From positions 1,240,001 to 1,304,000 of the forward strand of contig LS483371.1 of NCBI GenBank assembly GCA_900475325.1: a DNA stretch of 64,000 bases. The letters run 5' to 3'. This document shows positions 1 through 64,000 of the stretch, one piece after another. How positions within the stretch are numbered: position 1 is the first letter of the stretch; each line of letters starts with the position of its first letter. The DNA is from Paucimonas lemoignei. GTDB lineage: Bacteria; Pseudomonadota; Gammaproteobacteria; Pseudomonadales; Pseudomonadaceae. Made by a program: the position numbers and the translations under genes. The notes beneath the pieces are model-generated. The model worked only from the letters and a program-made list of their open reading frames with translations, was not told the origin of the DNA and made no database searches.

Positions 1-1340
<1,340 letters not shown>

Positions 1341-1373
1341 CCCAGCTTCACCCATTAGCTGCACCCAAAAGAA

Positions 1374-1397
1374 CCCCGCCTTGTGCGGGGTTTTTTT
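1374..1397 (+). terminator. Intrinsic terminator of groEL
   Basis: Stem CCCCGC / GCGGGG (1374-1379 and 1385-1390) with a 5-base loop, followed directly by seven T. It is preceded by A-rich bases and placed just after the groEL stop. Confidence 0.93.
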
Positions 1398-1463
1398 ATG
1401 GGTTATTCGTCGGTGAAGGGACTGGATGCTGTTGGTGCGCGGTTGTGAGCGTCATAAATCGCG

Positions 1464-2163
1464 TACATATCCAGCAGCGGCGGTGACGCCGAGTCACCTT
1501 TGCGCCCTTACGGCGCCTCACTTTTGAGAAGCCGGAATGCCGGCCCAGTCAAAAGTAAGCAAAACGCTCCCGCTCCTTTGTCCGGGTCTTCGCCAAGGCT
1601 CAGACTTCCCTCGCTCCGGCATTGCTCCGTGGGCCGCCGCAATGGGCCATCCATGGCCCGGTGCGGCTAACCCGGCATCCATGCCGGGTTGCCCACTACG
1701 CAATACCTGCGCTCGGCCGGCCACAAGTCGCAATTTGTGTCGCTCATAAATTTTGCGCAGGTCTCCAGAATCAAAAGCAGGGTGTGGTTCAGGAAGAAAG
1801 TGATGCTAAAAATCTGCGAAGCAGATTTGCTTTTGCTTTTCCTGCCGCGATTTCACAGACGACGCAAAATGCGCGTCGGGAGGCTGAGTGGAGGTGCCGT
1901 GGGGTGGGTCGCTCGGCATGAATGCCGAGCGAGCGCCGTTGGGCCATGGATGGCCCGTCGGCGCGTGCCCGCCCCACGATATCGGAGGGCGGAACCCCTG
2001 CGGTACAGGGGCTGACACCAGCGCAGAGGTTTTGGTTACTTTTGGCACCAAAAGTGACCCGGCCGTCAGGACGGAACCTGACTCAGCAGCGCCCGGATGC
2101 CGTGGGTGCTACCCGATTCAAGACGCAGCGCTTTGATTGTTGAGTTGCAGAAATACTAGAGGT
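1464..2163 (+). repeat. Long dispersed intergenic repeat, copy R1
   Basis: About 700 bp of non-coding sequence with a near full-length counterpart at 58363-60313 (there split by an insertion sequence) and shorter relatives at 17941-18207 and, inverted, at 18821-19093. It begins GTACATATCC, as do R2 and R3. It is built from nested palindromes: AACCCGGCAT-CC-ATGCCGGGTT, GGGCCAT-CC-ATGGCCC, GCTCGGCAT-GA-ATGCCGAGC, and near the right end ACTTTTGG-CA-CCAAAAGT. Several open frames of 60-110 codons cross it, but they run in all frames on both strands and none has a convincing start or product. The rest of the groEL-lepA gap holds a short REP-like half site near 2219-2247 and the lepA leader. Confidence 0.85.
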
Positions 2164-2382
2164 GATCCTGACCGCGATTCGGTTTATGCGCACTGAATGT
2201 TCCTACTGAAACTACGCCATCGCGAACAAGCTCGTTCCTACAGGTCCGGTGTCTGGCATCGATTTACGGACCCATTCCTGAACCAGTCGCCTGCAAACGT
2301 GACGCCCAAGGCTTAGTTCAGGTACAATTCCCGGCTATTTTTCGGCGGGCAATCTGCCTGCAACCTTTTTGAGTGTTGATCC

Positions 2383-4179
2383 GTGAGTGATTTGAGTCAT
2401 ATCCGTAATTTCTCCATCATCGCCCACATTGACCATGGCAAGTCGACGCTGGCCGACCGCTTCATTCAAATGTGCGGTGGCCTGTCCGAGCGCGAAATGG
2501 AAGCGCAGGTGCTTGACTCCATGGATCTCGAGCGTGAGCGCGGGATCACCATCAAGGCGCACAGCGTAACGCTGCATTACAAGGCCAATGACGGCAAGAC
2601 GTACCAGTTGAACTTCATTGACACCCCGGGCCACGTCGACTTCACCTATGAAGTCAGCCGTTCCCTGGCGGCGTGCGAAGGTGCTCTGTTGGTGGTCGAT
2701 GCCGGTCAGGGCGTTGAGGCGCAGTCTGTTGCCAACTGCTACACCGCTATCGAGCAGGGCCTTGAGGTCATGCCGGTACTGAACAAAATGGACTTGCCGC
2801 AGGCCGACCCGGACCGCGTCAAGGAAGAGATCGAGAAGATCATCGGCATCGATGCCACCGACGCCGTAGCGTGCAGCGCCAAGAGCGGCATGGGCGTCGA
2901 CCTGGTGCTGGAGCGTCTGGTTCACACCATCCCGGCACCTACCGGCAACATCGAAGACCCGCTGCAGGCGCTGATCATCGACTCCTGGTTCGACAACTAC
3001 CTGGGCGTTGTTTCCCTGGTACGTGTTCGCCACGGTCGGGTCCGCAAGGGCGACAAGATTCTGGTCAAGTCCACCGGCAAGATGCACCTGGTGGACAGCG
3101 TCGGTGTCTTCACCCCCAAGCACACCGCCACCGTTGATCTGAAAGCCGGTGAAGTGGGCTTCATCATCGCGGGTATCAAGGACATTCACGGCGCGCCAGT
3201 GGGCGACACCCTGACCTTGAGCACCACGCCGGACGTTGAAGTGCTGCCAGGCTTCAAGCGCATCCAGCCGCAGGTTTACGCCGGTCTGTTCCCGGTCAGC
3301 TCCGATGACTTCGAAGACTTCCGCGAAGCGCTGCAGAAGCTGACGCTGAACGACTCGTCCCTGCAATATTCGCCAGAGAGCTCTGACGCATTGGGCTTCG
3401 GCTTCCGTTGCGGCTTCCTTGGCATGCTGCACATGGAGATCATTCAGGAGCGTCTGGAGCGTGAATACGACCTGGACCTGATCACCACCGCGCCAACGGT
3501 TATTTTTGAGCTGCTGCTCAAGACCGGTGAAACGATTTACGTCGACAACCCCTCCAAGCTTCCAGACCTGTCAGCCATCGAAGACATGCGCGAACCTATC
3601 GTTCGGGCAAATATTCTTGTGCCGCAGGAGCACCTGGGTAACGTCATTACCCTGTGCATCGAAAAGCGCGGCGTGCAACACGACATGCTGTTCCTGGGGA
3701 CTCAGGTGCAAGTGACTTACGACCTGCCGATGAACGAAGTGGTCCTGGACTTCTTCGACCGTCTCAAGTCGGTCAGTCGCGGTTATGCTTCGCTGGACTA
3801 TCATTTTGACCGTTACCAGTCCGCCAATCTGGTGAAGCTGGATGTACTGATCAACGCAGAGAAGGTCGATGCCCTGGCATTGATCGTCCACCGTGACAAC
3901 GCGGCTTACAAAGGCCGTGCGTTGACCGAGAAGATGAAAGAACTGATTCCACGGCAGATGTTCGACGTAGCGATCCAGGCAGCCATCGGCGGCCAGATCA
4001 TTGCGCGTACAACCGTCAAGGCACTCAGAAAGAACGTACTGGCCAAATGTTATGGCGGCGACGTCAGCCGTAAACGTAAATTGCTGGAGAAGCAAAAGGC
4101 CGGTAAAAAACGCATGAAGCAGGTCGGCAACGTGGAGATTCCACAAGAAGCTTTCCTTGCAGTGCTCAGGTTGGAATAG
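2383..4179 (+). CDS. lepA: Elongation factor 4 (LepA), back-translocating GTPase
   Basis: Ribosome-associated GTPase that acts on stalled or mis-translocated ribosomes and contributes to 30S maturation. The product has 598 residues, full length for the family. Visible motifs are G1 AHIDHGKST (residues 14-22), the EF-type G2 region with RERGITI (51-57), G3 DTPGH (80-84) and G4 NKMD (134-137). The EF-4-specific C-terminal domain with a Lys/Arg-rich tail ([16 protein letters not shown]) follows. It starts with GTG at 2383; no ATG fits the conserved N-terminus and the ribosome-binding site is weak. It is the first gene of a same-strand block lepA-lepB-(remnant)-rnc-era-recO-pdxJ, and lepB begins 9 bases after its stop. 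Confidence 0.98.
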
Positions 4180-4188
4180 TCAGGTCCT

Positions 4189-5043
4189 ATGTCACTAAAT
4201 TTCCCGCTGTTGCTGGTAATCGCTGTGTTCGTATGCGGTTTGCTGGCGTTGCTCGATCTGGTCGTCCTGGCGCCTCGTCGCCGGGCCGCCATCACGACTT
4301 ATCAGGGCAGTGTCAGCCAGCCGGATATTGAAATCGTTGAACGCTTGAACAAGGAACCGTTGCTGGTCGAATACGGCAAATCGTTTTTCCCGGTTCTGTT
4401 TATCGTTCTGGTTTTACGGTCTTTTCTGGTCGAGCCGTTCCAGATTCCGTCAGGCTCTATGATTCCAACGCTGCGGGTGGGTGACTTCATCCTGGTCAAC
4501 AAGTTTTCCTACGGGATCCGTCTGCCCGTTATCGATGAGAAAGTGATTTCCATCGGTGAGCCGAAACACGGCGACGTGATGGTGTTCCGCTACCCAAGCG
4601 ACCCGAGCGTCAACTACATCAAGCGTGTGGTTGGCCTGCCGGGTGATCAGATTCGTTACACCAGCGACAAGAAGCTGTTCGTCAACGGTGAGCTGGTTGC
4701 CAAACAATTGATCGGTACCGAACCGGGTACGTTGGGCAGCGCAGAGCTGTACAGCGAAAAACTGGGCGAAGTGGAACACGAAATCCGTCAGGAAATGAGC
4801 CGCTACCGCGCGCCGCCTGACCGTGAATGGACAGTCCCGGCCGGCCATTACTTCATGATGGGCGACAACCGCGACAACTCTAACGACAGCCGTTACTGGG
4901 ATGATCCGAGCATTCCCAAGGATGAGCTGGGCATGGTCCCGGACAAGAACATTGTTGGCAAGGCGTTCGCGGTTTGGATGAGCTGGCCTGAGCCCAAGCT
5001 CAGCCACTTCCCCAACTTCTCGCGAGTCGGGCTGATCAAGTAA
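4189..5043 (+). CDS. lepB: Signal peptidase I
   Basis: Membrane-bound serine/lysine endopeptidase that removes signal peptides from Sec- and Tat-exported preproteins on the periplasmic face. The 284-residue product has two N-terminal transmembrane segments (about 4-28 and 66-80). It carries the nucleophile Ser90 in PSGSMIPTL and the general base Lys145 in YIKRVVGLPGD, plus the later GDNRDNSNDSR box. It is co-transcribed with lepA (9-base gap). A hairpin and the degraded remnant of the next operon gene follow. Confidence 0.98.
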   Translation: MSLNFPLLLVIAVFVCGLLALLDLVVLAPRRRAAITTYQGSVSQPDIEIVERLNKEPLLVEYGKSFFPVLFIVLVLRSFLVEPFQIPSGSMIPTLRVGDFILVNKFSYGIRLPVIDEKVISIGEPKHGDVMVFRYPSDPSVNYIKRVVGLPGDQIRYTSDKKLFVNGELVAKQLIGTEPGTLGSAELYSEKLGEVEHEIRQEMSRYRAPPDREWTVPAGHYFMMGDNRDNSNDSRYWDDPSIPKDELGMVPDKNIVGKAFAVWMSWPEPKLSHFPNFSRVGLIK

Positions 5044-5050
5044 TCAATGC

Positions 5051-5071
5051 GGCGCTGTGTTTAACAGCGCC
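5051..5071 (+). other. Hairpin downstream of lepB
   Basis: Perfect 8-bp stem GGCGCTGT / ACAGCGCC with a 5-base loop, seven bases after the lepB stop. No clean T-run follows, so it may be a weak terminator or mRNA-stabilising stem. It lies where the upstream part of the DUF4845-type gene would be. Confidence 0.5.
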
Positions 5072-5093
5072 GTATGTCATTTGGGCGGGCTGA

Positions 5094-5264
5094 CACTGGC
5101 TGCCCAATAGTATTCGGGATGTTGATTTGAACAAGGCGTTAAACGTGACGGTTGAGAACAACAAGTTTCTTGCCCATTTGAAATATGAACAACGTGAACC
5201 ACTGAGCCAGACTGTGTTTATGGCCGTGATGTTCGACGATACTTTTTGCGTGGGTAACCTGTGA
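5094..5264 (+). pseudogene. Remnant of a DUF4845-type gene between lepB and rnc
   Basis: Many Pseudomonas carry a small gene of about 120 codons encoding a DUF4845 membrane protein between lepB and rnc. Here only its 3' half is recognisable. In the frame ending at 5264 the sequence reads NSIRDVDLNKALNVTVENN and continues KFLAHLKYEQREPL (about 5106-5207), which resembles the C-terminal half of that family as I remember it. An in-frame stop lies at 5091-5093 and there is no start, signal anchor or N-terminal half. The stop overlaps the rnc GTG (GTGA), the arrangement expected of the intact gene. The last about 19 residues look diverged. The likely event is a deletion just after lepB. The family assignment is from memory and needs an alignment. 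Confidence 0.7.
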
Positions 5265-5950
5265 CAGTTTCCTTGAGTCGCCTGGAGCGTCAGCTCGGCT
5301 ACACCTTCAAAGATCAGGAACTGATGGTTCTGGCCCTGACACACCGCAGCTTTGCCGGTCGCAATAACGAGCGCCTGGAATTCCTCGGTGATGCCATCCT
5401 CAACTTCGTTGCCGGTGAAGCGCTGTTCGACCGCTTCCCTCAAGCCCGTGAAGGCCAGCTGTCTCGCCTGCGGGCGCGTTTGGTCAAGGGTGAGACCCTG
5501 GCGTTGCTGGCTCGCGGTTTTGACCTGGGTGATTACCTGCGTCTGGGGTCCGGCGAATTGAAAAGCGGCGGGTTTCGCCGTGAGTCGATTCTGGCCGATG
5601 CCCTGGAAGCCCTGATTGGCGCCATCTATCTGGACGCCGGGATGGACATGGCTCGCGAGCGCGTTTTGGCCTGGTTGACCACCGAGTTCGACAGCCTGAC
5701 GCTGGTGGACACCAACAAGGATCCGAAAACCCGATTGCAGGAGTTTCTGCAGTCCCGCGCCTGTGAGCTGCCGCGATACGAAGTGGTGGATATCCAGGGC
5801 GAACCGCACTGCCGGATGTTTTTCGTCGAGTGCGAGATCACCTTATTGAATGAAAAAAGCCGGGGTCAGGGTGTCAGTCGTCGCATTGCCGAACAGGTAG
5901 CAGCGGCCGCAGCACTCATTGCCCTAGGCGTGGAGAACGGCAATGACTGA
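5261..5950 (+). CDS. rnc: Ribonuclease III
   Basis: Dimeric endonuclease that cleaves double-stranded RNA during rRNA processing and mRNA turnover. The 229-residue product carries the signature [10 protein letters not shown] (residues 36-45, with Glu40 and Asp44 as metal ligands) and the second acidic cluster in [20 protein letters not shown]-terminal double-stranded-RNA-binding domain runs from about 155 to 225 ([11 protein letters not shown] to [10 protein letters not shown]). The GTG start overlaps the stop of the upstream DUF4845 remnant (GTGA). The 3' end overlaps era by 8 bases, indicating translational coupling. Confidence 0.97.
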
Positions 5951-6845
5951 TTCAACTGCAACACGCTGTGGCTATGTCGCCATCGTCGGCCGGCCAAACG
6001 TGGGCAAGTCCACGCTGATCAACCACATCCTGGGTCAGAAGCTGGCGATCACCTCGCGCAAGCCTCAGACCACCCGCCACAACATGCTGGGCATCAAGAC
6101 CGAAGGCGCCATCCAGGCCATCTACGTCGATACCCCGGGTATGCACAAGAATGGCGAGAAAGCCCTCAATCGCTACATGAACAAGACCGCTTCGGCGGCG
6201 TTGAAAGACGTCGACGTTGTGATCTTCGTGGTTGACCGCACCCGCTGGACCGACGAAGACCAGATGGTCCTCGAGCGCGTACAGTACGTGCAGGGCCCAG
6301 TGATTCTTGCCATCAACAAGACTGACCGTCTCGAAGACAAGGCCGAATTGATGCCGCATCTTGAGTGGCTGCAAACGCAGCTGCCGAATGCGTCCATCGT
6401 GCCGATCTCGGCGCAGCATGGCCACAACCTCGATGCGCTGGAAGGCTTGATTGCCTCGCACCTGCCGGAAAACGATCACTTCTTCCCGGAAGATCAGATC
6501 ACCGACCGCAGCAGCCGCTTCCTGGCTGCCGAGCTGGTCCGCGAGAAGATCATGCGCCAGTTGGGTGCCGAGCTGCCGTACCAGATCACCGTCGAAATCG
6601 AAGAGTTCAAGCAGCAGGGCAAAACCTTGCATATTCACGCCTTGATCCTCGTCGAGCGTGACGGCCAGAAGAAAATCATCATTGGCGACAAGGGCGAACG
6701 CATCAAGCGTATCGGTACCGACGCGCGCCGCGACATGGAGCTGTTGTTCGACTCCAAGGTCATGCTCAACCTCTGGGTCAAGGTCAAAGGCGGCTGGTCC
6801 GATGACGAGCGCGCCCTGCGTTCGCTGGGCTACGGCGACTTGTAA
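5943..6845 (+). CDS. era: GTPase Era
   Basis: Essential Ras-like GTPase that binds the 3' end of 16S rRNA and assists 30S assembly. The 300-residue product has the P-loop GRPNVGKST near the N-terminus, DTPG and NKTD motifs, and a C-terminal KH RNA-binding domain ([14 protein letters not shown] region, about 245-260). The ATG lies inside the end of rnc, the usual rnc-era coupling. A long perfect hairpin separates it from recO. Confidence 0.98.
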
Positions 6846-6853
6846 GCCTGATC

Positions 6854-6884
6854 ATCCGCTGCTGCCTGCCTGGCAGCAGCGGAT
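6854..6884 (+). other. 13-bp perfect inverted repeat between era and recO
   Basis: ATCCGCTGCTGCC (6854-6866) pairs perfectly with GGCAGCAGCGGAT (6872-6884) across a 5-base loop. No T-run follows, so it is not a standard terminator. In mRNA it would form a stable stem in the era-recO spacer and could be a processing or stability element. Confidence 0.7.
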
Positions 6885-6921
6885 TGCCTGTAACGCCTTC
6901 GCTTCCCTTCGAGCTGTCTGA

Positions 6922-7608
6922 ATGATCAGCGTGCCTATCGGCCAACCTGCTTACGTGTTGCACAGCCGGGCGTATCGGGAAACCAGCGCGCTGGTGGACT
7001 TCCTCACGCCTCAAGGTCGGCTGCGTGCCGTACTGCGCAGTGCGCGGGGTAAGGCGGGCACGCTGGCACGGCCGTTCGTACCCCTTGAGGTGGAGTTTCG
7101 CGGACGCGGCGAGCTGAAAAACGTCGGGCGCATGGAAGGCGTCGGTGTTGCCAGCTGGCTGGTGGGGGAGGCGCTGTTCAGCGGCCTGTACCTTAATGAA
7201 CTGCTGATACGCCTGTTGCCCTCCGAAGACCCTCATCCCGCGGTGTTCGAGCACTACGCTGCTACGCTGCAAGCCTTGGCCGAAGGCCGCCCTCTGGAAC
7301 CGCTGCTGCGCTCTTTCGAGTGGCGCCTGCTCGACGACCTCGGCTACGGCTTTGCGTTGGATACCGACATCAACGGCGACGCCCTGGACGCAGGTGGCCT
7401 GTACCGCCTGCAAGTGGACGCCGGGCTTGAGCGGGTCTATCTGCTGCAACCCGGCCTGTTTCAGGGCACCGAATTATTGGCCATGGCCGAAGCCGACTGG
7501 AGCGCCCCGGGTGCACTGGCCGCCGCCAAGCGCCTGATGCGCCAAGCGCTGGCCGTGCATTTGGGCGGGCGGCCATTGGTCAGTCGGGAACTGTTTCGCA
7601 AGCCGTAA
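6922..7608 (+). CDS. recO: DNA repair protein RecO
   Basis: RecF-pathway mediator that anneals complementary single strands and loads RecA with RecR onto SSB-coated DNA. The 228-residue product has the N-terminal OB-fold typical of RecO ([19 protein letters not shown], then [12 protein letters not shown]) followed by the helical C-terminal domain. The ATG at 6922 is the only sensible start. It lies in the conserved era-recO-pdxJ order, 76 bases after era and 50 bases before pdxJ. Confidence 0.95.
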
Positions 7609-7658
7609 TCAGGCTTTATGCTCATCGACCTGTTTCGATCATCTTTCAGGAGACACCC

Positions 7659-8405
7659 GTGACCCACAGCACCCGCATTTTGCTTGGCGTAAACATCGAT
7701 CACGTCGCCACGTTGCGTCAGGCCCGAGGCACGCGTTATCCAGACCCGGTCAAAGCTGCGCTGGATGCCGAAGAGGCCGGTGCCGACGGGATCACCGTGC
7801 ACTTGCGCGAAGACCGCCGTCACATCCAGGAGCGCGATGTGCTGCTGCTCAAGGACGTGCTGCAAACCCGCATGAATTTCGAAATGGGTGTTACGGAAGA
7901 AATGCTCGCGTTCGCCGAACGCATTCGTCCCGCTCATGTGTGCCTGGTGCCGGAAACGCGACAAGAGCTGACGACTGAGGGTGGTCTGGATGTGGCCGGG
8001 CAGGAAGCGCGCATTCAGGCCGCCGTTGAGCGGTTGAGCAAGGTCGGTTGTGAGGTGTCGCTGTTCATTGATGCCGATGAGCGCCAGATCGCCGCGTCAA
8101 AGCGTGTCGGCGCGCCCGCCATCGAGCTGCACACCGGCCGTTATGCCGATGCGCAAACGCCAGCTGAAGTGGCTGACGAGCTGCAGCGTATCGCTGATGG
8201 GGTAGCGTTTGGTCTGGCGGAAGGCTTGGTCGTCAACGCTGGTCATGGCTTGCATTACCACAACGTCGAGGCTGTAGCGGCTATCAAGGGCATCAACGAA
8301 CTGAACATCGGCCACGCCTTGGTGGCCCATGCGCTGTTTGTTGGCTTTAAATCGGCTGTGGCAGAGATGAAAGCGTTGATTGTTGCGGCGGCTTACAAGG
8401 CCTGA
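7659..8405 (+). CDS. pdxJ: Pyridoxine 5'-phosphate synthase
   Basis: Condenses 1-deoxy-D-xylulose 5-phosphate with 3-amino-2-oxopropyl phosphate to pyridoxine 5'-phosphate, the ring-forming step of vitamin B6 synthesis in the cytoplasm. The 248-residue TIM barrel is full length. The N-terminal strand [22 protein letters not shown], the segment [13 protein letters not shown], and the phosphate-binding end [15 protein letters not shown] are diagnostic. It starts at GTG 7659 with a good AGGAG site. It is the last gene of the operon and a REP pair follows. Confidence 0.97.
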
Positions 8406-8435
8406 ATTGAACCGCGTGGCAGATGCACCTCGGCT

Positions 8436-8520
8436 CTGTAGGAGCTGACCGAGGTTACGAGGGCTGCGAAAGCGGTGTGCCTGACTCACCGCCGTTCGCA
8501 GCCTCCGGCAGCTCCTACAG
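8436..8520. repeat. REP-type palindrome pair
   Basis: CTGTAGGAGCTG...GGGCTGCGAA and its imperfect inverse TTCGCAGCCTC...GCTCCTACAG enclose about 85 bp between the convergent pdxJ and cmoB. It is of the same class as the elements at 28340, 44995, 51859 and 55977. Confidence 0.85.
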
Positions 8521-8573
8521 GTTTCCGGGGTTGCAGGTGAAGATTTACCCACAGTGGAATGGTGAGGGCTGAC

Positions 8574-9533
8574 CTACGGCTTACGCCCCACAATCACCGC
8601 GCGCATTGGCGCGGGCAGGCCCTCTACGGTTTTGCTTTGATCTTCTGGATTAAGAAAATCGCTCAACGACTGATAGCGCATCCACTCGGTGCCGCGCTGT
8701 TCTTCAGTGGTCGTCACGCTGACATCCACGCAACGTACATCCACGAAGCCCGCCCGGCGCAGCCAAAGCTCCAGGGCTGCGACTGACGGCAGGAACCACA
8801 CGTTACGCATCTGCGAATAGCGGTCTTCCGGCACCAGCACCTGATGCACGTCGCCTTCTACCACCATGGTTTCCAGCACCAGTTCGCCACCTTTGACCAG
8901 GCAGTCCTTGAGCGCCAACAGGTGATCAATAGGCGATTTGCGGTGATAGAGCACGCCCATGGAAAACACCGTGTCGAAGCCTTCCAGACGCGCTGGCAGG
9001 TCTTCCAGTGCAAAGGGCAGATGCCATGCGGGCAGATCAGGCAGGTAACGCTGCATGGCCTGGAACTGGCAGAAGAACAGCCAATTCGGGTCGACACCAA
9101 TCACGCTGTCGGCCCCGGCGCCAAGCATGCGCCACTGGTAGTAGCCATTGCCGCAGCCAACGTCCAGCACGCGCTTGCCGTTGAGGTCCAGATGCGGCGC
9201 CACTCGCGACCATTTCCAGTCCGAGCGCCATTCAGTGTCGATGTGCACGCCGAACACATCAAACGGGCCTTTGCGCCACGGCGACAGGCCCATCAACGCG
9301 GCGCGGGTCTGCGCGCGGGTCTCATCGTCGCACTCCACATCGAGGGTAAAGCTGTCCTTGAGGTCAATGCGCGAGGGGACCAGATCCGGTAAGGCATTGA
9401 GCGCACCTTGCCAGCGCTCCAGGTCGCCATGACCCTTGGCCATTTTCGTGTCGAGCTGGGCCTGCAGGCCGTTGGCCCATTCAGCCAGAGGGGTGCCCGC
9501 CAGACGGCGGACCAGGGGAGCAAGATCAATCAT
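8574..9533 (-). CDS. cmoB: tRNA U34 carboxymethyltransferase CmoB
   Basis: Transfers the carboxymethyl group of carboxy-S-adenosyl-L-methionine to 5-hydroxyuridine at the wobble position, giving cmo5U34. From the ATG at 9533 the product has 319 residues ([16 protein letters not shown]). The longer open frame upstream adds 14 residues not found in the family. The Rossmann motif [13 protein letters not shown] (about 122-134) and the basic lid [11 protein letters not shown] are visible. Its ATGA start overlaps the cmoA stop, so the two genes are translationally coupled. Confidence 0.97.
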
Positions 9534-10273
9534 GGCAGGGCAATCAACGAGGCAAAGTTCAGGCATTGGAACCACGGCACCACCTTGCTGAAACCTGCGT
9601 CGAGCAGGCGCTGGCGGTGTTCTTCGAGGCTGTCGGGTTTCATGACGTTTTCGATGGCGCTGCGCTTCTGGGCAATTTCCAGATCGCTGTAGCCATTGGC
9701 GCGTTTGAAGGCGATGTGCAGGTCGGTGAGCAAGGCATGTTCCTGCTCATCGGCAAAGCGCAGTTTCTCGGAAAGGATCAGCGCACCACCCGGCAGCAAC
9801 GCCTGGCGAATGCGGCTCAGCAGCGCAAGGCGTTGATCCGGGGCGATGAATTGCAGGGTGAAGTTCAGGGCAACCACCGAGGCCGGCTGGAACTCCAGGG
9901 CGAGGATGTCGCCGTCAATCACCTGGACGGGCAGCAGCTCCTGAAACATCGAGTCTTGCGCATTGAGGTATTCCCTGCAGCGCTCGACCATGGCCGCTGA
10001 GTTATCCACAGCAATAACGCTGCAGCCCTCGCTGCGCACATGGCGGCGCAGGGCCTGGGTGACAGCGCCCAGCGAACTGCCCAGGTCATACAGCACGCTA
10101 TTGGGTTGAGCGAATTGTGCGGCCAGCACGCCGAGGTTTTCGACGATGGTCGGGTAACCGGGCACTGAACGCTTGATCATGTCCGGGAAAACCCGCACCA
10201 CGTCTTCGTTGAAAGCGAAGTCCGGCACCTGGGCTAGCGGCTGGGCGAAAATGCGGTCGGGTTCTTTGCTCAC
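9530..10273 (-). CDS. cmoA: Carboxy-S-adenosyl-L-methionine synthase CmoA
   Basis: Makes carboxy-SAM from SAM and prephenate, the cofactor used by CmoB. The 247-residue product begins [25 protein letters not shown], typical of the family. It has the SAM-binding loop [12 protein letters not shown] and the later strand [16 protein letters not shown]. It sits directly upstream of cmoB with a 4-base overlap. Confidence 0.97.
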
Positions 10274-10366
10274 GGTGATTCCGGCGGCGGGCTGAAAAGT
10301 GCGGCATTTTAGCCAAATCCGCGCTCAAGCCGAAACATCATCTGACCGCAGGGCGGCAAAAGAGCC

Positions 10367-10759
10367 TCAATTGACGGTTATTGCGCAATCGAAGGTCTGC
10401 TCAGGGGCTACTTCCGGTGCCCAGGGCTGCTGATACACCATCGTCAAACGGCCATTGCCAGCAGTCGCTGCCTGATAACGCCAGACCGACTGACCGGCGC
10501 TGCCGACCATGCTTTTGTCCTCCGGGTTGTTATAAACCTCTGGGCCCAGGCTGCGCAGGATCGATTGCGCCGGGTTCTGCACCTGCCAGCGAAAACCCGT
10601 GGTGGGGTTGCTCGGCAAGGTCAGCATCATGGTCTGGCCGGTCTTGAGCGTGAGCGGGCAATCACCTTGCTCTTCCAGGGTCACAACCTGCTTGGGGTGC
10701 TGCGCGCAGGCAGCCAGGAGAGAAAAACTTAGCGGGAGTAGCAGACGGGCAGAGGGCAT
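10367..10759 (-). CDS. Chagasin/ICP-like (I42) inhibitor lipoprotein
   Basis: Small lipoprotein of about 130 residues starting at the ATG 10759, chosen because it gives a clean lipoprotein signal (MPSARLLLPLSFSLLAAC, lipobox LAAC). The mature part carries the three loop motifs of the chagasin/ICP family of cysteine-protease inhibitors: NPTTGFRW, the glycine-containing loop SMVGSAGQSVWRYQA, and QQPWAPEVAP (RPW-like). Family members block papain-type peptidases. The physiological target in Pseudomonas is not known. It is a separate minus-strand gene between cmoA and lon. Confidence 0.85.
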   Translation of the reverse strand: MPSARLLLPLSFSLLAACAQHPKQVVTLEEQGDCPLTLKTGQTMMLTLPSNPTTGFRWQVQNPAQSILRSLGPEVYNNPEDKSMVGSAGQSVWRYQAATAGNGRLTMVYQQPWAPEVAPEQTFDCAITVN

Positions 10760-10810
10760 GGTGGCTCCAGTCTTCGGACGAAGCTGGAGCATAACCGATG
10801 ACGACACATT

Positions 10811-10904
10811 CTGTAGGACCGGCTTCAGCCGGGAAGAGGTCGGTACATCCGCAACATATATGCCGTCAGAAATGCCGCCTTCCCGGCTAAAGCCGGTCCT
10901 ACAG
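10811..10904. repeat. REP-type palindrome pair
   Basis: CTGTAGGACCGGCTTCAGCCGGGAAG and its inverse CTTCCCGGCTAAAGCCGGTCCTACAG flank about 40 bp, just downstream of the lon stop. Confidence 0.85.
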
Positions 10905-10920
10905 AAATGAGCTTTGCTGC

Positions 10921-13341
10921 CTAGAACAACACCTTCGCCACATCCGCGAAGCGTTTGGCGAAGTGCACGGTGATGCCTTCTTTCAGGTAATCCGGTAGTT
11001 CTTCAAAGTTGCCACGGTTGGGTTCCGGCAGGATCAGCTCGTTGATCTTCTGCCGACGGGCCGCGATGACTTTTTCCCGAACGCCGCCAATCGGCAATAC
11101 ATGCCCGGTCAGGGTGAGTTCGCCGGTCATGGCCACGCCTTTTTTCGGCGCCTGATTGCGGGCCAGGGACAGCAGGGCGCTGGCCATGGTCACGCCCGCA
11201 CTCGGGCCGTCTTTTGGCGTGGCGCCTTCGGGTACGTGCAAATGCACGAAGGCTTCGTCGAAGAACGTCGGATCACCGCCGAATTGCTTGAGGTTGGAAC
11301 TGACGTAGCTGTAAGCAATTTCCGCCGATTCCTTCATCACATCACCTAACTGCCCGGTGAGTTTGAAGCCGCGGTTCAGCGTGTGAATGCGGGTTGCTTC
11401 GATCGGCAGCGTGGCACCGCCCATGCTGGTCCAGGCCAGGCCGGTGATCACGCCGGTGCCTGCCAGAACCTGCTCATTGCGGAACACCGGCATGCCCAAC
11501 GAGGCTTCCAGATCTTTCGGGCCGATTTTGATCGCCGATTTGGGCTCGTCAATCAGCTTCACCACCGCTTTGCGGACGACTTTGCTCAGTTGCTTCTCAA
11601 GCTGCCGCACACCGGCTTCCCGGGCGTAACCTTCGATGATCGAACGCAAGGCGGTGTCACTGATCGACAGGCTGCCTTTGGACACGCCGGCTTTCTCCAG
11701 CTGTTTAGGCCACAGGTGACGCTTGGCGATGGCGAGCTTTTCCTCGGTGATGTAGCCCGACAGGCGAATCACTTCCATCCGGTCCAGCAACGGGCCGGGG
11801 ATGGAGTCCAGCGTGTTCGCGGTGCAGACAAACAGCACTTTGGACAGGTCCAGGCGCAGGTCCAGGTAGTGATCGAGGAATTCGACGTTCTGTTCCGGGT
11901 CGAGGGTTTCCAACAGTGCCGACGCCGGGTCGCCCTGGAAGCTCTGGCCCATCTTGTCGATTTCGTCGAGCATGATGACCGGGTTCATCACTTCCATATC
12001 TTTGAGCGCCTGCACCAGCTTGCCCGGTTGGGCGCCGATGTAGGTGCGACGGTGGCCCTTGATTTCGGCCTCGTCACGCATGCCGCCGACGCTGAAGCGA
12101 TAGAACGGACGCCCCAGAGATTCAGCAATCGAGCGGCCGACGCTGGTTTTACCGACGCCCGGCGGGCCGACCAGCAGCACGATGGAACCGCTGATTTCGC
12201 CTTTGTAGGCCCCGACAGCGAGAAACTCCAGGATCCGCGACTTGATGTCGTCCAGACCCGCGTGATGCTGGTCGAGCACTTTGCGCGCGTGCTTGAGGTC
12301 CAGTTTGTCCTTGCCGAACACACCCCATGGCACCGAGCTGGCCCAGTCCAGGTAGTTGCGTGTCACGGCGTACTCAGGCGAGCCGGTTTCAAGCACCTTG
12401 AGTTTGTTGATCTCTTCGTCAATACGCTTGCGCGCCTGGGCGGGCAGGGTCTTGCCTTCCAGGCGGGCTTCGAACTGTTCGATGTCGGCGCTGCGGTCGT
12501 CCTTGCTCAGGCCCAGTTCTTGCTGGATGACCTTGAGCTGTTCCTTGAGGAAGAATTCGCGCTGATGTTCGCCGATCTTGCGGTTCACCTCGGCAGAGAT
12601 TTCTTTCTGCAAGCGGGCGACTTCGACTTCCTTGCGCAGCATCGGCAGGACTTTTTCCATGCGTTTGAGCATGGGCACGCAATCGAGTACCTGCTGCAGG
12701 TCCACGCCAGTGGCGGAGGTCAACGCAGCGGCAAAGTCGGTCAGCGGCGACGGGTCGTTGGGGCTGAAGCGATTGAGGTAGTTTTTCAGCTCTTCGCTGT
12801 AAAGCGGGTTGAGCGGCAGCAGTTCCTTGATCGCATTGATCAACGCCATGCCGTAGGCCTTGACCTCGTCGGTCGGCTCATTGGGCTGATGCGGATATTC
12901 GACTTCCACCAGGTACGGCGGACGATGGTGCTTGAGCCAGGTCTTGATGCGTACCCGGCTCAGGCCCTGAGCGACGAACTGCAGCTTGCCGTTTTCCCGG
13001 CTGGCGTGGTGCACCTTGACCAGGGTGCCGTACTCCGGCAGCGCGTCGGTGTTGAAGTGGCGCGGATCTTCCGGCGGCGTGTCCATGAAGAACAGCGCCA
13101 GGGAGTGATGATCGGACTTGCTGACCAGCTCAAGGGTTTCGGCCCACGGCTCTTCATTGACGATCACCGGCAACACTTGGGCCGGGAAGAACGGGCGATT
13201 GTGAATCGGGATGATATAGACCTTGTCCGGCAGATTCTGCCCAGGCAAGGCAAGCGTGGTGCTGCTGGAGTTCAGCGTAACTTCGTGCTCGCCTTCCACA
13301 TCATCTGGTAAGTCTTGGGAATCTGCTTGCTGGTTGCTCAT
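10921..13341 (-). CDS. lon: ATP-dependent protease Lon
   Basis: Cytoplasmic AAA+ serine protease that degrades misfolded and regulatory proteins. From the ATG at 13341 (MSNQQADSQD) the product has 806 residues; the longer frame upstream adds nine implausible residues. Visible parts are the N-terminal substrate domain, Walker A GPPGVGKT (392-399), Walker B VIMLDEID (455-462), and the catalytic dyad Ser714 (KDGPSAG) and Lys757 (GGVREKVIAA). The gene stands alone and is preceded by a very good match to a heat-shock (sigma-32) promoter. This is the general housekeeping Lon type, with the LPGQNLPDKVYIIPIHNRPFF start of the substrate domain. Confidence 0.96.
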   Translation of the reverse strand: MSNQQADSQDLPDDVEGEHEVTLNSSSTTLALPGQNLPDKVYIIPIHNRPFFPAQVLPVIVNEEPWAETLELVSKSDHHSLALFFMDTPPEDPRHFNTDALPEYGTLVKVHHASRENGKLQFVAQGLSRVRIKTWLKHHRPPYLVEVEYPHQPNEPTDEVKAYGMALINAIKELLPLNPLYSEELKNYLNRFSPNDPSPLTDFAAALTSATGVDLQQVLDCVPMLKRMEKVLPMLRKEVEVARLQKEISAEVNRKIGEHQREFFLKEQLKVIQQELGLSKDDRSADIEQFEARLEGKTLPAQARKRIDEEINKLKVLETGSPEYAVTRNYLDWASSVPWGVFGKDKLDLKHARKVLDQHHAGLDDIKSRILEFLAVGAYKGEISGSIVLLVGPPGVGKTSVGRSIAESLGRPFYRFSVGGMRDEAEIKGHRRTYIGAQPGKLVQALKDMEVMNPVIMLDEIDKMGQSFQGDPASALLETLDPEQNVEFLDHYLDLRLDLSKVLFVCTANTLDSIPGPLLDRMEVIRLSGYITEEKLAIAKRHLWPKQLEKAGVSKGSLSISDTALRSIIEGYAREAGVRQLEKQLSKVVRKAVVKLIDEPKSAIKIGPKDLEASLGMPVFRNEQVLAGTGVITGLAWTSMGGATLPIEATRIHTLNRGFKLTGQLGDVMKESAEIAYSYVSSNLKQFGGDPTFFDEAFVHLHVPEGATPKDGPSAGVTMASALLSLARNQAPKKGVAMTGELTLTGHVLPIGGVREKVIAARRQKINELILPEPNRGNFEELPDYLKEGITVHFAKRFADVAKVLF

Positions 13342-13371
13342 GGGGCACCTGCATGATTGAACATGCACCTT

Positions 13372-13400
13372 AGATGGGGCAATGGCTCTCAGGTTTCAAT
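13372..13400 (-). promoter_or_regulatory. Sigma-32 (heat-shock) promoter of lon
   Basis: On the minus strand TTGAAA (13399-13394), a 14-base spacer and CCCCATCT (13379-13372) match the sigma-32 consensus (CTTGAAA, 13-15 bases, CCCCATNT). The predicted start of transcription lies about 20-25 bases before the lon ATG. Confidence 0.8.
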
Positions 13401-13607
13401 GGTCGCGGTCGATAGCCTGTTCAAGAGCAGGAAAACAATACCGCCCCACGGCCTGCAGGCAACCTTTCGTCGATATGCTTTCGATGATGGCCTTATGCCT
13501 TATTTGGTGCGTGATCTTCCGTGCCGCTGCAGTTAATCTGCTCGCGAGACACTTCGTTGCCAAGGCTGGCATTTATTGACTCGGCCTTGCCGTTGTGGAT
13601 TGACTTC

Positions 13608-14273
13608 ATGAACAAAGCTATTTCTCTTGTTGTTACCGCCTGTTTGCTCGCCTGCGCCGTGTCGGCCTCTGCGGCGGGCTTGACGGCGCGCATCCTGGAT
13701 AAAAGCGGCAAGCCGCTGTCTGGCGCGGTGCTGACCCTGCAAGGCCCGCCCGGCAAAGCGCTGACGCTCAAAGCCAACATGGACCAGCGCGATCAAGAGT
13801 TTTCCCCCCGTGTACTGGCCGTGCACACCAATACCGAAGTGAAATTCCCCAACAGCGACAACATTCGTCACCAGGTCTACTCCTTCTCGCCCACCAAGCG
13901 CTTCGAGCTGCGCCTTTACAGCGGCACGCCGTCCGAGCCTCTGCTGTTCGACAAATCTGGAGTCGTTGTACTCGGTTGCAACATCCATGACTGGATGTTG
14001 GGCTACATTTATGTCACCGATGATCCGTGGTTCGCAGTCAGTGCTGAGGATGGCACCGTGAATTTTGATCAATTGCCTGCCGGGCACTACTCGGCAACGT
14101 TGTGGCACCCCAAGGCGCCAGACATGCAGCCCATTAGCGGCGGCGAGTTCGACGTGCCCGCTGCGGGCCTGAAAAAAGACTTCGCGCTGGAGGTTGAAGT
14201 CAGCGCCGAAGACGCAGCGCCTGCCCCTTCCTCCAGTGCATTTGGCGATGCTTTCCACAAGGCCACTCATTGA
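13608..14273 (+). CDS. Exported cupredoxin-like protein (methylamine-utilisation-type)
   Basis: The 221-residue protein from ATG 13608 has a clear signal peptide (MNKAISLVVTACLLACAVSA, cleavage near SASAAG). The segment GLTARILDKSGKPLSGAVLTLQ looks like a carboxypeptidase-regulatory-type beta domain. The core resembles plastocyanin-like copper sites: His88 in NIRHQVYS, then Cys124, His127 and Met130 in GCNIHDWMLGY, the C-x2-H-x2-M type 1 ligand pattern. A periplasmic copper-binding role is likely. Electron transfer or metal sensing is inferred. It overlaps the EAL gene by one base (TGATG) and heads a four-gene unit. Similar proteins are often labelled methylamine utilisation protein, though no methylamine genes are nearby. 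Confidence 0.8.
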   Translation: MNKAISLVVTACLLACAVSASAAGLTARILDKSGKPLSGAVLTLQGPPGKALTLKANMDQRDQEFSPRVLAVHTNTEVKFPNSDNIRHQVYSFSPTKRFELRLYSGTPSEPLLFDKSGVVVLGCNIHDWMLGYIYVTDDPWFAVSAEDGTVNFDQLPAGHYSATLWHPKAPDMQPISGGEFDVPAAGLKKDFALEVEVSAEDAAPAPSSSAFGDAFHKATH

Positions 14274-16624
14274 TGAACCTGCGCACCAGCTTTCAGGCGC
14301 GCATCGCCTGCGTGTTGACCGCCCTGCTGCTGATCGTGGTTGCAGCGGTGTTCTTCGCAGTCAAGGTCGCCACCAGCGACGCGGTCCGTTCCCAGGCCCA
14401 GACTCAGCTGGAGGTTGGCTCTCGGGTGTTTGAAGACCTGATGGACATGCGCGGCAAGCGGCTGCGCGATGGTGTGCAGTTGATGTCAGCCGATTTCGGC
14501 TTTCGCGACGCCGTGGCCAGCTCCGATGCGTCGACCATTCGCTCAGTACTGCTCAACCATGGCGGACGCATTGGCGCCAGTGACATGTTCCTGCTGAGCA
14601 TGGACGGCACTGTTGTTGCCAGCACCGTGTCGGCAATTGCCGAGGGCTCCAGGTTCCGCTTCGACAAGTCATTGCGCGATGCCAAGCGCAAGAACCAATC
14701 CATGGTCATCGTCCCGATTGGCGGTATGCCGCACCTGCTGGTCGAAAGCACGGTACTGGCGCCCTTGCCGATTGGCCGTGTGGTGATGGGTTTCAGCATG
14801 GATGACGAACTGGCCCAGGCCTTGCGTTCCATGAGTGGCCTGGAAGTCTCATTCCTCACCACTGAAGCGGGCCAGCCGGGCCGAATGATCAGCACGCAGC
14901 CCGAAGAAATGCGCGCCAGTCTGATCAAACTGATGCTGGGCTCATCCCAGGGCCAGATCGGCATGACTGAGCACGCCAGCCTGAGTTTTCTCAGCCAGAG
15001 CATGGTGCTGGATAACATCGAAGGCGATCAGGAGCAGGTCTTCGCCTTGCTGCAAAGCCCTATCGATAAAGCGTTGATGGCCTTCGCGCCGCTCGACGAG
15101 AAAATCTTCTGGATCTCGATCATCGCCTTGTTGGCTTCGCTGGTCGGCACGCTGATCCTGGCCCGCAGTGTTTCGCTGCCGGTGCGTGCGCTGGCGCTGG
15201 CGGCCAAACGCATTGGTGATGGCGACTACAAAACGCCAGTGAAAATGGCGCGCAGCGATGAGCTGGGCATGCTCGCGGTGGCCATCAACACGATGCAGCA
15301 AGGCATTGCGGTGCGTGAGGACCAGCTGGCGCACAACGCCCTGCATGATGCCCAGACAGGCTTGCCCAACCGTGCGCTGGCGATGGAGCGCCTGGGCAGC
15401 TCTATTTCGGCGCAGCGCCCCATGGCGATACTGTGCCTGGGTATCGACAACTATCTGGCGATCAACGAAAGCTGCGGCGCGACGGGCACCGATCAACTGT
15501 TGCGAGACATCGGTCAGGAGCTCAAGGCAACACTGAATCCCGGCGATACCCTGGCGCGGCTGACGGCCAACGAATTCCTCCTGCTGCTGGACCACATCGG
15601 CAGCGACGGCGCCGTGGCATCGGCTGACCGGTTGCAGCGCATGCTGAGTCAGACCCAGCACGTGGACGGCAATGACGTGGTGCTTGAGTGCACCATCGGC
15701 ATCGTCGGTTACCCCGCCCATGGCAACTCCGTGGATGAATTGCTCCAGCGTGCCGCGATTGCGCGCCGCGATGCCTTGCACATGCCAGGGCGTTTGCAGG
15801 TCTATGAAGACGGTCGTGACCTGGCCCACCAGCGCCAGATCAGCCTGATCCGTGATTTGCGTCAGGCGGCAAAAAAAGGCGAACTGCAACTGCATTACCA
15901 GCCCAAGCTGGATATCCGCCAGGCCATTGTCCGCCAGGCCGAAGCGCTATTGCGCTGGCACCACCCGCAATTTGGCAACGTATCGCCAGCCGAATTCATC
16001 GTGCTGGCCGAGCGCACTGGCAGCATTCAGATCCTCACCAACTGGGTTATCGAAGAATCGATGCGGCAGATGGCCGAGTGGGCGCAGAGTGGCCTGCTGG
16101 TTCAGGTCTCGGTGAATATTTCTGCTGACGACCTGCTCAGTGGTGACCTGGCCGATCGCGTCATGGGCCTGCTCAAGCTGTATCGGGTCCCGGCTGAACA
16201 GCTGATTTTCGAGATCACCGAAAGCGCAGTGATGCGTGAGCCGGAGCAGGCGCTGGTGGTGCTCAACCGCCTGCGCGAGTGTGGCATCAGCCTGTCCATT
16301 GACGATTTCGGCACCGGTTATTCGTCGCTGGCGCACCTCAAGCGGCTGCCGGTGCAGGAACTGAAAATCGATCAGTCGTTTGTGCGCAACCTGGATGAAA
16401 CCAGCGAAGACGCCGTGATCGTGCGCTCGACCATCGAAATGAGCCACAACCTGGGCCTCAAAGTGGTCGCCGAAGGGGTCGAGTATGAGCACAGCCTGGT
16501 CCTGCTCGACCGCTGGAACTGCGACACGGCGCAGGGCTACCTGATCAGTCGTCCGCTGACTGCCGCGGCGTTTGAAGCGTGGATGGCCAAGTCTTTATCT
16601 ACACTCAGCCTGATGGTTCATTAA
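14273..16624 (+). CDS. Membrane GGDEF/EAL protein, probable c-di-GMP phosphodiesterase
   Basis: 783 residues. TM1 is about 10-30, a periplasmic Cache-like sensor about 35-275, and TM2 about 278-298 followed by HAMP (SVSLPVRALALAAKRIGDGDY). The GGDEF domain is degenerate: the active loop reads LTANEF instead of GG[D/E]EF, so cyclase activity is unlikely. The EAL domain appears intact, with EALLRW, VNISADDLL, FEITESAVM, SIDDFGTGYSSL, ELKIDQSFV and VAEGVE, so it should hydrolyse c-di-GMP. The start is the ATG at 14273, coupled to the cupredoxin gene; a TTG at 14270 is the alternative. Its periplasmic sensor and neighbours (copper protein, globin) suggest it responds to a periplasmic redox or gas signal. 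That is inference. Confidence 0.9.
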   Translation: MNLRTSFQARIACVLTALLLIVVAAVFFAVKVATSDAVRSQAQTQLEVGSRVFEDLMDMRGKRLRDGVQLMSADFGFRDAVASSDASTIRSVLLNHGGRIGASDMFLLSMDGTVVASTVSAIAEGSRFRFDKSLRDAKRKNQSMVIVPIGGMPHLLVESTVLAPLPIGRVVMGFSMDDELAQALRSMSGLEVSFLTTEAGQPGRMISTQPEEMRASLIKLMLGSSQGQIGMTEHASLSFLSQSMVLDNIEGDQEQVFALLQSPIDKALMAFAPLDEKIFWISIIALLASLVGTLILARSVSLPVRALALAAKRIGDGDYKTPVKMARSDELGMLAVAINTMQQGIAVREDQLAHNALHDAQTGLPNRALAMERLGSSISAQRPMAILCLGIDNYLAINESCGATGTDQLLRDIGQELKATLNPGDTLARLTANEFLLLLDHIGSDGAVASADRLQRMLSQTQHVDGNDVVLECTIGIVGYPAHGNSVDELLQRAAIARRDALHMPGRLQVYEDGRDLAHQRQISLIRDLRQAAKKGELQLHYQPKLDIRQAIVRQAEALLRWHHPQFGNVSPAEFIVLAERTGSIQILTNWVIEESMRQMAEWAQSGLLVQVSVNISADDLLSGDLADRVMGLLKLYRVPAEQLIFEITESAVMREPEQALVVLNRLRECGISLSIDDFGTGYSSLAHLKRLPVQELKIDQSFVRNLDETSEDAVIVRSTIEMSHNLGLKVVAEGVEYEHSLVLLDRWNCDTAQGYLISRPLTAAAFEAWMAKSLSTLSLMVH

Positions 16625-16627
16625 GCT

Positions 16628-17491
16628 ATGTCTCATAGATATTCGGTGGTTCTGAGTTGCGTGTTGGGTGCCTTCGTGCAGTTTGCCGAGGCCGATAACG
16701 GTCGTTTGATTGCCACCGGTGGCGGCTCCAGCATTGAAGGTGCTGCGGGCGGCGGCATTACCCCCTGGGCGGTGCTGACCGGCTATGGCGAGCAGGGCGA
16801 ATGGGGCTCCAGTGTCTTCGCGACCCATGTGGATTTGCCGGATTACACCCTGGACGTCGCGGGCATGTCGGTGGCCTATGGCAACCGTGTGGAGCTTTCC
16901 TACGCTCACCAGCGATTTGACCTGGGCACTCTGCAGAAAAACCTGAGCCTGCCGGAAGACAATCTGACTCAGGACATCTTCGGCTTAAAAGTGCGTCTGT
17001 TTGGCGACCTGATCTACGACCGCCTGCCGCAGGTGTCGCTGGGCATCGAATACAAAAAGCAGAACGACTTCCTGATCCCCAGCCTGATCGGCGCCAAGCG
17101 GGACTCGGATGTCGAGGGCTACCTGACAGCCAGCCGTTTGTTCATGGGGGCGGCGTTTGGCTACAACGTGGTGCTTAACGGCGGCGTGCGTTACAGCCGC
17201 GCCAACGAAACCGGTCTTCTGGGTTTTGGCGGCGACCGGCGTGATACCCGCAGCTTGCTTAAAGAGGGATCTGTCGCGGTGCTGTTCAATCCGCGTTGGG
17301 CACTGGGCGTCGAATATCGGGAGAAGCCGGACAACCTGTCGTTCGCCGGTGAGAGCGATTGGGCGGATGTGTTTGTCGGCTATTTCCCCAACAAGCACCT
17401 GTCGGTGATTCTGGCCTACGCCAAACTGGGCGAAATCGCCACGCTGGATGACCAGAACGGGGCTTATCTGTCCATTCAGGGGAGCTTCTGA
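16628..17491 (+). CDS. DUF3034 family probable outer-membrane protein
   Basis: 287 residues with an N-terminal signal sequence (MSHRYSVVLSCVLGAFVQFAEA). Many alternating-hydrophobicity strands follow, ending in a C-terminal phenylalanine (AYLSIQGSF), as in outer-membrane beta-barrels. The conserved start GRLIATGGGSSIEGAAGGGITPWAV is characteristic of DUF3034. Function is unknown. It starts 3 bases after the EAL stop and ends 1 base before the globin start, so it belongs to the same transcript. Confidence 0.85.
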   Translation: MSHRYSVVLSCVLGAFVQFAEADNGRLIATGGGSSIEGAAGGGITPWAVLTGYGEQGEWGSSVFATHVDLPDYTLDVAGMSVAYGNRVELSYAHQRFDLGTLQKNLSLPEDNLTQDIFGLKVRLFGDLIYDRLPQVSLGIEYKKQNDFLIPSLIGAKRDSDVEGYLTASRLFMGAAFGYNVVLNGGVRYSRANETGLLGFGGDRRDTRSLLKEGSVAVLFNPRWALGVEYREKPDNLSFAGESDWADVFVGYFPNKHLSVILAYAKLGEIATLDDQNGAYLSIQGSF

Positions 17492-17492
17492 C

Positions 17493-17918
17493 ATGCGGCT
17501 TAAATTACTCGCCTGTTTGATGCTGGTCCTGCTGGCCGGCTGCGCGCAACAGCCGCCCAAGGACGACAGCCTCTATCAAGCCCTTGGCCAGCGAGCGGGG
17601 ATCCAGCGGATTGTTGAAGGCATGTTGCTGAACGTTGCCAAAGACCAGCGCATTGTCGAACACTTCAAGAAAGTCGACATCACGCGGCTGCGGGACAAGT
17701 TGACCGAGCATTTGTGTGTTGAGGCAGGCGGGCCGTGCAAATACACCGGCGATACGCTTGCGGAGGCTCACAAGGGGCTGAACCTGACCCGCAGTGATTT
17801 CAATGCGTTGGTTGAGGACTTGATTGATGCGATGGATGCCGAGGGTGTTTCTGTGCCCAACCAGAACCGCCTGATTGCGCGGTTGGCGCCGGTGCGGGGG
17901 GAAGTGATTGAGAAGTAG
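17493..17918 (+). CDS. Group 1 truncated-hemoglobin-like lipoprotein
   Basis: 141 residues with a lipoprotein signal (MRLKLLACLMLVLLAGC, lipobox LAGC). The mature part is a 2-over-2 globin of the trHb1 type. YQALGQRAGIQRIVEGML is the A/B region and EHFKKVDITRLRDKLTEHLC follows. The F helix contains the probable proximal heme ligand His in AEAHKGLNLTRSDFNALVEDL. An extra Cys pair (LCVEAGGPC) could form a disulfide, fitting a periplasmic location. O2 or NO binding is expected from the family. A lipid-anchored globin next to a c-di-GMP enzyme is noteworthy. It is the last gene of the four-gene unit. Confidence 0.85.
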   Translation: MRLKLLACLMLVLLAGCAQQPPKDDSLYQALGQRAGIQRIVEGMLLNVAKDQRIVEHFKKVDITRLRDKLTEHLCVEAGGPCKYTGDTLAEAHKGLNLTRSDFNALVEDLIDAMDAEGVSVPNQNRLIARLAPVRGEVIEK

Positions 17919-17940
17919 GGTGTTTGGGGGTATGTGATTG

Positions 17941-18207
17941 GGTACATATCCATTATTTTTGTAACGACTAGTTATGGTTCCGCCCTTACGGCGGGTCACT
18001 TTTGGCAAACGCCCCAAAAGTAACCAAAAGGTCTCGCTCCTTTGTCCGGGTCTTCGCTGAGCTCAGACTTCCCTCGCTCCGGCATTGCTCCGTGGGGACG
18101 CCGCAATGGGCCATCCATGGCCCGGTGCGGCTAGCCCGGCATCCATGCCGGGCTCCCCACTACGCAATACCTGCGCTCGGCCTGCCACAAGTCGCAATTT
18201 GTGGCGC
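17941..18207 (+). repeat. Long dispersed repeat, copy R2 (left part only)
   Basis: Begins GTACATATCC like R1 and continues through the module CGCTCCTTTGTCCGGGTCTT, the ATGGGCCAT-CC-ATGGCCC palindrome and the GCCCGGCAT-CC-ATGCCGGGC palindrome, to CAAGTCGCAATTTGTG, where similarity to R1 ends. The right half found in R1 and R4 is absent. Confidence 0.8.
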
Positions 18208-18279
18208 CTGCACTATCGCGTCCTGGCACATGGTCAAGATCGACTGTGGGTCAATGAGATTTGGTTCGTATTAGCTGGC

Positions 18280-18760
18280 GCTATCGCGAGCAAGCTCGCT
18301 CGGATCGCATTTCAACTGTAGGCGCGCGCTTGGTCTGGTCAGATCCGGAAGATGACGCGGTGTGACTGGCAAATCTCCATACTGTGGGAGCCACCGGGGT
18401 GGCGCTCCACCTTGCTCGCGAAGAGGCCGGTACATCCGACTCATTTCTGAGTCTGAAACACTGTCTTCGCGAGCAAGCTCGCTCCCACGGGTTCAACACT
18501 AATCTTGTGGGAGCGGGCTTGGTCTGGACCGCATCCGGACGATGAACGATGGCGCGGTGTGACTGGCAAACCATCGTACCTGTGGGAGCGAATTCATTCG
18601 CGAAGGCGATATCAAGACCCATAAAAATGCTTCGGATGTACTGACCTTATCGCGAATGAATTCGCTCTCACTGGTTCGGTGATAGTCGGTAGGAGCGAAC
18701 TTGTTCGCGAGGCGACATTCTTGGCAACACAGGTCCAATGCCTCGCCAACAAGTTGGCTC
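18280..18760. repeat. Cluster of REP palindromes
   Basis: Several GTGGGAGC / GCGAGCAAGCTCGCTCCCAC-type and GCGAATGAATTCGCTC-type elements in both orientations fill this non-coding stretch between R2 and R3 (for example 18400-18490, 18580-18670 and 18690-18765). No gene is supported here. Confidence 0.75.
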
Positions 18761-18775
18761 CTACAGTGATCCGGT

Positions 18776-18808
18776 TCTGCTTTTGATCTGCTTTTGATCT
18801 GCTTTTGA
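18776..18808. repeat. 11-bp direct repeat, three copies
   Basis: TCTGCTTTTGA occurs three times in tandem without interruption, followed by a partial copy (TTTTGAT). Non-coding. Confidence 0.9.
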
Positions 18809-18820
18809 TTTTGATCTTAA

Positions 18821-19093
18821 GCGCCCCGTCAAACCACGCTGGCCGAACGCAGGGCTTGAACCGTGGGCAACCCGGCAGGACGCCGGGTTAGCCGCGATGG
18901 GCCAGGGATGGCCCTTTGCGGCGGCCCACGGTTCAAGGTCTGCGGGCGGGTACACCGAGCCTAGGCGAGGTGCCGAGTGGTGGGGCAAGAGCGTTTTGCT
19001 TACTTTTGGCTGGGCCGGCATTCCGGCTTTCAAAAGTGAGGCGCCGTAAGGGCGCAACCTCAAGTAGCCGTTACTGCAACAACGGATATGTAC
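18821..19093 (-). repeat. Long dispersed repeat, copy R3 (inverted, diverged centre)
   Basis: Read on the minus strand it starts GTACATATCC (19093-19084). It continues with GCGCCCTTACGGCGCCTCAC, the AAGCCGGAATGCCGGCCCAG segment shared with R1, a diverged middle, and then GGGCCATCC...GGCCC and AACCCGGCGTCC...GCCGGGTT palindromes. It faces R2, so 17941-19093 is one large inverted repeat with REPs in the middle. Confidence 0.75.
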
Positions 19094-19102
19094 ACAAAAG
19101 AC

Positions 19103-19129
19103 AAAAAAACGGCCATCTCTCGATAGCCG
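19103..19129 (-). terminator. Intrinsic terminator of gcd (possibly bidirectional)
   Basis: On the minus strand the stem CGGCTATC / GATGGCCG (one G-T pair) with a GAGA loop is followed by seven T. On the plus strand the same stem is followed by CTTTTTC. It is 31 bases after the gcd stop. Confidence 0.88.
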
Positions 19130-19159
19130 CTTTTTCATACAGATCACATCAAACAACCA

Positions 19160-21574
19160 TCAATCAGGCAGTTTGAACGCCATCACGTAATCTCCCTGCT
19201 TGGTCCCCAGCGAACCGTGACCACCCGCCACGACCAGCACGTATTGCTTGCCGTCCTTGCCGGTGTACGTCATCGGCGTGGTTTGAGCGCCTGCTGGCAG
19301 GCGGCCTTCCCACAATTGCTTGCCGTTACGAACATCGTAAGCACGCAGATACTGGTCAAGCGTACCGCTGAGGAACGCCACACCACCGGCGGTGGTGAAC
19401 GTACCGCCCAGGCTTGGAACGCCCATGGTCAACGGGATCGGAACCGGCGCGCTATCACGCACGGTGCCGTTCTTGTGCATCCAGATGGTCTGATGATTGG
19501 TCAGGTCCACTGCCGCAACATAACCCCAGGCCGGCGCCTGGCAAGGCAAGCCCATCGGCGACAGCAACGCTTCGAGGATCACGCCGTACGGCGCGCCTTT
19601 GTTCGGCTGTACGCCTTCGGTTTCGCTCTTGCGGCCCGGCCCACCTTCGACTTCTGCCGCAGGCACTAGCTTGGAGCGGAACGCCATGTAGCTTGGGTTG
19701 ACGAACGCGATCTGGCGTACCGGATCCACCGAAATGCCGCCCCAGTCGAACACGCCGAAGTTACCCGGATAAACCAGCGAGCCTTGCAGCGATGGCGGCG
19801 TGAACGGGCCTTCGTAGCGCAGGGATTTGAAGTCGATCCGGCACAACGCCTGGTCAAACGGCGTGACGCCCCACATGTCGCGTTCTTTCAACGGCGGCGG
19901 CATGAAGTTCAAGTCGGATTTTGGCTGGGTAGGCGACGTACGATCACCTGCAACCGCGCCTTGTGGCACCGGCACTTCATTGATCGGGATGATCGGCTGA
20001 CCATTGCTGCGGTCCAGCACGTAGATGCTGCCCTGTTTGGTCGATACCAGCACGGCAGGCTTGATGCCGTCGGCTGTCTTCATGTCCATGAGGGTCGGTT
20101 GACCGCCCACGTCCATGTCCCACAGGTCATGGTGAGTCAGCTGCATGTTCCAGCGGACTTTACCGGTTGCGATGTCCAGGGCAACGATGCTGGCGCTGTA
20201 TTTCTCGGACTCGTCAGTGCGGTCGCCGCCCCATTGATCCGGGGTCTGGTTACCCATTGGCAGGTAGAGCATGCCCAGCTTTTCGTCGACCGCGAACATC
20301 GACCACATATTGGGCGAGTTGCGGGTGTAGGACTGACCGGCCGCAATAGGAGTCGTGTCGTCCGGATTGCCGCTGTCCCAGTTCCAGACCAGGCGGCCGG
20401 TGTGCACGTCGAACGCACGGATCACGCCCGAAGGCTCATCCACAGAAACGTTGTCGGTCACGTGACCACCGATCACCACCAAGTCCTTGGTCACTGCAGG
20501 TGGCGACGTGGAGTAGTAGCCGCCCGGTGCGAAGGTGCCGATGTTGGCACTGAGGTCGATGGCGCCTTTGTTGCCGAAGTCTTCACAGACTTTACCGGTG
20601 TCGGCGTTCAGCGCGATCAGGCGGGTGTCGGCCGTTGGCAGGAAGATACGACGCGGGCAGACGTTGCTGTCAGCCGAGGCCACTGCCGGTGTTGCAGGGC
20701 TCTGCGCGGGGGCGGCAGCGTAGGCGGCGTCATCGTGATACGACACGCCACGGCAGGTCATGTGCGCCCAGCCTTTGAAGTTGGCCGCATTCTGGGTGCT
20801 GATCTTCGGATCGTAGCGCCAGATTTCCTTGCCGGTGTCCGGGTCCAGGGCGATGACCTGGCTGTGCGGGGTACAGACATAGAGCATGCCGTTGACTTTG
20901 AGCGGCGTGTTCTCGGCGGTGGTTTCACCCGGATCGTTCGGCCCTGGGATGTCACCGGTGCGGTAGGTCCAGGCCGGTACCAGTTTGTTGGCGTTTGCGG
21001 GCGTAATCTGCGCCAGTGGCGAATAGCGATCGCCAAACCCGGTACGGCCATAGGACTGCCAGTCGCCATCAGGCATGGCAGGCGCGGCGCTGGTGGTGCC
21101 AGCCGTCTCGCGATCCAGCTGACCTTTGATTTCACCCGGGTTAGTGAACTGGCTCGCCAATGCAGCAACACCGGCCAGCACCACGGCAACGGTCAGGCCG
21201 CTGGTGCCCATGCCGCCAGGCTGCCCACGCAGCACCGGGCGACGGAACCATGGCAGCAGCAAGACGATGCCGATCGCAAACCACAAGGCCAGGCGCGGCA
21301 CCAACTGCCACCAGTCCAGACCCACTTCCCACAATGCCCAGACGGTGCTCGCGAACAGGATCACGGCATACAGGCCAAAAGCCGCGCGACGCCCGGTAAT
21401 GAGCAGCACGCCCGTGATTGCCAGGCCGATACCGGCCAGCAGGTAGTACATCGAACCGCCGACTTGCAGCAGTTTGATACCCAGGCCCAGCAGGACCAGG
21501 CCCATCAGCAGTATCACCGCCCCGAGCAACGTCGGTAGCAGGCGATGTCTACTCAAAGCACCGTCAGTGCTCAT
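19160..21574 (-). CDS. gcd: Membrane-bound PQQ-dependent glucose dehydrogenase
   Basis: Oxidises periplasmic glucose to gluconolactone and passes electrons to ubiquinone. From ATG 21574 (MSTDGALSRHRLLPTLL; SD GGAG 9 bases upstream) the product has 804 residues. Five N-terminal transmembrane helices (about 12-135) precede a large periplasmic PQQ beta-propeller. Typical segments are WQSYGRTGFGDRYSPLAQI, GKEIWRYDPK, CRGVSYHD, WDMDVGGQP and the C-terminal PMTYTGKDGKQYVLVVAGGH. It lies immediately downstream of oprB on the same strand, linking glucose entry and direct oxidation. No PQQ synthesis genes are in the window. Confidence 0.97.
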   Translation of the reverse strand: MSTDGALSRHRLLPTLLGAVILLMGLVLLGLGIKLLQVGGSMYYLLAGIGLAITGVLLITGRRAAFGLYAVILFASTVWALWEVGLDWWQLVPRLALWFAIGIVLLLPWFRRPVLRGQPGGMGTSGLTVAVVLAGVAALASQFTNPGEIKGQLDRETAGTTSAAPAMPDGDWQSYGRTGFGDRYSPLAQITPANANKLVPAWTYRTGDIPGPNDPGETTAENTPLKVNGMLYVCTPHSQVIALDPDTGKEIWRYDPKISTQNAANFKGWAHMTCRGVSYHDDAAYAAAPAQSPATPAVASADSNVCPRRIFLPTADTRLIALNADTGKVCEDFGNKGAIDLSANIGTFAPGGYYSTSPPAVTKDLVVIGGHVTDNVSVDEPSGVIRAFDVHTGRLVWNWDSGNPDDTTPIAAGQSYTRNSPNMWSMFAVDEKLGMLYLPMGNQTPDQWGGDRTDESEKYSASIVALDIATGKVRWNMQLTHHDLWDMDVGGQPTLMDMKTADGIKPAVLVSTKQGSIYVLDRSNGQPIIPINEVPVPQGAVAGDRTSPTQPKSDLNFMPPPLKERDMWGVTPFDQALCRIDFKSLRYEGPFTPPSLQGSLVYPGNFGVFDWGGISVDPVRQIAFVNPSYMAFRSKLVPAAEVEGGPGRKSETEGVQPNKGAPYGVILEALLSPMGLPCQAPAWGYVAAVDLTNHQTIWMHKNGTVRDSAPVPIPLTMGVPSLGGTFTTAGGVAFLSGTLDQYLRAYDVRNGKQLWEGRLPAGAQTTPMTYTGKDGKQYVLVVAGGHGSLGTKQGDYVMAFKLPD

Positions 21575-21704
21575 AGTGTGAATCTCCAAGACAGATTAAG
21601 TGATTGACGCTTTGTTTTTCGCACAGGATTCAGTGAAGAATTCGCTGCAATACTTTGAAACTAGTTGTTGATACGAACTAATGACAGCAGAAATCAGCCG
21701 TCGG

Positions 21705-23087
21705 TCAGAACGACGACTGAATTTTCAAGCCAGCCACCAGCGCATCGTCCACATGGTTCACGCCACCGGGGTGCCGAATGAACTGCAGATTGGGGCGCAC
21801 CGTCAGCCAATTGCTCACGTGCACGCCGTAATACAGCTCGGCGTTGTACTCGGTGTCCTGCAAGGGCATGAAGGCCGGATCGTTGTAGTCGTACACCGCT
21901 GCTGCCTGATTCTGTGCAGCCGCGTTCTTGCGGTAGGCCGGATTGACGTGGATGCGCGCGACAGCAAGGCCAATGTCGTCCTTGGGACGGGCATCGAACG
22001 GGCCTTTGTAGAACCCGCCGAGTGACACGTAGTTGTCGACCTTGTTGGTTTTCTTGTCATGCATCGTGGCGTTGGCGAAGACGCTCAAGCCACGGCTCTG
22101 ATCGCTGGCGTTGCTGGTGACCTGTTGAAGCAGGTTCAGCCACATGCCGTGTTTGCTCGAAGCGCTGCGATAGGTGCCATCCGTCAAGGCGGCGGACTGG
22201 CCATTGCCGCTTTTGTAGACGTCCTGGCTGTCAGCGGTGCTGTAGTAATAACCGGCGCGGTATTCGCCAGGCAGGCCGTCAACCTTCGGCGACCAGACCA
22301 GCTCGACGGGCAGAACCATGCCCTGGGTGCCGCTGCCGCTGAGCTTGAAGCCGTTGTCGTTGTCCAGATTGGATGGGTTCTGTTCGAACACTCCGACCTG
22401 GGCGAACACCTCAGGATTGATCTGGTACTTGGCGCGCATCGCCCATTGGCTAATCGGCCAGTTGTAAACGGTGCCGCCGTCCCAGTTGCCGACTTGGGCA
22501 CCGCACAGGGCCAGGTTCTGGAAATCACACGGGAAACTGCCGAAATCTTCGCCCTGATTAAAGCGGCCGAGTTTGATGCTCAGCGCCTGGTCGAAGAATT
22601 TCTGCTGATACCAGAGCTGCGTCAGGCGGGTCACGCTGCCCCGGCCCCAGACTTCCTGGGACGAAGACAAGGTACCGGTACGAGGATCGCTGACCCGGTC
22701 ATTACTGATGTTGTCGCCGTTGCGGTTGTTCACAGTCAGCTGGAACTCGGCGTCATGCCAGCCGAGGATCTTCTGCAGATCCAGATGCGCGCCAAGGGCG
22801 TACTGATCGCTGTAGCGCACTGCGTTGTCATGGCGGTAACCGCCGTGCAGGTTGGAGCCGGTCTCGGAGGTGTAGTCGAGCTTGAAGTCGTAGCCCTGTT
22901 GCGAAAGCTCGCTGCGCTTACCATTCCAGTCGCCCAGCATCCACGGTGAATCACTGTCGAAGGCGGGCGCGGCATGAACGCAACCCGCAAGGCCTGCGGC
23001 AGTGAGGCCGATGACTCGGGCGGTGAAGGTAAGGCGGGAAGGAGCGGGCAGGGCAAAAGCCAAAAAACGTCGCGTGTGGGCAGACAT
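21705..23087 (-). CDS. oprB: Carbohydrate-selective porin OprB
   Basis: Outer-membrane glucose/carbohydrate porin. From ATG 23087 (MSAHTRRFLAFALPAPSRLT) the product has 460 residues with a signal peptide ending near GLAGCVHAAPAF. The OprB signature is visible: WMLGDWNGKRSELSQQGYDFKLDY, the segment QVGNWDGGTVYNWPISQW, and the C-terminal NWLTVRPNLQFIRHPGGVN with a terminal Phe. A start 13 codons upstream would lengthen the N-terminus without improving the signal. It is followed 130 bases later by gcd on the same strand. A second OprB would be expected beyond the gts genes at the right edge, outside this window. Confidence 0.95.
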   Translation of the reverse strand: MSAHTRRFLAFALPAPSRLTFTARVIGLTAAGLAGCVHAAPAFDSDSPWMLGDWNGKRSELSQQGYDFKLDYTSETGSNLHGGYRHDNAVRYSDQYALGAHLDLQKILGWHDAEFQLTVNNRNGDNISNDRVSDPRTGTLSSSQEVWGRGSVTRLTQLWYQQKFFDQALSIKLGRFNQGEDFGSFPCDFQNLALCGAQVGNWDGGTVYNWPISQWAMRAKYQINPEVFAQVGVFEQNPSNLDNDNGFKLSGSGTQGMVLPVELVWSPKVDGLPGEYRAGYYYSTADSQDVYKSGNGQSAALTDGTYRSASSKHGMWLNLLQQVTSNASDQSRGLSVFANATMHDKKTNKVDNYVSLGGFYKGPFDARPKDDIGLAVARIHVNPAYRKNAAAQNQAAAVYDYNDPAFMPLQDTEYNAELYYGVHVSNWLTVRPNLQFIRHPGGVNHVDDALVAGLKIQSSF

Positions 23088-23349
23088 GGGTATCGTTCTT
23101 TTCGAGTTATCTGGAGAGGAATGCATGTGGCGTTATGTCGCCGCTCTGCAAGACGAAAGCAGTTGCAAAATCGGTTCAGCGGGCAGTGCGTAATGATAGG
23201 GGCCTAACGGATGCGTAAACAGCGCGGAAACTGACATGGATCATTGCGGGGATTGCAATAGTGCGGGGGGGAAGGGCTTTGGGATCTAACGCGGGAAATT
23301 CTATGTTTGCCTGAAATCCCCCAGGACTCCACGCTCAACACAGTTCTCG

Positions 23350-23440
23350 GTGGGAGCGAGCTTGCTCGCGAAGGCAATGCTCCTACCCCCAGAAATATAT
23401 TCGGATGTCCCGGCCCCTTCGCGAGCAAGCTCGCTCCCAC
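23350..23440. repeat. REP-type palindrome pair
   Basis: GTGGGAGCGAGCTTGCTCGC and its inverse GCGAGCAAGCTCGCTCCCAC are separated by about 45 bp, between the receptor gene and the oprB upstream region. The rest of 23088-23502 contains no supported gene. Confidence 0.88.
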
Positions 23441-23502
23441 AAGGGGCGCGTTCGCCTCATGGCCACCCGCATCTTGCACGGGGTGGCCGGTTATTGATTT
23501 GA

Positions 23503-25539
23503 TCAGAACGTCGTGCGCAACCCCACCTCAACGCTGCGGCCTTGCGCCGGGGCGATGTCGCGCAGGATCGAGCTCGCATAGCGTACGGTCTGGTTGGTCA
23601 GGTTTTCGCCGTTGACGAACGCCAGCCATTGACTGCCCGCCAGATCAAACCTGTACCCGGCACTTGCGCCCAGCGTGGTGTAGCCGTCCGTGCCGGTTTC
23701 GTTCTCCGGCACGCGATGCTGTGAGCTGGCGTGCTCCACATCAATACGTGCCTGCCACTTGTCCAGCTCCCACAACAGGCCGCTATTCAGACGCAGCGGT
23801 GCGATGCGTGGCAGGGCTTCGCCGGTGTCGAGGTTCTTGGCACGGGTGTAATCGCCGGACAGCTCCAGCGCCAGGCTGCCGTACTGGTTTTGCCCAAGCT
23901 TCCAGTGATCCTGCGCCTCGAAGCCACTGAAGCGTGCGCGAACGCCGGAGTAGTTGTATTCCGGGATGCCATCGGCGTCTTCTTCGCCGTCATCATTCAG
24001 GTTACGACCACTGCCCAACAGCCCGATGTAGTTGGAGAAGTGGCTGTAGAAGACCCCGACGCTGCCTTTGTGTGTGCCGCTGTCAAAGCGCAGCGCCAGG
24101 TCGCTGGACACGGCTTTCTCCTTGGACAACCCGGCGTCGCCGCGCTCGTAAGTACCGGTCGCGACGTGGGCGCCATTGGCGTACAGCTCATAGAAGGTGG
24201 GTGCGCGTTCGGTGTAACCCAGGGTGGCAGCCAAGGACCAGATGGGCGTCAGGGTGTAGATCGCGCCGGACGACAGGCTACCAGCGGTAAAACTGCTCGA
24301 GGTTTCGGCGCTGGCGAAACGCTCGTTGCCCTTGGCGTCCGGGTCGACGGTGGTGTGTTCCACGCGTCCACCCAGGCTCAGCTTCAGGCGTTCGGTGGCT
24401 TGCAGTTCTTCGAGGATGAACAGCGCGCCTGCGTTGGTATCGGTCTGCGGGACAAAAGCCTCTTCGCCCAGCGCCGAGAATTCGCCACGGGTGACCTGCG
24501 CGCCGACCACGCCTTCCACCGGCCCTAGCGGCTGATGACGGGCTTCGACGCGGGCTTCATAACCCTTGTTCTTGAAGGTGGTGCCGACTTCGCCGCCTTC
24601 GATTTCCCGATGCTCGTAATCGGTGTAACCGGCGTCCAGTTTCACCGACGTAAACGGCCCGGCCAGGTTGCGAATCTCCGAGGCAAACGCGTAATGCTCC
24701 TGCTGCATGCGGATGCGCACATCCTGTTCAGCAGGAGAGCCGTAATTGGAGTCGTAGTTGCTGTAGGACAAGCCCGCATAGCCGTCATCCCAAGTGTACG
24801 AACCGCCCACCGCGCCGCCATCCTGACGCCCGTCGCTATTGCTCAGCCGATGCTTTTTATCAGTGCCTTCTTCGTTGGCGCGCTGTTCACTGGTGCGGGC
24901 GTAGCCGGGGATCCGCAGGTCGTTGAATTCCCGGGCGTTGGCGTCGATGTGCAGGGCGAACTGGCCGTTGCCCGCTTCGAGTTTGCCGGCGCTGCTGCGC
25001 GTGGTGTCGGCGCCGCCATAACGCAATTCTCCTGCACCGTGAATGCCTTCAATGGCCTCGGTGGGGATGCGGTTGTCGAAGGTATTGACCGCGCCGCCGA
25101 TGGCGCTGCCGCCATACAACAAGGCCGCCGGGCCACGTACGATTTCAACGCGCTCGACATTCACCGGGTCCAGCGGCACCGCGTGGTCATAGGACAGTGA
25201 CGAGGCGTCCAGCGCGCCGACGCCATTGCGCAGGATGCGAATCCGGTCGCCGTCCTGGCCGCGAATGATCGGCCGACTGGCACCTGGCCCGAAGTACGAG
25301 GACGAAACCCCGGGCTGTTTGTTGAGCGTCTCGCCCAGGCTGCCTTTTTGCGCAAAGGTCAGCTCATCACCTTCAAGCACCGTCGCAGGCGATGCCAACT
25401 GATCACTGCCCAACGGATTGGCCGTAATCACTTGTGGCGCAAGGTCCACCGCATTGGCTGCATGAGTGGGCGAAGCCAACAGCATCGCAGCCGCCAGGGG
25501 AGTGAGGTGCCAGAGCAGATTTCTTGACGAGCGGGACAT
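23503..25539 (-). CDS. znuD: TonB-dependent receptor, ZnuD-like (probable zinc uptake)
   Basis: Outer-membrane active transporter. From ATG 25539 (MSRSSRNLLWHLTPLAAAML; SD GGA) it has 678 residues with a signal peptide ending at HAANA. The plug domain starts near LAPQVITANPLGSDQLASPATVLEGDEL and includes RPIIRGQDGDRIRILRNG and VERVEIVRGPAALLYGGSAIGGAVN. A 22-strand barrel follows, ending VEVGLRTTF. Overall it resembles the ZnuD/PA0781-type receptors. The Zur-box match directly upstream favours zinc over heme as the substrate. It lacks a long His-rich loop. Transport specificity is inferred, not shown. Confidence 0.8.
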   Translation of the reverse strand: MSRSSRNLLWHLTPLAAAMLLASPTHAANAVDLAPQVITANPLGSDQLASPATVLEGDELTFAQKGSLGETLNKQPGVSSSYFGPGASRPIIRGQDGDRIRILRNGVGALDASSLSYDHAVPLDPVNVERVEIVRGPAALLYGGSAIGGAVNTFDNRIPTEAIEGIHGAGELRYGGADTTRSSAGKLEAGNGQFALHIDANAREFNDLRIPGYARTSEQRANEEGTDKKHRLSNSDGRQDGGAVGGSYTWDDGYAGLSYSNYDSNYGSPAEQDVRIRMQQEHYAFASEIRNLAGPFTSVKLDAGYTDYEHREIEGGEVGTTFKNKGYEARVEARHQPLGPVEGVVGAQVTRGEFSALGEEAFVPQTDTNAGALFILEELQATERLKLSLGGRVEHTTVDPDAKGNERFASAETSSSFTAGSLSSGAIYTLTPIWSLAATLGYTERAPTFYELYANGAHVATGTYERGDAGLSKEKAVSSDLALRFDSGTHKGSVGVFYSHFSNYIGLLGSGRNLNDDGEEDADGIPEYNYSGVRARFSGFEAQDHWKLGQNQYGSLALELSGDYTRAKNLDTGEALPRIAPLRLNSGLLWELDKWQARIDVEHASSQHRVPENETGTDGYTTLGASAGYRFDLAGSQWLAFVNGENLTNQTVRYASSILRDIAPAQGRSVEVGLRTTF

Positions 25540-25587
25540 GCGGGGTTTCCTTGGCAGTAGGCAGGAGAAGCATTGAGATGGACATCT

Positions 25588-25606
25588 ACTGTTACAATAT
25601 AACATC
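25588..25606 (-). promoter_or_regulatory. Putative Zur box before the ZnuD-like receptor
   Basis: On the minus strand GATGTTATATTGTAACAGT contains the inverted repeat GTTAYA-n-TRTAAC, matching the gammaproteobacterial Zur operator core GTTATAnnATAAC. It lies about 50 bases upstream of the receptor ATG. A related site precedes the L31 type B gene at 41404. Confidence 0.75.
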
Positions 25607-25779
25607 TCTTTGTGGGGCGCCAAGGGGAACTTTTCGGATGCGTCCTACATGCGCCAAGGGCGTAAGCTGACTGCCAATGCATCGGCTTCGCACGCTAAGC
25701 TCTTCCCGCTGTCTGAAGGCTCGGCTAAGGTGCGCAGCTCTCGGGAAATGCCCCTACTCCTCAAGCTTGAAGGTTCCGC

Positions 25780-26007
25780 ATGACGACACCCCATTCCAAT
25801 CCTTTGCACGGCGTGACACTGGAACAGATCCTCAACGCACTGGTTGAGCATTACGAGTGGTCAGGCCTGGCTGAACGCATTGATATTCGCTGCTTCAAGA
25901 GCGACCCAAGCATCAAGTCCAGCCTGACATTTCTTCGCAAGACGCCTTGGGCCAGGGAGAAGGTCGAGGCGCTCTACGTGAAGTTGCACCGCAGCAAGGG
26001 TTGGTAA
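25780..26007 (+). CDS. VF530 (DUF2132) family small DNA-binding protein
   Basis: 75 residues with the family core [57 protein letters not shown], read here in shortened form. VF530 proteins are small helical proteins related to a Vibrio structure with DNA-binding character. Their cellular role is unsettled. A single gene with no obvious operon partner; the Pr6Pr-type gene follows 39 bases later and may be co-transcribed. Confidence 0.88.
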
Positions 26008-26046
26008 CTTCGCCCGGTTGGAATGCCGGGCCTCAAGGAATTAACG

Positions 26047-26697
26047 ATGCACCGCAACGATATGCCGAAAGCGCAAGGATCGCGCCGTTACACACTCATC
26101 ACCGCCTGCCTGGGTTGGACAGGGTTGGCCATTCAGCTTTATCTGGTTCTCATCGCACGCTGGGCTGACGACGCCAGCCTGACGGGCGGACTGGTGCGGT
26201 TTTTCAGTTTCTTCACGGTATGGACCAACACCCTCGTGGCGGTGGCGCTCACCTGCGCCTTTATGAATCGGGACTCCCCCGCGCAGCGATTCTTTCGCCT
26301 GCCCGTGGTGTGCGGCGGTATTGCGGCCAGTATCGTGCTGGTGGGGCTGGCCTATAACGTGCTGCTGCGCCATCTCTGGCAACCTGAAGGCTGGCAGTGG
26401 ATCGCCGACGAGTTGCTGCACGACGTGATGCCCCTGGCGTTCGTGCTGTACTGGTGGCTGTACGTACCCAAGGGCGTGTTGCAACTCAGACACGTAGTGC
26501 TGTGGATGCTGTACCCCGTGGTTTACTTCTCCTACGTGCTGCTCAGGGGCAGTTACATCGGCGACTACATGTACCCGTTTATCAACGTCGGCAATATTGG
26601 CTACGTCGAAGCGTTCACCAATGCCGGCGGGATATTGCTGGGGTTTATCGTGATTGCGCTGGGGTTGCTTGGGGTGGACCGATTCTCTGGAAGATGA
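26047..26697 (+). CDS. Pr6Pr family integral membrane protein
   Basis: 216 residues from ATG 26047 (SD AAGGA 8 bases upstream; an ATG eight codons earlier is less likely). Six predicted membrane helices fit the Pr6Pr family: LITACLGWTGLAIQLYLVLI, FFSFFTVWTNTLVAVALTC, GGIAASIVLVGLAYNVLL, LLHDVMPLAFVLYWWLYV, LWMLYPVVYFSYVLL and GGILLGFIVIALGLLGV. The FFTxxTN and DxxxHxxxP-type motifs are present (FFTVWTN, DELLHDVMPL). Function is unknown; the family resembles rhodopsin-like/FAR-17a folds. Confidence 0.85.
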   Translation: MHRNDMPKAQGSRRYTLITACLGWTGLAIQLYLVLIARWADDASLTGGLVRFFSFFTVWTNTLVAVALTCAFMNRDSPAQRFFRLPVVCGGIAASIVLVGLAYNVLLRHLWQPEGWQWIADELLHDVMPLAFVLYWWLYVPKGVLQLRHVVLWMLYPVVYFSYVLLRGSYIGDYMYPFINVGNIGYVEAFTNAGGILLGFIVIALGLLGVDRFSGR

Positions 26698-26708
26698 AGT
26701 ACGGAACC

Positions 26709-26802
26709 CTGTGGGAGCGAATTCATTCGCGAAGAGGCCGGTACATCCGATGCATATCCGTTGGTTGAAACACCGCCTTCGCGAATGAATTCGCTCCCAC
26801 AG
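26709..26802. repeat. REP-type palindrome pair
   Basis: CTGTGGGAGCGAATTCATTC and its inverse GAATGAATTCGCTCCCACAG flank about 40 bp between convergent genes. It is of the class amplified at 51143-51833. Confidence 0.88.
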
Positions 26803-26856
26803 GTCGGTGTTTAATTTGGGTTGGTATGTGTTTGCCAGTGCCTCTTCACCTCGCGG

Positions 26857-27627
26857 TTATTCGGCGTCCGTCCCATCAATCCGCCAATACCCGGCCGCCT
26901 TGACGAGCTCTTCTTCCAGCCCGAACTCATCCAGCAGCACCCGGCGTAGCTTGCGCGACAAGCCTGACTCGGTCGCTACCCAGGCATACAGTTTGCCTTC
27001 GGGCATTTCCAGGCGGCGGGTGACGTCCAACAGGTTCTGTTCGCCGCGCACAATCCAGATCACATCGACCTGCGCCTGGCTGTCGAACACCTGCTGCTCG
27101 CCCTGGTCGGCCACTTCGACGACTACCAAAGCGTTGCGATGGCCCGGAAGTTCTTCGAGGCGGCGGGCTATGGCGGGCAGGGCGGTTTCGTCACCGATCA
27201 ACAGATAGCTGTCGAAAATGTCCGGCACGATCATCGACCCACGCGGCCCGGCAATGTGCAGAAACTGCCCTGGCTCGGCCTGTTCAGCCCAGCTGGCAGC
27301 GGGGCCGTCGCCATGCAGGACGAAGTCGATGTCCAGCTCACCGCTGGCCGAGTCATAGCGGCGCGGCGTGTAGTCACGCATCACCGGTTTGGGCCCATCA
27401 CTCGGCGCGCCGGGTACAAAGCTATCCAGCGCGGCTTGTTCTTCAGGCGTAGTGGCAAAAATCAGCTTCACGTGGTCATCGGTGCCCAGGCTGATAAAGC
27501 CGGTCAGGTCCGGCCCGTGCAGAGTGATGCGGCGCATTTTCGGGGTGATGTCTGTCACGCGCAGCACTTCAAGCTTGCGACGCTTGATCTCATGGCTGAC
27601 GCGGTGGATGCCTTGCTGCGAATTCAT
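26857..27627 (-). CDS. Siderophore-interacting protein (YqjH-like ferric-chelate reductase)
   Basis: Cytoplasmic NAD(P)H:flavin-type reductase that releases iron from ferric siderophores. 256 residues with an N-terminal FAD-binding barrel (LEVLRVTDITPKMRRITL, FAD motif RDYTPRRYD) and a C-terminal SIP domain (SYLLIGDETALPAIARRLEELP, then VIWIVRGEQN). The start overlaps the stop of the PadR-type regulator by 4 bases, so both are in one transcript. The pairing matches E. coli YqjI-YqjH, where the regulator controls the reductase in response to nickel and iron. Confidence 0.88.
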   Translation of the reverse strand: MNSQQGIHRVSHEIKRRKLEVLRVTDITPKMRRITLHGPDLTGFISLGTDDHVKLIFATTPEEQAALDSFVPGAPSDGPKPVMRDYTPRRYDSASGELDIDFVLHGDGPAASWAEQAEPGQFLHIAGPRGSMIVPDIFDSYLLIGDETALPAIARRLEELPGHRNALVVVEVADQGEQQVFDSQAQVDVIWIVRGEQNLLDVTRRLEMPEGKLYAWVATESGLSRKLRRVLLDEFGLEEELVKAAGYWRIDGTDAE

Positions 27628-28211
27628 ACCGACTTCTCCGATGCTGATGGGGGGCCATCGACGATGGCTTTGGCGGTGTTATTGAGCAGGTCGCGAACCC
27701 GCAGGATTTCTTCCGGGCTCCAGCGACCGTGATGTAACTGCAAGGCATGGCGCAGGTTATGCACCGCCTCGTGGATTTCAGCCGGGCGGTCATGGCCGCG
27801 CAACGAGCGTTTGCTGACGTCGATGCGCATGCGCACGCCATCCAGCGCGATCGCCTGCTCTGCCAGCGATGTGCGACCGGCGGGGGTGACGGCATAGTGT
27901 TTTTTGCCACCCTGGGCGTTGCCTTCGATCAGCTCGCTTTCTTCGAGGAAGGTCAGGGTCGGGTAGATCACCCCAGGGCTGGGGCTGTAGGCGCCGTCGA
28001 ACATGCCTTCGATCTGGCGGATCAAGTCATAGCCATGGCACGGCTGCTCGGCGATCAGCGCCAGCAGCAGTAATTTCAGGTCCCCGGGGGCGAACACCCG
28101 AGGCCCACGCCCGCCACGTTCACGGCCAGGGCGTTTCTCAAAGCCATCGCGCCCATCGCCATGTTCGCGAGGGTGTGGGCGGTGGTCATTGTGGTGATGG
28201 TCATCACGCAT
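27624..28211 (-). CDS. PadR family regulator with His-rich N-terminus (YqjI-like)
   Basis: 195 residues. The first about 35 are rich in His, Asp, Arg and Gly (MRDDHHHNDHRPHPREHGDG), as in the nickel-responsive E. coli YqjI. The PadR winged-helix domain follows (LKLLLLALIAEQPCHGYDLIRQIE and SPSPGVIYPTLTFLEE). The C-terminal helical part probably dimerises. It probably represses its own operon, including the ferric reductase, through the palindrome just upstream of its start. Metal sensing by the His-rich arm is inferred from the homologue. SD AGGAG precedes the ATG. Confidence 0.87.
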   Translation of the reverse strand: MRDDHHHNDHRPHPREHGDGRDGFEKRPGRERGGRGPRVFAPGDLKLLLLALIAEQPCHGYDLIRQIEGMFDGAYSPSPGVIYPTLTFLEESELIEGNAQGGKKHYAVTPAGRTSLAEQAIALDGVRMRIDVSKRSLRGHDRPAEIHEAVHNLRHALQLHHGRWSPEEILRVRDLLNNTAKAIVDGPPSASEKSV

Positions 28212-28232
28212 TTCTTCATCTCCTGTTACACG

Positions 28233-28258
28233 TTAGATATACCTTAAGATATATCTTA
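28233..28258 (-). promoter_or_regulatory. Palindromic operator of the PadR/reductase operon
   Basis: TAAGATATATCTTA (28245-28258) is a perfect 14-bp palindrome. Directly beside it TTAGATATACCTTA (28233-28246) is an imperfect second copy. The pair sits 22-47 bases upstream of the regulator start, as expected of an autoregulatory PadR site. Confidence 0.75.
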
Positions 28259-28339
28259 ATGTGTATGCAAGGGATAAAGACGAATGGTTCTTGTTTGGCG
28301 GTGGGATGACCCAAAGCTGTCCACCATCCAACACCGGAC

Positions 28340-28412
28340 CTGTAGGAACTGCCGAAGGCTGCGAACCGCAATCTGTCTTTCGCAGCCCTCGTAACCTCGG
28401 TCAGCTCTACAG
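28340..28412. repeat. REP-type palindrome pair overlapping the end of the PBP gene
   Basis: CTGTAGGAACTGCCGAAGGCTGCGAA and its imperfect inverse TTCGCAGCCCTCG...CAGCTCTACAG. The right arm reaches the stop codon of the penicillin-binding protein gene at 28407-28409. Confidence 0.8.
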
Positions 28413-31400
28413 CTGTGTTGTGATGACTTCACACCTCGTATGACTCCCCGGGTCCAGATACGGATTCAGAATCGGCGCCATCCCCTTGAGCACCTGAACC
28501 GGCAATGCCGAGGTAAAGCGAAAGCCTTCCGCCGCGCGGCCAGGGACGAAGGCGGTCAGGGTTCCGAAGTGGTTGTCGCCCAGGTAAAACACAAAGGTGG
28601 CGGTGCGGTTGACCGCCCGTGAACTGAGGATCCGCCCGCCGGAGCCGACGCTTTCAATGCGGTTGTCGCCGGTGCCTGTCTTGCCACCCATCGCCAGCAC
28701 GGTACCGTCCTGGAGTTTGAAACTCCCGTAGACGCGCTTGGCTGTCCCGCCGTCCACCACCTGTGACAGCGCTTCGCGCATGGCCGCCGCCACTTCAGAC
28801 GGCAATACCCGTTTGCCCAATTCCGGGTTGTTGGCCAGCCGGGTTTCGTAAGGGGTGTCGGCGGCAAAGTGCAGGCTGTCGATACGCAGGGTCGGCAGGC
28901 GAATGCCATCGTTCTGGATGATGCCGATCAACTCGGCCAGGGCTGCCGGGCGATCCCCGGAGCTGCCAATAGCCGTGGCCAGCGAAGGCACCAGATGGTC
29001 AAACGGATAACCGACGCGCTGCCAGCGCTGATGAATATCGAGGAACGCCTCGACTTCCATCATGGTCCTGATGCGACTGTCCCGGGCCCCTTTATGGCGG
29101 CTCTTGAACAACCAGCCATACACCTCCTGGCGCTCAAACTGGCTGGCGGCAACTGCATCCTTGAACTGCGCATCCGGGTGTTTGAGCAGATAACCCACCA
29201 ACCACAGATCCAGCGGGTGCGCCTTGGCGATATAGCCCTGGTCTGGCAGGTCGTACTTGCCGGGGCCGTAACTTTCGTACAAATCTTCGAGGCGTTTTTC
29301 GCTGAGTTTCGGGCCCACTTTCGCTTCGGCCATGTGCGCCCGGATAAAGGCGTTGAAGGTGGGCTGATCAGCGTTCGGCAGCAGATAGCGATGCACCGCC
29401 GCCAGCCTGATGGCTGTCGGGTGGATGCCATCCAGAAAGGTGTCGAGCCGTTCCTGTGTGGTCTTGTCCTTGTAGCGCTTCCAGAACCGCAGCAGGAACA
29501 CCGAGCCCTCGCGATCGGCGAAGCGGCTCAGGTATTCCTGGCGGCGGGGGTCGTTGTCATCCTTGAGCAATTCGGCGCTATTGCTCGGCGCTTCGTAGGT
29601 GCTGTAGCGCACGATGTCACGCATCAGGCGGATAAACGGCAGGTTGATCGACTCGCGCAGCGCTTCGCGCAAGGTCGGCAGGCGACCGTCGTCTTCTTTG
29701 CGAAAGTTATTGAAGTGATGCATCCCGCCGCCGGTAAAAAAACTTTCGCCGGGGCTGGCGGAGTAACGCCTATCCAGCGCTGCCGAGAGCATTTTCGACA
29801 GGTCGCGGTCTTTGTTCTGCAGCAGATAATCCACCGCCCAGCGAGTCAGGCGATCCTGATCCACCACGGGGGTCTTGTTCAGTACGGCGTTGCTGGAAGC
29901 GGCGTAGCGATCATGCAACTCGGCGATGATTTCCAGGTAAGTGGTCAGCACGCGCATCTTCGCGGTGGAACCCAGTTCAAGCTTGCTGCCTTCGTTGATG
30001 TCGAAGGGCTGGTCGGTGCTGTCGGTTTGCACCCTGACGCGAGAGCCATCCGGCCCGCGCTCGAACAAGGTAAAGCTATAGCGCACTTGCGCCGTGCTGG
30101 CTGGGGTCAACAGGCGTTCACCCAGTAACCCGACCTGAGCCGCAAACGCCGGATTTGCCAGGTCCCGTAGATACTGGCTGACCTGGCCTTGCAAGTCGCT
30201 TTGCAGCGTCGTGGTTGCGGACAGGTCAAGGCGATCAAGGTCGTACAGCGGCCGATTGAGCAGCGCCGACAATCGGCTGCGTGCCACGCTGATGCCTTTA
30301 TTGGTCTCGATGGCCTGGAGGGTCGGCTGCTCCACCCAGTTGCGATAGCTCACCGAGCTTTTCAGCGCGGCATCGGCGAGGGCCTGGTCAATCACCTGAT
30401 TCTGAGTCAGCAGTCGGATATGGCTGTCAGTCAGCTCAGCCAGTTCTTCCCGGCCCTTGGCCAGATAATACGAAGGCCGACGCTGAGCGATGACCAATGA
30501 CAGCACCTCGCGCAACGCCAGCCCTCGCGCGGCCAGGCTTTGTTGATCGGTTGCGGTGGACGCCAGCGTCTGATTGGTCTTGGCGAAATCCGCGCCATAC
30601 CAGACGCGCAAACCTTCGGCCATGCCATGCACTTCACCATGGCCTGGCACCGCTGATAACGGGACGCTATTGAGGTAGTCACGTACCACTCGCTGGCGCG
30701 CTTGCAGGGTTTGCTGACCCGGCTGATAAGCGCGCACGCTGGCTGAAATCATCTGCCGCAATTTCTCCGAGCTGGACTGAGTCAGGCCATCCGGAGAGTG
30801 ACGATACTTTTCCAACTGCGTTGCCAGCGTGCTACCCCCGGCTGACTGGCCCGGCAGGCCAACCATCTTGGAGACCTGGGAAATCGCTGCTTTGACAAAG
30901 CGCGGCCAATCCACTGCCGGGTTGGCCAGCGGCTGGTCCGGATCGAGCAGGTCGCGGTTTTCGATAAACAGCAGGCTGTGCACGATCAGCGGCGGGATGG
31001 CAGCAAAGTTGGGATAGAACTGTTGCGGATAGCGGAACTGGTAGAGGTCCGTACCACGGCAATCGGTGATCGACAGCCCGGCCTGGGTCTTCTCCTCATA
31101 GGGCACGAACAGGCCACGCTTGCTGTAGGCCAGCAGGTCGGGAGAGAAACGCACCTGATCGGTAATCAGATAATCGCGCTTGAGCAGACGCGGCAGAAAC
31201 TCATCCAGCGAGGAATAACCCAGACGCTTGTCGAACGGCCCGTCGCCGGGGTAGCGCATCGAATCGCTAGGGCCCGGTTGCATCGAGTAGCTCAGCTTCG
31301 CCGCAAAACGACTGAACTCCAGCGCCTGCAATCGCGAGCTGCGCGACTCCACCGCAACGCCCACCGCCAATGCGCCCGCGCCCATGACCACCAACACCCA

Positions 31401-31511
31401 GAAAACACGCCAGCCATACCGCTTGCGGCGCGGGCTTTTCGGCATTGGAGCATGCTCCTGACTGTCAGCGGGGACAGCCTGATTTGTATCGGAATGCCGT
31501 AATACGCCCAT
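28407..31511 (-). CDS. Large class A penicillin-binding protein (transglycosylase/transpeptidase)
   Basis: Bitopic cell-wall synthase of 1034 residues from ATG 31511; a second ATG at 31445 with a better AGGAG site is the alternative. A membrane anchor (YGWRVFWVLVVMGAGALAVGVAV, about 32-54) precedes a GT51-like region with FIENRDLLDP (Glu184) and QSAGGSTLATQLEK (about 223-235). The transpeptidase has STAK (Ser515-Lys518), SIN (621-623) and KTGTG (944-948). About 320 residues between SIN and KTG are more than in most class A PBPs. The GT51 first motif departs from the usual EDxxFxxHxG, so glycosyltransferase activity is less certain than transpeptidation. It is a stand-alone gene whose last codons overlap a REP. 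Confidence 0.85.
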   Translation of the reverse strand: MGVLRHSDTNQAVPADSQEHAPMPKSPRRKRYGWRVFWVLVVMGAGALAVGVAVESRSSRLQALEFSRFAAKLSYSMQPGPSDSMRYPGDGPFDKRLGYSSLDEFLPRLLKRDYLITDQVRFSPDLLAYSKRGLFVPYEEKTQAGLSITDCRGTDLYQFRYPQQFYPNFAAIPPLIVHSLLFIENRDLLDPDQPLANPAVDWPRFVKAAISQVSKMVGLPGQSAGGSTLATQLEKYRHSPDGLTQSSSEKLRQMISASVRAYQPGQQTLQARQRVVRDYLNSVPLSAVPGHGEVHGMAEGLRVWYGADFAKTNQTLASTATDQQSLAARGLALREVLSLVIAQRRPSYYLAKGREELAELTDSHIRLLTQNQVIDQALADAALKSSVSYRNWVEQPTLQAIETNKGISVARSRLSALLNRPLYDLDRLDLSATTTLQSDLQGQVSQYLRDLANPAFAAQVGLLGERLLTPASTAQVRYSFTLFERGPDGSRVRVQTDSTDQPFDINEGSKLELGSTAKMRVLTTYLEIIAELHDRYAASSNAVLNKTPVVDQDRLTRWAVDYLLQNKDRDLSKMLSAALDRRYSASPGESFFTGGGMHHFNNFRKEDDGRLPTLREALRESINLPFIRLMRDIVRYSTYEAPSNSAELLKDDNDPRRQEYLSRFADREGSVFLLRFWKRYKDKTTQERLDTFLDGIHPTAIRLAAVHRYLLPNADQPTFNAFIRAHMAEAKVGPKLSEKRLEDLYESYGPGKYDLPDQGYIAKAHPLDLWLVGYLLKHPDAQFKDAVAASQFERQEVYGWLFKSRHKGARDSRIRTMMEVEAFLDIHQRWQRVGYPFDHLVPSLATAIGSSGDRPAALAELIGIIQNDGIRLPTLRIDSLHFAADTPYETRLANNPELGKRVLPSEVAAAMREALSQVVDGGTAKRVYGSFKLQDGTVLAMGGKTGTGDNRIESVGSGGRILSSRAVNRTATFVFYLGDNHFGTLTAFVPGRAAEGFRFTSALPVQVLKGMAPILNPYLDPGSHTRCEVITTQL

Positions 31512-31774
31512 TTCATTGGCCCGGTTAAACCTGTTAATCGCACCTGACTCAAGCTTAGACGCTGGCTGCGGGATCGTTGGAAATTGTGAGCGCAGGGCCT
31601 CAGCATCGGTGCCGGGGCAGGGCGCTCGTCTGTGGTGATTATTTTGTAGGAAAAGTCTGTTTATAAACGCCGCATGTTGACAGCAAGTTTGAACGCTGAT
31701 TACGTCAAGTTGTGAGTCGCCAAGAGGCCTCATCTCTCATTAATTAAATACTGACTGAATAAGTGGGTAGCACT

Positions 31775-32671
31775 ATGAATAAGCACAAAAAACTTGTGCT
31801 GGGTAAACTCGCGTGCGCGATTTGCCTAGTGATCTCCGGTGGCGTATTTGCCGAACAGCAGACCCTGACTGCGCCGGTTGCAAGCAATAACAACACTGCA
31901 TCCGTGATGGAGATTCCGGGCATCTATAATCTGCCTGATAAATTCAATCACGATCATCGAACGCTCGATCTGAATGCTCCGGTGCACATACACAAATTTA
32001 CCGCGATTCGCGGGCAGGATGTGTTTGTGAAGGTGGCGAACGCACAAGGCCTGAGAGTTGAGAGGCTGGAAGGGCAGGTCTGGAAGTCTGTCAGCGCATC
32101 AGGCGATATGGTACGAAACCTTAGTCCCGGTAACGAGGTGATCGTCAGTGTTTCATATGCTGGGCTGCCTGAGCCTGGAGGTGTGACTTATGAAATGATG
32201 ATGGGCTCGGCGCCCGTACTGAAGGACTACAATCTGTGGGATGAGTCTGGGGTCAAGCGTATTCCTCCCATGGACACCCCGATGTACTTCACGACGCAGG
32301 CCTACACAAAGGCTCAGCTTTTTGTGAAGTTCACCGACTCTAAAGATTTCCCATTAGAGGGGGCGCAAGCAAAGTTTTATTTAACATACGGGGATAAGTC
32401 TCCCCGTCCGGCTGTGGAACTAAAATATTTTTCTGATTCGGGTGGGTCTATTGTCCGTACGGTAAATCTTGGCGCTTGCCGAAGCTCATATGCGACCGAG
32501 TTTTCCGAGTTTTCGGGAGGCTATGTTAATACGTGGAGAAGTTTCTATCTGATGGCGGGGTACAGGGTTTTCAACGAATATTTAAATGATGCTGGTACCA
32601 ATTTTCGTTATCTTGGTCATGTTTGTAGGCATGATTTAGTTCGCAGTGTGTCTGATAAAGTGCGCAGCTGA
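31775..32671 (+). CDS. Secreted protein of unknown function
   Basis: 299 residues from ATG 31775 with a convincing signal peptide (MNKHKKLVLGKLACAICLVI, cleavage near GGVFAEQQ). I do not recognise the family. The N-terminal half (about 45-145) looks all-beta (HIHKFTAIRGQDVFVKVANA, EVIVSVSYAG). A second beta part (about 175-230) follows, then a C-terminal segment with two Cys (LGACRSS and HVCRHD) that could form a disulfide in the periplasm or outside. Base composition is lower in G+C than the flanking housekeeping genes, especially 32340-32650, which hints at acquisition. It is not related in sequence to the three paralogues that follow. It ends in a good terminator. Confidence 0.75.
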   Translation: MNKHKKLVLGKLACAICLVISGGVFAEQQTLTAPVASNNNTASVMEIPGIYNLPDKFNHDHRTLDLNAPVHIHKFTAIRGQDVFVKVANAQGLRVERLEGQVWKSVSASGDMVRNLSPGNEVIVSVSYAGLPEPGGVTYEMMMGSAPVLKDYNLWDESGVKRIPPMDTPMYFTTQAYTKAQLFVKFTDSKDFPLEGAQAKFYLTYGDKSPRPAVELKYFSDSGGSIVRTVNLGACRSSYATEFSEFSGGYVNTWRSFYLMAGYRVFNEYLNDAGTNFRYLGHVCRHDLVRSVSDKVRS

Positions 32672-32679
32672 GCAGAAGG

Positions 32680-32712
32680 CCGCCAGGTTCTAGCCTGGCG
32701 GTTCATGTTCTT
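32680..32712 (+). terminator. Terminator after the secreted orphan gene
   Basis: Perfect 8-bp stem CCGCCAGG / CCTGGCGG with a 6-base loop, then a T-rich stretch (TTCATGTTCTTC). It lies between convergent transcripts. Confidence 0.7.
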
Positions 32713-32779
32713 CATTTGCTTGTGATGTATGTATATATGATCCACTAGATTTATGGCATAGCACGGTGTAAAAGCAATG

Positions 32780-33433
32780 CTAAGCTTTCACGTCCACACT
32801 CATCGCGCGGCGATCATCTGCATTGGACAGTGATTTCAAGTCCCAGCCCATCCATTGGTCAAAGTGATTTATAACATCGGTGTGATTGGTGTTTCGAAAG
32901 TCGATGATCATAGGTTTTACATCCACGCCATGACGCGCTGTCAAGGGGGCGCTAGCCCGGCATTCATTTGCTAACTTATGTATGAGCTTGACATGGCCTC
33001 GAATCGAGGTTACGAGTTCCTCTTGGCCGTTCAATGCCTCGGTTAACCACTCCTTCTCTCTGGGCGTTAAATTATTTTTCGGGTCCAATACCTGTAATGT
33101 GTCATCCGGTCCGAGCGTGTAGCCAAAATCCTTATTCGCCAAGTTTGGATTGAAGGAGCAAAGTGCTTGGTTAAATTTCTTGGTCTCGATCTCTGTGAAC
33201 ATTAACTCCATGGCTGCGGCCATTCTTCTAAAGCAGTCCTCAGGGCTTATCAGCACTGGCGTCACAGTGGGAAGTTTTTCGGACTTACTGCTCACAAGAT
33301 TGTCTGTGAGATCGTCCTTGGGTTCTGAGATGGGTGTAACGGCAGAAGTCGTTTTCGCGACATCACGCTGTCGGGTAATGGCCAGTGCAGATGGATTGGA
33401 GCAGGCAGGCACAGATGCAATCGGTATATTCAT
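32780..33433 (-). CDS. Unknown protein, tandem paralogue A (LxDPxNxLT family)
   Basis: 217 residues, no signal peptide, family not recognised. Residues 1-60 are rich in Ser, Thr, Pro, Asp and Lys and probably disordered. A helical core follows with KDFGYTLGPDDTLQVLDPKN then NLTPREKEWLTEALNGQEEL. The tail ends MSVDVKA. It is about half identical to paralogue B over the core and shares the MNIPIAS start and the VD[VI]xA end. Two adjacent ATGs exist (33436, 33433); the second is better spaced from the purine-rich CAGAGAAA site. It is the last gene of a three-gene unit. A Ser/Pro-rich N-terminus without a Sec signal is compatible with type III or other non-Sec export, which is speculation. Confidence 0.75.
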   Translation of the reverse strand: MNIPIASVPACSNPSALAITRQRDVAKTTSAVTPISEPKDDLTDNLVSSKSEKLPTVTPVLISPEDCFRRMAAAMELMFTEIETKKFNQALCSFNPNLANKDFGYTLGPDDTLQVLDPKNNLTPREKEWLTEALNGQEELVTSIRGHVKLIHKLANECRASAPLTARHGVDVKPMIIDFRNTNHTDVINHFDQWMGWDLKSLSNADDRRAMSVDVKA

Positions 33434-33606
33434 CATGGTTTCTCTGTGTGTTTTCGCTTCTGGTAAAGGCAGTAGATCAGACGTATGAATATCCATGCGT
33501 TGGCCCCCACTGCGACGTATTGAAGGGCTAGTCAATAGCGGTCCGCACAATACCTGTGTTTGAAAAATTTCAGTCGTTCTATCCAGTCAGGATTTTAACC
33601 AACATT

Positions 33607-34311
33607 TCAAGCTTCAATATCGACCCTGGCAGTTTGCCCGCCATATCCGTTACGGGCCCCGTTAGGTTCCTGGCTCACCCATTCATCAAAGCGCTGGAGA
33701 AAATCACGGCTGTCTAATTTACGGTAATCGATGACGAAGCTGTCGTGGTTCTGCCCCGATTGTCGGGCGTTGACGCCGCAAGGTGCATATTCAGCCAAGA
33801 GCTGGCGGGTCGTCTGTACATGATTGCGAACTACGTTTACCAGTTTTGTTTGAGCGTTCAATGCATCGGTTAGCCACTCCTTTTCCTTGGGCGTCAAGTT
33901 ATTCTGTGGGTCGAGGACTTGTAATCTGGAGTCAGGGCCGAGGGTATAGCCGAAGTCCTTACTTGCCAGCGCAAGGTCGAATAGCGCTAAAGAGCTGTTA
34001 AATCGCGCAGTATCAATCTTTGCCAGAGCTGCATCGAGATAGAGATATATTCTTCTGCTCTCAACCTCGCGGTCTGGATGGGCTTTCCTGAGGGGAATTG
34101 TTGTTCCCGTTTCTCCATTGTCTTCAATCTGCTTTTGCAACGTTTTGGGGAGGTTTTCTAAAGTTACAGGTAGCGGTGATGTTCGTTCAACCGGCTTGTC
34201 TTCCCCATGAGTCGGCTGGGGGAGAGTAGCTTGCGGCAATGAAACATCGGGCTGGCGAGTAATTGCCGATGTATTGGTGAAGCCAGGCAGAGATGCAATC
34301 GGAATATTCAT
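33607..34311 (-). CDS. Unknown protein, tandem paralogue B (LxDPxNxLT family)
   Basis: 234 residues, no signal peptide, family not recognised. It starts MNIPIASLPGFTNTSAITRQ, has a polar Pro/Thr-rich stretch to about residue 85, then the conserved core SKDFGYTLGPDSRLQVLDPQN and NLTPKEKEWLTDALNAQTKL. The motif FVIDYRKLDSRDFLQRFDEW corresponds to MIIDFRN...VINHFDQW in A. It ends ARVDIEA. The ATG at 34311 is preferred to 34314 because AGAGGA lies at better spacing. Similarity with A continues about 75 bases upstream of both starts, so A and B arose by a duplication that included the leader. Confidence 0.77.
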   Translation of the reverse strand: MNIPIASLPGFTNTSAITRQPDVSLPQATLPQPTHGEDKPVERTSPLPVTLENLPKTLQKQIEDNGETGTTIPLRKAHPDREVESRRIYLYLDAALAKIDTARFNSSLALFDLALASKDFGYTLGPDSRLQVLDPQNNLTPKEKEWLTDALNAQTKLVNVVRNHVQTTRQLLAEYAPCGVNARQSGQNHDSFVIDYRKLDSRDFLQRFDEWVSQEPNGARNGYGGQTARVDIEA

Positions 34312-34403
34312 CATGGTTCCTCTGAATTTTTCACTTCCGGTAAGCAGCGTGGATAAGGCGTATGAACGTCAATACGTTGGACCAACAGCTCGGACATGTT
34401 CCA

Positions 34404-35054
34404 TCAAGCCCATATGTCCACCCCGCTGGCCCCCTTTAGAACGGCCATATTCAGTGTGTCGTTCGACCACTGTTGATGCAGGAGATCGACAGATTCTTTG
34501 CTGAGGTAACAATCATTGTTCTGGCAGAATTCCTTGATCCGGGTTTCGAATGCCGTCTTGCTGGTTTGCAGGGCCTGCTTAATCGCCCCGTCAGTTTTGT
34601 AGCCGCTCAGTTTGAGTTCGCTAAACAGTCCTGCCGGGTTATCCAGCTCCGCTTGTAGCCATGCGCGGTCTTCTTTGGTCAGCGCATTGCTGGGGTCGTG
34701 TAGCTGAACGTTCATCTGGGCATCCAATACAAAACTAAAGGGTTTGCCCTGAAGCTCCGGTCTACGGAAGTTCATCACTGATTGGAGTGAATGATCGTTC
34801 AGCTTGCAGAGCAGTTCGAAGTTTCCAAGGCTGACCTGTTTTTCAATCGCCCAGGTGTCCGGGAATTCGAGTTGCTGCAGCAGTTCGATATCGTCGTTTT
34901 TATAGTGGGTGGCGGGGGAGTCTTTGTTGAGGCACTGGCTGACCAGCGACGTCAGTCGGCTGGGAGCTGTTTCAGGTGCGGATTTAGGCGCCAACTGCTG
35001 GCTGAGATATCTGTTCTGCACAGGTATCGATTGCAGGGGTTGTATGACATTCAT
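34404..35054 (-). CDS. Unknown protein, tandem paralogue C (distant LxDPxNxLT member)
   Basis: 216 residues, no signal peptide, family not recognised. It is more distant than A and B but alignable: VQLHDPSNALTKEDRAWLQAEL matches LQVLDPxNNLTPxEKEWLTxAL, and it ends GVDIWA. The N-terminus (MNVIQPLQSIPVQNRYLSQQ) again is polar and non-Sec. Two Cys lie in FCQNNDCY. It is the first gene of the unit C-B-A. A GAGGGA ribosome-binding site lies 6 bases before the ATG and can pair with an upstream copy of its complement (see 35062-35147). Confidence 0.75.
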   Translation of the reverse strand: MNVIQPLQSIPVQNRYLSQQLAPKSAPETAPSRLTSLVSQCLNKDSPATHYKNDDIELLQQLEFPDTWAIEKQVSLGNFELLCKLNDHSLQSVMNFRRPELQGKPFSFVLDAQMNVQLHDPSNALTKEDRAWLQAELDNPAGLFSELKLSGYKTDGAIKQALQTSKTAFETRIKEFCQNNDCYLSKESVDLLHQQWSNDTLNMAVLKGASGVDIWA

Positions 35055-35061
35055 GGAGAGT

Positions 35062-35147
35062 CCCTCTCGGTTGCTACAGTCCCTTTAGCTAACGGCCAGA
35101 TCAATAAAAACTTGGCCTGATAAAGGTGTAGGAAACTTCCGAGAGGG
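35062..35147 (-). other. Inverted repeat able to pair with the ribosome-binding site of paralogue C
   Basis: CCGAGAGGG just before the start of paralogue C (35070-35062 on the minus strand) includes its Shine-Dalgarno. The exact complement CCCTCTCGG lies at 35147-35139, 68 bases upstream. A GGCCA/TGGCC pair lies between them. If transcription starts upstream of 35147, the leader can fold and mask the start. Confidence 0.5.
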
Positions 35148-35168
35148 GGTTCTAGTGAGACGCGGTTC

Positions 35169-36311
35169 TCAAACCGGAATGGCTCTGGCGCGTTTGGGAT
35201 TGCTCAGGCGTTTGCTGAAATCCAGCCATGCCGCCATGAGCATCATCAAACCCAGCCCAGCCAGCGCGGTGCAGATTTGCATGGGCCAGGTGTCGCCCGC
35301 CAGGGCGTTGACCATGTCGGCCATGGGTGCGAGCAACACGCCCAGGCAGAAGATTTCCAGCGAGTAACGGCCCATGCGACAGGCTTGCCGAGCAGGCCAG
35401 CTTTCAACCCAGGCTTTGCCCGAGGGCAACAGTTTGGAGACGCAGTAAGCCAGAGCCAGAAAGTGCAGCAGGCGCATCGGGCCCAGGTCGGTTTTGTTGA
35501 TGGGGTACAAACCGTCTGCGACGAACGGCGGCATCATCGCTTCGTGCAGCGCCGGGAATTTCCAGCTGAACGTGAAGACTGCAGCCACCAACGCGTAGAT
35601 CGCCGACATCATGAACAACGGCTGCTGGCTCAGCGGGCGAGGCGGAGACGTCACTGGCTGCTTTGATTCAGAGCGCAGCGCACAGGCGCCACCGAGCACG
35701 AACAGTAATTGCCAGGCCACCGGGTTGAAGTACCAGACCCCGCCGCCTTCGTAGGCCGGCATGTTCCAGCCGAACAGCGGCACCATCATGTAGAGCGCAA
35801 TCGACAGGCTGACGGTCAGTGGTGCATTGCGCTGAATCATCGGCAGGATCAGCGGCAACGCCAACAGCAGCAGGATATAAAGCGGCAATGGGTCGGTCAG
35901 GTTGGGTTTGAAGCGCAGCAGCAGTTGGTCAGCCAGCGCTTGCTGAGGGTCGGCCACGAAGTGCTGCAGGCCCATTTCCTGAATCATGTCTCGGGTTTCG
36001 ACGTAGTGATTGGCCACGAACACAATGCCCATCAGCAGCGTGAGCAGGAAAATGTGCACCACATACAGCACCCAGGTTCGGCGCAGGATGCGCACGCAGG
36101 CCACCACGTAACCATCACGCTGTGAAATACGGCCATAGGCGAGAATGGCGGCATAACCGGCCAGGAACACGAAGATCTCCGCTGCGTCGCTGAAACCGAA
36201 ATTGCGTACGGTCAGTTGGGCGAGCGGATTGTCGGGGACGTGATCCCAAAAGATGAAGATCAGCGCCAGGCCGCGAAAGAAGTCGATGCGCAGGTCGCGT
36301 CCGTTATTCAT
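35169..36311 (-). CDS. opgC: OpgC family integral membrane acyltransferase
   Basis: 380 residues with about ten membrane helices. The N-terminus RDLRIDFFRGLALIFIFWDHVPDNPLAQLTVRNFGFSDAAEIFVFLAGY, shortened here, is typical of OpgC-domain proteins. These are thought to succinylate osmoregulated periplasmic glucans at the membrane. The opgG/opgH genes are not adjacent. It is transcribed away from the glycosyltransferase cluster to its right and towards paralogue C's upstream region. Confidence 0.87.
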   Translation of the reverse strand: MNNGRDLRIDFFRGLALIFIFWDHVPDNPLAQLTVRNFGFSDAAEIFVFLAGYAAILAYGRISQRDGYVVACVRILRRTWVLYVVHIFLLTLLMGIVFVANHYVETRDMIQEMGLQHFVADPQQALADQLLLRFKPNLTDPLPLYILLLLALPLILPMIQRNAPLTVSLSIALYMMVPLFGWNMPAYEGGGVWYFNPVAWQLLFVLGGACALRSESKQPVTSPPRPLSQQPLFMMSAIYALVAAVFTFSWKFPALHEAMMPPFVADGLYPINKTDLGPMRLLHFLALAYCVSKLLPSGKAWVESWPARQACRMGRYSLEIFCLGVLLAPMADMVNALAGDTWPMQICTALAGLGLMMLMAAWLDFSKRLSNPKRARAIPV

Positions 36312-36541
36312 AACGGTGGGCTCTTTAATGTGTAGGGATAAAGATCAGCCGCGAGGGCTCTAGGTTCCGCGCCGTCGGTCATTCAGGCCGATTAGTGAAG
36401 GCAACTGCTGACGGGTTCGGCGGCGCGGCAGGGTGGGGCAATTTGCGGGTAAAAGCAAAAGCGGGCTATTACAGAATGTCTCGACGGGTAGAGTTGTCTC
36501 CCGCGTGAATCCCCGACTATTGGTCATGCGCCGTGTTGACC

Positions 36542-36566
36542 GATGACCTTTACTAATGAGGTCATC
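36542..36566. other. Inverted repeat upstream of the gtrA-like gene
   Basis: GATGACCT / AGGTCATC, 8 bp, with a 9-base centre, 64 bases before the gtrA-like ATG in the divergent opgC-gtrA spacer (36312-36630). It could be an operator or leader stem. Nothing else was recognised in this spacer. Confidence 0.5.
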
Positions 36567-36630
36567 CAGCCAGGTTGTCGGTTGTCCGGGTCAAGCCCGT
36601 TGAAGATCTACGGCTATGGGTGATTAGCGC

Positions 36631-36996
36631 ATGTCACATGATCTAAAGGGATTTTCACGCTATTCGGTTATTGGTATAGCCAATACACTCATCCATTGGT
36701 TGGTTGTGGCTGTTTTTTGTCTGGGTATGGGCGTACGTCAATCGTTCGGCAACCTGACAGGATTTATCTTCGCAGGTTCCTTTTCCTTTCTCGTCAATGG
36801 TCGCTATACCTTCAAACGTGCGGGCTCATGGCAGAGCTATTTATTATTTATGGTGTTCATGGGGTTGATGAGTCTCGCTATCGGTCACTCGAGCGATGTG
36901 CTTGGCACGCCTGTCTTATTTACCTTTGTGGTGTCTTCAAGCATTAATCTAAGTCTGGGTTATTGCTATTCGAAATATGTAGTTTTCAGGAGATGA
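36631..36996 (+). CDS. GtrA-like flippase family protein
   Basis: 121 residues with four membrane helices ([77 protein letters not shown]). The family motif NGRYTF and the terminal YSKYVVFRR are typical. GtrA proteins are thought to flip undecaprenyl-phosphate-linked glucose across the inner membrane. It is followed 4 bases later by a GtrB-type transferase and then a GT39 protein: a complete three-gene glycosylation cassette with lower G+C than its surroundings. Confidence 0.9.
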
Positions 36997-37000
36997 CTCC

Positions 37001-37960
37001 TTGAAGATTTCCTTGGTTGTGCCTGTTTTCAATGAAGAGCTGGCTATTCCGTTGTTTTATGAGGCGGTCAGGCAAGAGCTCTCGCTACAAACGTACAGGC
37101 TCGAAATTGTCTTCATCAATGATGGAAGCACTGACCGGACAGAGCAGGTTATCCGGTCACTCGTTGAGAGCGACAACGACGTGCTGCTGATCAATCTCTC
37201 CCGAAATTTCGGAAAAGAGGCCGCGTTGCTGGCGGGCCTGGAATACGCGAGCGGTGAGGCGGTCATTCCGGTGGATGTTGATTTGCAGGACCCCATCAGT
37301 GTCATTCCTCGGTTGATCAGTGAGTGGCAGAAAGGTGCAGACGTTGTTCTCGCCAAGCGACATGACCGTTCAGCGGACGGCCGCTTGAAACGTTACTCGG
37401 CATCCATGTTTTATCGGCTGCTAAATCTGATCGGCAGCGTTCGTATTGAAGAGAACGTCGGGGACTTTCGGCTGCTCGATCGTAAGGTGGTCAATGTCGT
37501 CAAGGCGCTTCCAGAACAGCAGTTGTTCATGAAGGGCCTGCTGTCCTGGGCAGGGTTCAGTACCACGGTCATCGAGTACGACCGGGTGGCGCGAGCCGCC
37601 GGAGCGACCAAGTTCAATGGTCGTCGGCTATGGCATCTGGCGCTGGATGGTATTACTTCGTTCAGTACGCTCCCCTTGCGGATCTGGACTTATATAGGCA
37701 GTACGCTTTCGCTGTTTGCGTTGCTCTACGGACTTTATCGGGTCGTCGATACCTTACTGTTTGGCAATGAGGTGCCCGGCTATTCGTCGCTGCTGGCTGC
37801 CGTATTGTTTTTAGGCGGTGTGCAACTTATCGGGATCGGTGTTCTGGGGGAATATGTAGGGCGCATCTATATGGAGGGCAAGCATCGACCGCGATATGTC
37901 GTGCACAGCATCGCAGGGGAACCTTCGAAAACTCACAGTATGCCCCCATCCACTCCATGA
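37001..37960 (+). CDS. GtrB-type undecaprenyl-phosphate glycosyltransferase (GT2)
   Basis: Transfers a sugar from a nucleotide donor to undecaprenyl phosphate on the cytoplasmic face. 319 residues. The GT2 fold starts [20 protein letters not shown], with [10 protein letters not shown], the donor-binding [12 protein letters not shown], and [14 protein letters not shown]. Two C-terminal transmembrane helices (about 230-252 and 265-290) are as in GtrB/DPM1-like enzymes. It uses TTG at 37001, supported by AGGAG 8 bases upstream. It is part of the gtrA-like/gtrB-like/GT39 cassette. Confidence 0.9.
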
Positions 37961-38024
37961 CGAAGTCGGCAAGGCGTCGGCACTTGATGCTAGACCGTGG
38001 CATTTAAACAGGAGTGGCGATGAT

Positions 38025-39557
38025 ATGGGGTTTTCTACCGCTCGCAGGCTATCGTTCGGAACGCTCACGCGTGAATATCCGTTCTTACTGATCATCGCTC
38101 TGGCACTGCTGGTGCGGCTGTACGGCATCACCCATTCCCCGCTCTGGTTCGATGAAGCATTCAGTGTGGTGCTGAGCAACAAGACACCCGCCTCTATCTG
38201 GTCCCACACTGCCGATGATGTTCATCCGCCACTTTACTACCTGTTGTTGCGCGCCTGGATGTTGATTTTCGGCGACAGCGTGTTCTCGGTACGCGCGATG
38301 AGCGCTCTGGTTGGCGAACTGACGGTTGTGATGGGTATTTGGCTGGTTCGGGTATTAGCTGGTCATCGAGCGGCAATACTGGGCGGGATTTTATTGGCCT
38401 TACTGCCTATTGCCGTTCGTTACAGCCAGGAGGCACGAATGTATGCCTTGCTGGCCCTGTTCTGTATAGCAGCGACTCTGGCACTTGCTTGCTGGATCAT
38501 GAGGCCAGAGCGTCGTGGGTATTTGTACATTTACACGTTGATGATGGCAGCGGGTTTTTACACGCACTACTTTGCTGCGCCTTGCCTGATTTCACATTGG
38601 CTGTATCTTTTGTTTGTGCGACGTCCAGCTTTCTCGCCCCTGAGAACATACGCCTGGTGGTCTGCCAACATCGCGATAGTCGTTCTGTTCGCACCCTGGT
38701 TGCCTTCTCTTATTGCGCAATTACGTTACACAGAACCTTTAGGCTGGGTTCCTCAGGTCACCGCGGCTGCAGTGCTATCGCAGCCGTGGCAGTTTTTAAC
38801 CCTTGAGTTCGGCTCGGAGTGGCCAGTACAGGCTTATGTATTGACCCCCTTGGCAGTTTTAATCATGGTGATTGTGCTTTTGAACCTGGATAAGGATCGA
38901 TACCGCCCCGTTCTGTTATTAGTGCTCTACACAGTCGTGCCTATTTTGCTCATCGCAGTGGTGTCGTTGAAATTACCGTTGTTCTGGCCACGTTATTTTT
39001 TATTTTCTGCGATAGGTCTCCCATTAATTATTGGGCTTGGTTTGGACAAGCTGATGCACCTTCACCGATGGTTAGGCATTTTGTTTTTGGTGATGATAAT
39101 CAGCCTGCAATGCTTCGGTCTGTATAACGTCTACAGCGCAAATTTCAAACTCAATAATCCCTATCAGCAAGTAGAGCTGCACGTCGACGCCATCATGGGC
39201 TACGTCAATAGACACTGGACTGTTGGAGATCGTGTGTTGATTGAGGGCATTTATCTCTATCCGGTGGCCGTCTATTACAACAGAACAGGTACACAACCCC
39301 TTCTTTACACCCCTGGAGCACCTTGGGACAGTCGGCCGGGTAAACGAGGCTGGGGATCACTTTGGCATCGGGATGCCGACGCACTGTTTATCGACAACTA
39401 CACGCTCATCCCCCCTGATACGCATCGGGTCTGGTTAATCTATGAGGCACTTCGGGAGCCGCCGAAAGTGCCGCAGCAGTGGAGGCCTTTCAGCGGATTT
39501 GCGGCAGGTGGTACTCAACTGCGGCTCTATTCACTGGAACAGGCAGAGCTCCCCTAG
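38025..39557 (+). CDS. GT39-family membrane glycosyltransferase (GtrC position)
   Basis: 510 residues from ATG 38025 (SD CAGGAG), with about 10-12 membrane helices. The N-terminal signature LYGITHSPLWFDEAFSVVLSNK contains the DE motif of the first periplasmic loop of PMT/ArnT-like enzymes. RYSQEARMYALLALFCIAAT is the second typical element. It probably transfers the lipid-linked sugar made by the neighbouring GT2 to an O-antigen, glucan or protein acceptor in the periplasm. The acceptor cannot be told from sequence. The last gene of the cassette. Confidence 0.87.
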   Translation: MGFSTARRLSFGTLTREYPFLLIIALALLVRLYGITHSPLWFDEAFSVVLSNKTPASIWSHTADDVHPPLYYLLLRAWMLIFGDSVFSVRAMSALVGELTVVMGIWLVRVLAGHRAAILGGILLALLPIAVRYSQEARMYALLALFCIAATLALACWIMRPERRGYLYIYTLMMAAGFYTHYFAAPCLISHWLYLLFVRRPAFSPLRTYAWWSANIAIVVLFAPWLPSLIAQLRYTEPLGWVPQVTAAAVLSQPWQFLTLEFGSEWPVQAYVLTPLAVLIMVIVLLNLDKDRYRPVLLLVLYTVVPILLIAVVSLKLPLFWPRYFLFSAIGLPLIIGLGLDKLMHLHRWLGILFLVMIISLQCFGLYNVYSANFKLNNPYQQVELHVDAIMGYVNRHWTVGDRVLIEGIYLYPVAVYYNRTGTQPLLYTPGAPWDSRPGKRGWGSLWHRDADALFIDNYTLIPPDTHRVWLIYEALREPPKVPQQWRPFSGFAAGGTQLRLYSLEQAELP

Positions 39558-39581
39558 GTGAGCAAGGCATCTGTCTTTTTT

Positions 39582-41195
39582 TCAGGTCAACGCATTCGGC
39601 TCAAAACTATCCGCCCGCGCCATCTGCCACATGTTCGAATAAAAACTGCCATCCACTTCGCCCGTCAACAACTGACCCGGCGTCAGGAAAACGTGGGACT
39701 GGGAGAACAGTTTGATTTCGGTAGCGGACATGCGCCGCACCAGATGCCTGGCTTCAAGTTGCGCCGGATGGTCGAGACCGGCGGCGGCGAGCATTTCGGC
39801 GAGGGCTTTCAGGGTATTGCGGTGGAAGTTGAACACCCGCTGGGCTTTGTCCGGCACCACCAGCGCACGTTGGCGCAGGGCGTCCTGGGTGGCGACACCG
39901 GTCGGGCATTTGTTGGTGTGGCAGCTCTGGGACTGGATGCAGCCAATGGCAAACATGAAGCCGCGCGCCGAGTTGGCCCAGTCGGCACCGATGGCCAGCA
40001 CGCTGGCGATATCAAATGCGCTGACGATCTTGCCGCTGGCGCCCAGCTTGATCTTGTCCCGTATGTTCAAGCCCACCAGGGTGTTGTGCACAAACAACAA
40101 GCCTTCGCGTAACGGCACACCCATGTGATCGGTGAACTCCACCGGCGCAGCGCCTGTTCCACCTTCGGTGCCGTCGACCACGATGAAGTCAGGCAGAATC
40201 CCGGTTTCCAGCATGGCTTTGGCAATCCCCATGAACTCCCACGGGTGGCCGAGGCAGAACTTGAACCCCACCGGTTTGCCACCGGACAGCTCACGCAGCT
40301 GCGCGATGAACTGCATCAGCTCCACAGGCGTGGAGAACGCGCTGTGTCGGGAAGGCGATACACAGTCTTCGCCCATCAGGATGCCACGGGTTTCAGCAAT
40401 CTCTTTGGTCACTTTGTGCTTGGGCAGAATACCGCCGTGGCCGGGTTTGGCGCCTTGGCTCAACTTGATTTCAATCATGCGCACTTGCGGATCGTTGGCT
40501 TGTGCGGCAAATCTCTCAGGGTCGAAACGACCGTCAGCGGTGCGGCAGCCGAAGTAACCGCTGCCCAGTTCCCAGGTCAGGTCGCCGCCGTTTTCCCGGT
40601 GATAGGGGCTTATGCTGCCTTCGCCGGTGTCATGGGAAAAATTGCCGAGCTTGGCGCCCTGATTCAGCGCGCGGATGGCGTTGGCACTCAGTGAGCCGAA
40701 GCTCATGGCCGAGATATTGAAGATCGACGCCGAGTAAGGCTGGCTGCATTGCGGGCCGCCGACGATCACGCGAAACGCGTTGGGGTCGCTCAACGGAGCG
40801 GGGCGCATGGAGTGGCTGATGAATTCGAAGCCCGTGCCATAGACGTCGAGCAGGGTGCCGAAAGGTTTGTCCGCGGATTCGTTCTTGGCCCGGGAGTACA
40901 CCAGCGAGCGTTGCGCGCGGGAGAACGGCAGCGCGTCGCTGTCGGATTCCAGCAGGTATTGCCGTATCTCCGGCCGAATGGCCTCTACCGCGTAACGGAT
41001 ATTGCCCAGTATCGGGTAGTTGCGCCGCACCGAATGCGGTGATTGCAACAGGTCGAAAATGCCCACCAGCGACAACAGGCCGGTGACCAGGGTGAAAGGC
41101 CACAGCCACTCGTGATGCCAGAACGGCACGCTGCACAAGGTGAAGAGCACACAACCAACGAAGAAGGCGTAACGGCTGAGAAGGGACAGACTCAT
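39582..41195 (-). CDS. FMN-binding glutamate-synthase-like membrane protein
   Basis: 537 residues from ATG 41195 (MSLSLLSRYAFF; SD AGGA). Two N-terminal membrane helices precede a full glutamate synthase central FMN domain: ISAMSFGSLSANAIRALNQGA, SQGAKPGHGGILPKHKV, VVDGTEGGTGAAPVEFTDHMG, and a Cys cluster in CIQSQSCHTNKCPTGVATQD that could carry an iron-sulfur centre. It lacks the glutaminase domain, so it is not a classical GOGAT large subunit. The substrate is unknown. It is a single gene, convergent with the GT39 gene (24 bases between stops). Confidence 0.88.
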   Translation of the reverse strand: MSLSLLSRYAFFVGCVLFTLCSVPFWHHEWLWPFTLVTGLLSLVGIFDLLQSPHSVRRNYPILGNIRYAVEAIRPEIRQYLLESDSDALPFSRAQRSLVYSRAKNESADKPFGTLLDVYGTGFEFISHSMRPAPLSDPNAFRVIVGGPQCSQPYSASIFNISAMSFGSLSANAIRALNQGAKLGNFSHDTGEGSISPYHRENGGDLTWELGSGYFGCRTADGRFDPERFAAQANDPQVRMIEIKLSQGAKPGHGGILPKHKVTKEIAETRGILMGEDCVSPSRHSAFSTPVELMQFIAQLRELSGGKPVGFKFCLGHPWEFMGIAKAMLETGILPDFIVVDGTEGGTGAAPVEFTDHMGVPLREGLLFVHNTLVGLNIRDKIKLGASGKIVSAFDIASVLAIGADWANSARGFMFAIGCIQSQSCHTNKCPTGVATQDALRQRALVVPDKAQRVFNFHRNTLKALAEMLAAAGLDHPAQLEARHLVRRMSATEIKLFSQSHVFLTPGQLLTGEVDGSFYSNMWQMARADSFEPNALT

Positions 41196-41403
41196 ACGGA
41201 TTCCTGGGGCTAAGGACGGGTTTTTATCGGCCGCGCTCCCTCTGTGACAGGCTGCTGTTGCGCCGGTCGGGGGCTGGGTCAGTGAGGCAGGAGATTGCAT
41301 CTACAGCACTATCGGCCTCCGGCAGCATAGCTGAACGCTGCCAGCCCCGATCAAGTTCACTGATGAGACACGTCACGACAATCGATTGTGGTCGAGAGAG
41401 GGT

Positions 41404-41426
41404 GATATGTTATTGTGTAACACATC
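41404..41426 (+). promoter_or_regulatory. Putative Zur box before L31 type B
   Basis: Contains ATGTTATTGTGTAACACAT, with the perfect arms TGTTA / TAACA, matching the Zur operator layout and similar to the site at 25588. It lies 26 bases upstream of the rpmE2 start. Confidence 0.8.
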
Positions 41427-41451
41427 AGCTACGCACTCATCTGGAGGCAAC

Positions 41452-41733
41452 ATGAAACCTGATATCCATCCCGCTTACCGCACTGTGCTGTTTCACGATA
41501 CCGCTGCCGACGCCTTTTTCCTGATCGGCTCCACCGTCGATACCGACCGCACTCAAGAACACAGTGACGGCAAAACCTACCCTTATGTCGCGCTGGACGT
41601 TTCCAGCGCCTCGCACCCGATGTACACCGGCCAGCAGCGCAAGACCACAACCGAAGGCCGTATCGCTGGCTTCAACAAGCGTTTCGCGGCCTTTGGTTCA
41701 GGCGGCAAGAAGGATGCAGCAACTGCCGAATGA
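41452..41733 (+). CDS. rpmE2: 50S ribosomal protein L31 type B (zinc-free paralogue)
   Basis: 93 residues from ATG 41452 (SD GGAGG 5 bases upstream). [28 protein letters not shown] and the segment [20 protein letters not shown] are typical of type B L31. The CxxC zinc motif of type A L31 is absent. This paralogue replaces zinc-binding L31 when zinc is scarce, freeing ribosomal zinc. The Zur-type palindrome in its promoter supports this. It is a stand-alone gene. Confidence 0.93.
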
Positions 41734-41741
41734 TGCTGCAA

Positions 41742-41775
41742 CATTTGTGGGCCCGGCTAAAGCCGGTCCCACGAG
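41742..41775. repeat. Short REP-like palindrome
   Basis: TGTGGGCCCGGCTAAAGCCGGTCCCAC: arms GTGGG..CCGGCT and AGCCGG..CCCAC, just after rpmE2. It may also act as a terminator, as T-rich sequence follows at 41805-41820. Confidence 0.6.
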
Positions 41776-41910
41776 CCAGCTCTTATCCCTCGCGCAGGGA
41801 TATTTTTTTGCCTTTTTTTCACCCATGACGACAACTGGAGCGGATGACTACTGGACGAAAAGGCAAAATTGCTTTTGACTCTGCGGCCTGAAAATCCAGG
41901 AGTTGTCGCT

Positions 41911-43002
41911 TTGAAAACCTCAGTCGCCATCCTCTTCGGTGGGCAATCCAGCGAACACGAAGTGTCGCTGCAGTCCGCCCGAAACGTGATCAACGCGATC
42001 GATCGCGGCACTTACGAGCTGACCCTGATCGGCGTCGACAAACAAGGTCGCTGGTTGCACTTTGACGAGAGCGACTACCTGGTCAATGGCAGCGACCCGT
42101 CCAAAATCAAGCTCAGCAGTTCCGGCAGGGTTTTGTCCCTGATACCGGGCGCTGCGGCTGGGCAATTCATCGAGGTTGCATCGGGCATTGAGCTGCCGCG
42201 CATTGATGTGGTGTTCCCGGTGATTCATGGCCCGTTCGGTGAGGACGGTTCGCTGCAAGGCCTGCTGCGCCTGATGGCGATCCCGTTTGTCGGCCCGGAT
42301 GTGCTCAGTTCGGCGGCATGCATGGACAAAGATGTCACCAAGCGTCTGCTGCGGGACGCGGGCATTGCTGTTGCGCCGTTTGCAGTGGTCACCCGTGGTC
42401 AGTCAGTGGATTTCGCGACAGTCTCGGCCGAGCTGGGCTTGCCGTTGTTCGTCAAGCCCGCCAGCCAAGGCTCATCAGTGGGCGTGAGTAAGGTCACCGA
42501 TGAAGCCGGTTATCACGCAGCGCTGACGCTGGCGTTCGAGTTTGATCACAAGGTATTGATCGAGACCGGCATGGCGGGCCGTGAAGTCGAATGCGCAGTG
42601 CTCGGCAATCACCAACCGCAGGTCAGCGTGTGTGGCGAGGTCATCGCGAACGATGACTTTTACGCCTACGACACCAAATACCTCAATGGCGACCAGGCGC
42701 GTATTGCGATCCCTGCCGAGCTGGCGACCGACCTCGCCGACGCGGTTCGCGAGGTGGCCTTGCGCGCTTATCAAGTGTTGGGGTGTGCGGGTCTGGCGCG
42801 GGTGGATTTTTTCGTCACGGACGCGGGGGCTATCGTCATCAACGAGGTCAACACTCTGCCGGGCTTCACCTCCATCAGCATGTACCCCAAGTTGTGGCAG
42901 GCCAGCGGCGTTTCCTACCCCGACCTGATCGATCGCCTGATCCGCTTTGGACTGGCGCGCGCCGATGAGGCGCGGCAACTCAAGACCGAGATATTTCCAT
43001 GA
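41911..43002 (+). CDS. ddlA: D-alanine--D-alanine ligase
   Basis: ATP-grasp enzyme making D-Ala-D-Ala for peptidoglycan. From TTG 41911 (AGGAG 8 bases upstream) it has 363 residues: [52 protein letters not shown], and the metal/ATP-binding [21 protein letters not shown] longer frame from 41869 lacks a better start. It lies outside the mur/fts cluster, which carries the ddlB paralogue in Pseudomonas. Its stop overlaps the start of a NUDIX gene (ATGA). Confidence 0.95.
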
Positions 43003-43406
43003 AGCTGATCCATATCGCTGCGGCCTTGTTGATCGACGCCGATGGCCGGACCCTGCTGGTACGTAAGCGCGGCACTCAGGCGTTCATGCAACCGGGCGGC
43101 AAGATAGAGGCCGGTGAAGCGCCCGCTGTGGCGCTGAGTCGCGAGCTTGAAGAGGAACTGGGCCTGGTAGTGGATCCCGCCCAGGCCCGTTATCTGGGCT
43201 CATTCGCTGCGCTCGCTGCTAACGAGCCTGGGTTTGAAGTGCGTTGTGAGCTGTTTGAAGTGCGTATCGAGGTGGATGTCCAGCCCGCTGCGGAAATCGA
43301 AGAGGTGGTGTGGATCCGCGCTGATAGCCATCCGCATCTCAACCTGGCGCCGCTGACCCGGGATTCGATACTGCCGATCTACCGGGACCTTTGCGTCGAA
43401 GCCTGA
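42999..43406 (+). CDS. NUDIX hydrolase
   Basis: 135 residues. The Nudix box is complete ([24 protein letters not shown], about 32-55; GX5EX7REUXEEXGU). It hydrolyses a nucleoside diphosphate linked to another group; the substrate is not predictable here. It is translationally coupled to ddlA by a 4-base overlap and convergent with phhR (5 bases between stops). Confidence 0.92.
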
Positions 43407-43411
43407 GCTGA

Positions 43412-44920
43412 TCAGCCTTTGATGCCGATTGAATATTTACGCAGTCGATGAGCGATGGCGGTGTGCGACGTTTGCAGGCGCGCCGCCAGTTGCCGGGTCG
43501 ACGGATAGTCAGCGTAGAGCTTTTCCAGCAAGGCCTTTTCGAAAGTCTCGACCGCTTGTTCGAGGCTGCCGACTTCGCCCTCGTTTTCTCCGGCCACGGC
43601 CGTGCCTGCGATGTCCAGATCGCCAATGTCGACCAGATTGCTTTCGCTGATGGCGGCCGCGCGGAAAATCACGTTCTGCAATTGGCGTACGTTGCCGGGC
43701 CAGCGGTTGCCGAGCAGCGCTGGGTAAGTATTCGTCGTGAGGCGGCAGACGGGGCGTTGAATCTGCGCGCAGGCCTGCTCCATGAAATAGCGTGCCAGTA
43801 GCAGAATGTCCTGGCCGCGATCACGCAGTGGCGGGACTTCCAGATTGAGCACATTGAGCCGGTAGAACAGGTCCTCGCGAAAGGTGCCTTCGCTGACCAT
43901 CTTCTCCAGGTTGCGATGGGTCGCGCTGAGGATGCGCACATTGACCTTCACCTCCCGATCACCGCCCACGCGGCGGAAACTGCCGTCGTTAAGAAAGCGC
44001 AGCAGCTTGGCCTGCAGGTAAGGCGACATTTCGCCGATTTCGTCGAGGAACACCGTGCCCTGGTTCGCCAGCTCCATCAGCCCTGGTTTGCCGCCTCGTT
44101 GTGCACCGGTGAAAGCGCCAGGCGCGTAGCCAAACAGTTCGCTTTCAGCGAGGTTTTCCGGCAATGCCGCGCAGTTGAGTGCCAGAAAAGGCGCGCTGTG
44201 CCGGGCGCTGGTGGCGTGGCAGGCGCGGGCAACCAGCTCTTTGCCTGTGCCGGTTTCGCCCTGGATCAGCAAGGGGGCATCCAGTGCTGCCACCCGTTGG
44301 GCGCGGGCCTTGAGGGTGCGGATCGCGGCGGATTCACCCAGCAAGGCGTCAAAACCTTCTGCGTGGTCGTGGTGCAGCGCAGACAAGCGTTCGCCAATGC
44401 GGCTGGGTTGATACAGGGTCAGCAACGCGCCTGCATCGGTGATGGGCGTCGCATCCAGCAACAGCGCTTCGCCATTGAGGGTCACTTCACGCAGTGGCAG
44501 ACGGAAGCCGTTTTCCAGCAACGCGTTCTGCAGCCCGGGGTCGGCAAACAGCTCGGCGACGGGCTCGCCCGCAGGTTCGCGGCCGATCAGTGCAATCAAC
44601 GCCGGGTTAGCCAGCAATACGTGGCCTGCGCTATCCAGAGCCAGCACCGGATCCGTCATGGCGGCCAGCAATGCATCGAGCTGCAAGTGACGACGTTGGC
44701 CGGGGAGAATATCGACCACCGTGATGGCTTCAACGCCCCTGACCCTGAACAGCGCGTCCTTGAGTTCTTCAAGCATCTGATGGCTCAAGGTCGGCGCATC
44801 GATATAGACGTTAGGCGGCACCATCTCTACCGCATCCAGATTCAGATTGCGCCCGCCCAGGATCGCCAGCACTTCCTGGGTGATGCCGACGCGGTCGATG
44901 AAACTGACGTGGATGCGCAT
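43412..44920 (-). CDS. phhR: TyrR/PhhR-type sigma-54 enhancer-binding regulator
   Basis: Regulator of aromatic amino-acid catabolism. 502 residues: ACT domain (1-70, MRIHVSFIDRVGITQEVLAI), PAS-like domain (about 80-170), AAA+ domain with Walker A GETGTGKE (221-228), GAFTGA (268-273, contact to sigma-54) and Walker B GTVFLDEIGE (288-297). A C-terminal HTH follows (STRQLAARLQTSHTAIAHRLRKY). An intact GAFTGA distinguishes it from the sigma-70-acting E. coli TyrR. The phhA/phhB targets are not nearby. Confidence 0.93.
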   Translation of the reverse strand: MRIHVSFIDRVGITQEVLAILGGRNLNLDAVEMVPPNVYIDAPTLSHQMLEELKDALFRVRGVEAITVVDILPGQRRHLQLDALLAAMTDPVLALDSAGHVLLANPALIALIGREPAGEPVAELFADPGLQNALLENGFRLPLREVTLNGEALLLDATPITDAGALLTLYQPSRIGERLSALHHDHAEGFDALLGESAAIRTLKARAQRVAALDAPLLIQGETGTGKELVARACHATSARHSAPFLALNCAALPENLAESELFGYAPGAFTGAQRGGKPGLMELANQGTVFLDEIGEMSPYLQAKLLRFLNDGSFRRVGGDREVKVNVRILSATHRNLEKMVSEGTFREDLFYRLNVLNLEVPPLRDRGQDILLLARYFMEQACAQIQRPVCRLTTNTYPALLGNRWPGNVRQLQNVIFRAAAISESNLVDIGDLDIAGTAVAGENEGEVGSLEQAVETFEKALLEKLYADYPSTRQLAARLQTSHTAIAHRLRKYSIGIKG

Positions 44921-44994
44921 GGTGGGGCTAAGGGTGGTGGCCAGAGAGGGTGGGGATTATGCCAGCAAAAGAAGGCGCTGAACTGAAATGAGCC

Positions 44995-45079
44995 CTGTAG
45001 GAGCTGCCGAAGGCTGCGAACAACTGTGCAGGCGATTACATTGCCAGCCGGCCATTCGCAGCCTTCGGCAGCTCCTACA
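44995..45079. repeat. REP-type palindrome pair
   Basis: CTGTAGGAGCTGCCGAAGGC and its inverse GCCTTCGGCAGCTCCTACA flank about 40 bp upstream of phhR. Confidence 0.88.
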
Positions 45080-45094
45080 AAAGCGCGGTAACGA

Positions 45095-45451
45095 TCAGGT
45101 CAAATGCTCGGGCTTTATCGGCTCACCGTGTTCAATGCCGAGCTTGTCATGCACGTCCTTGAACATTCGGTCGTAGTCTTCATGCATGGCGATGGGCAGC
45201 ACGGCAATGGGCGGCATGCCGTGCTTTACCGCAATCTTGTTGGCGTTGTGAGCGAAGTTGCAGGCCAGATCACGGGGCAGTTCAAACTCGTCCTGAAAGG
45301 CGTTACCAGCGATTTCGCCCTCCATTGAAAAATGCATGGACGTGCCTTGTGTGGGGTTCTCGCAGACTTCGTAGCGAAGGTGAATGTCGTAACCAAAATC
45401 CGACGCTTGCAGCGGCGTGCGGGTGATGTGCAGATGGCCTGGTTCAAACAT
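45095..45451 (-). CDS. DUF5064-like conserved small protein
   Basis: 118 residues from ATG 45451 (MFEPGHLHITRTPLQASDFG). A longer open frame upstream has no family support. Conserved-looking parts are HLRYEVCENPTQGTSMHFSMEGEI and LGIEHGEPIK. It resembles Pseudomonas DUF5064 proteins of unknown function, which I recall starting MFEPGHLH. No signal peptide or membrane segment; a predicted soluble beta-rich protein. Confidence 0.75.
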   Translation of the reverse strand: MFEPGHLHITRTPLQASDFGYDIHLRYEVCENPTQGTSMHFSMEGEIAGNAFQDEFELPRDLACNFAHNANKIAVKHGMPPIAVLPIAMHEDYDRMFKDVHDKLGIEHGEPIKPEHLT

Positions 45452-45567
45452 GTCGATGCCCCTTGGCGGGTCGAAGAGTGTAGCGGTTGACCTTCTCTGC
45501 CGACTGGCGTTCAGCCGCAGCACTGTTCAACTCTAGACGATGAGCGGTGACAGGGGCGTGACGCGGA

Positions 45568-45963
45568 TCAGGATGCTTGCACTTTGGGCTCCGGCCGTGA
45601 CCAGATCCACAGGTTACCGAGCACCATACCGCCGATGGCGGCATAGACTGGCCAACCGTGCATCAGGTACAGCATTAACAGGGCACACAGCAGCATGCTG
45701 ACCGTGGCGCTGATTTTCGCGCTGCGGGTGACCAGACGACCGTTGCGCCAGTTGCTCAGGATCGGGCCGAACACCTTGTGGTTTTCCAGCCAGGCGCTCA
45801 GGCGCGGTGAACTCTTGGTCGCGGCCCAGGCTGCCAGCAGAACAAACTCAGTGGTAGGCAGGCCCGGAATGAAAATCGCGACCAGACCTATCCCGAGGCT
45901 GGCATAAGCCAGTGCCGCAAATAGCAGGCGAGAGACTCTGGACCTTGGAAGTTTGCGGGTCAT
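45568..45963 (-). CDS. YbaN (DUF454) family inner-membrane protein
   Basis: 131 residues from ATG 45963; an upstream ATG at 45981 is possible. The signature GLVAIFIPGLPTTEFVLLAAWAATKSSPRLSAWLENH, shortened in the family profile, is that of YbaN/DUF454. Three membrane helices (about 11-40, 80-98, 103-120) are visible. Function is unknown. It lies just downstream of hemO on the same strand (76 bases), and homologues are often near heme or membrane genes. Confidence 0.87.
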   Translation of the reverse strand: MTRKLPRSRVSRLLFAALAYASLGIGLVAIFIPGLPTTEFVLLAAWAATKSSPRLSAWLENHKVFGPILSNWRNGRLVTRSAKISATVSMLLCALLMLYLMHGWPVYAAIGGMVLGNLWIWSRPEPKVQAS

Positions 45964-46039
45964 TATCTCGTCAGTAATCATCAGGTGGTTCGATCCCATG
46001 ATCGAAAGGCCCGGCCAGTCTAACAGGACGGGCCGGCAA

Positions 46040-46666
46040 TCATGACTCGGCCATGTGCGCTGTTGGTCGAGCGTCGGGCGCAGTGGCATAAGCGTGTTGG
46101 ATCAGCACGCTGAAACGCTCGAATGCATCGATGGCAGCCTGTTCGATCTGCGCGTCTTCTTCGTTGCTCAATGGCAGCGTGTCGAGGGTGCGGGTAAAGC
46201 TCTTCCAGCCTTCTGCGCGACCACCCGCAGGCGCACCGAGGTGGCGAGCGCCAAAATCTTCGCCGAGGTTCAGGGCAGCGGCCCGCTTGATCAGGATCCC
46301 GGCGCCCAGCTTCGAGCCTTCCGAGACATACAGCCAACCCAGTGCTTGCGCTTTGCTGGGTGACGTCAGGGCGCCGGGCACGGGATGCGGGATTTCAAGC
46401 TGCAAATCGGCAATATCGGCCAATGCCTGCTCGGCCCGGCACCGGCTTGGCAGATCGCTAATGATGGCGGTCAGCTCGGCATCGTTGTACAGCGCCTGGA
46501 GTTCGGCCTGGAAAAGATACTGCGCGATCAGAAAGCGCGAATAACTGCCCAACGTGTCGAATGGTGCCTGGTCGTTGACGGCATGACCCAGTCGTTCGTG
46601 AGGTTCACTGGTGACCAGGTTGAGGCGTTTGGAGCGCAGCGCGGGACGATTTTGTTCTACTGACAT
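46040..46666 (-). CDS. hemO: Biliverdin-producing heme oxygenase (HemO/PigA type)
   Basis: Opens heme to biliverdin, Fe2+ and CO to release iron. 208 residues from ATG 46666 (SD AAGGA). RSKRLNLVTSEPHERLGHAVND holds the proximal heme ligand His. LGWLYVSEGSKLGAGILIKRAA is the distal helix with the flexible glycines. FGARHLGAPAGGRAEGWKSF closely resembles P. aeruginosa PigA/HemO as I recall it. It directly follows the heme receptor gene (100 bases), so uptake and degradation are linked on one strand. Confidence 0.92.
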   Translation of the reverse strand: MSVEQNRPALRSKRLNLVTSEPHERLGHAVNDQAPFDTLGSYSRFLIAQYLFQAELQALYNDAELTAIISDLPSRCRAEQALADIADLQLEIPHPVPGALTSPSKAQALGWLYVSEGSKLGAGILIKRAAALNLGEDFGARHLGAPAGGRAEGWKSFTRTLDTLPLSNEEDAQIEQAAIDAFERFSVLIQHAYATAPDARPTAHMAES

Positions 46667-46766
46667 GGGATCTTCCTTGTAAAAAAACGGCGGTCTCTCT
46701 AACAAGACGAGTGAGCAGCTCATGGGCGTAAAAAATGCGCCGCCGCGTAGGTGGCGCATTGCAGGG

Positions 46767-49373
46767 TCAGATATCCCAGACCACATTGATCGCGAAGTTG
46801 CGACCTGGCTGGGTCAGGCGATCCAGGTTGGCTGGCGCCGTGACACCCGCTTCGCCAACGCCGTCGTAGCCGCGCACGTCGTCCCACTGCCAGTACTTCT
46901 TGTCAGTGAGGTTGTACAGCCCGGCATTAAGGGTCACGTCATCGGTGACTTTGTAAAAGCCGGTCAGATCAAGCACGCCGAAACCCGGGGTCTTGAACTG
47001 GCTCGACGAGCCATCCGGCGCATGGAAGTTACTGTCGTCCACGCGGGTCTTGCGCTTGACCAGCGTCCAGCTCAATAGCCCGCCGTAATTGTCCTGGTCG
47101 TAGCCCAGGCCCAGCACGCCAGTCAGCGGGTTGATGCTGTTGATCGGCTGGCCGTTGTCGTCGTTTCGTCCGTACAGATAGGTTGCAGCGCCACGGGCAT
47201 AGAGGCCTTCAGGTGCGCCGAATGCATCCAGGTTCAGGCGACCCTTGAGTTCCAGCCCCTTGATGGTGGCGTGGGCAATATTGTTGGACTGGAAAACGGC
47301 TTGGGTAGCGGTTGCGGGCTGGATCGCGTCGTCGTTGATGAAGTCGCGATATTTGTTGTAGAACACTGCCACGTCAAAGCTGCCAGCATCGAAATGCCCG
47401 CGCAGGCCGGTCTCGTAGCTTTTGCTTTTTTCCGGCTCCAGATCCGGATTGGGCTGAACGAGGTAGCCGGTTTGCAGGTTTTCGAAGCGGCCGTACAAGG
47501 CTTTGGCGCTGGGCGTGCGGAAACCTTCCGCGTACTGGCCGTACCAGGTGTATTGCTCGCTGAGGGCATAGGTCACGCCAAGCTTGGGTGACAGGCGATG
47601 CCAGTTTTTGCTTTCGTCGCTGACCGCGCCGCCGCCGGTGGGGTTGGCGGTGTTGAGGAATTGCTGAGTGATGTGCGGATCCAGACGGGTGTAGTCGTAA
47701 CGCACGCCCGGCAGGAAGGTCCAGTCGTTCCAGCGGATTTCATCCTGGGCAAACAGGCTGTAAGTATTGATGGTCGGGTCGGGGAAATCGCTGGACGGTG
47801 TCAGGCTGTCCGAAGCCGTCGGGCTTGTTGCGCCGATCACCCGGCACGTGCCCAAAACGGCTGCGCAGGTCGCGCCGCCGCTGCGCAGGCCGGTGACTTT
47901 CTGCTGCTTGAAGGTGGTGCCGTAAGTCAGCAGATGGTCGGTATCGGCGATGCTGAAGGCTTTGTCCAGTTGCGCATCGAACACCCACTGACGTTCCTTG
48001 TAGGTGGTGTCCCGCGTGCGCCATACGTCCCTGGAGCCCGGCACATAGCGTTCCAGGGTGCTCTGGTCGGTCTTGGCGATCTGGTAGTTCAGGCTCCATT
48101 TGACGTTGTCGACCAGCAGGCTGTTGAGCTCGAAACTGTTCTCGACGCCAATACGCTCGCGGCTGATGGTGTCGTTGCCAGTGCGGCCGCGATAGAAACC
48201 AAAACCGCTGCCCGCGTTGAAAGGCCCGCCCACGGCGCTCAGTTGGTTAGTGTCGCGGTCGTCCTTGAATTTCTCGTAGGTCAGGCCCAGGCGCGAGCCT
48301 TCGTTGTAATTCCAGCCGAGTTTGGCCAGCACGTTGGTGGTGCGTGCATCTTCCGGGTTGGCCTCGGTGCGTTGCAGGCCCGTGCCACCGTTACCGCCGT
48401 AGGACTCGGTTTCGTGGCCGTTGCGCTGGCTGACATGCAGCAGCGCGTCGACATCACCCTGGCGACCGGCGACGGTACCGGAAGTCAGCCAACTGTCGTC
48501 GGCAGAGCTGTAGCCGGTTTTCAGGCGTGCGCCCACATCCTTGCCGTCCTTGATGATGTCGTCGGCATCCAGCGTGTAATAGCTGACTGCGCCGCCAATG
48601 GCGCTGCTGCCGTACAGGGCCGAGGCCGGACCGCGCAGAATTTCCACGCGCTTGACGATTTCCGGGTCCACGTAATTGCGATGGGTGTTGGCGTACGGGC
48701 CGGAGAAATAGTTGTCCGGCACTTCAACGCCGTCCACTTGAGTCAGGATGCGGTTGCCGTCGATGCCGCGAATGTTGTAGCCCGTGGTTCCGGAACGCTG
48801 ACCTGCACCGCCCACGGAAATGCCCGGTTCGAAGCGCACCAGGTCACGGATGGTGTTGACGTTCTGGCGGTCCAGTTCGGCGCGGTCATGCACCGATACT
48901 GAACTCGGCACCGAGGTCACGTCCTGTGCCTGACGGGTGGCGCTGACGGTGATCTGCTCCAGCGCGACAACCCCGGCGCTGCGCTTCTCCAGTACCACGT
49001 TGTTGTTGCCCAGGTTGCGATAGCCCAGATGGGTGCCGGCCAACAGTCGCTCCAGTGCCTTGCCCGGTGGCAGAGAGCCGTTTACGCCAGGGGAGGTGAC
49101 GTTGTTGGCCAGGTTCGATGTCAGGCCAACCTGCCAGCCGGTCACGCGGCTGAATTCGTTGAGGGCAGACGCCAGCGGTTGCTGTGCAATGGCGAACGAG
49201 TAGGTGCCTCCGGCGCGTGCTGCGGGTATTTCGCTCGCACTGGCAGCCTGCGTGGCGCTTGACCAGGTAGCGCCGGTCAGGACCGCGAGGGTCAACAGCG
49301 ACAGGGCGAATGTCTGCAACCCGGTGTGGCTGGTCAGTGGCAGATGCGTGACGGGATCAAGCGTGGACGGCAT
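46767..49373 (-). CDS. hxuA: TonB-dependent heme/hemoprotein receptor with STN signalling domain (HxuA-like)
   Basis: 868 residues from ATG 49373 (SD GGAG). After the signal peptide an STN domain (about 56-131, FAIAQQPLASALNEFSRVTG) contacts the anti-sigma factor. Then come the TonB box (EQITVSA), plug (NVNTIRDLVRFEPGISVGG, VERVEIL-like VKRVEILRGPASALYGSSAIGG) and barrel. The heme-receptor FRAP/NPNL-type region is visible as FRTPSAKALYGRF and PNPDLEPEKS. It ends NFAINVVWDI. With the FecR-like and ECF genes just upstream it matches the P. aeruginosa hxuI-hxuR-hxuA layout. A weak Fur-like AT-rich sequence lies near 49421-49440. Confidence 0.88.
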   Translation of the reverse strand: MPSTLDPVTHLPLTSHTGLQTFALSLLTLAVLTGATWSSATQAASASEIPAARAGGTYSFAIAQQPLASALNEFSRVTGWQVGLTSNLANNVTSPGVNGSLPPGKALERLLAGTHLGYRNLGNNNVVLEKRSAGVVALEQITVSATRQAQDVTSVPSSVSVHDRAELDRQNVNTIRDLVRFEPGISVGGAGQRSGTTGYNIRGIDGNRILTQVDGVEVPDNYFSGPYANTHRNYVDPEIVKRVEILRGPASALYGSSAIGGAVSYYTLDADDIIKDGKDVGARLKTGYSSADDSWLTSGTVAGRQGDVDALLHVSQRNGHETESYGGNGGTGLQRTEANPEDARTTNVLAKLGWNYNEGSRLGLTYEKFKDDRDTNQLSAVGGPFNAGSGFGFYRGRTGNDTISRERIGVENSFELNSLLVDNVKWSLNYQIAKTDQSTLERYVPGSRDVWRTRDTTYKERQWVFDAQLDKAFSIADTDHLLTYGTTFKQQKVTGLRSGGATCAAVLGTCRVIGATSPTASDSLTPSSDFPDPTINTYSLFAQDEIRWNDWTFLPGVRYDYTRLDPHITQQFLNTANPTGGGAVSDESKNWHRLSPKLGVTYALSEQYTWYGQYAEGFRTPSAKALYGRFENLQTGYLVQPNPDLEPEKSKSYETGLRGHFDAGSFDVAVFYNKYRDFINDDAIQPATATQAVFQSNNIAHATIKGLELKGRLNLDAFGAPEGLYARGAATYLYGRNDDNGQPINSINPLTGVLGLGYDQDNYGGLLSWTLVKRKTRVDDSNFHAPDGSSSQFKTPGFGVLDLTGFYKVTDDVTLNAGLYNLTDKKYWQWDDVRGYDGVGEAGVTAPANLDRLTQPGRNFAINVVWDI

Positions 49374-49492
49374 CGATAGGGCTCCGTTGTGTTGCTGTCT
49401 TTTTAGTGTATGCAACTTCTGCTAATAAGAATCAGTTGCATTGGCTAAGACGAGACGAGCGACCAACGGTTATCGCGTAAAAATTTATCGAA

Positions 49493-50458
49493 TCAGTTGA
49501 GAATGACCAGCGCCGGCAGCTCATGCATCTGGGCAGAGGTGATCTGCGCCAGGGAGCGGATCACGTCCAGCGGGTTGTCCAGGCGGTAGTTACCGGTGAC
49601 AGCCACCCCTTCAAGCCTGCTGTTGGTGTTGACGATCCAGCCCGGGTAATAGCGCCGCAGCTCGGCCAGGACTTCGCTCATCGGGCAGTTGTCGAACACC
49701 AGTCGGCCGTCGACCCAGGCAAGGTCGGTGGCTTGATCAAGTTTTTCACGATGGCTGAATCCTTCAGGGCCGACGCGAATGCTGTCGCCACTGTCCAGTT
49801 TCACTTCGGCGCTGTCTTGCGGCGAGCGTACCGCCAGCGCGCCGTTTTTCACCTGGATCTGGGCAACGCCATCCTGATAGCGCACCGCGAAATCACCGCT
49901 CCTGGCACGCATGCTCACGCTGCCAGCGAGCACTTCCAGAGGTTGACCCTGGGAGGCCGAGACCTCGAAGAAAGCCTCGCCCTGAAGCAACCGGGCGACT
50001 TTTTTCTCGGCAGTGATATCGCTGGAGAACGCTGAATTGGTGTTGAGCAATACTTTGGAGCCATCGGCCAGTTGCAGGCGCTGGCGTTCACCGACCACGG
50101 TCAGGTGATCGGCCTGCATGCGCAGCCCGAGGTTGCTGAACGTGAACACACCCAGCACCAGGATCGCGGCAGTCGACAGTGGCAACCAATGCGCGCGCAG
50201 ACGTTTGAGCGCACCAGGTTTTACGGGTTTCATTGCCACCGCCGCCTGGGCAACGGGTTGCGAGTGCCAGACGGCTTGCACCCTGGCGAAAGCGTCGCGA
50301 TGCCTGCTGTCAGCCTGCAGCCACTCCTGAAAGCGCGCCTGCTGCCGGGCGTCGGCAGTGTCCAGCTCGATGAGCCAGTCCAAGGCTTGATCCATCGCGC
50401 TGTCGCTCAACACATCCTCGGCAATCGGATGGCTGCGATGGAAGTCAGGGTCCTTCAC
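49493..50458 (-). CDS. hxuR: FecR-family anti-sigma factor (HxuR-like)
   Basis: Single-pass membrane protein that carries the signal from the receptor STN domain to the ECF sigma factor. From GTG 50458 (SD GAGGA 7 bases upstream) it has 321 residues. The cytoplasmic DUF4880 part (ALDWLIELDTADARQQARFQEWLQAD) is followed by one transmembrane helix (LPLSTAAILVLGVFTFSNL, about 92-110), the FecR domain (GERQRLQLADGSKVLLNTNSA) and the C-terminal secretin-like domain (LVFDNCPMSEVLAELRRYYPG). A longer frame to 50524 has no SD. It lies between hxuI and hxuA. Confidence 0.9.
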   Translation of the reverse strand: MKDPDFHRSHPIAEDVLSDSAMDQALDWLIELDTADARQQARFQEWLQADSRHRDAFARVQAVWHSQPVAQAAVAMKPVKPGALKRLRAHWLPLSTAAILVLGVFTFSNLGLRMQADHLTVVGERQRLQLADGSKVLLNTNSAFSSDITAEKKVARLLQGEAFFEVSASQGQPLEVLAGSVSMRARSGDFAVRYQDGVAQIQVKNGALAVRSPQDSAEVKLDSGDSIRVGPEGFSHREKLDQATDLAWVDGRLVFDNCPMSEVLAELRRYYPGWIVNTNSRLEGVAVTGNYRLDNPLDVIRSLAQITSAQMHELPALVILN

Positions 50459-50527
50459 GCGTGGTCCTCGGCGGTTTTTGTTGGGTGGCGGATCGGAGTG
50501 GTATCGGGCAGCAGCCTGCTGCAACCT

Positions 50528-51046
50528 CTAAAGGTGGTCAAGTTTTGTTGCAACTCCGACGCAGATCGCCATGATCAGTTTCAGCTCCTTTTGCACCGTG
50601 CTGGCGGAGACCCCCAACTGGTTGGCGATCTCCAGATAGCTTTCGCCGTTGAGGCGGCTGAGGCTGAAAATCTGCTGTTGGCGGGGCGTCAGGGTCGCCA
50701 GGCTTTTACTCAGGCCTTCGAGCAGGCGGTTGGCGTGAGTCGAGTCTTCGAGGCTGGCGTGGGGCGCGATGACGTTTTCCAGCTCCGCAGGCGCGGCGTC
50801 TTGCACCAGCGTGCGCTCACGAACCCGACGCGCACGCAAATGGTCCAGCGCCAGGTTGCGGGCGGTCTGGAAGATAAAGGGTTCCAGGTGATCGATGGCG
50901 CGGCTGCTCAGCGCGCGAGTGACCCGAAGGTAGGTTTCCTGCAGCAAATCCTCAGCGGTGCAGTGATTGCTCACCATGCGCTGCAACGTGCGCAATAGAA
51001 CCGGCCTGTGAGACACAAAAACTTCGTTTAGACGCGACTGACTCAC
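50528..51046 (-). CDS. hxuI: ECF sigma factor of the iron-starvation class (HxuI-like)
   Basis: 172 residues from GTG 51046 (MSQSRLNEVFVSHRPVLLRT). The frame stays open to 51181, but that extension runs through the Fur box at 51076-51094 and into repeat sequence, so it is not coding. Region 2 (CTAEDLLQETYLRVTRAL, FQTARNLALDHLRARR) and region 4 (LTPRQQQIFSLSRLNGESYLEIANQLGVSASTVQKEL) are complete. It should direct transcription of hxuA when the receptor is occupied and iron is low. Confidence 0.9.
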   Translation of the reverse strand: MSQSRLNEVFVSHRPVLLRTLQRMVSNHCTAEDLLQETYLRVTRALSSRAIDHLEPFIFQTARNLALDHLRARRVRERTLVQDAAPAELENVIAPHASLEDSTHANRLLEGLSKSLATLTPRQQQIFSLSRLNGESYLEIANQLGVSASTVQKELKLIMAICVGVATKLDHL

Positions 51047-51075
51047 AAGGGGAGTACTCGACCGAAAAAGCAGCG

Positions 51076-51094
51076 GATGATAATGCTTATCATC
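51076..51094 (-). promoter_or_regulatory. Fur box of hxuI
   Basis: GATGATAATGCTTATCATC, a 19-bp near-perfect palindrome (arms GATGATAA / TTATCATC) closely matching the Fur consensus, 30 bases upstream of the GTG start. Confidence 0.9.
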
Positions 51095-51142
51095 TACCGC
51101 TTTGGTCAAGTGTTTGATTGTGGCTTCATCAATCTGGGGCGC

Positions 51143-51833
51143 GGTGATCGCCTGTGGCGATTCTACGTCTGCCCGGCCCATTTTCGCAGGGCACCCGATA
51201 GGTTGGCTGGACTCAGAACCTGTGGGAGCGAATTCATTCGCGAAGGCAATTTCAAGACCGGTAGAGATGCGTTGGATGTACCGGCCTCTTCGCGAATGAA
51301 TTCGCTCCCACGGGGTCGGTGATTGTCTTTGGAGATTCTATGTCTGCCCCTTTTTGCTGGGCACCCGATAGGTTGGATTGACTCGGAACCTGTGGGAGCG
51401 AATTCATTCGCGAAGGCAATTTCAGGACCGGTAGAGATGCGTTGGATGCACCGGCCTCTTCGCGAATGAATTCGCTCCCACGGGGTTGGTGATCGTCTTT
51501 GGAGATTTTACGTTTGCGGAACCTTTTTTCGCGGAGCACCCGGTTAAGTTGGCTGGACTCGGAACCTGTGGGAGCGAATTCATTCGCGAAGGCAATTTCA
51601 AGACAGGTAGAGATGTGTCGGATGTACCGGCCTCTTCGCGAATGAATTCGCTCCCACGGGGTCGGTGATTGACTTTGGAGATTCTATGTCTGCCCCTTTT
51701 TGCTGGGCACCCGATAGGTTGGATTGACTCGGAACCTGTGGGAGCGAATTCATTCGCGAAGGCAATTTCAGGACCGGTAGAGATGCGTTGGATGGAACGG
51801 CCTCTTCGCGAATGAATTCGCTCCCACGGGGGC
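51143..51833. repeat. Tandem array of four ~172-bp units, each with a REP pair
   Basis: Units start at about 51143, 51318, 51488 and 51664 (periods 169-176 bp). Each has a GGTGAT..TTTGGAGATT..GTCTGCCC spacer, a GGGCACCCGATAGGTTGG-type segment, then a REP pair GTGGGAGCGAATTCATTCGC ... GCGAATGAATTCGCTCCCAC. Units 2 and 4 are nearly identical. Unit 3 has a diverged spacer. No gene is supported; the open frames here are repetitive and follow the palindromes. The whole 51047-51947 gap is this array plus the next REP. Confidence 0.9.
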
Positions 51834-51858
51834 GGGAATCGTCTGTGAAAATTGCACC

Positions 51859-51933
51859 CTGTAGGAGCTGCCGAAGGCTGCGAACAGGGCATTCCTGAAA
51901 CACCGCTATCGCAGCCTTCGGCAGCTCCTACAC
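51859..51933. repeat. REP-type palindrome pair
   Basis: CTGTAGGAGCTGCCGAAGGC and its inverse GCCTTCGGCAGCTCCTACA, between the tandem array and the gap stop codon. Confidence 0.88.
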
Positions 51934-51947
51934 AAACTCCGCGTTGT

Positions 51948-52949
51948 TTATTCCGCGTTATGCAGCGCCAGGCAGTTATCCAGCATGCGGTTGGAGAACG
52001 CCCATTCGTTGTCGTACCAGGCCAGGACCTTGAGCAGTTTGCCGCTGGATTTGGTGTGGTTGGCGTCGAAAATCGACGACAGCGGGTTGTGATTGAAGTC
52101 GTGGGATACCAGCGGCAAGGTGTTGTAACCCAGCACTTTCGAATGCTGGCTGGCTTCCTTCATGAGCGCGTTGACTTCATCAGCAGTGACCTCACGGGTC
52201 AGTTGCACAGTCAGGTCCACCAGCGACACATTGATCACCGGCACACGCACCGCCATGCCCGTCAGTTTGCCTGCCAGCTCTGGCAGCACCAGGCCAACGG
52301 CTTCAGCAGCGCCGGTCTTGCTCGGGATCATCGACTGGGTGGCCGAACGTGCGCGGTACGGATCGGTGTGGTAGACGTCGATCAGGTTCTGATCGTTGGT
52401 GTAGGCATGGATGGTGGTCATCAGGCCGCTTTCGATACCCAGTTCGCGGTGCAGCACTTGCGCGACCGGCGCCAGGCAGTTGGTGGTGCACGATGCGCTG
52501 GAAATGATCTGATGCGACTGGCGCAGGGTGTCGTGGTTCACACCATAGACGATGGTCGCGTCGGCACCTTTGGCCGGGGCCGAGATAATGACCTTGCGAG
52601 CACCGGCAGTCAGGTGCGCAGCGGCTTTGGTGCGATCGGTGAACAGCCCGGTGCATTCAAAAACTACGTCAACGTTCTGGGCTTTCCAGGGCAGGTCGAC
52701 AGGGTTGCGAATGGCACTGACCGCAATACGGTCACCATTGACCGTCAGGCTCTCGCTGTCACACTCGACCGTGCCGGAAAACGGCCCGTGAACGGTGTCG
52801 AAGCGCAGCAGGTGGGCGTTCATCTCGCTGTCGCCCAGATCGTTGATGGCGACGACCTGCAGGTCTTGCCGGTAGCCTTGGGTATACAGTGCTCGCAGGA
52901 CGTTGCGGCCGATGCGGCCAAAACCATTGATTGCAATACGAAGAGTCAT
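51948..52949 (-). CDS. gap: Glyceraldehyde-3-phosphate dehydrogenase, type I
   Basis: Catabolic NAD-linked GAPDH of the lower Entner-Doudoroff route. 333 residues: [10 protein letters not shown] (NAD-binding loop), active-site Cys154 in SASCTTNCL, and the C-terminal [15 protein letters not shown]. It is divergent from edd. A HexR-site match and a Crc/Hfq-type A-rich motif lie in the short leader, as expected for a glucose-induced central enzyme. It is the equivalent of the P. aeruginosa gapA next to edd. Confidence 0.96.
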
Positions 52950-52968
52950 ACAGCCGTCCTTTCTAAAT

Positions 52969-52976
52969 TTGTTGTT
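52969..52976 (-). promoter_or_regulatory. Crc/Hfq-type A-rich motif in the gap leader
   Basis: AACAACAA (AANAANAA pattern) on the minus strand, 20 bases upstream of the gap ATG and overlapping the HexR site. If transcribed, it would be a site for Crc/Hfq translational repression. Confidence 0.5.
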
Positions 52977-52986
52977 GGAATTACAA
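52972..52986. promoter_or_regulatory. HexR operator of gap
   Basis: TTGTTGGAATTACAA fits the HexR consensus TTGT-N7/8-ACAA described in Pseudomonas putida. It lies 23 bases upstream of gap. Confidence 0.75.
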
Positions 52987-53033
52987 GATTATTCGCATAG
53001 AAATAGAAAACAAGCCTTTTTAATGGCAATATT

Positions 53034-53048
53034 TTGTTTTACCTACAA
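53034..53048. promoter_or_regulatory. HexR operator of edd
   Basis: TTGTTTTACCTACAA fits TTGT-N7-ACAA and lies about 120 bases upstream of edd. It is a second site in the divergent gap-edd spacer (52950-53169). Confidence 0.72.
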
Positions 53049-53169
53049 CGAGAAGCCTGTAAGGCCAACACAGTTGATCGAGATCAAGCTTTTACAGACA
53101 AGGCGTGTGCCTCGATATCTGACGCGGTCTTAAACGGGTGACCACCTACGTTAGCCTGGAGTTCAGCAC

Positions 53170-54996
53170 ATGCATCCCCGCATTCTTGAGGTAACCGAAC
53201 GGCTGATAGCCCGCAGTCGCGAAACACGTGAGCGCTATCTTCAACTGATTCGAGGCGCCGCGAGCGACGGCCCGATGCGTGGCAAACTGCAATGCGCCAA
53301 TTTCGCCCACGGCGTCGCGGCTTGTGGCCCGGAAGACAAAAACAGCCTGCGCATGATGAACGCCGCCAACGTGGCGATCATTTCTTCCTACAACGACATG
53401 CTCTCGGCGCATCAGCCCTACGAGCACTTCCCGAATCAGATCAAACAGGCTTTACGTGACATTGGTTCGGTCGGTCAGTTTGCCGGTGGCGTGCCCGCCA
53501 TGTGCGACGGCGTGACCCAGGGCGAACCGGGCATGGAGCTGGGCATCGCCAGCCGCGAAATCATCGCCATGTCCACGGCTATCGCTTTGTCCCACAACAT
53601 GTTCGATGCTGCCCTGATGCTGGGGATCTGCGACAAGATCGTGCCGGGCCTGATGATGGGTTCGCTGCGCTTCGGCCACCTGCCGACGATTTTCATCCCC
53701 GGCGGGCCGATGGTGTCGGGCATTTCCAACAAGGAAAAAGCCGACGTCCGCCAGCGTTATGCCGAAGGCAAGGCGACTCGCGAGGAGCTGCTGGATTCGG
53801 AAATGAAGTCCTACCACGGCCCCGGCACCTGCACCTTCTACGGCACGGCCAACACCAATCAGCTGCTGATGGAAGTGATGGGGCTGCACTTGCCCGGCTC
53901 GTCATTCATCAACCCTTACACCCCGTTGCGCGATGCGCTGACCGTCGAGGCGGCGCAGCAGGTCACGCGCATGACCAAGCAGAGCGGCAATTTCATGCCC
54001 ATCGGCGAGATCGTCGACGAGCGCGCGCTGGTCAATTCCATCGTCGCACTGCACGCCACTGGCGGCTCGACCAACCACACGCTGCACATGCCCGCCATTG
54101 CTCAAGCTGCGGGTATTCAGCTGACCTGGCAGGACATGGCGGACCTGTCCGAAGTGGTTCCGACCCTGACCCACGTCTACCCGAACGGTAAAGCCGACAT
54201 CAACCACTTCCAGGCCGCGGGCGGCATGTCGTTCCTGATTCGTGAACTGCTCGAAGCCGGTTATCTGCATGAGGACGTCAATACGGTGATGGGGCGTGGC
54301 CTGAGCCGCTATACCCAGGAGCCGTTTCTGGAAGATGGCAAGCTGGTATGGCGTGAAGGGCCGATTGAAAGCCTGGATGAAAACATTCTGCGCCCGGTGG
54401 CCAACCCGTTCTCACTGGAAGGTGGTCTGCGTGTCATGGAAGGCAACCTCGGGCGCGGCGTGATGAAAGTCTCTGCCGTAGCGCTTGAGCATCAGGTGGT
54501 GCAGGCCCCGGCGAAGGTGTTCCAGGATCAGCAGGATCTGGCCGACGCTTTCAAGGCGGGCGAGCTGGAGTGTGACTTTGTGGCGGTGATGCGTTTTCAG
54601 GGGCCGCGCTCCAACGGCATGCCCGAGCTACACAAAATGACACCATTTCTTGGGGTCTTGCAGGACCGTGGTTTCAAGGTCGCGTTAGTGACCGATGGGC
54701 GCATGTCGGGCGCGTCAGGCAAGATCCCTGCGGCCATACATGTGTGCCCGGAAGCCTTTGATGGTGGCCCTTTGGCATTGGTTCGGGATGGAGACATCAT
54801 CCGCGTCGATGGGGTAAAAGGAACATTGCAAGTTCTGGTTGAACCGGCAGAATTGGCCGCCAGAGAACCTGCAATCGGGCACCTGGACAACGGCGTGGGC
54901 TGTGGTCGGGAGCTGTTCGGTTTCATGCGCATGGCCTTCAGCTCCGCAGAGCAGGGCGCCAGCGCCTTTACCTCGAATCTGGAGACGCTCAAGTGA
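53170..54996 (+). CDS. edd: 6-Phosphogluconate dehydratase
   Basis: Fe-S dehydratase converting 6-phosphogluconate to KDPG, the first dedicated step of the Entner-Doudoroff pathway. 608 residues, full length: [45 protein letters not shown], the Cys-containing [18 protein letters not shown] and [13 protein letters not shown], and [20 protein letters not shown] near the C-terminus. It is the first gene of the edd-glk-gltR-gtrS run. glk starts inside its stop. HexR should repress it in the absence of KDPG. Confidence 0.97.
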
Positions 54997-55970
54997 AGTT
55001 GGCCCTGGTCGGTGATATTGGCGGTACCAATGCACGTTTTGCCATTTGGGAAGACGACAAACTGCATTCAATCCGGGTATTCCCGACTATCGATTACGCC
55101 AGTCCGGAAAAGGCCGTCGAGGTCTACATGCAGGACCTCGAATTGCAGCGCGGCGATATCGGGCTGGTTTGCCTCGCCGTGGCGGGCCCGGTGGACGGCG
55201 ATGAATTCCATTTCACCAACAGTAACTGGCGGCTCAGCAAGTCGGCGTTCTGCGCCAACCTGAAAGTCGACGAGTTGTTGTTGATCAACGATTTCAGCGC
55301 CATGGCGCTGGGCATGACGCGCCTGGGTGATGATGAGTACCTGACCATTTGCCACGGCATCGGTGAAGCGGACCGGCCGCGTGTGGTAATCGGCCCAGGG
55401 ACCGGACTGGGCATTGGTACCTTGCTCAGCGTCGGTGTTAACCACTGGATGGCCTTGCCGGGTGAGGGCGGGCATGCAGACTTGCCGATCGGCAATGCCC
55501 GGGAAGCCATGCTGTGGATGCGCATGATGGCTGACATCGAACATGTCAGTGCCGAAACCGTACTCAGTGGCGCAGGGCTGTTGCGGCTGTATCAGGTCAG
55601 CTGTGCGCTCGACGACGTCGAGCCGGTGCACAAATCTCCGGCGGCCATTACTTCGGCAGCCGAGGCTGGCGAGCCGGTGGCGGCAGCGGTGCTGGAGCAA
55701 TTCTGTGTCTTTCTGGGGCGAGTGGCAGGCAACAACGTCCTCACTGTCGGCGGGCGCGGCGGTGTATACATCGTGGGCGGCGTGGTGCCACGCTTTGTCG
55801 ACTTCTTCATGAACAGCGGCTTCAGGCGCGCGTTCGGTGAAAAGGGCGTGATGAGCGATTACTTCAAAGGCATTCCGGTCTGGCTGGTGACGGCTGAGTA
55901 CCCGGGGCTGATGGGCGCAGGTGTGGCGTTGCAGCAGGCGTTTGGTGAAGAGCGGGAAATAGAGATTTAA
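54993..55970 (+). CDS. glk: Glucokinase
   Basis: Phosphorylates cytoplasmic glucose imported by the gts ABC system. 325 residues of the bacterial Glk (PF02685) type: [17 protein letters not shown] (phosphate 1), [13 protein letters not shown] (catalytic Asp), [14 protein letters not shown], and [12 protein letters not shown]. The GTG start overlaps the edd stop (GTGA), so expression is coupled. The adenosine motif [19 protein letters not shown] is near the C-terminus. A REP pair follows before gltR. Confidence 0.96.
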
Positions 55971-55976
55971 ACACCC

Positions 55977-56050
55977 GGTAGGAGCTGCCGAAGGCTGTGA
56001 AAGCATCTGTCTGAAACATCGCCGTTCGCAGCCTTCGGCAGCTCCTACAG
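55977..56050. repeat. REP-type palindrome pair
   Basis: GGTAGGAGCTGCCGAAGGCTG and its inverse CAGCCTTCGGCAGCTCCTAC (20 bases shown), in the glk-gltR spacer. It may separate mRNA levels of edd-glk and gltR-gtrS. Confidence 0.85.
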
Positions 56051-56111
56051 GGCTGTGTGGTTCCAGGATTCATCACTAACAATAACGATTCATGCAACAA
56101 GGAAGACCCCA

Positions 56112-56849
56112 GTGAGCACAGTCAGTAAATCGATCCTGCTGGTCGATGATGACCAGGAGATCCGTGAGTTACTGCACACCTACCTGAGCCGCTCCGGGTT
56201 TCAGGTGCGCACCGTCGGCGACGGTGCAGAGTTTCGACAGGCGTTCAATGAAGAGCCCAGCGACCTGCTTATCCTCGACGTCATGCTGCCCGACGAAGAC
56301 GGCTTCAGTCTGTGTCGCTACGTGCGCCAACACGCACGCTACCCCCATGTGCCGATCATCATGCTGACGGCCAGCTCCGACGAGGCTGACCGGGTCATTG
56401 GCCTGGAGCTGGGCGCGGACGATTACCTCGGCAAACCCTTCAGCCCCCGTGAACTGCTGGCCCGGATCAAGGCCCTGTTGCGCCGCGCGCAGTTCGGTCA
56501 GGAGCGCAGTGGCGGTGATGTGTGGACGTTTGACGAGTGGCGGCTGGACATGGTCAGCCACCGGCTGTTCCATCGCGATGGCGAGGAAGTGATTCTGTCT
56601 GGGGCTGACTTTGCCTTGCTCAAGCTTTTTCTCGACAACCCGCAGCAGATCCTCGATCGCGACACTATCGGCAATGCCACCCGAGGTCGGGAGCTGATGC
56701 CTCTGGAGCGTATTGTCGACATGGCGGTCAGTCGCCTGCGTCAGCGCTTGCGCGACACCGGCAAGTCGCCGCGCCTGATCCGCACCGTACGCGGCAGTGG
56801 TTACCTGCTGGCGGCTAATGTAATGACCCAAGTCAGCAATGGTTACTGA
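56112..56849 (+). CDS. gltR: OmpR-family response regulator GltR (glucose transport)
   Basis: 245 residues from GTG 56112 (SD GGAAG). The longer open frame from 56055 includes REP-adjacent sequence. The receiver domain has acidic pocket residues Asp12-14 (VDDD), phospho-acceptor Asp56 (LILDVMLP) and Lys108 (GKPFSP). The winged-helix C-terminus ends LIRTVRGSGYLL. In Pseudomonas GltR with GtrS controls gts and oprB glucose uptake genes. gtrS starts 2 bases after its stop. Confidence 0.94.
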   Translation: MSTVSKSILLVDDDQEIRELLHTYLSRSGFQVRTVGDGAEFRQAFNEEPSDLLILDVMLPDEDGFSLCRYVRQHARYPHVPIIMLTASSDEADRVIGLELGADDYLGKPFSPRELLARIKALLRRAQFGQERSGGDVWTFDEWRLDMVSHRLFHRDGEEVILSGADFALLKLFLDNPQQILDRDTIGNATRGRELMPLERIVDMAVSRLRQRLRDTGKSPRLIRTVRGSGYLLAANVMTQVSNGY

Positions 56850-56851
56850 GG

Positions 56852-58315
56852 GTGGACCTGGAACCGGCAAAACGCCGTCTGCCACTGCCGCGCTCGCTAT
56901 TGGGACGCATGCTGCTGCTGACGCTGTTGGCAGTGTTCCTCGCTCAGGCGCTGTCCAGCGTCATCTGGCTGTCGCAGTTGCGGGCCACACAGATGGAAGG
57001 GTTGATCACCAGCGCCCGCAGCCTGGCTTATTCCATGGCGGCGAGTGTCAGCTACTTTCGCTCCCTGCCACTGGCCTATCGGCCGCTGGTGCTGGACCAG
57101 CTACGCAGCATGGGCGGCACGCGTTTTGTGGTGTCGCTCAATGACCGCCCGCTGGACATGCAAGTGCTGGATGCTACTCCGCGCAAGCAAGCGGTGCTCA
57201 CGGTTGTCGACGAGGTTCTGCGCCAGCATCTGGGCGCCGACCCGGCCATCGCCGTGTGGTTTGTGCGCCCCGAAGACCTGCGCATCTTCAACAGCGGCCT
57301 GAAACTCGACGAGCTGCCGCGTTCCTGGGCGCATTACGCGCTAAGCCTTGAGCCGGTGAACCCGCCGGTATTGGTCACCCAGATCGAGTTGGCAGAGGGG
57401 GAGTGGTTATACATCGCGTCGCTGCTGCCTGAGCCTTACACCACCCTTGAAGAGCAGGATCTACCGCTGCAGCAGGTGTGGTTCATCCTGCTCACCAGCG
57501 GTTTTCTGTTGTTGTTCATCGGCCTGCTGGTGCATTGGCAGAGTCGCCCCCTCAAGCGTCTGGCCAGGGCTGCGCGGGACATGTCGCTGGGGGCCGATGT
57601 CGAGCCTGACGTTGAAGGCGGAGCCAGCGAAGTGGTGGAGGTCAGCCGCGCGTTCAACGCCATGCGCACGCGTATCAGCCGCTACCTGACTGAGCGGGGT
57701 CAGTTGTTCAGTGCGATATCCCACGATCTGCGCACCCCGATCACGCGCTTGCGCCTGCGCGTCGAGCTGCTTGAGGACGAGGCCTTGCAAGCCAAATTCA
57801 CCCGTGATCTGGATGAGCTGGAGCTGCTGGTCAAAGGCGCCTTGCAATGCGTCAAAGACACCGATATCCACGAGAACATCGAGGCGGTGGACCTTAATCA
57901 TGTGCTGGATTGCCTGGTGGAGCCGTATCTGTTGCCAACCGGCAATGGCAATGCCACGCAGCAGGGCAAGGCACTGGCGCCCTATCAAGGCAAGCCGCTG
58001 GCGCTCAAGCGTTGTATCGGCAACCTGATCGACAACGCCCTCAAGTACGGCACCAAAGCCCACCTTAAAATCGAAGACAACCCCCATGCCTTCGTCCTGC
58101 ATGTCGACGACGAAGGGCCGGGCGTGCCAGAGCAGCGCCTGGAAAGGGTGTTCGAGCCGCACTTCCGGCTGGCGGGCAATCAGCAGCAAGGCTACGGCCT
58201 CGGGCTGGGCATCGCCCGCAACATCGCCCACAGCCATGGGGGGGAGGTCAGCTTGCAGAACCTGCGTGGGGGTGGGTTGCGTGTGACGCTGTTTTTGCCG
58301 CGTACAGCCGATTGA
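56852..58315 (+). CDS. gtrS: Sensor histidine kinase GtrS
   Basis: 487 residues from GTG 56852. TM1 about 17-38, a periplasmic sensor domain about 45-205, TM2 about 209-228, HAMP, and the HisKA phospho-site His291 (FSAISHDLRTPITRLR). The ATPase domain has NLIDNALKYG, DEGPGVPE and GYGLGLGIA. In P. aeruginosa GtrS senses 2-ketogluconate and 6-phosphogluconate and acts on GltR. Here its stop is followed by a dispersed repeat and an IS element rather than directly by gtsA. Confidence 0.93.
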   Translation: MDLEPAKRRLPLPRSLLGRMLLLTLLAVFLAQALSSVIWLSQLRATQMEGLITSARSLAYSMAASVSYFRSLPLAYRPLVLDQLRSMGGTRFVVSLNDRPLDMQVLDATPRKQAVLTVVDEVLRQHLGADPAIAVWFVRPEDLRIFNSGLKLDELPRSWAHYALSLEPVNPPVLVTQIELAEGEWLYIASLLPEPYTTLEEQDLPLQQVWFILLTSGFLLLFIGLLVHWQSRPLKRLARAARDMSLGADVEPDVEGGASEVVEVSRAFNAMRTRISRYLTERGQLFSAISHDLRTPITRLRLRVELLEDEALQAKFTRDLDELELLVKGALQCVKDTDIHENIEAVDLNHVLDCLVEPYLLPTGNGNATQQGKALAPYQGKPLALKRCIGNLIDNALKYGTKAHLKIEDNPHAFVLHVDDEGPGVPEQRLERVFEPHFRLAGNQQQGYGLGLGIARNIAHSHGGEVSLQNLRGGGLRVTLFLPRTAD

Positions 58316-58933
58316 GGGTGCTGGGCCTCTGTACGGACTCTGTTGGGGGAGCCTTAATACCATGTATATCCAGCAGCGGCGGCGACGCTGATTCACCTTT
58401 GCGCCCTTACGGCGCGTCACTTTCGAGGCGCGAAAGTAACCAAAGCGCTCCCGCTCCTTTGTCCGGGTCTTCGCCAAGGCTCAGACTTCCCTCGCTCCGG
58501 CATTGCTCCGTGGGCCGCCGCAATGGGCCATCCATGGCCCGGTGCGGCTAACCCGGCATCCATGCCGGGTTGCCCACTGCGCAATACCTGCGCTCGGCCG
58601 GCCACAAGTCGCAATGTGTGTCGCCCATACGTTTTGCGCAGGTCTTCAGAATCAAAAGCAGGGTATGAGCCAGGAAGAAGTCATGTTGGAGAAATCTGCA
58701 AAGCAGATTTGCTTTTGCTTTTTTTGCCTCGATTTCACAGGCGACGCAAAATGCGCGTCGGGAGGGTGAGCGCAGGTGTCGTGGGGTGGGTCGCTCGGCA
58801 TGGATGCCGAGCGAGCGCCGCTGGGCCATGGATGGCCCGTCGGCGCGTGCCCACCCCACGGCACCGGAGCGAACGTACCGCCGCGAAGCGGGGGCCGGAC
58901 GCCAGCGCAGAGGTTTTGGTTACTTTTGGCACC

Positions 58934-60195
58934 TGTACGGACCGGGCACATCGCTTACACGTGTACGGGGACATGGTTAACACTTTCTGGCGAACCCACT
59001 TCGCCGGGAAGCCATCATGCCTTGGAATACGAGAGATGCCATGAGCCTGAAAAAAGAGTTCATTGCCTTAGCGCTGCAACCCGGCAGCAACAAAAGGGAT
59101 TTGTGTCGGCGCTTTGGTATCAGTGCGCCGACAGCATACAAATGGCTTAAGCGTTACGAGATGCAGGGGCTGCAGGGATTGGAGGAGTACTCCCGCCGAC
59201 CTATTTCTAGCCCTAAGCTGACTCAGCCATCCTTGGAGGCGCAGGTCGTAAAGCTTCGGCAGGAACAACCCGCTTGGGGCGGACGCAAGATAAGCAGCAT
59301 GCTCAGCCAGTGTGTTGCCCCCAGCACCGTCACCAATATCCTGCATCGCAATGGACTGATTCTGCCGCGTGAAAACCCGGGTCAAGGAGTAGGCAGGCGT
59401 TTTGAGCACGAGGCACCTAATGACCTTTGGCAGATGGATTTCAAGGGGCACTTCGCCATCCAACAAGGCCGCTGTCATCCGCTAACGTTGCTGGATGATC
59501 ACTCTCGGTTCAACCTGGCAATCGAGGCATGTGCCAATGAACAAAGAGGCACTGTCCAGCAAAGACTGACTGATATCTTCCGCCGCTTTGGCCTGCCTGC
59601 ACGACTCAATCTGGATAATGGATCGCCTTGGGGCGCGCCGCGTAATCCTGGAGAGCTCTCTGAACTGAGTATCTGGCTGGTGCGCTTGGGCATCCGGGTA
59701 AGCTTCAGTCGCCCTCGACATCCGCAAACGAACGGCAAGCTGGAGCGTTTTCATCGTTCACTTAAGGCCGAGGTTATCAATGGGCGCCACTTTCGTACCC
59801 TCACTGAAGCCCAGGTGGCCTTCGACCAATGGCGTGAAATTTATAACCATCAGCGCCCTCACGAAGCGCTGGGTTATCAAGTCCCGATGAGTCGCTATAG
59901 GGCCAGCCCATGGACCTTTCCAGAGAAGCTGTCGCCATTCGAATATGGCCCTGACGATGTATTGGCCAAGGTCTACCACAGCCGATTTCGCTTCAGGAAA
60001 CGCTACTTCAGCATTGCCAAGGGCCTGGTAGGGCAACTGATTGCCATCAGACCTAACCCTGACAGTGAGGACCTGTTCAATATCTATTTCTGTCATCACT
60101 TGCTGCGAACCATCGACATCAATCAGCCGGACTACAGTTGAGGATGTGTAAAGCATGTGTCCGCACACGTGTAAGCGATGTGTCCAGTCCGTACA
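58934..60195 (+). mobile_element. IS481-family insertion sequence, complete
   Basis: 1262 bp. Terminal inverted repeats of 31 bp (58934-58964 and 60165-60195) begin TGTACGGAC and match at 29 positions. Ends are TGT...ACA, as usual for IS481. A 5-bp target duplication GCACC lies at 58929-58933 and 60196-60200. Comparison with R1, where the site is a single GCACC within ACTTTTGGCACCAAAAGT, gives the pre-insertion sequence directly and confirms both ends. It contains one intact transposase gene. Confidence 0.95.
59017..60141 (+). CDS. IS481-family DDE transposase
   Basis: 374 residues from ATG 59017 (GGGA 7 bases upstream; ATG 59041 is an alternative). An N-terminal HTH (KRDLCRRFGISAPTAYKWLKRY) precedes an rve integrase core with the catalytic triad Asp141 (LWQMDFKGHF), Asp200 (LNLDNGSPWG) and Glu243 (TNGKLERFHRSLK). 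The PHEALGYQVP segment and the YHSRFRFRKRYF tail are typical of the family. The frame is uninterrupted and the inverted repeats are intact, so it may be active. Confidence 0.94.
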   Translation: MPWNTRDAMSLKKEFIALALQPGSNKRDLCRRFGISAPTAYKWLKRYEMQGLQGLEEYSRRPISSPKLTQPSLEAQVVKLRQEQPAWGGRKISSMLSQCVAPSTVTNILHRNGLILPRENPGQGVGRRFEHEAPNDLWQMDFKGHFAIQQGRCHPLTLLDDHSRFNLAIEACANEQRGTVQQRLTDIFRRFGLPARLNLDNGSPWGAPRNPGELSELSIWLVRLGIRVSFSRPRHPQTNGKLERFHRSLKAEVINGRHFRTLTEAQVAFDQWREIYNHQRPHEALGYQVPMSRYRASPWTFPEKLSPFEYGPDDVLAKVYHSRFRFRKRYFSIAKGLVGQLIAIRPNPDSEDLFNIYFCHHLLRTIDINQPDYS

Positions 60196-60426
60196 GCACC
60201 AAAAGTGACCCGGCCGTCAGGACGGAACCTGACTCAGCGGCACCCGGGTGCTGTTGTTGCTACTCGATTCCAGGCGCAGCGCGTTGATTTTTTGAGGCGG
60301 CTGCTCCTAGAGGTTATGGGTTTTCCAATGTAACCATCCTGTGACCATTGCGCGTCCCTTCGTTACTGTACTTTCAACCCCCTTGGTTAGACTCCATGCA
60401 GCGCAAGCACAGACTTGCTCATGCAT

Positions 60427-60434
60427 AACAACAA
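60427..60434 (+). promoter_or_regulatory. Crc/Hfq-type A-rich motif in the gtsA leader
   Basis: AACAACAA directly in front of the AGAAAGG ribosome-binding region, 15 bases before the gtsA ATG. This position suits Crc/Hfq masking of translation initiation under catabolite repression. Confidence 0.6.
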
Positions 60435-60448
60435 GAAAGGTTAAATCG

Positions 60449-61744
60449 ATGAATTCAATGTCCCGCCTCGCAGCTGTCATCTCTCTCGCCTCGTTGTTCC
60501 CTCTGAGCGCTTATGCCGCCGATTCGAAAGGCACTGTCGAAGTGGTCCACTGGTGGACGTCCGGTGGCGAGAAAGCAGCCGTGGATGTGCTGCGCGCACA
60601 AGTAGAGAAAGACGGCTTCACCTGGAAAGACGGCGCCGTTGCCGGTGGTGGCGGTTCCACGGCCATGACTGTGCTCAAGAGCCGCGCCGTAGCCGGCAAC
60701 CCGCCGGGCGTTGCGCAGATCAAGGGGCCGGACATCCAGGAATGGGCGTCTACAGGCCTGCTCGATACCGACGCCCTGAAAGACGTTGCCAAACAAGAGA
60801 AGTGGGACAGCCTGCTGGACAAGAAAGTCTCTGACACCGTGAAGTACGACGGCGATTACGTGGCCGTGCCGGTGAACATTCACCGGGTCAACTGGCTGTG
60901 GATCAACCCGGAAGTCTTCAAGAAAGCCGGGATCGACAAGGCACCCACCACCCTCGAAGAATTTTACGCCGCTGGCGACAAGCTCAAGGCCAAAGGCTTC
61001 ATCGCCCTGGCCCACGGCGGTCAGCCATGGCAGGACAGCACTGTGTTCGAAGCCGTGCTGCTGTCGGTCATGGGCGCTGATGGCTACAAAAAAGCCTTCG
61101 TCGATCTGGACGAAAAAACCCTGACCGGCCCGCAGATGGTCAAGGCCTTTACCGAGTTCAAGAAAGTCGCCACTTACATGGACCCCAACCGTGCCGGTCG
61201 TGACTGGAACGTTGCAGCTGCCGACGTGATCAACGGCAAGGCTGGCATGCAAATCATGGGCGACTGGGCCAAAAGCGAATGGACAGCCGCCAAGAAAGTC
61301 GCAGGCAAGGATTATCAGTGCGTAGCCTTCCCGGGCACTGAAAAGGCCTTTACCTACAACATCGACTCCATGGCCGTCTTCAAGCAGAACGGTAAAGATG
61401 CTGAGAGCACCCGTGCTGCTCAGCAGGACATTGCCAAGGTGGCGTTGGGTGAAGAGTTCCAGAAGGTCTTCAGCATCAATAAAGGCTCGATTCCGGTTCG
61501 CATCGACATGCTGAACAACATGGAAAAGAACGGTTTCGACTCTTGCGCCCAGACCGCAGCCAAAGACTTCCTGGCTGACTCGAAAACCGGCGGACTGCAG
61601 CCAAGCATGGCGCACAACATGGCGACCAACCTTGCCGTACAGGGCGCGATCTTTGATGTGGTGACCAACTTCATGAACGATCCGAAAGCTGATCCGGCCA
61701 AGGCGCCTGCCCAGTTGGCGTCGGCGATCAAGTCCGCCCAATAA
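60449..61744 (+). CDS. gtsA: Glucose/mannose ABC transporter, periplasmic binding protein
   Basis: 431 residues from ATG 60449 (AAAGG upstream), with signal peptide [20 protein letters not shown] ending at AYAADS. Family-1 sugar-binding protein: [78 protein letters not shown]. It delivers glucose to GtsBC. It is the first gene of gtsABCD, and a stem loop follows it, probably raising its transcript level over the permeases. The IS/repeat insertion lies about 250-2100 bases upstream, so its proximal promoter (60314-60448) seems retained. Confidence 0.95.
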
Positions 61745-61761
61745 CGCGCTTTAAAAACCTG

Positions 61762-61779
61762 CCGCTGGCTTGCCAGCGG
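61762..61779 (+). other. Stem loop in the gtsA-gtsB spacer
   Basis: CCGCTGGC / GCCAGCGG with TT in the centre (about 7 usable pairs), no T-run. It is placed 18 bases after gtsA, as typical for elements that stabilise binding-protein mRNA relative to downstream permease genes. Confidence 0.6.
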
Positions 61780-61873
61780 TACACCCCCAGCCGCCGTTCG
61801 TGCTGATGACACCGAAGTCTGGTGTCAGGCATGTCCGCGAACGGGAAATGATGTTTTATACGTGGATTATTCG

Positions 61874-62782
61874 ATGAGCTCTGTCGCTGCCTTCAGCAAA
61901 GCCTCGCCGTTCGATGCGCTGCAACGCTGGCTGCCCAAGTTGGTGCTCGCGCCGAGCATGTTCATCGTGCTTGTCGGTTTTTATGGCTACATCCTGTGGA
62001 CCTTCGTCCTCTCGTTCACGACCTCGACCTTTCTGCCCAGCTACAAATGGGCGGGACTGGCGCAATACATGCGCCTGTACGAGAGCGACCGTTGGTGGGT
62101 AGCGAGTAAAAACCTGATTGTGTTCGGCGGCATGTTCATCGCCATCAGCCTGGCCATTGGCGTGATGCTGGCGGTGTTCCTTGATCAGCGGATTCGGCGT
62201 GAAGGCTTTATCCGCACGATTTACCTGTACCCGATGGCGCTGTCGATGATCGTCACCGGCACCGCCTGGAAATGGCTGCTCAACCCCGGCCTGGGCCTGG
62301 ACAAAATGCTCCGCGACTGGGGCTGGGAAGGCTTCCGTCTGGACTGGCTGGTTGACCCGGATCGCGTGGTGTATTGCCTGGTGATTGCTGCGGTCTGGCA
62401 GTCGTCGGGTTTCATCATGGCAATGTTTCTGGCCGGGCTGCGCGGGGTCGATCAGTCGATCATTCGTGCCGCGCAAATCGACGGCGCCAGCATGCCGAAG
62501 ATCTACTGGAAGGTGGTGCTGCCAAGCCTGCGCCCGGTGTTTTTCAGCGCGGTGATGATCCTCGCGCACATCGCCATCAAAAGCTTCGATCTGGTGGCCG
62601 CCATGACAGCCGGTGGGCCGGGTTACTCCTCCGACTTGCCCGCCATGTTCATGTATTCGTTCACCTTCAGCCGCGGGCAGATGGGCATGGGGTCGGCCAG
62701 TGCGATTCTGATGCTCGGGGCCATTCTGGCGATTCTCGTGCCTTATCTGTATTCCGAGCTAAGGACCAAGCGCAATGACTAG
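61874..62782 (+). CDS. gtsB: Glucose ABC transporter permease
   Basis: 302 residues from ATG 61874 (a GTG four codons earlier is possible). MalF-type permease with six membrane helices (LVLAPSMFIVLVGFYGYILW, LIVFGGMFIAISLAIGVMLA, and others). The EAA loop for ATPase contact reads AAQIDGASMPKIYWKVVLPSLRPV. It pairs with GtsC. The stop overlaps gtsC by 8 bases. Confidence 0.94.
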   Translation: MSSVAAFSKASPFDALQRWLPKLVLAPSMFIVLVGFYGYILWTFVLSFTTSTFLPSYKWAGLAQYMRLYESDRWWVASKNLIVFGGMFIAISLAIGVMLAVFLDQRIRREGFIRTIYLYPMALSMIVTGTAWKWLLNPGLGLDKMLRDWGWEGFRLDWLVDPDRVVYCLVIAAVWQSSGFIMAMFLAGLRGVDQSIIRAAQIDGASMPKIYWKVVLPSLRPVFFSAVMILAHIAIKSFDLVAAMTAGGPGYSSDLPAMFMYSFTFSRGQMGMGSASAILMLGAILAILVPYLYSELRTKRND

Positions 62783-63620
62783 TCTTGCTGGTAAACCCGC
62801 CTTCAGCCTCAGCCGTCTTGCGATTCACGCGGTGCTGATCCTCGCGTGCCTGTTGTACCTGGTGCCGCTGGTGGTGATGTTGCTCACCAGCTTCAAAACC
62901 CCGGAAGACATTGGCACTGGCAACCTGCTCAGTTGGCCCACCGTGGTCACGGCCATTGGCTGGGTCAAAGCCTGGGCGACGCTGGACGGCTACTTCTGGA
63001 ACTCGATCAAGATCACCGTTCCGGCGGTGATTATTTCCACCGCCATCGGCGCGCTCAACGGTTACGTGCTGTCGATGTGGCGCTTTCGCGGTTCGCAGTT
63101 GTTCTTCGGGCTGCTGCTGTTCGGCTGCTTCCTGCCGTTCCAGACCGTGTTGCTACCGGCCTCTTTTACCCTCGGCAAAATGGGTCTGGCCAGCACCACC
63201 ACCGGGTTGGTTTTTGTCCATGTGGTCTACGGGCTGGCGTTCACCACGCTGTTCTTCCGCAACTACTACGTGAGCATCCCCGACGCGCTGGTCAAGGCTG
63301 CACGGCTCGATGGTGCGGGCTTCTTCACCATCTTCGGCAAGATCATTCTGCCGATGTCGACGCCGATCATCATGGTCTGCCTGATCTGGCAGTTCACCCA
63401 GATCTGGAACGACTTTCTGTTCGGTGTGGTGTTCTCCAGTGGCGATTCACAGCCCATCACCGTGGCCCTGAATAACCTGGTCAACACCAGCACCGGGGTC
63501 AAGGAATACAACGTTGATATGGCGGCGGCGATGATCGCCGGTTTGCCGACACTGCTGGTGTACATCGTTGCCGGCAAGTATTTCGTGCGCGGGCTCACGG
63601 CCGGCGCAGTCAAGGGGTAA
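62775..63620 (+). CDS. gtsC: Glucose ABC transporter permease
   Basis: 281 residues, MalG-type permease with six membrane helices (LAIHAVLILACLLYLVPLVV, LFFGLLLFGCFLPFQTVLLP, and others). The EAA loop is KAARLDGAGFFTIFGKIILPMSTPI. It forms the channel with GtsB. It starts inside the end of gtsB and ends 2 bases before gtsD. Confidence 0.95.
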   Translation: MTSLAGKPAFSLSRLAIHAVLILACLLYLVPLVVMLLTSFKTPEDIGTGNLLSWPTVVTAIGWVKAWATLDGYFWNSIKITVPAVIISTAIGALNGYVLSMWRFRGSQLFFGLLLFGCFLPFQTVLLPASFTLGKMGLASTTTGLVFVHVVYGLAFTTLFFRNYYVSIPDALVKAARLDGAGFFTIFGKIILPMSTPIIMVCLIWQFTQIWNDFLFGVVFSSGDSQPITVALNNLVNTSTGVKEYNVDMAAAMIAGLPTLLVYIVAGKYFVRGLTAGAVKG

Positions 63621-63622
63621 AC

Positions 63623-64000
63623 ATGGCAACGCTCGAGTTACGTAACGTAAACAAGACCTACGGCGCGGGCCTTCCGGACACGCTGAAGAACATCGAATTG
63701 CAGATCAAGGACGGCGAGTTCCTGATTCTGGTCGGCCCGTCCGGCTGTGGTAAGTCCACGCTGATGAACTGCATCGCCGGGCTTGAAAACATCAGCGCCG
63801 GTTCGATCCTGATCGACGGCTCGGACGTCAGCGGCATGAGCCCCAAGGACCGTGACATCGCCATGGTCTTTCAGTCGTATGCGCTGTACCCGACCATGAG
63901 CGTGCGCGAGAACATCGAGTTTGGTCTGAAGATCCGCAAGATGAGCCCGGCCGCCATTGAAGAAGAAGTGATGCGCGTGGCCAAGCTGTTGCAGATCGAG
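63623..64000 (+). CDS. gtsD: Glucose ABC transporter ATP-binding protein, 5' part (runs off window)
   Basis: MalK-type ATPase; 126 residues are visible before the window edge. MATLELRNVNKTYGAG is the start, then Walker A GPSGCGKST (about residues 39-47) and the Q-loop MVFQSYALYPTMSVREN. The signature motif, Walker B and regulatory domain lie outside. The ATG is 2 bases after the gtsC stop, completing gtsABCD. Confidence 0.95.
   Translation, partial: MATLELRNVNKTYGAGLPDTLKNIELQIKDGEFLILVGPSGCGKSTLMNCIAGLENISAGSILIDGSDVSGMSPKDRDIAMVFQSYALYPTMSVRENIEFGLKIRKMSPAAIEEEVMRVAKLLQIE

Follow-up and report, generated by a model that had tools for sequence, protein, structure and literature searches.

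Family F, a fast-diverging protein family of Pseudomonas with sigma28-type promoters and a convergently encoded partner

Main finding

Sequence comparison of three adjacent genes in the window (the whole stretch of 64,000 nucleotides analysed here) indicated that they belong to an undescribed, widespread and fast-diverging protein family in Pseudomonas, named F. The features computed for this family were its homology, copy number and C-terminal motif, its convergent arrangement with a partner gene, P, and the correlated divergence of F and P. Sigma28-type promoters were computed on most F and not on P, and a palindrome was enriched before both. The promoters and the tail-to-tail partner are the new observations. 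F is proposed, with moderate confidence, to be made with, and perhaps exported by, the flagellum, and to act with the secreted partner P.

The locus and its three F genes

The window lies within a 5.92-Mb genome of a single contig. The locus is bordered on one side by a large gene resembling those for penicillin-binding proteins and on the other by a gene for an OpgC-like acyltransferase, both named from inspection of the ORFs. Between these flanks lie the plus-strand P gene (31775-32671) and, on the minus strand, C, B and A (from 35054 to 32780), and the three adjacent minus-strand ORFs of the original prediction were present at their positions. The features of the coding region were as follows:

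31775..32671, plus strand: P gene, 298 aa, tail-to-tail with A; two conserved Cys, and a Sec-type signal on inspection
32678..32703, plus strand: hairpin of 11 pairs that separates the ends of P and A and may serve both as terminator
32780..33433, minus strand: F gene A (MNIPIAS...VDVKA, 217 aa), last in the presumed C-B-A operon; own promoter not found
33607..34314, minus strand: F gene B (MMNIPIAS...VDIEA, 235 aa); own promoter not found
34404..35054, minus strand: F gene C (MNVIQP...VDIWA, 216 aa), first in the presumed operon

The length of A was counted from the ATG preceding NIPIAS, and longer in-frame starts are available. Terminator-like sites numbered 4 in the scan against 3.7 in shuffles.

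Pairwise comparison showed 35% identity between A and B over the full length (E 5e-44), while C aligned over the core only, with E 2e-5 across 74 residues of B and E 3e-6 across 58 residues of A. With A as query against the whole genome, C scored only E 0.04. The profile, built by iteration from all three proteins as seeds, scored A, B and C at 5e-49, 1e-42 and 2e-37, respectively. In a midpoint-rooted FastTree of 80 F sequences (topology only), C grouped with A and B on long branches. Because profile and tree unite them, A, B and C are taken as three tandem diverged paralogues, as had been predicted. The endings VDVKA, VDIEA and VDIWA were likewise as first read, and the predicted absence of a Sec signal agreed with the N-termini of A, B and C as judged by eye. 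The common core was also found, although LxDPxNxLT as first written was slightly misaligned: A and B read VLDPxNNLT and C reads LHDPSNALT.

Distribution of family F

B alone as query matched 53 of 398 Pseudomonas genomes, the window's own included, and C alone matched 7 of the 398. Profile iteration over the window and 40 neighbourhoods fetched around the genus matches yielded 69 ORFs, a count that takes in fragments. More than one F ORF of 150 aa or longer was found in 13 of the 40 neighbourhoods and also in the window. Decayed copies were seen as well. A scan of named genomes gave 19 loci, including those of P. cilantro, cerasi, congelans, viridiflava, cichorii and amygdali, and we take these loci to be mostly of the P. 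syringae group. The order-wide profile search matched 6 of 390 genomes; three of them, the window's own among these, were Pseudomonas and the other three belonged to other families, and one locus outside the genus (L161) contained three F genes in tandem.

Searches of Pfam, NCBIfam, PADLOC and PHROGs (Pfam and PHROGs among the best 25 families) gave only weak scattered matches for F, in line with the predicted locally expanded, fast-diverging family without a known domain. Isolated weak Pfam matches to Spc25 (3 of 37 members) and Evf (1 of 37) were taken as chance. For solved-structure relatives sought by sequence, the best E was 0.03 for F and 0.06 for P. Among the matches listed by a search of open PubMed Central papers, mostly titles and abstract starts, there was no description of such a family, and the available parts of PMC6424431 and PMC4362757 held nothing on F.

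Conserved C-terminus and variable N-terminus

The C-terminal half of F was conserved and ended in a short alternating hydrophobic stretch. Among 89 F (at least 150 aa, distinct in the last 60 residues) and 857 other ORFs called mechanically in these loci, the strict pattern [VI][DSNHR][IVTAE]x[AVI] formed the end of 57 F and 2 other ORFs, and the loose pattern [VILF]x[IVLTAEMS]x[AVI] that of 78 F and 22 other ORFs, counts that describe rather than test, since both patterns were written after the members had been seen. Even the loose motif was absent in 11 of the 89, and 45 less redundant F included 27 with the strict and 35 with the loose motif. The ending VD[IV]xA, on which the prediction of a constrained C-terminus was based, closed 11 of 89 F and 0 of 857 other ORFs; the constraint was thus recovered under a rule broader than the one proposed.

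Across 24 F pairs, dN/dS was 0.06-0.48 in the first 55 residues, 0.13-0.79 in the middle (several saturated) and 0 to 0.17 in the second half, where defined. As no value exceeded 1, diversification was fast, but without demonstrated positive selection. The N-terminus of F was rich in S, T, P and A and had no Sec signal visible by eye. The first 50 residues contained 10% S, 10.7% P and 11.8% A, against 6.3%, 2.8% and 7.7%, respectively, in the last 120. An M-x-[IL] start was present in 35 of 42 members, whose starts were chosen by hand. One singleton member begins MALTVSS and the genome's FliC begins MALTVNT, a short likeness that could be chance.

Sigma28-type promoters upstream of F

Word counts upstream of 56 chosen F revealed the block TTCCTACA-N-TTATCAGG-CAAGTTTT-N10-GCCGTTA close before the start codon, whose CAAG...GCCG portion agrees with the sigma28 consensus in letters and spacing. 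This consensus has been published as TAAAGTTT-N11-GCCGATAA (PMC7286023). For DC3000, the RpoF motif is given as TAAAAG-N15-GCCGATA, and PSPTO_5635 and PSPTO_5638 appear as RpoF-motif genes of unknown function, in the part of PMC3247240 available to us.

The mismatch test used the published consensus rather than the pattern found upstream of F, and upstreams with N, repeated upstreams and ORFs below 150 aa were dropped. The 88 F upstreams included 56 with at most 4 of 16 mismatches, the 47 P upstreams none and the 801 upstreams of other ORFs 7; at most 5 mismatches were found in 67, 7 and 37, respectively. P upstreams were slightly nearer to the consensus than those of other ORFs (rank test p 9e-5, with such P values overstating independence since the sequences are related), so base composition contributes. 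The window contained one qualifying site:

35089..35115, minus strand: sigma28/FliA-like promoter CCAAGTTT-N11-GCCGTTAG, 4/16 mismatches, 34 bp before the ATG of C

The upstreams of A and B had 8 and 7 mismatches, so that in the window a sigma28-type promoter stands only at the head of the presumed operon. C, B and A are probably cotranscribed from this sigma28-like promoter, 34 bp upstream of C. The exact form CAAGTTT-N11-GCCGNTA occurred once in the 5.9-Mb genome, before C.

The strict form CAAG-N14-GCCG[CT]TA gave 51 matches in 60 loci (1.23 Mb, from two collections that partly overlap), and 46 of them lay by a same-strand F start. Two of the other five preceded an F whose ORF start had been set too far upstream (L047, L091), one preceded F fragments (L090), and two were followed by no F ORF, only by the end of a P gene (L084, L086), where F may have been lost. 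Outside the genus, sites with 1 mismatch to the consensus were found in L160 and L162, and the tandem F genes of L161 had 3, 5 and 5. The other best matches had 2 mismatches, one in L042 (P-linked type) and one in L072 (singleton clade, with a very different gene neighbourhood). Of 86 F upstreams, 10 contained no site even when 2 mismatches to CAAG-N14-GCCGNTA were allowed.

In the window's genome, fliC, a CheV-like gene and a chemoreceptor gene carried CTCAAG-N14-G[ACT]CGATAA with the same spacing as F, and these were 3 of the 11 sites of this pattern in the genome, the reversed control giving 4 sites; fliC itself reads CTCAAG-N14-GACGATAA. The -10 element of most P-linked F promoters was GCCG[TC]TA and not GCCGATAA. 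Because the A of the consensus is replaced by T or C in this variant, FliA probably, though not certainly, recognises it, and control of F by FliA is proposed with considerable confidence.

The partner gene P

On inspection, P proteins showed a Sec-type signal, and two Cys were conserved among them. A convergent P lay within 400 bp downstream of 37 of 84 F (150 aa or longer and differing within the last 80 residues; five of the 37 pairs had been fetched because of P, the others because of F) and none lay on the same strand, which agrees with the partner that the original prediction had suggested. The F-P gaps were 20-264 bp, with 29 of 37 at 40-64 bp, and the pair recurred outside the genus with a gap of 54 bp (L160). 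The remaining 47 F, the singleton clade among them, had no P within 400 bp downstream.

The distances of F and P were correlated in 31 pairs (Mantel r 0.86, a value reached in 0 of 5000 permutations), a correlation that is partly trivial because linked genes share history. A within-locus swap test had 8 arrangements only, and two reached the observed value, the observed one included. P-type proteins of 480-504 aa occurred without detected F. When a hidden F was sought by eye beside these long P, the convergent neighbour in 8 of the 11 loci L102-L112 (L102, L103, L105-L109, L112) was judged to be one and the same conserved gene of ordinary type, or an ORF wrongly called across it.

The PPC-like or Ig-like character of P came from sub-threshold Pfam matches on relatives only. 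Secreted proteins with PPC (PF04151) and Big_1 (PF02369) domains were matched weakly and below the gathering scores throughout, the best being 24.5 bits against 25.9 for PPC (E 5.1e-5) and 24.5 bits against 34.9 for Big_1 (E 2.9e-5). The window's own P differed from such proteins in having no PPC or Big_1 match in Pfam, and P has two conserved Cys of its own.

Regulatory elements shared by F and P

Further elements were located upstream of P and of the C promoter:

31645..31657, plus strand: TGTAGGAAAAGTC, half-site of the shared palindrome, upstream of P
31677..31706, plus strand: TTGAC-N16-GATTACGTC, resembling the sigma70-like element of P genes
35127..35144, minus strand: imperfect palindrome TCTCGGAAGTTTCCTACA, upstream of the C promoter, 2 mismatches to TGTAGG-N6-CCTACA

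The palindrome TGTAGG-N6-CCTACA at 3 mismatches or fewer was present before 39 of 89 F, 19 of 42 P and 63 of 802 other ORFs, and in divergent F-P intergenic regions one site may count for both genes. The sigma70-like element TTGAC-N14/19-TATTACGTC was found upstream of 17 of 42 P genes. With no close sigma28 matches before P, a sigma70-like element of its own and the palindrome common with F, the two genes look separately transcribed yet jointly regulated. GacA, whose box is given as TGTAAG-N6-CTTACA in the available part of PMC4950607, was rejected as regulator of the palindrome, since at 3 mismatches or fewer its box was present in 16 of 89 F against the 39 above.

Secretion systems of the genome

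The genome contained one FHIPEP export gate gene, the flagellar FlhA, beside an ORF that by eye is FlhF-like. The hrp box was found in 1 of 56 F upstreams against 2.0 in shuffles, once in the window (at 56860) against 0.73 expected, and in 3 of 99 loci, none of which is above chance. The linkage to an injectisome raised in the original prediction was not upheld by these results. One VipB (T6SS) gene was present 4.5 Mb away by contig coordinate, and TGTAGGAAATTTC sits 256 bp before a tssA-looking ORF. In the minority of neighbourhoods whose ORFs were inspected by eye, no vgrG, hcp or PAAR gene was recognised near F.

Discussion

In the favoured explanation, F genes A, B and C would belong to the flagellar FliA/sigma28 regulon, and their proteins would be carried out of the cell by the flagellar type III apparatus. 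We infer this export because of the promoter, the polar N-terminus, the flagellin-like start of the singleton and the lack of another type III system in the genome. Outside the cell or in the periplasm, F would then meet and bind P, a putative Sec-exported PPC/Ig-like protein whose gene lies tail-to-tail with F and seems to be governed by a similar regulatory site, and the constrained C-terminal stretch of F would be the likeliest docking element. The pair may serve in competition or host contact. A more specific form of this explanation is speculative: a flagellum-coupled polymorphic module, in which the conserved C-terminal strand of F, timed by sigma28 and exported by the flagellum, would dock into or complete the Ig-like fold of P and give a diversified extracellular complex directed against competitors, phages or hosts.

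F resembles the sigma28/FliA (RpoF) regulon of Pseudomonas (fliC, cheV, chemoreceptors) in promoter elements and spacing. It differs in that F does not belong to the known structural, chemotaxis and motor proteins, and in that GCCG[TC]TA, together with an additional palindrome farther upstream, marks most P-linked F promoters. Non-structural proteins exported by the flagellum include Cia, FspA and FlaC of Campylobacter and YplA of Yersinia. Their sigma28-linked expression and lack of a Sec signal would fit F, but F has tandem copies and a convergent Sec-exported partner. We know of no described counterpart of a flagellar-promoter family with a convergently encoded secreted partner.

The toxin and immunity genes of colicin M and of pore-forming colicins are convergent, and F could in the same way be an antibacterial, bacteriocin-like toxin that leaves by the flagellum or the T6SS and acts in the periplasm of kin, with P as periplasmic immunity protein. 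The tail-to-tail pair, the Sec-exported partner, the tandem and decayed copies and the correlated divergence agree with such a role, as do the VipB gene and TGTAGGAAATTTC near the tssA-looking ORF. We nevertheless regard it as improbable. The 47 of 84 F without P, counted in the immediate neighbourhood only, are awkward for a toxin needing P, and among the 19 named loci an intact F was accompanied by a fragmented or short P in L082, L085, L090 and L095. The conserved half of F is C-terminal and the variable part N-terminal (dN/dS 0 to 0.17 against 0.06-0.48), the opposite of the constraint pattern of polymorphic toxins. Neither ColM nor another toxin domain was matched in 37 F members (Pfam E up to 1, best 25 of 29 families). 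LexA boxes and P-boxes were each found in 0 of 56 F upstreams, and a bacteriocin driven by SOS or PrtN was rejected. Colicin M-like bacteriocins and their periplasmic immunity proteins share with F and P the convergent genes and a periplasmic or secreted partner; F differs in having no ColM domain, in being common without a linked P and in the reversal of variable and conserved halves. Such bacteriocins are the subject of PMC5277000 and PMC4661593.

It is also unlikely that F proteins are cytosolic regulators or chaperones of the flagellar regulon (such as FlgM-like proteins or export chaperones) that are never exported, with P an unrelated neighbour. Many flagellar-regulon products are cytosolic, and the sigma28-type promoters and the small, signal-less proteins would suit this explanation. 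Fast divergence and tandem expansion would be unusual for a regulator, however, and the convergent P recurs even outside the genus, with the palindrome enriched before F and P. Less probable still are Hrp-type type III or T6SS effectors for plant or bacterial cells, for which the flagellar-type promoter would only time expression. The polar N-terminus starting MNI and the many carriers in plant-associated species, presumably of the P. syringae group, point towards effectors. The single FHIPEP gate being flagellar, an Hrp-type effector is unlikely, and this candidate was rejected with no injectisome gate in the window's genome and no hrp box above chance. Delivery by the T6SS may still apply, the T6SS itself being present in the genome.

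The favoured explanation of flagellar expression and possible export together with P now has named genes, a promoter and a partner. Taken together, F and P suggest an undescribed flagellum-linked secreted system. If this is true, many plant-associated pseudomonads would couple motility to the release of a variable protein pair.

Diverged and extended relatives

A very diverged group resembling F (the protein family of window genes A, B and C), 195-211 aa in length and with starts such as MNLTSVVDQN, was present at loci L113, L117, L119 and L120, and the F profile detected two of these four. P genes (P being the protein with a Sec-type signal that is often convergent with F) were convergent with this diverged group too. 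At loci L102-L112 and L116, the P region formed the C-terminal half of secreted proteins of 480-504 aa, near which no F gene was detected; eight of these long proteins were convergent with apparently one conserved strictosidine-synthase-like gene. In one genome, the convergent partner of a long P-type protein was a 729-aa protein, and its N-terminus was T6SS-effector-type in appearance by eye.

L110:9020-11209, minus strand, 729-aa protein

Two genomes outside the genus Pseudomonas had F genes adjoined by a signal-less protein of about 390 aa with the C-terminus FLEE, with sigma28-like sites upstream. A Pfam search with the FLEE-ending protein returned no families above the cut-off.

L160:10705-11877, minus strand, FLEE-ending protein
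L161:10766-11935, plus strand, FLEE-ending protein

Half-site copies and other ORFs

The half-site common to F and P, TGTAGGAnnTTTC, had 16 copies in the whole genome versus 3 for the reversed control. Among the 16 were the following two, and other copies were intragenic.

G000:C1:5765263 (L151), TGTAGGAnnTTTC copy
G000:C1:2309342 (L144), TGTAGGAnnTTTC copy

One copy lay 256 bp upstream of a tssA-like ORF (T6SS), and another lay 217 bp upstream of a LuxR-type response regulator. Two other ORFs of the window were as follows.

24-1340, GroEL-type ORF, starting at the window edge
59017-60141, integrase-like transposase ORF, recognised by eye

Decayed copies

Fragmented or short copies of F or P were common among the named loci (L082, L085, L090, L095 and L099), and such copies are a sign of rapid turnover.
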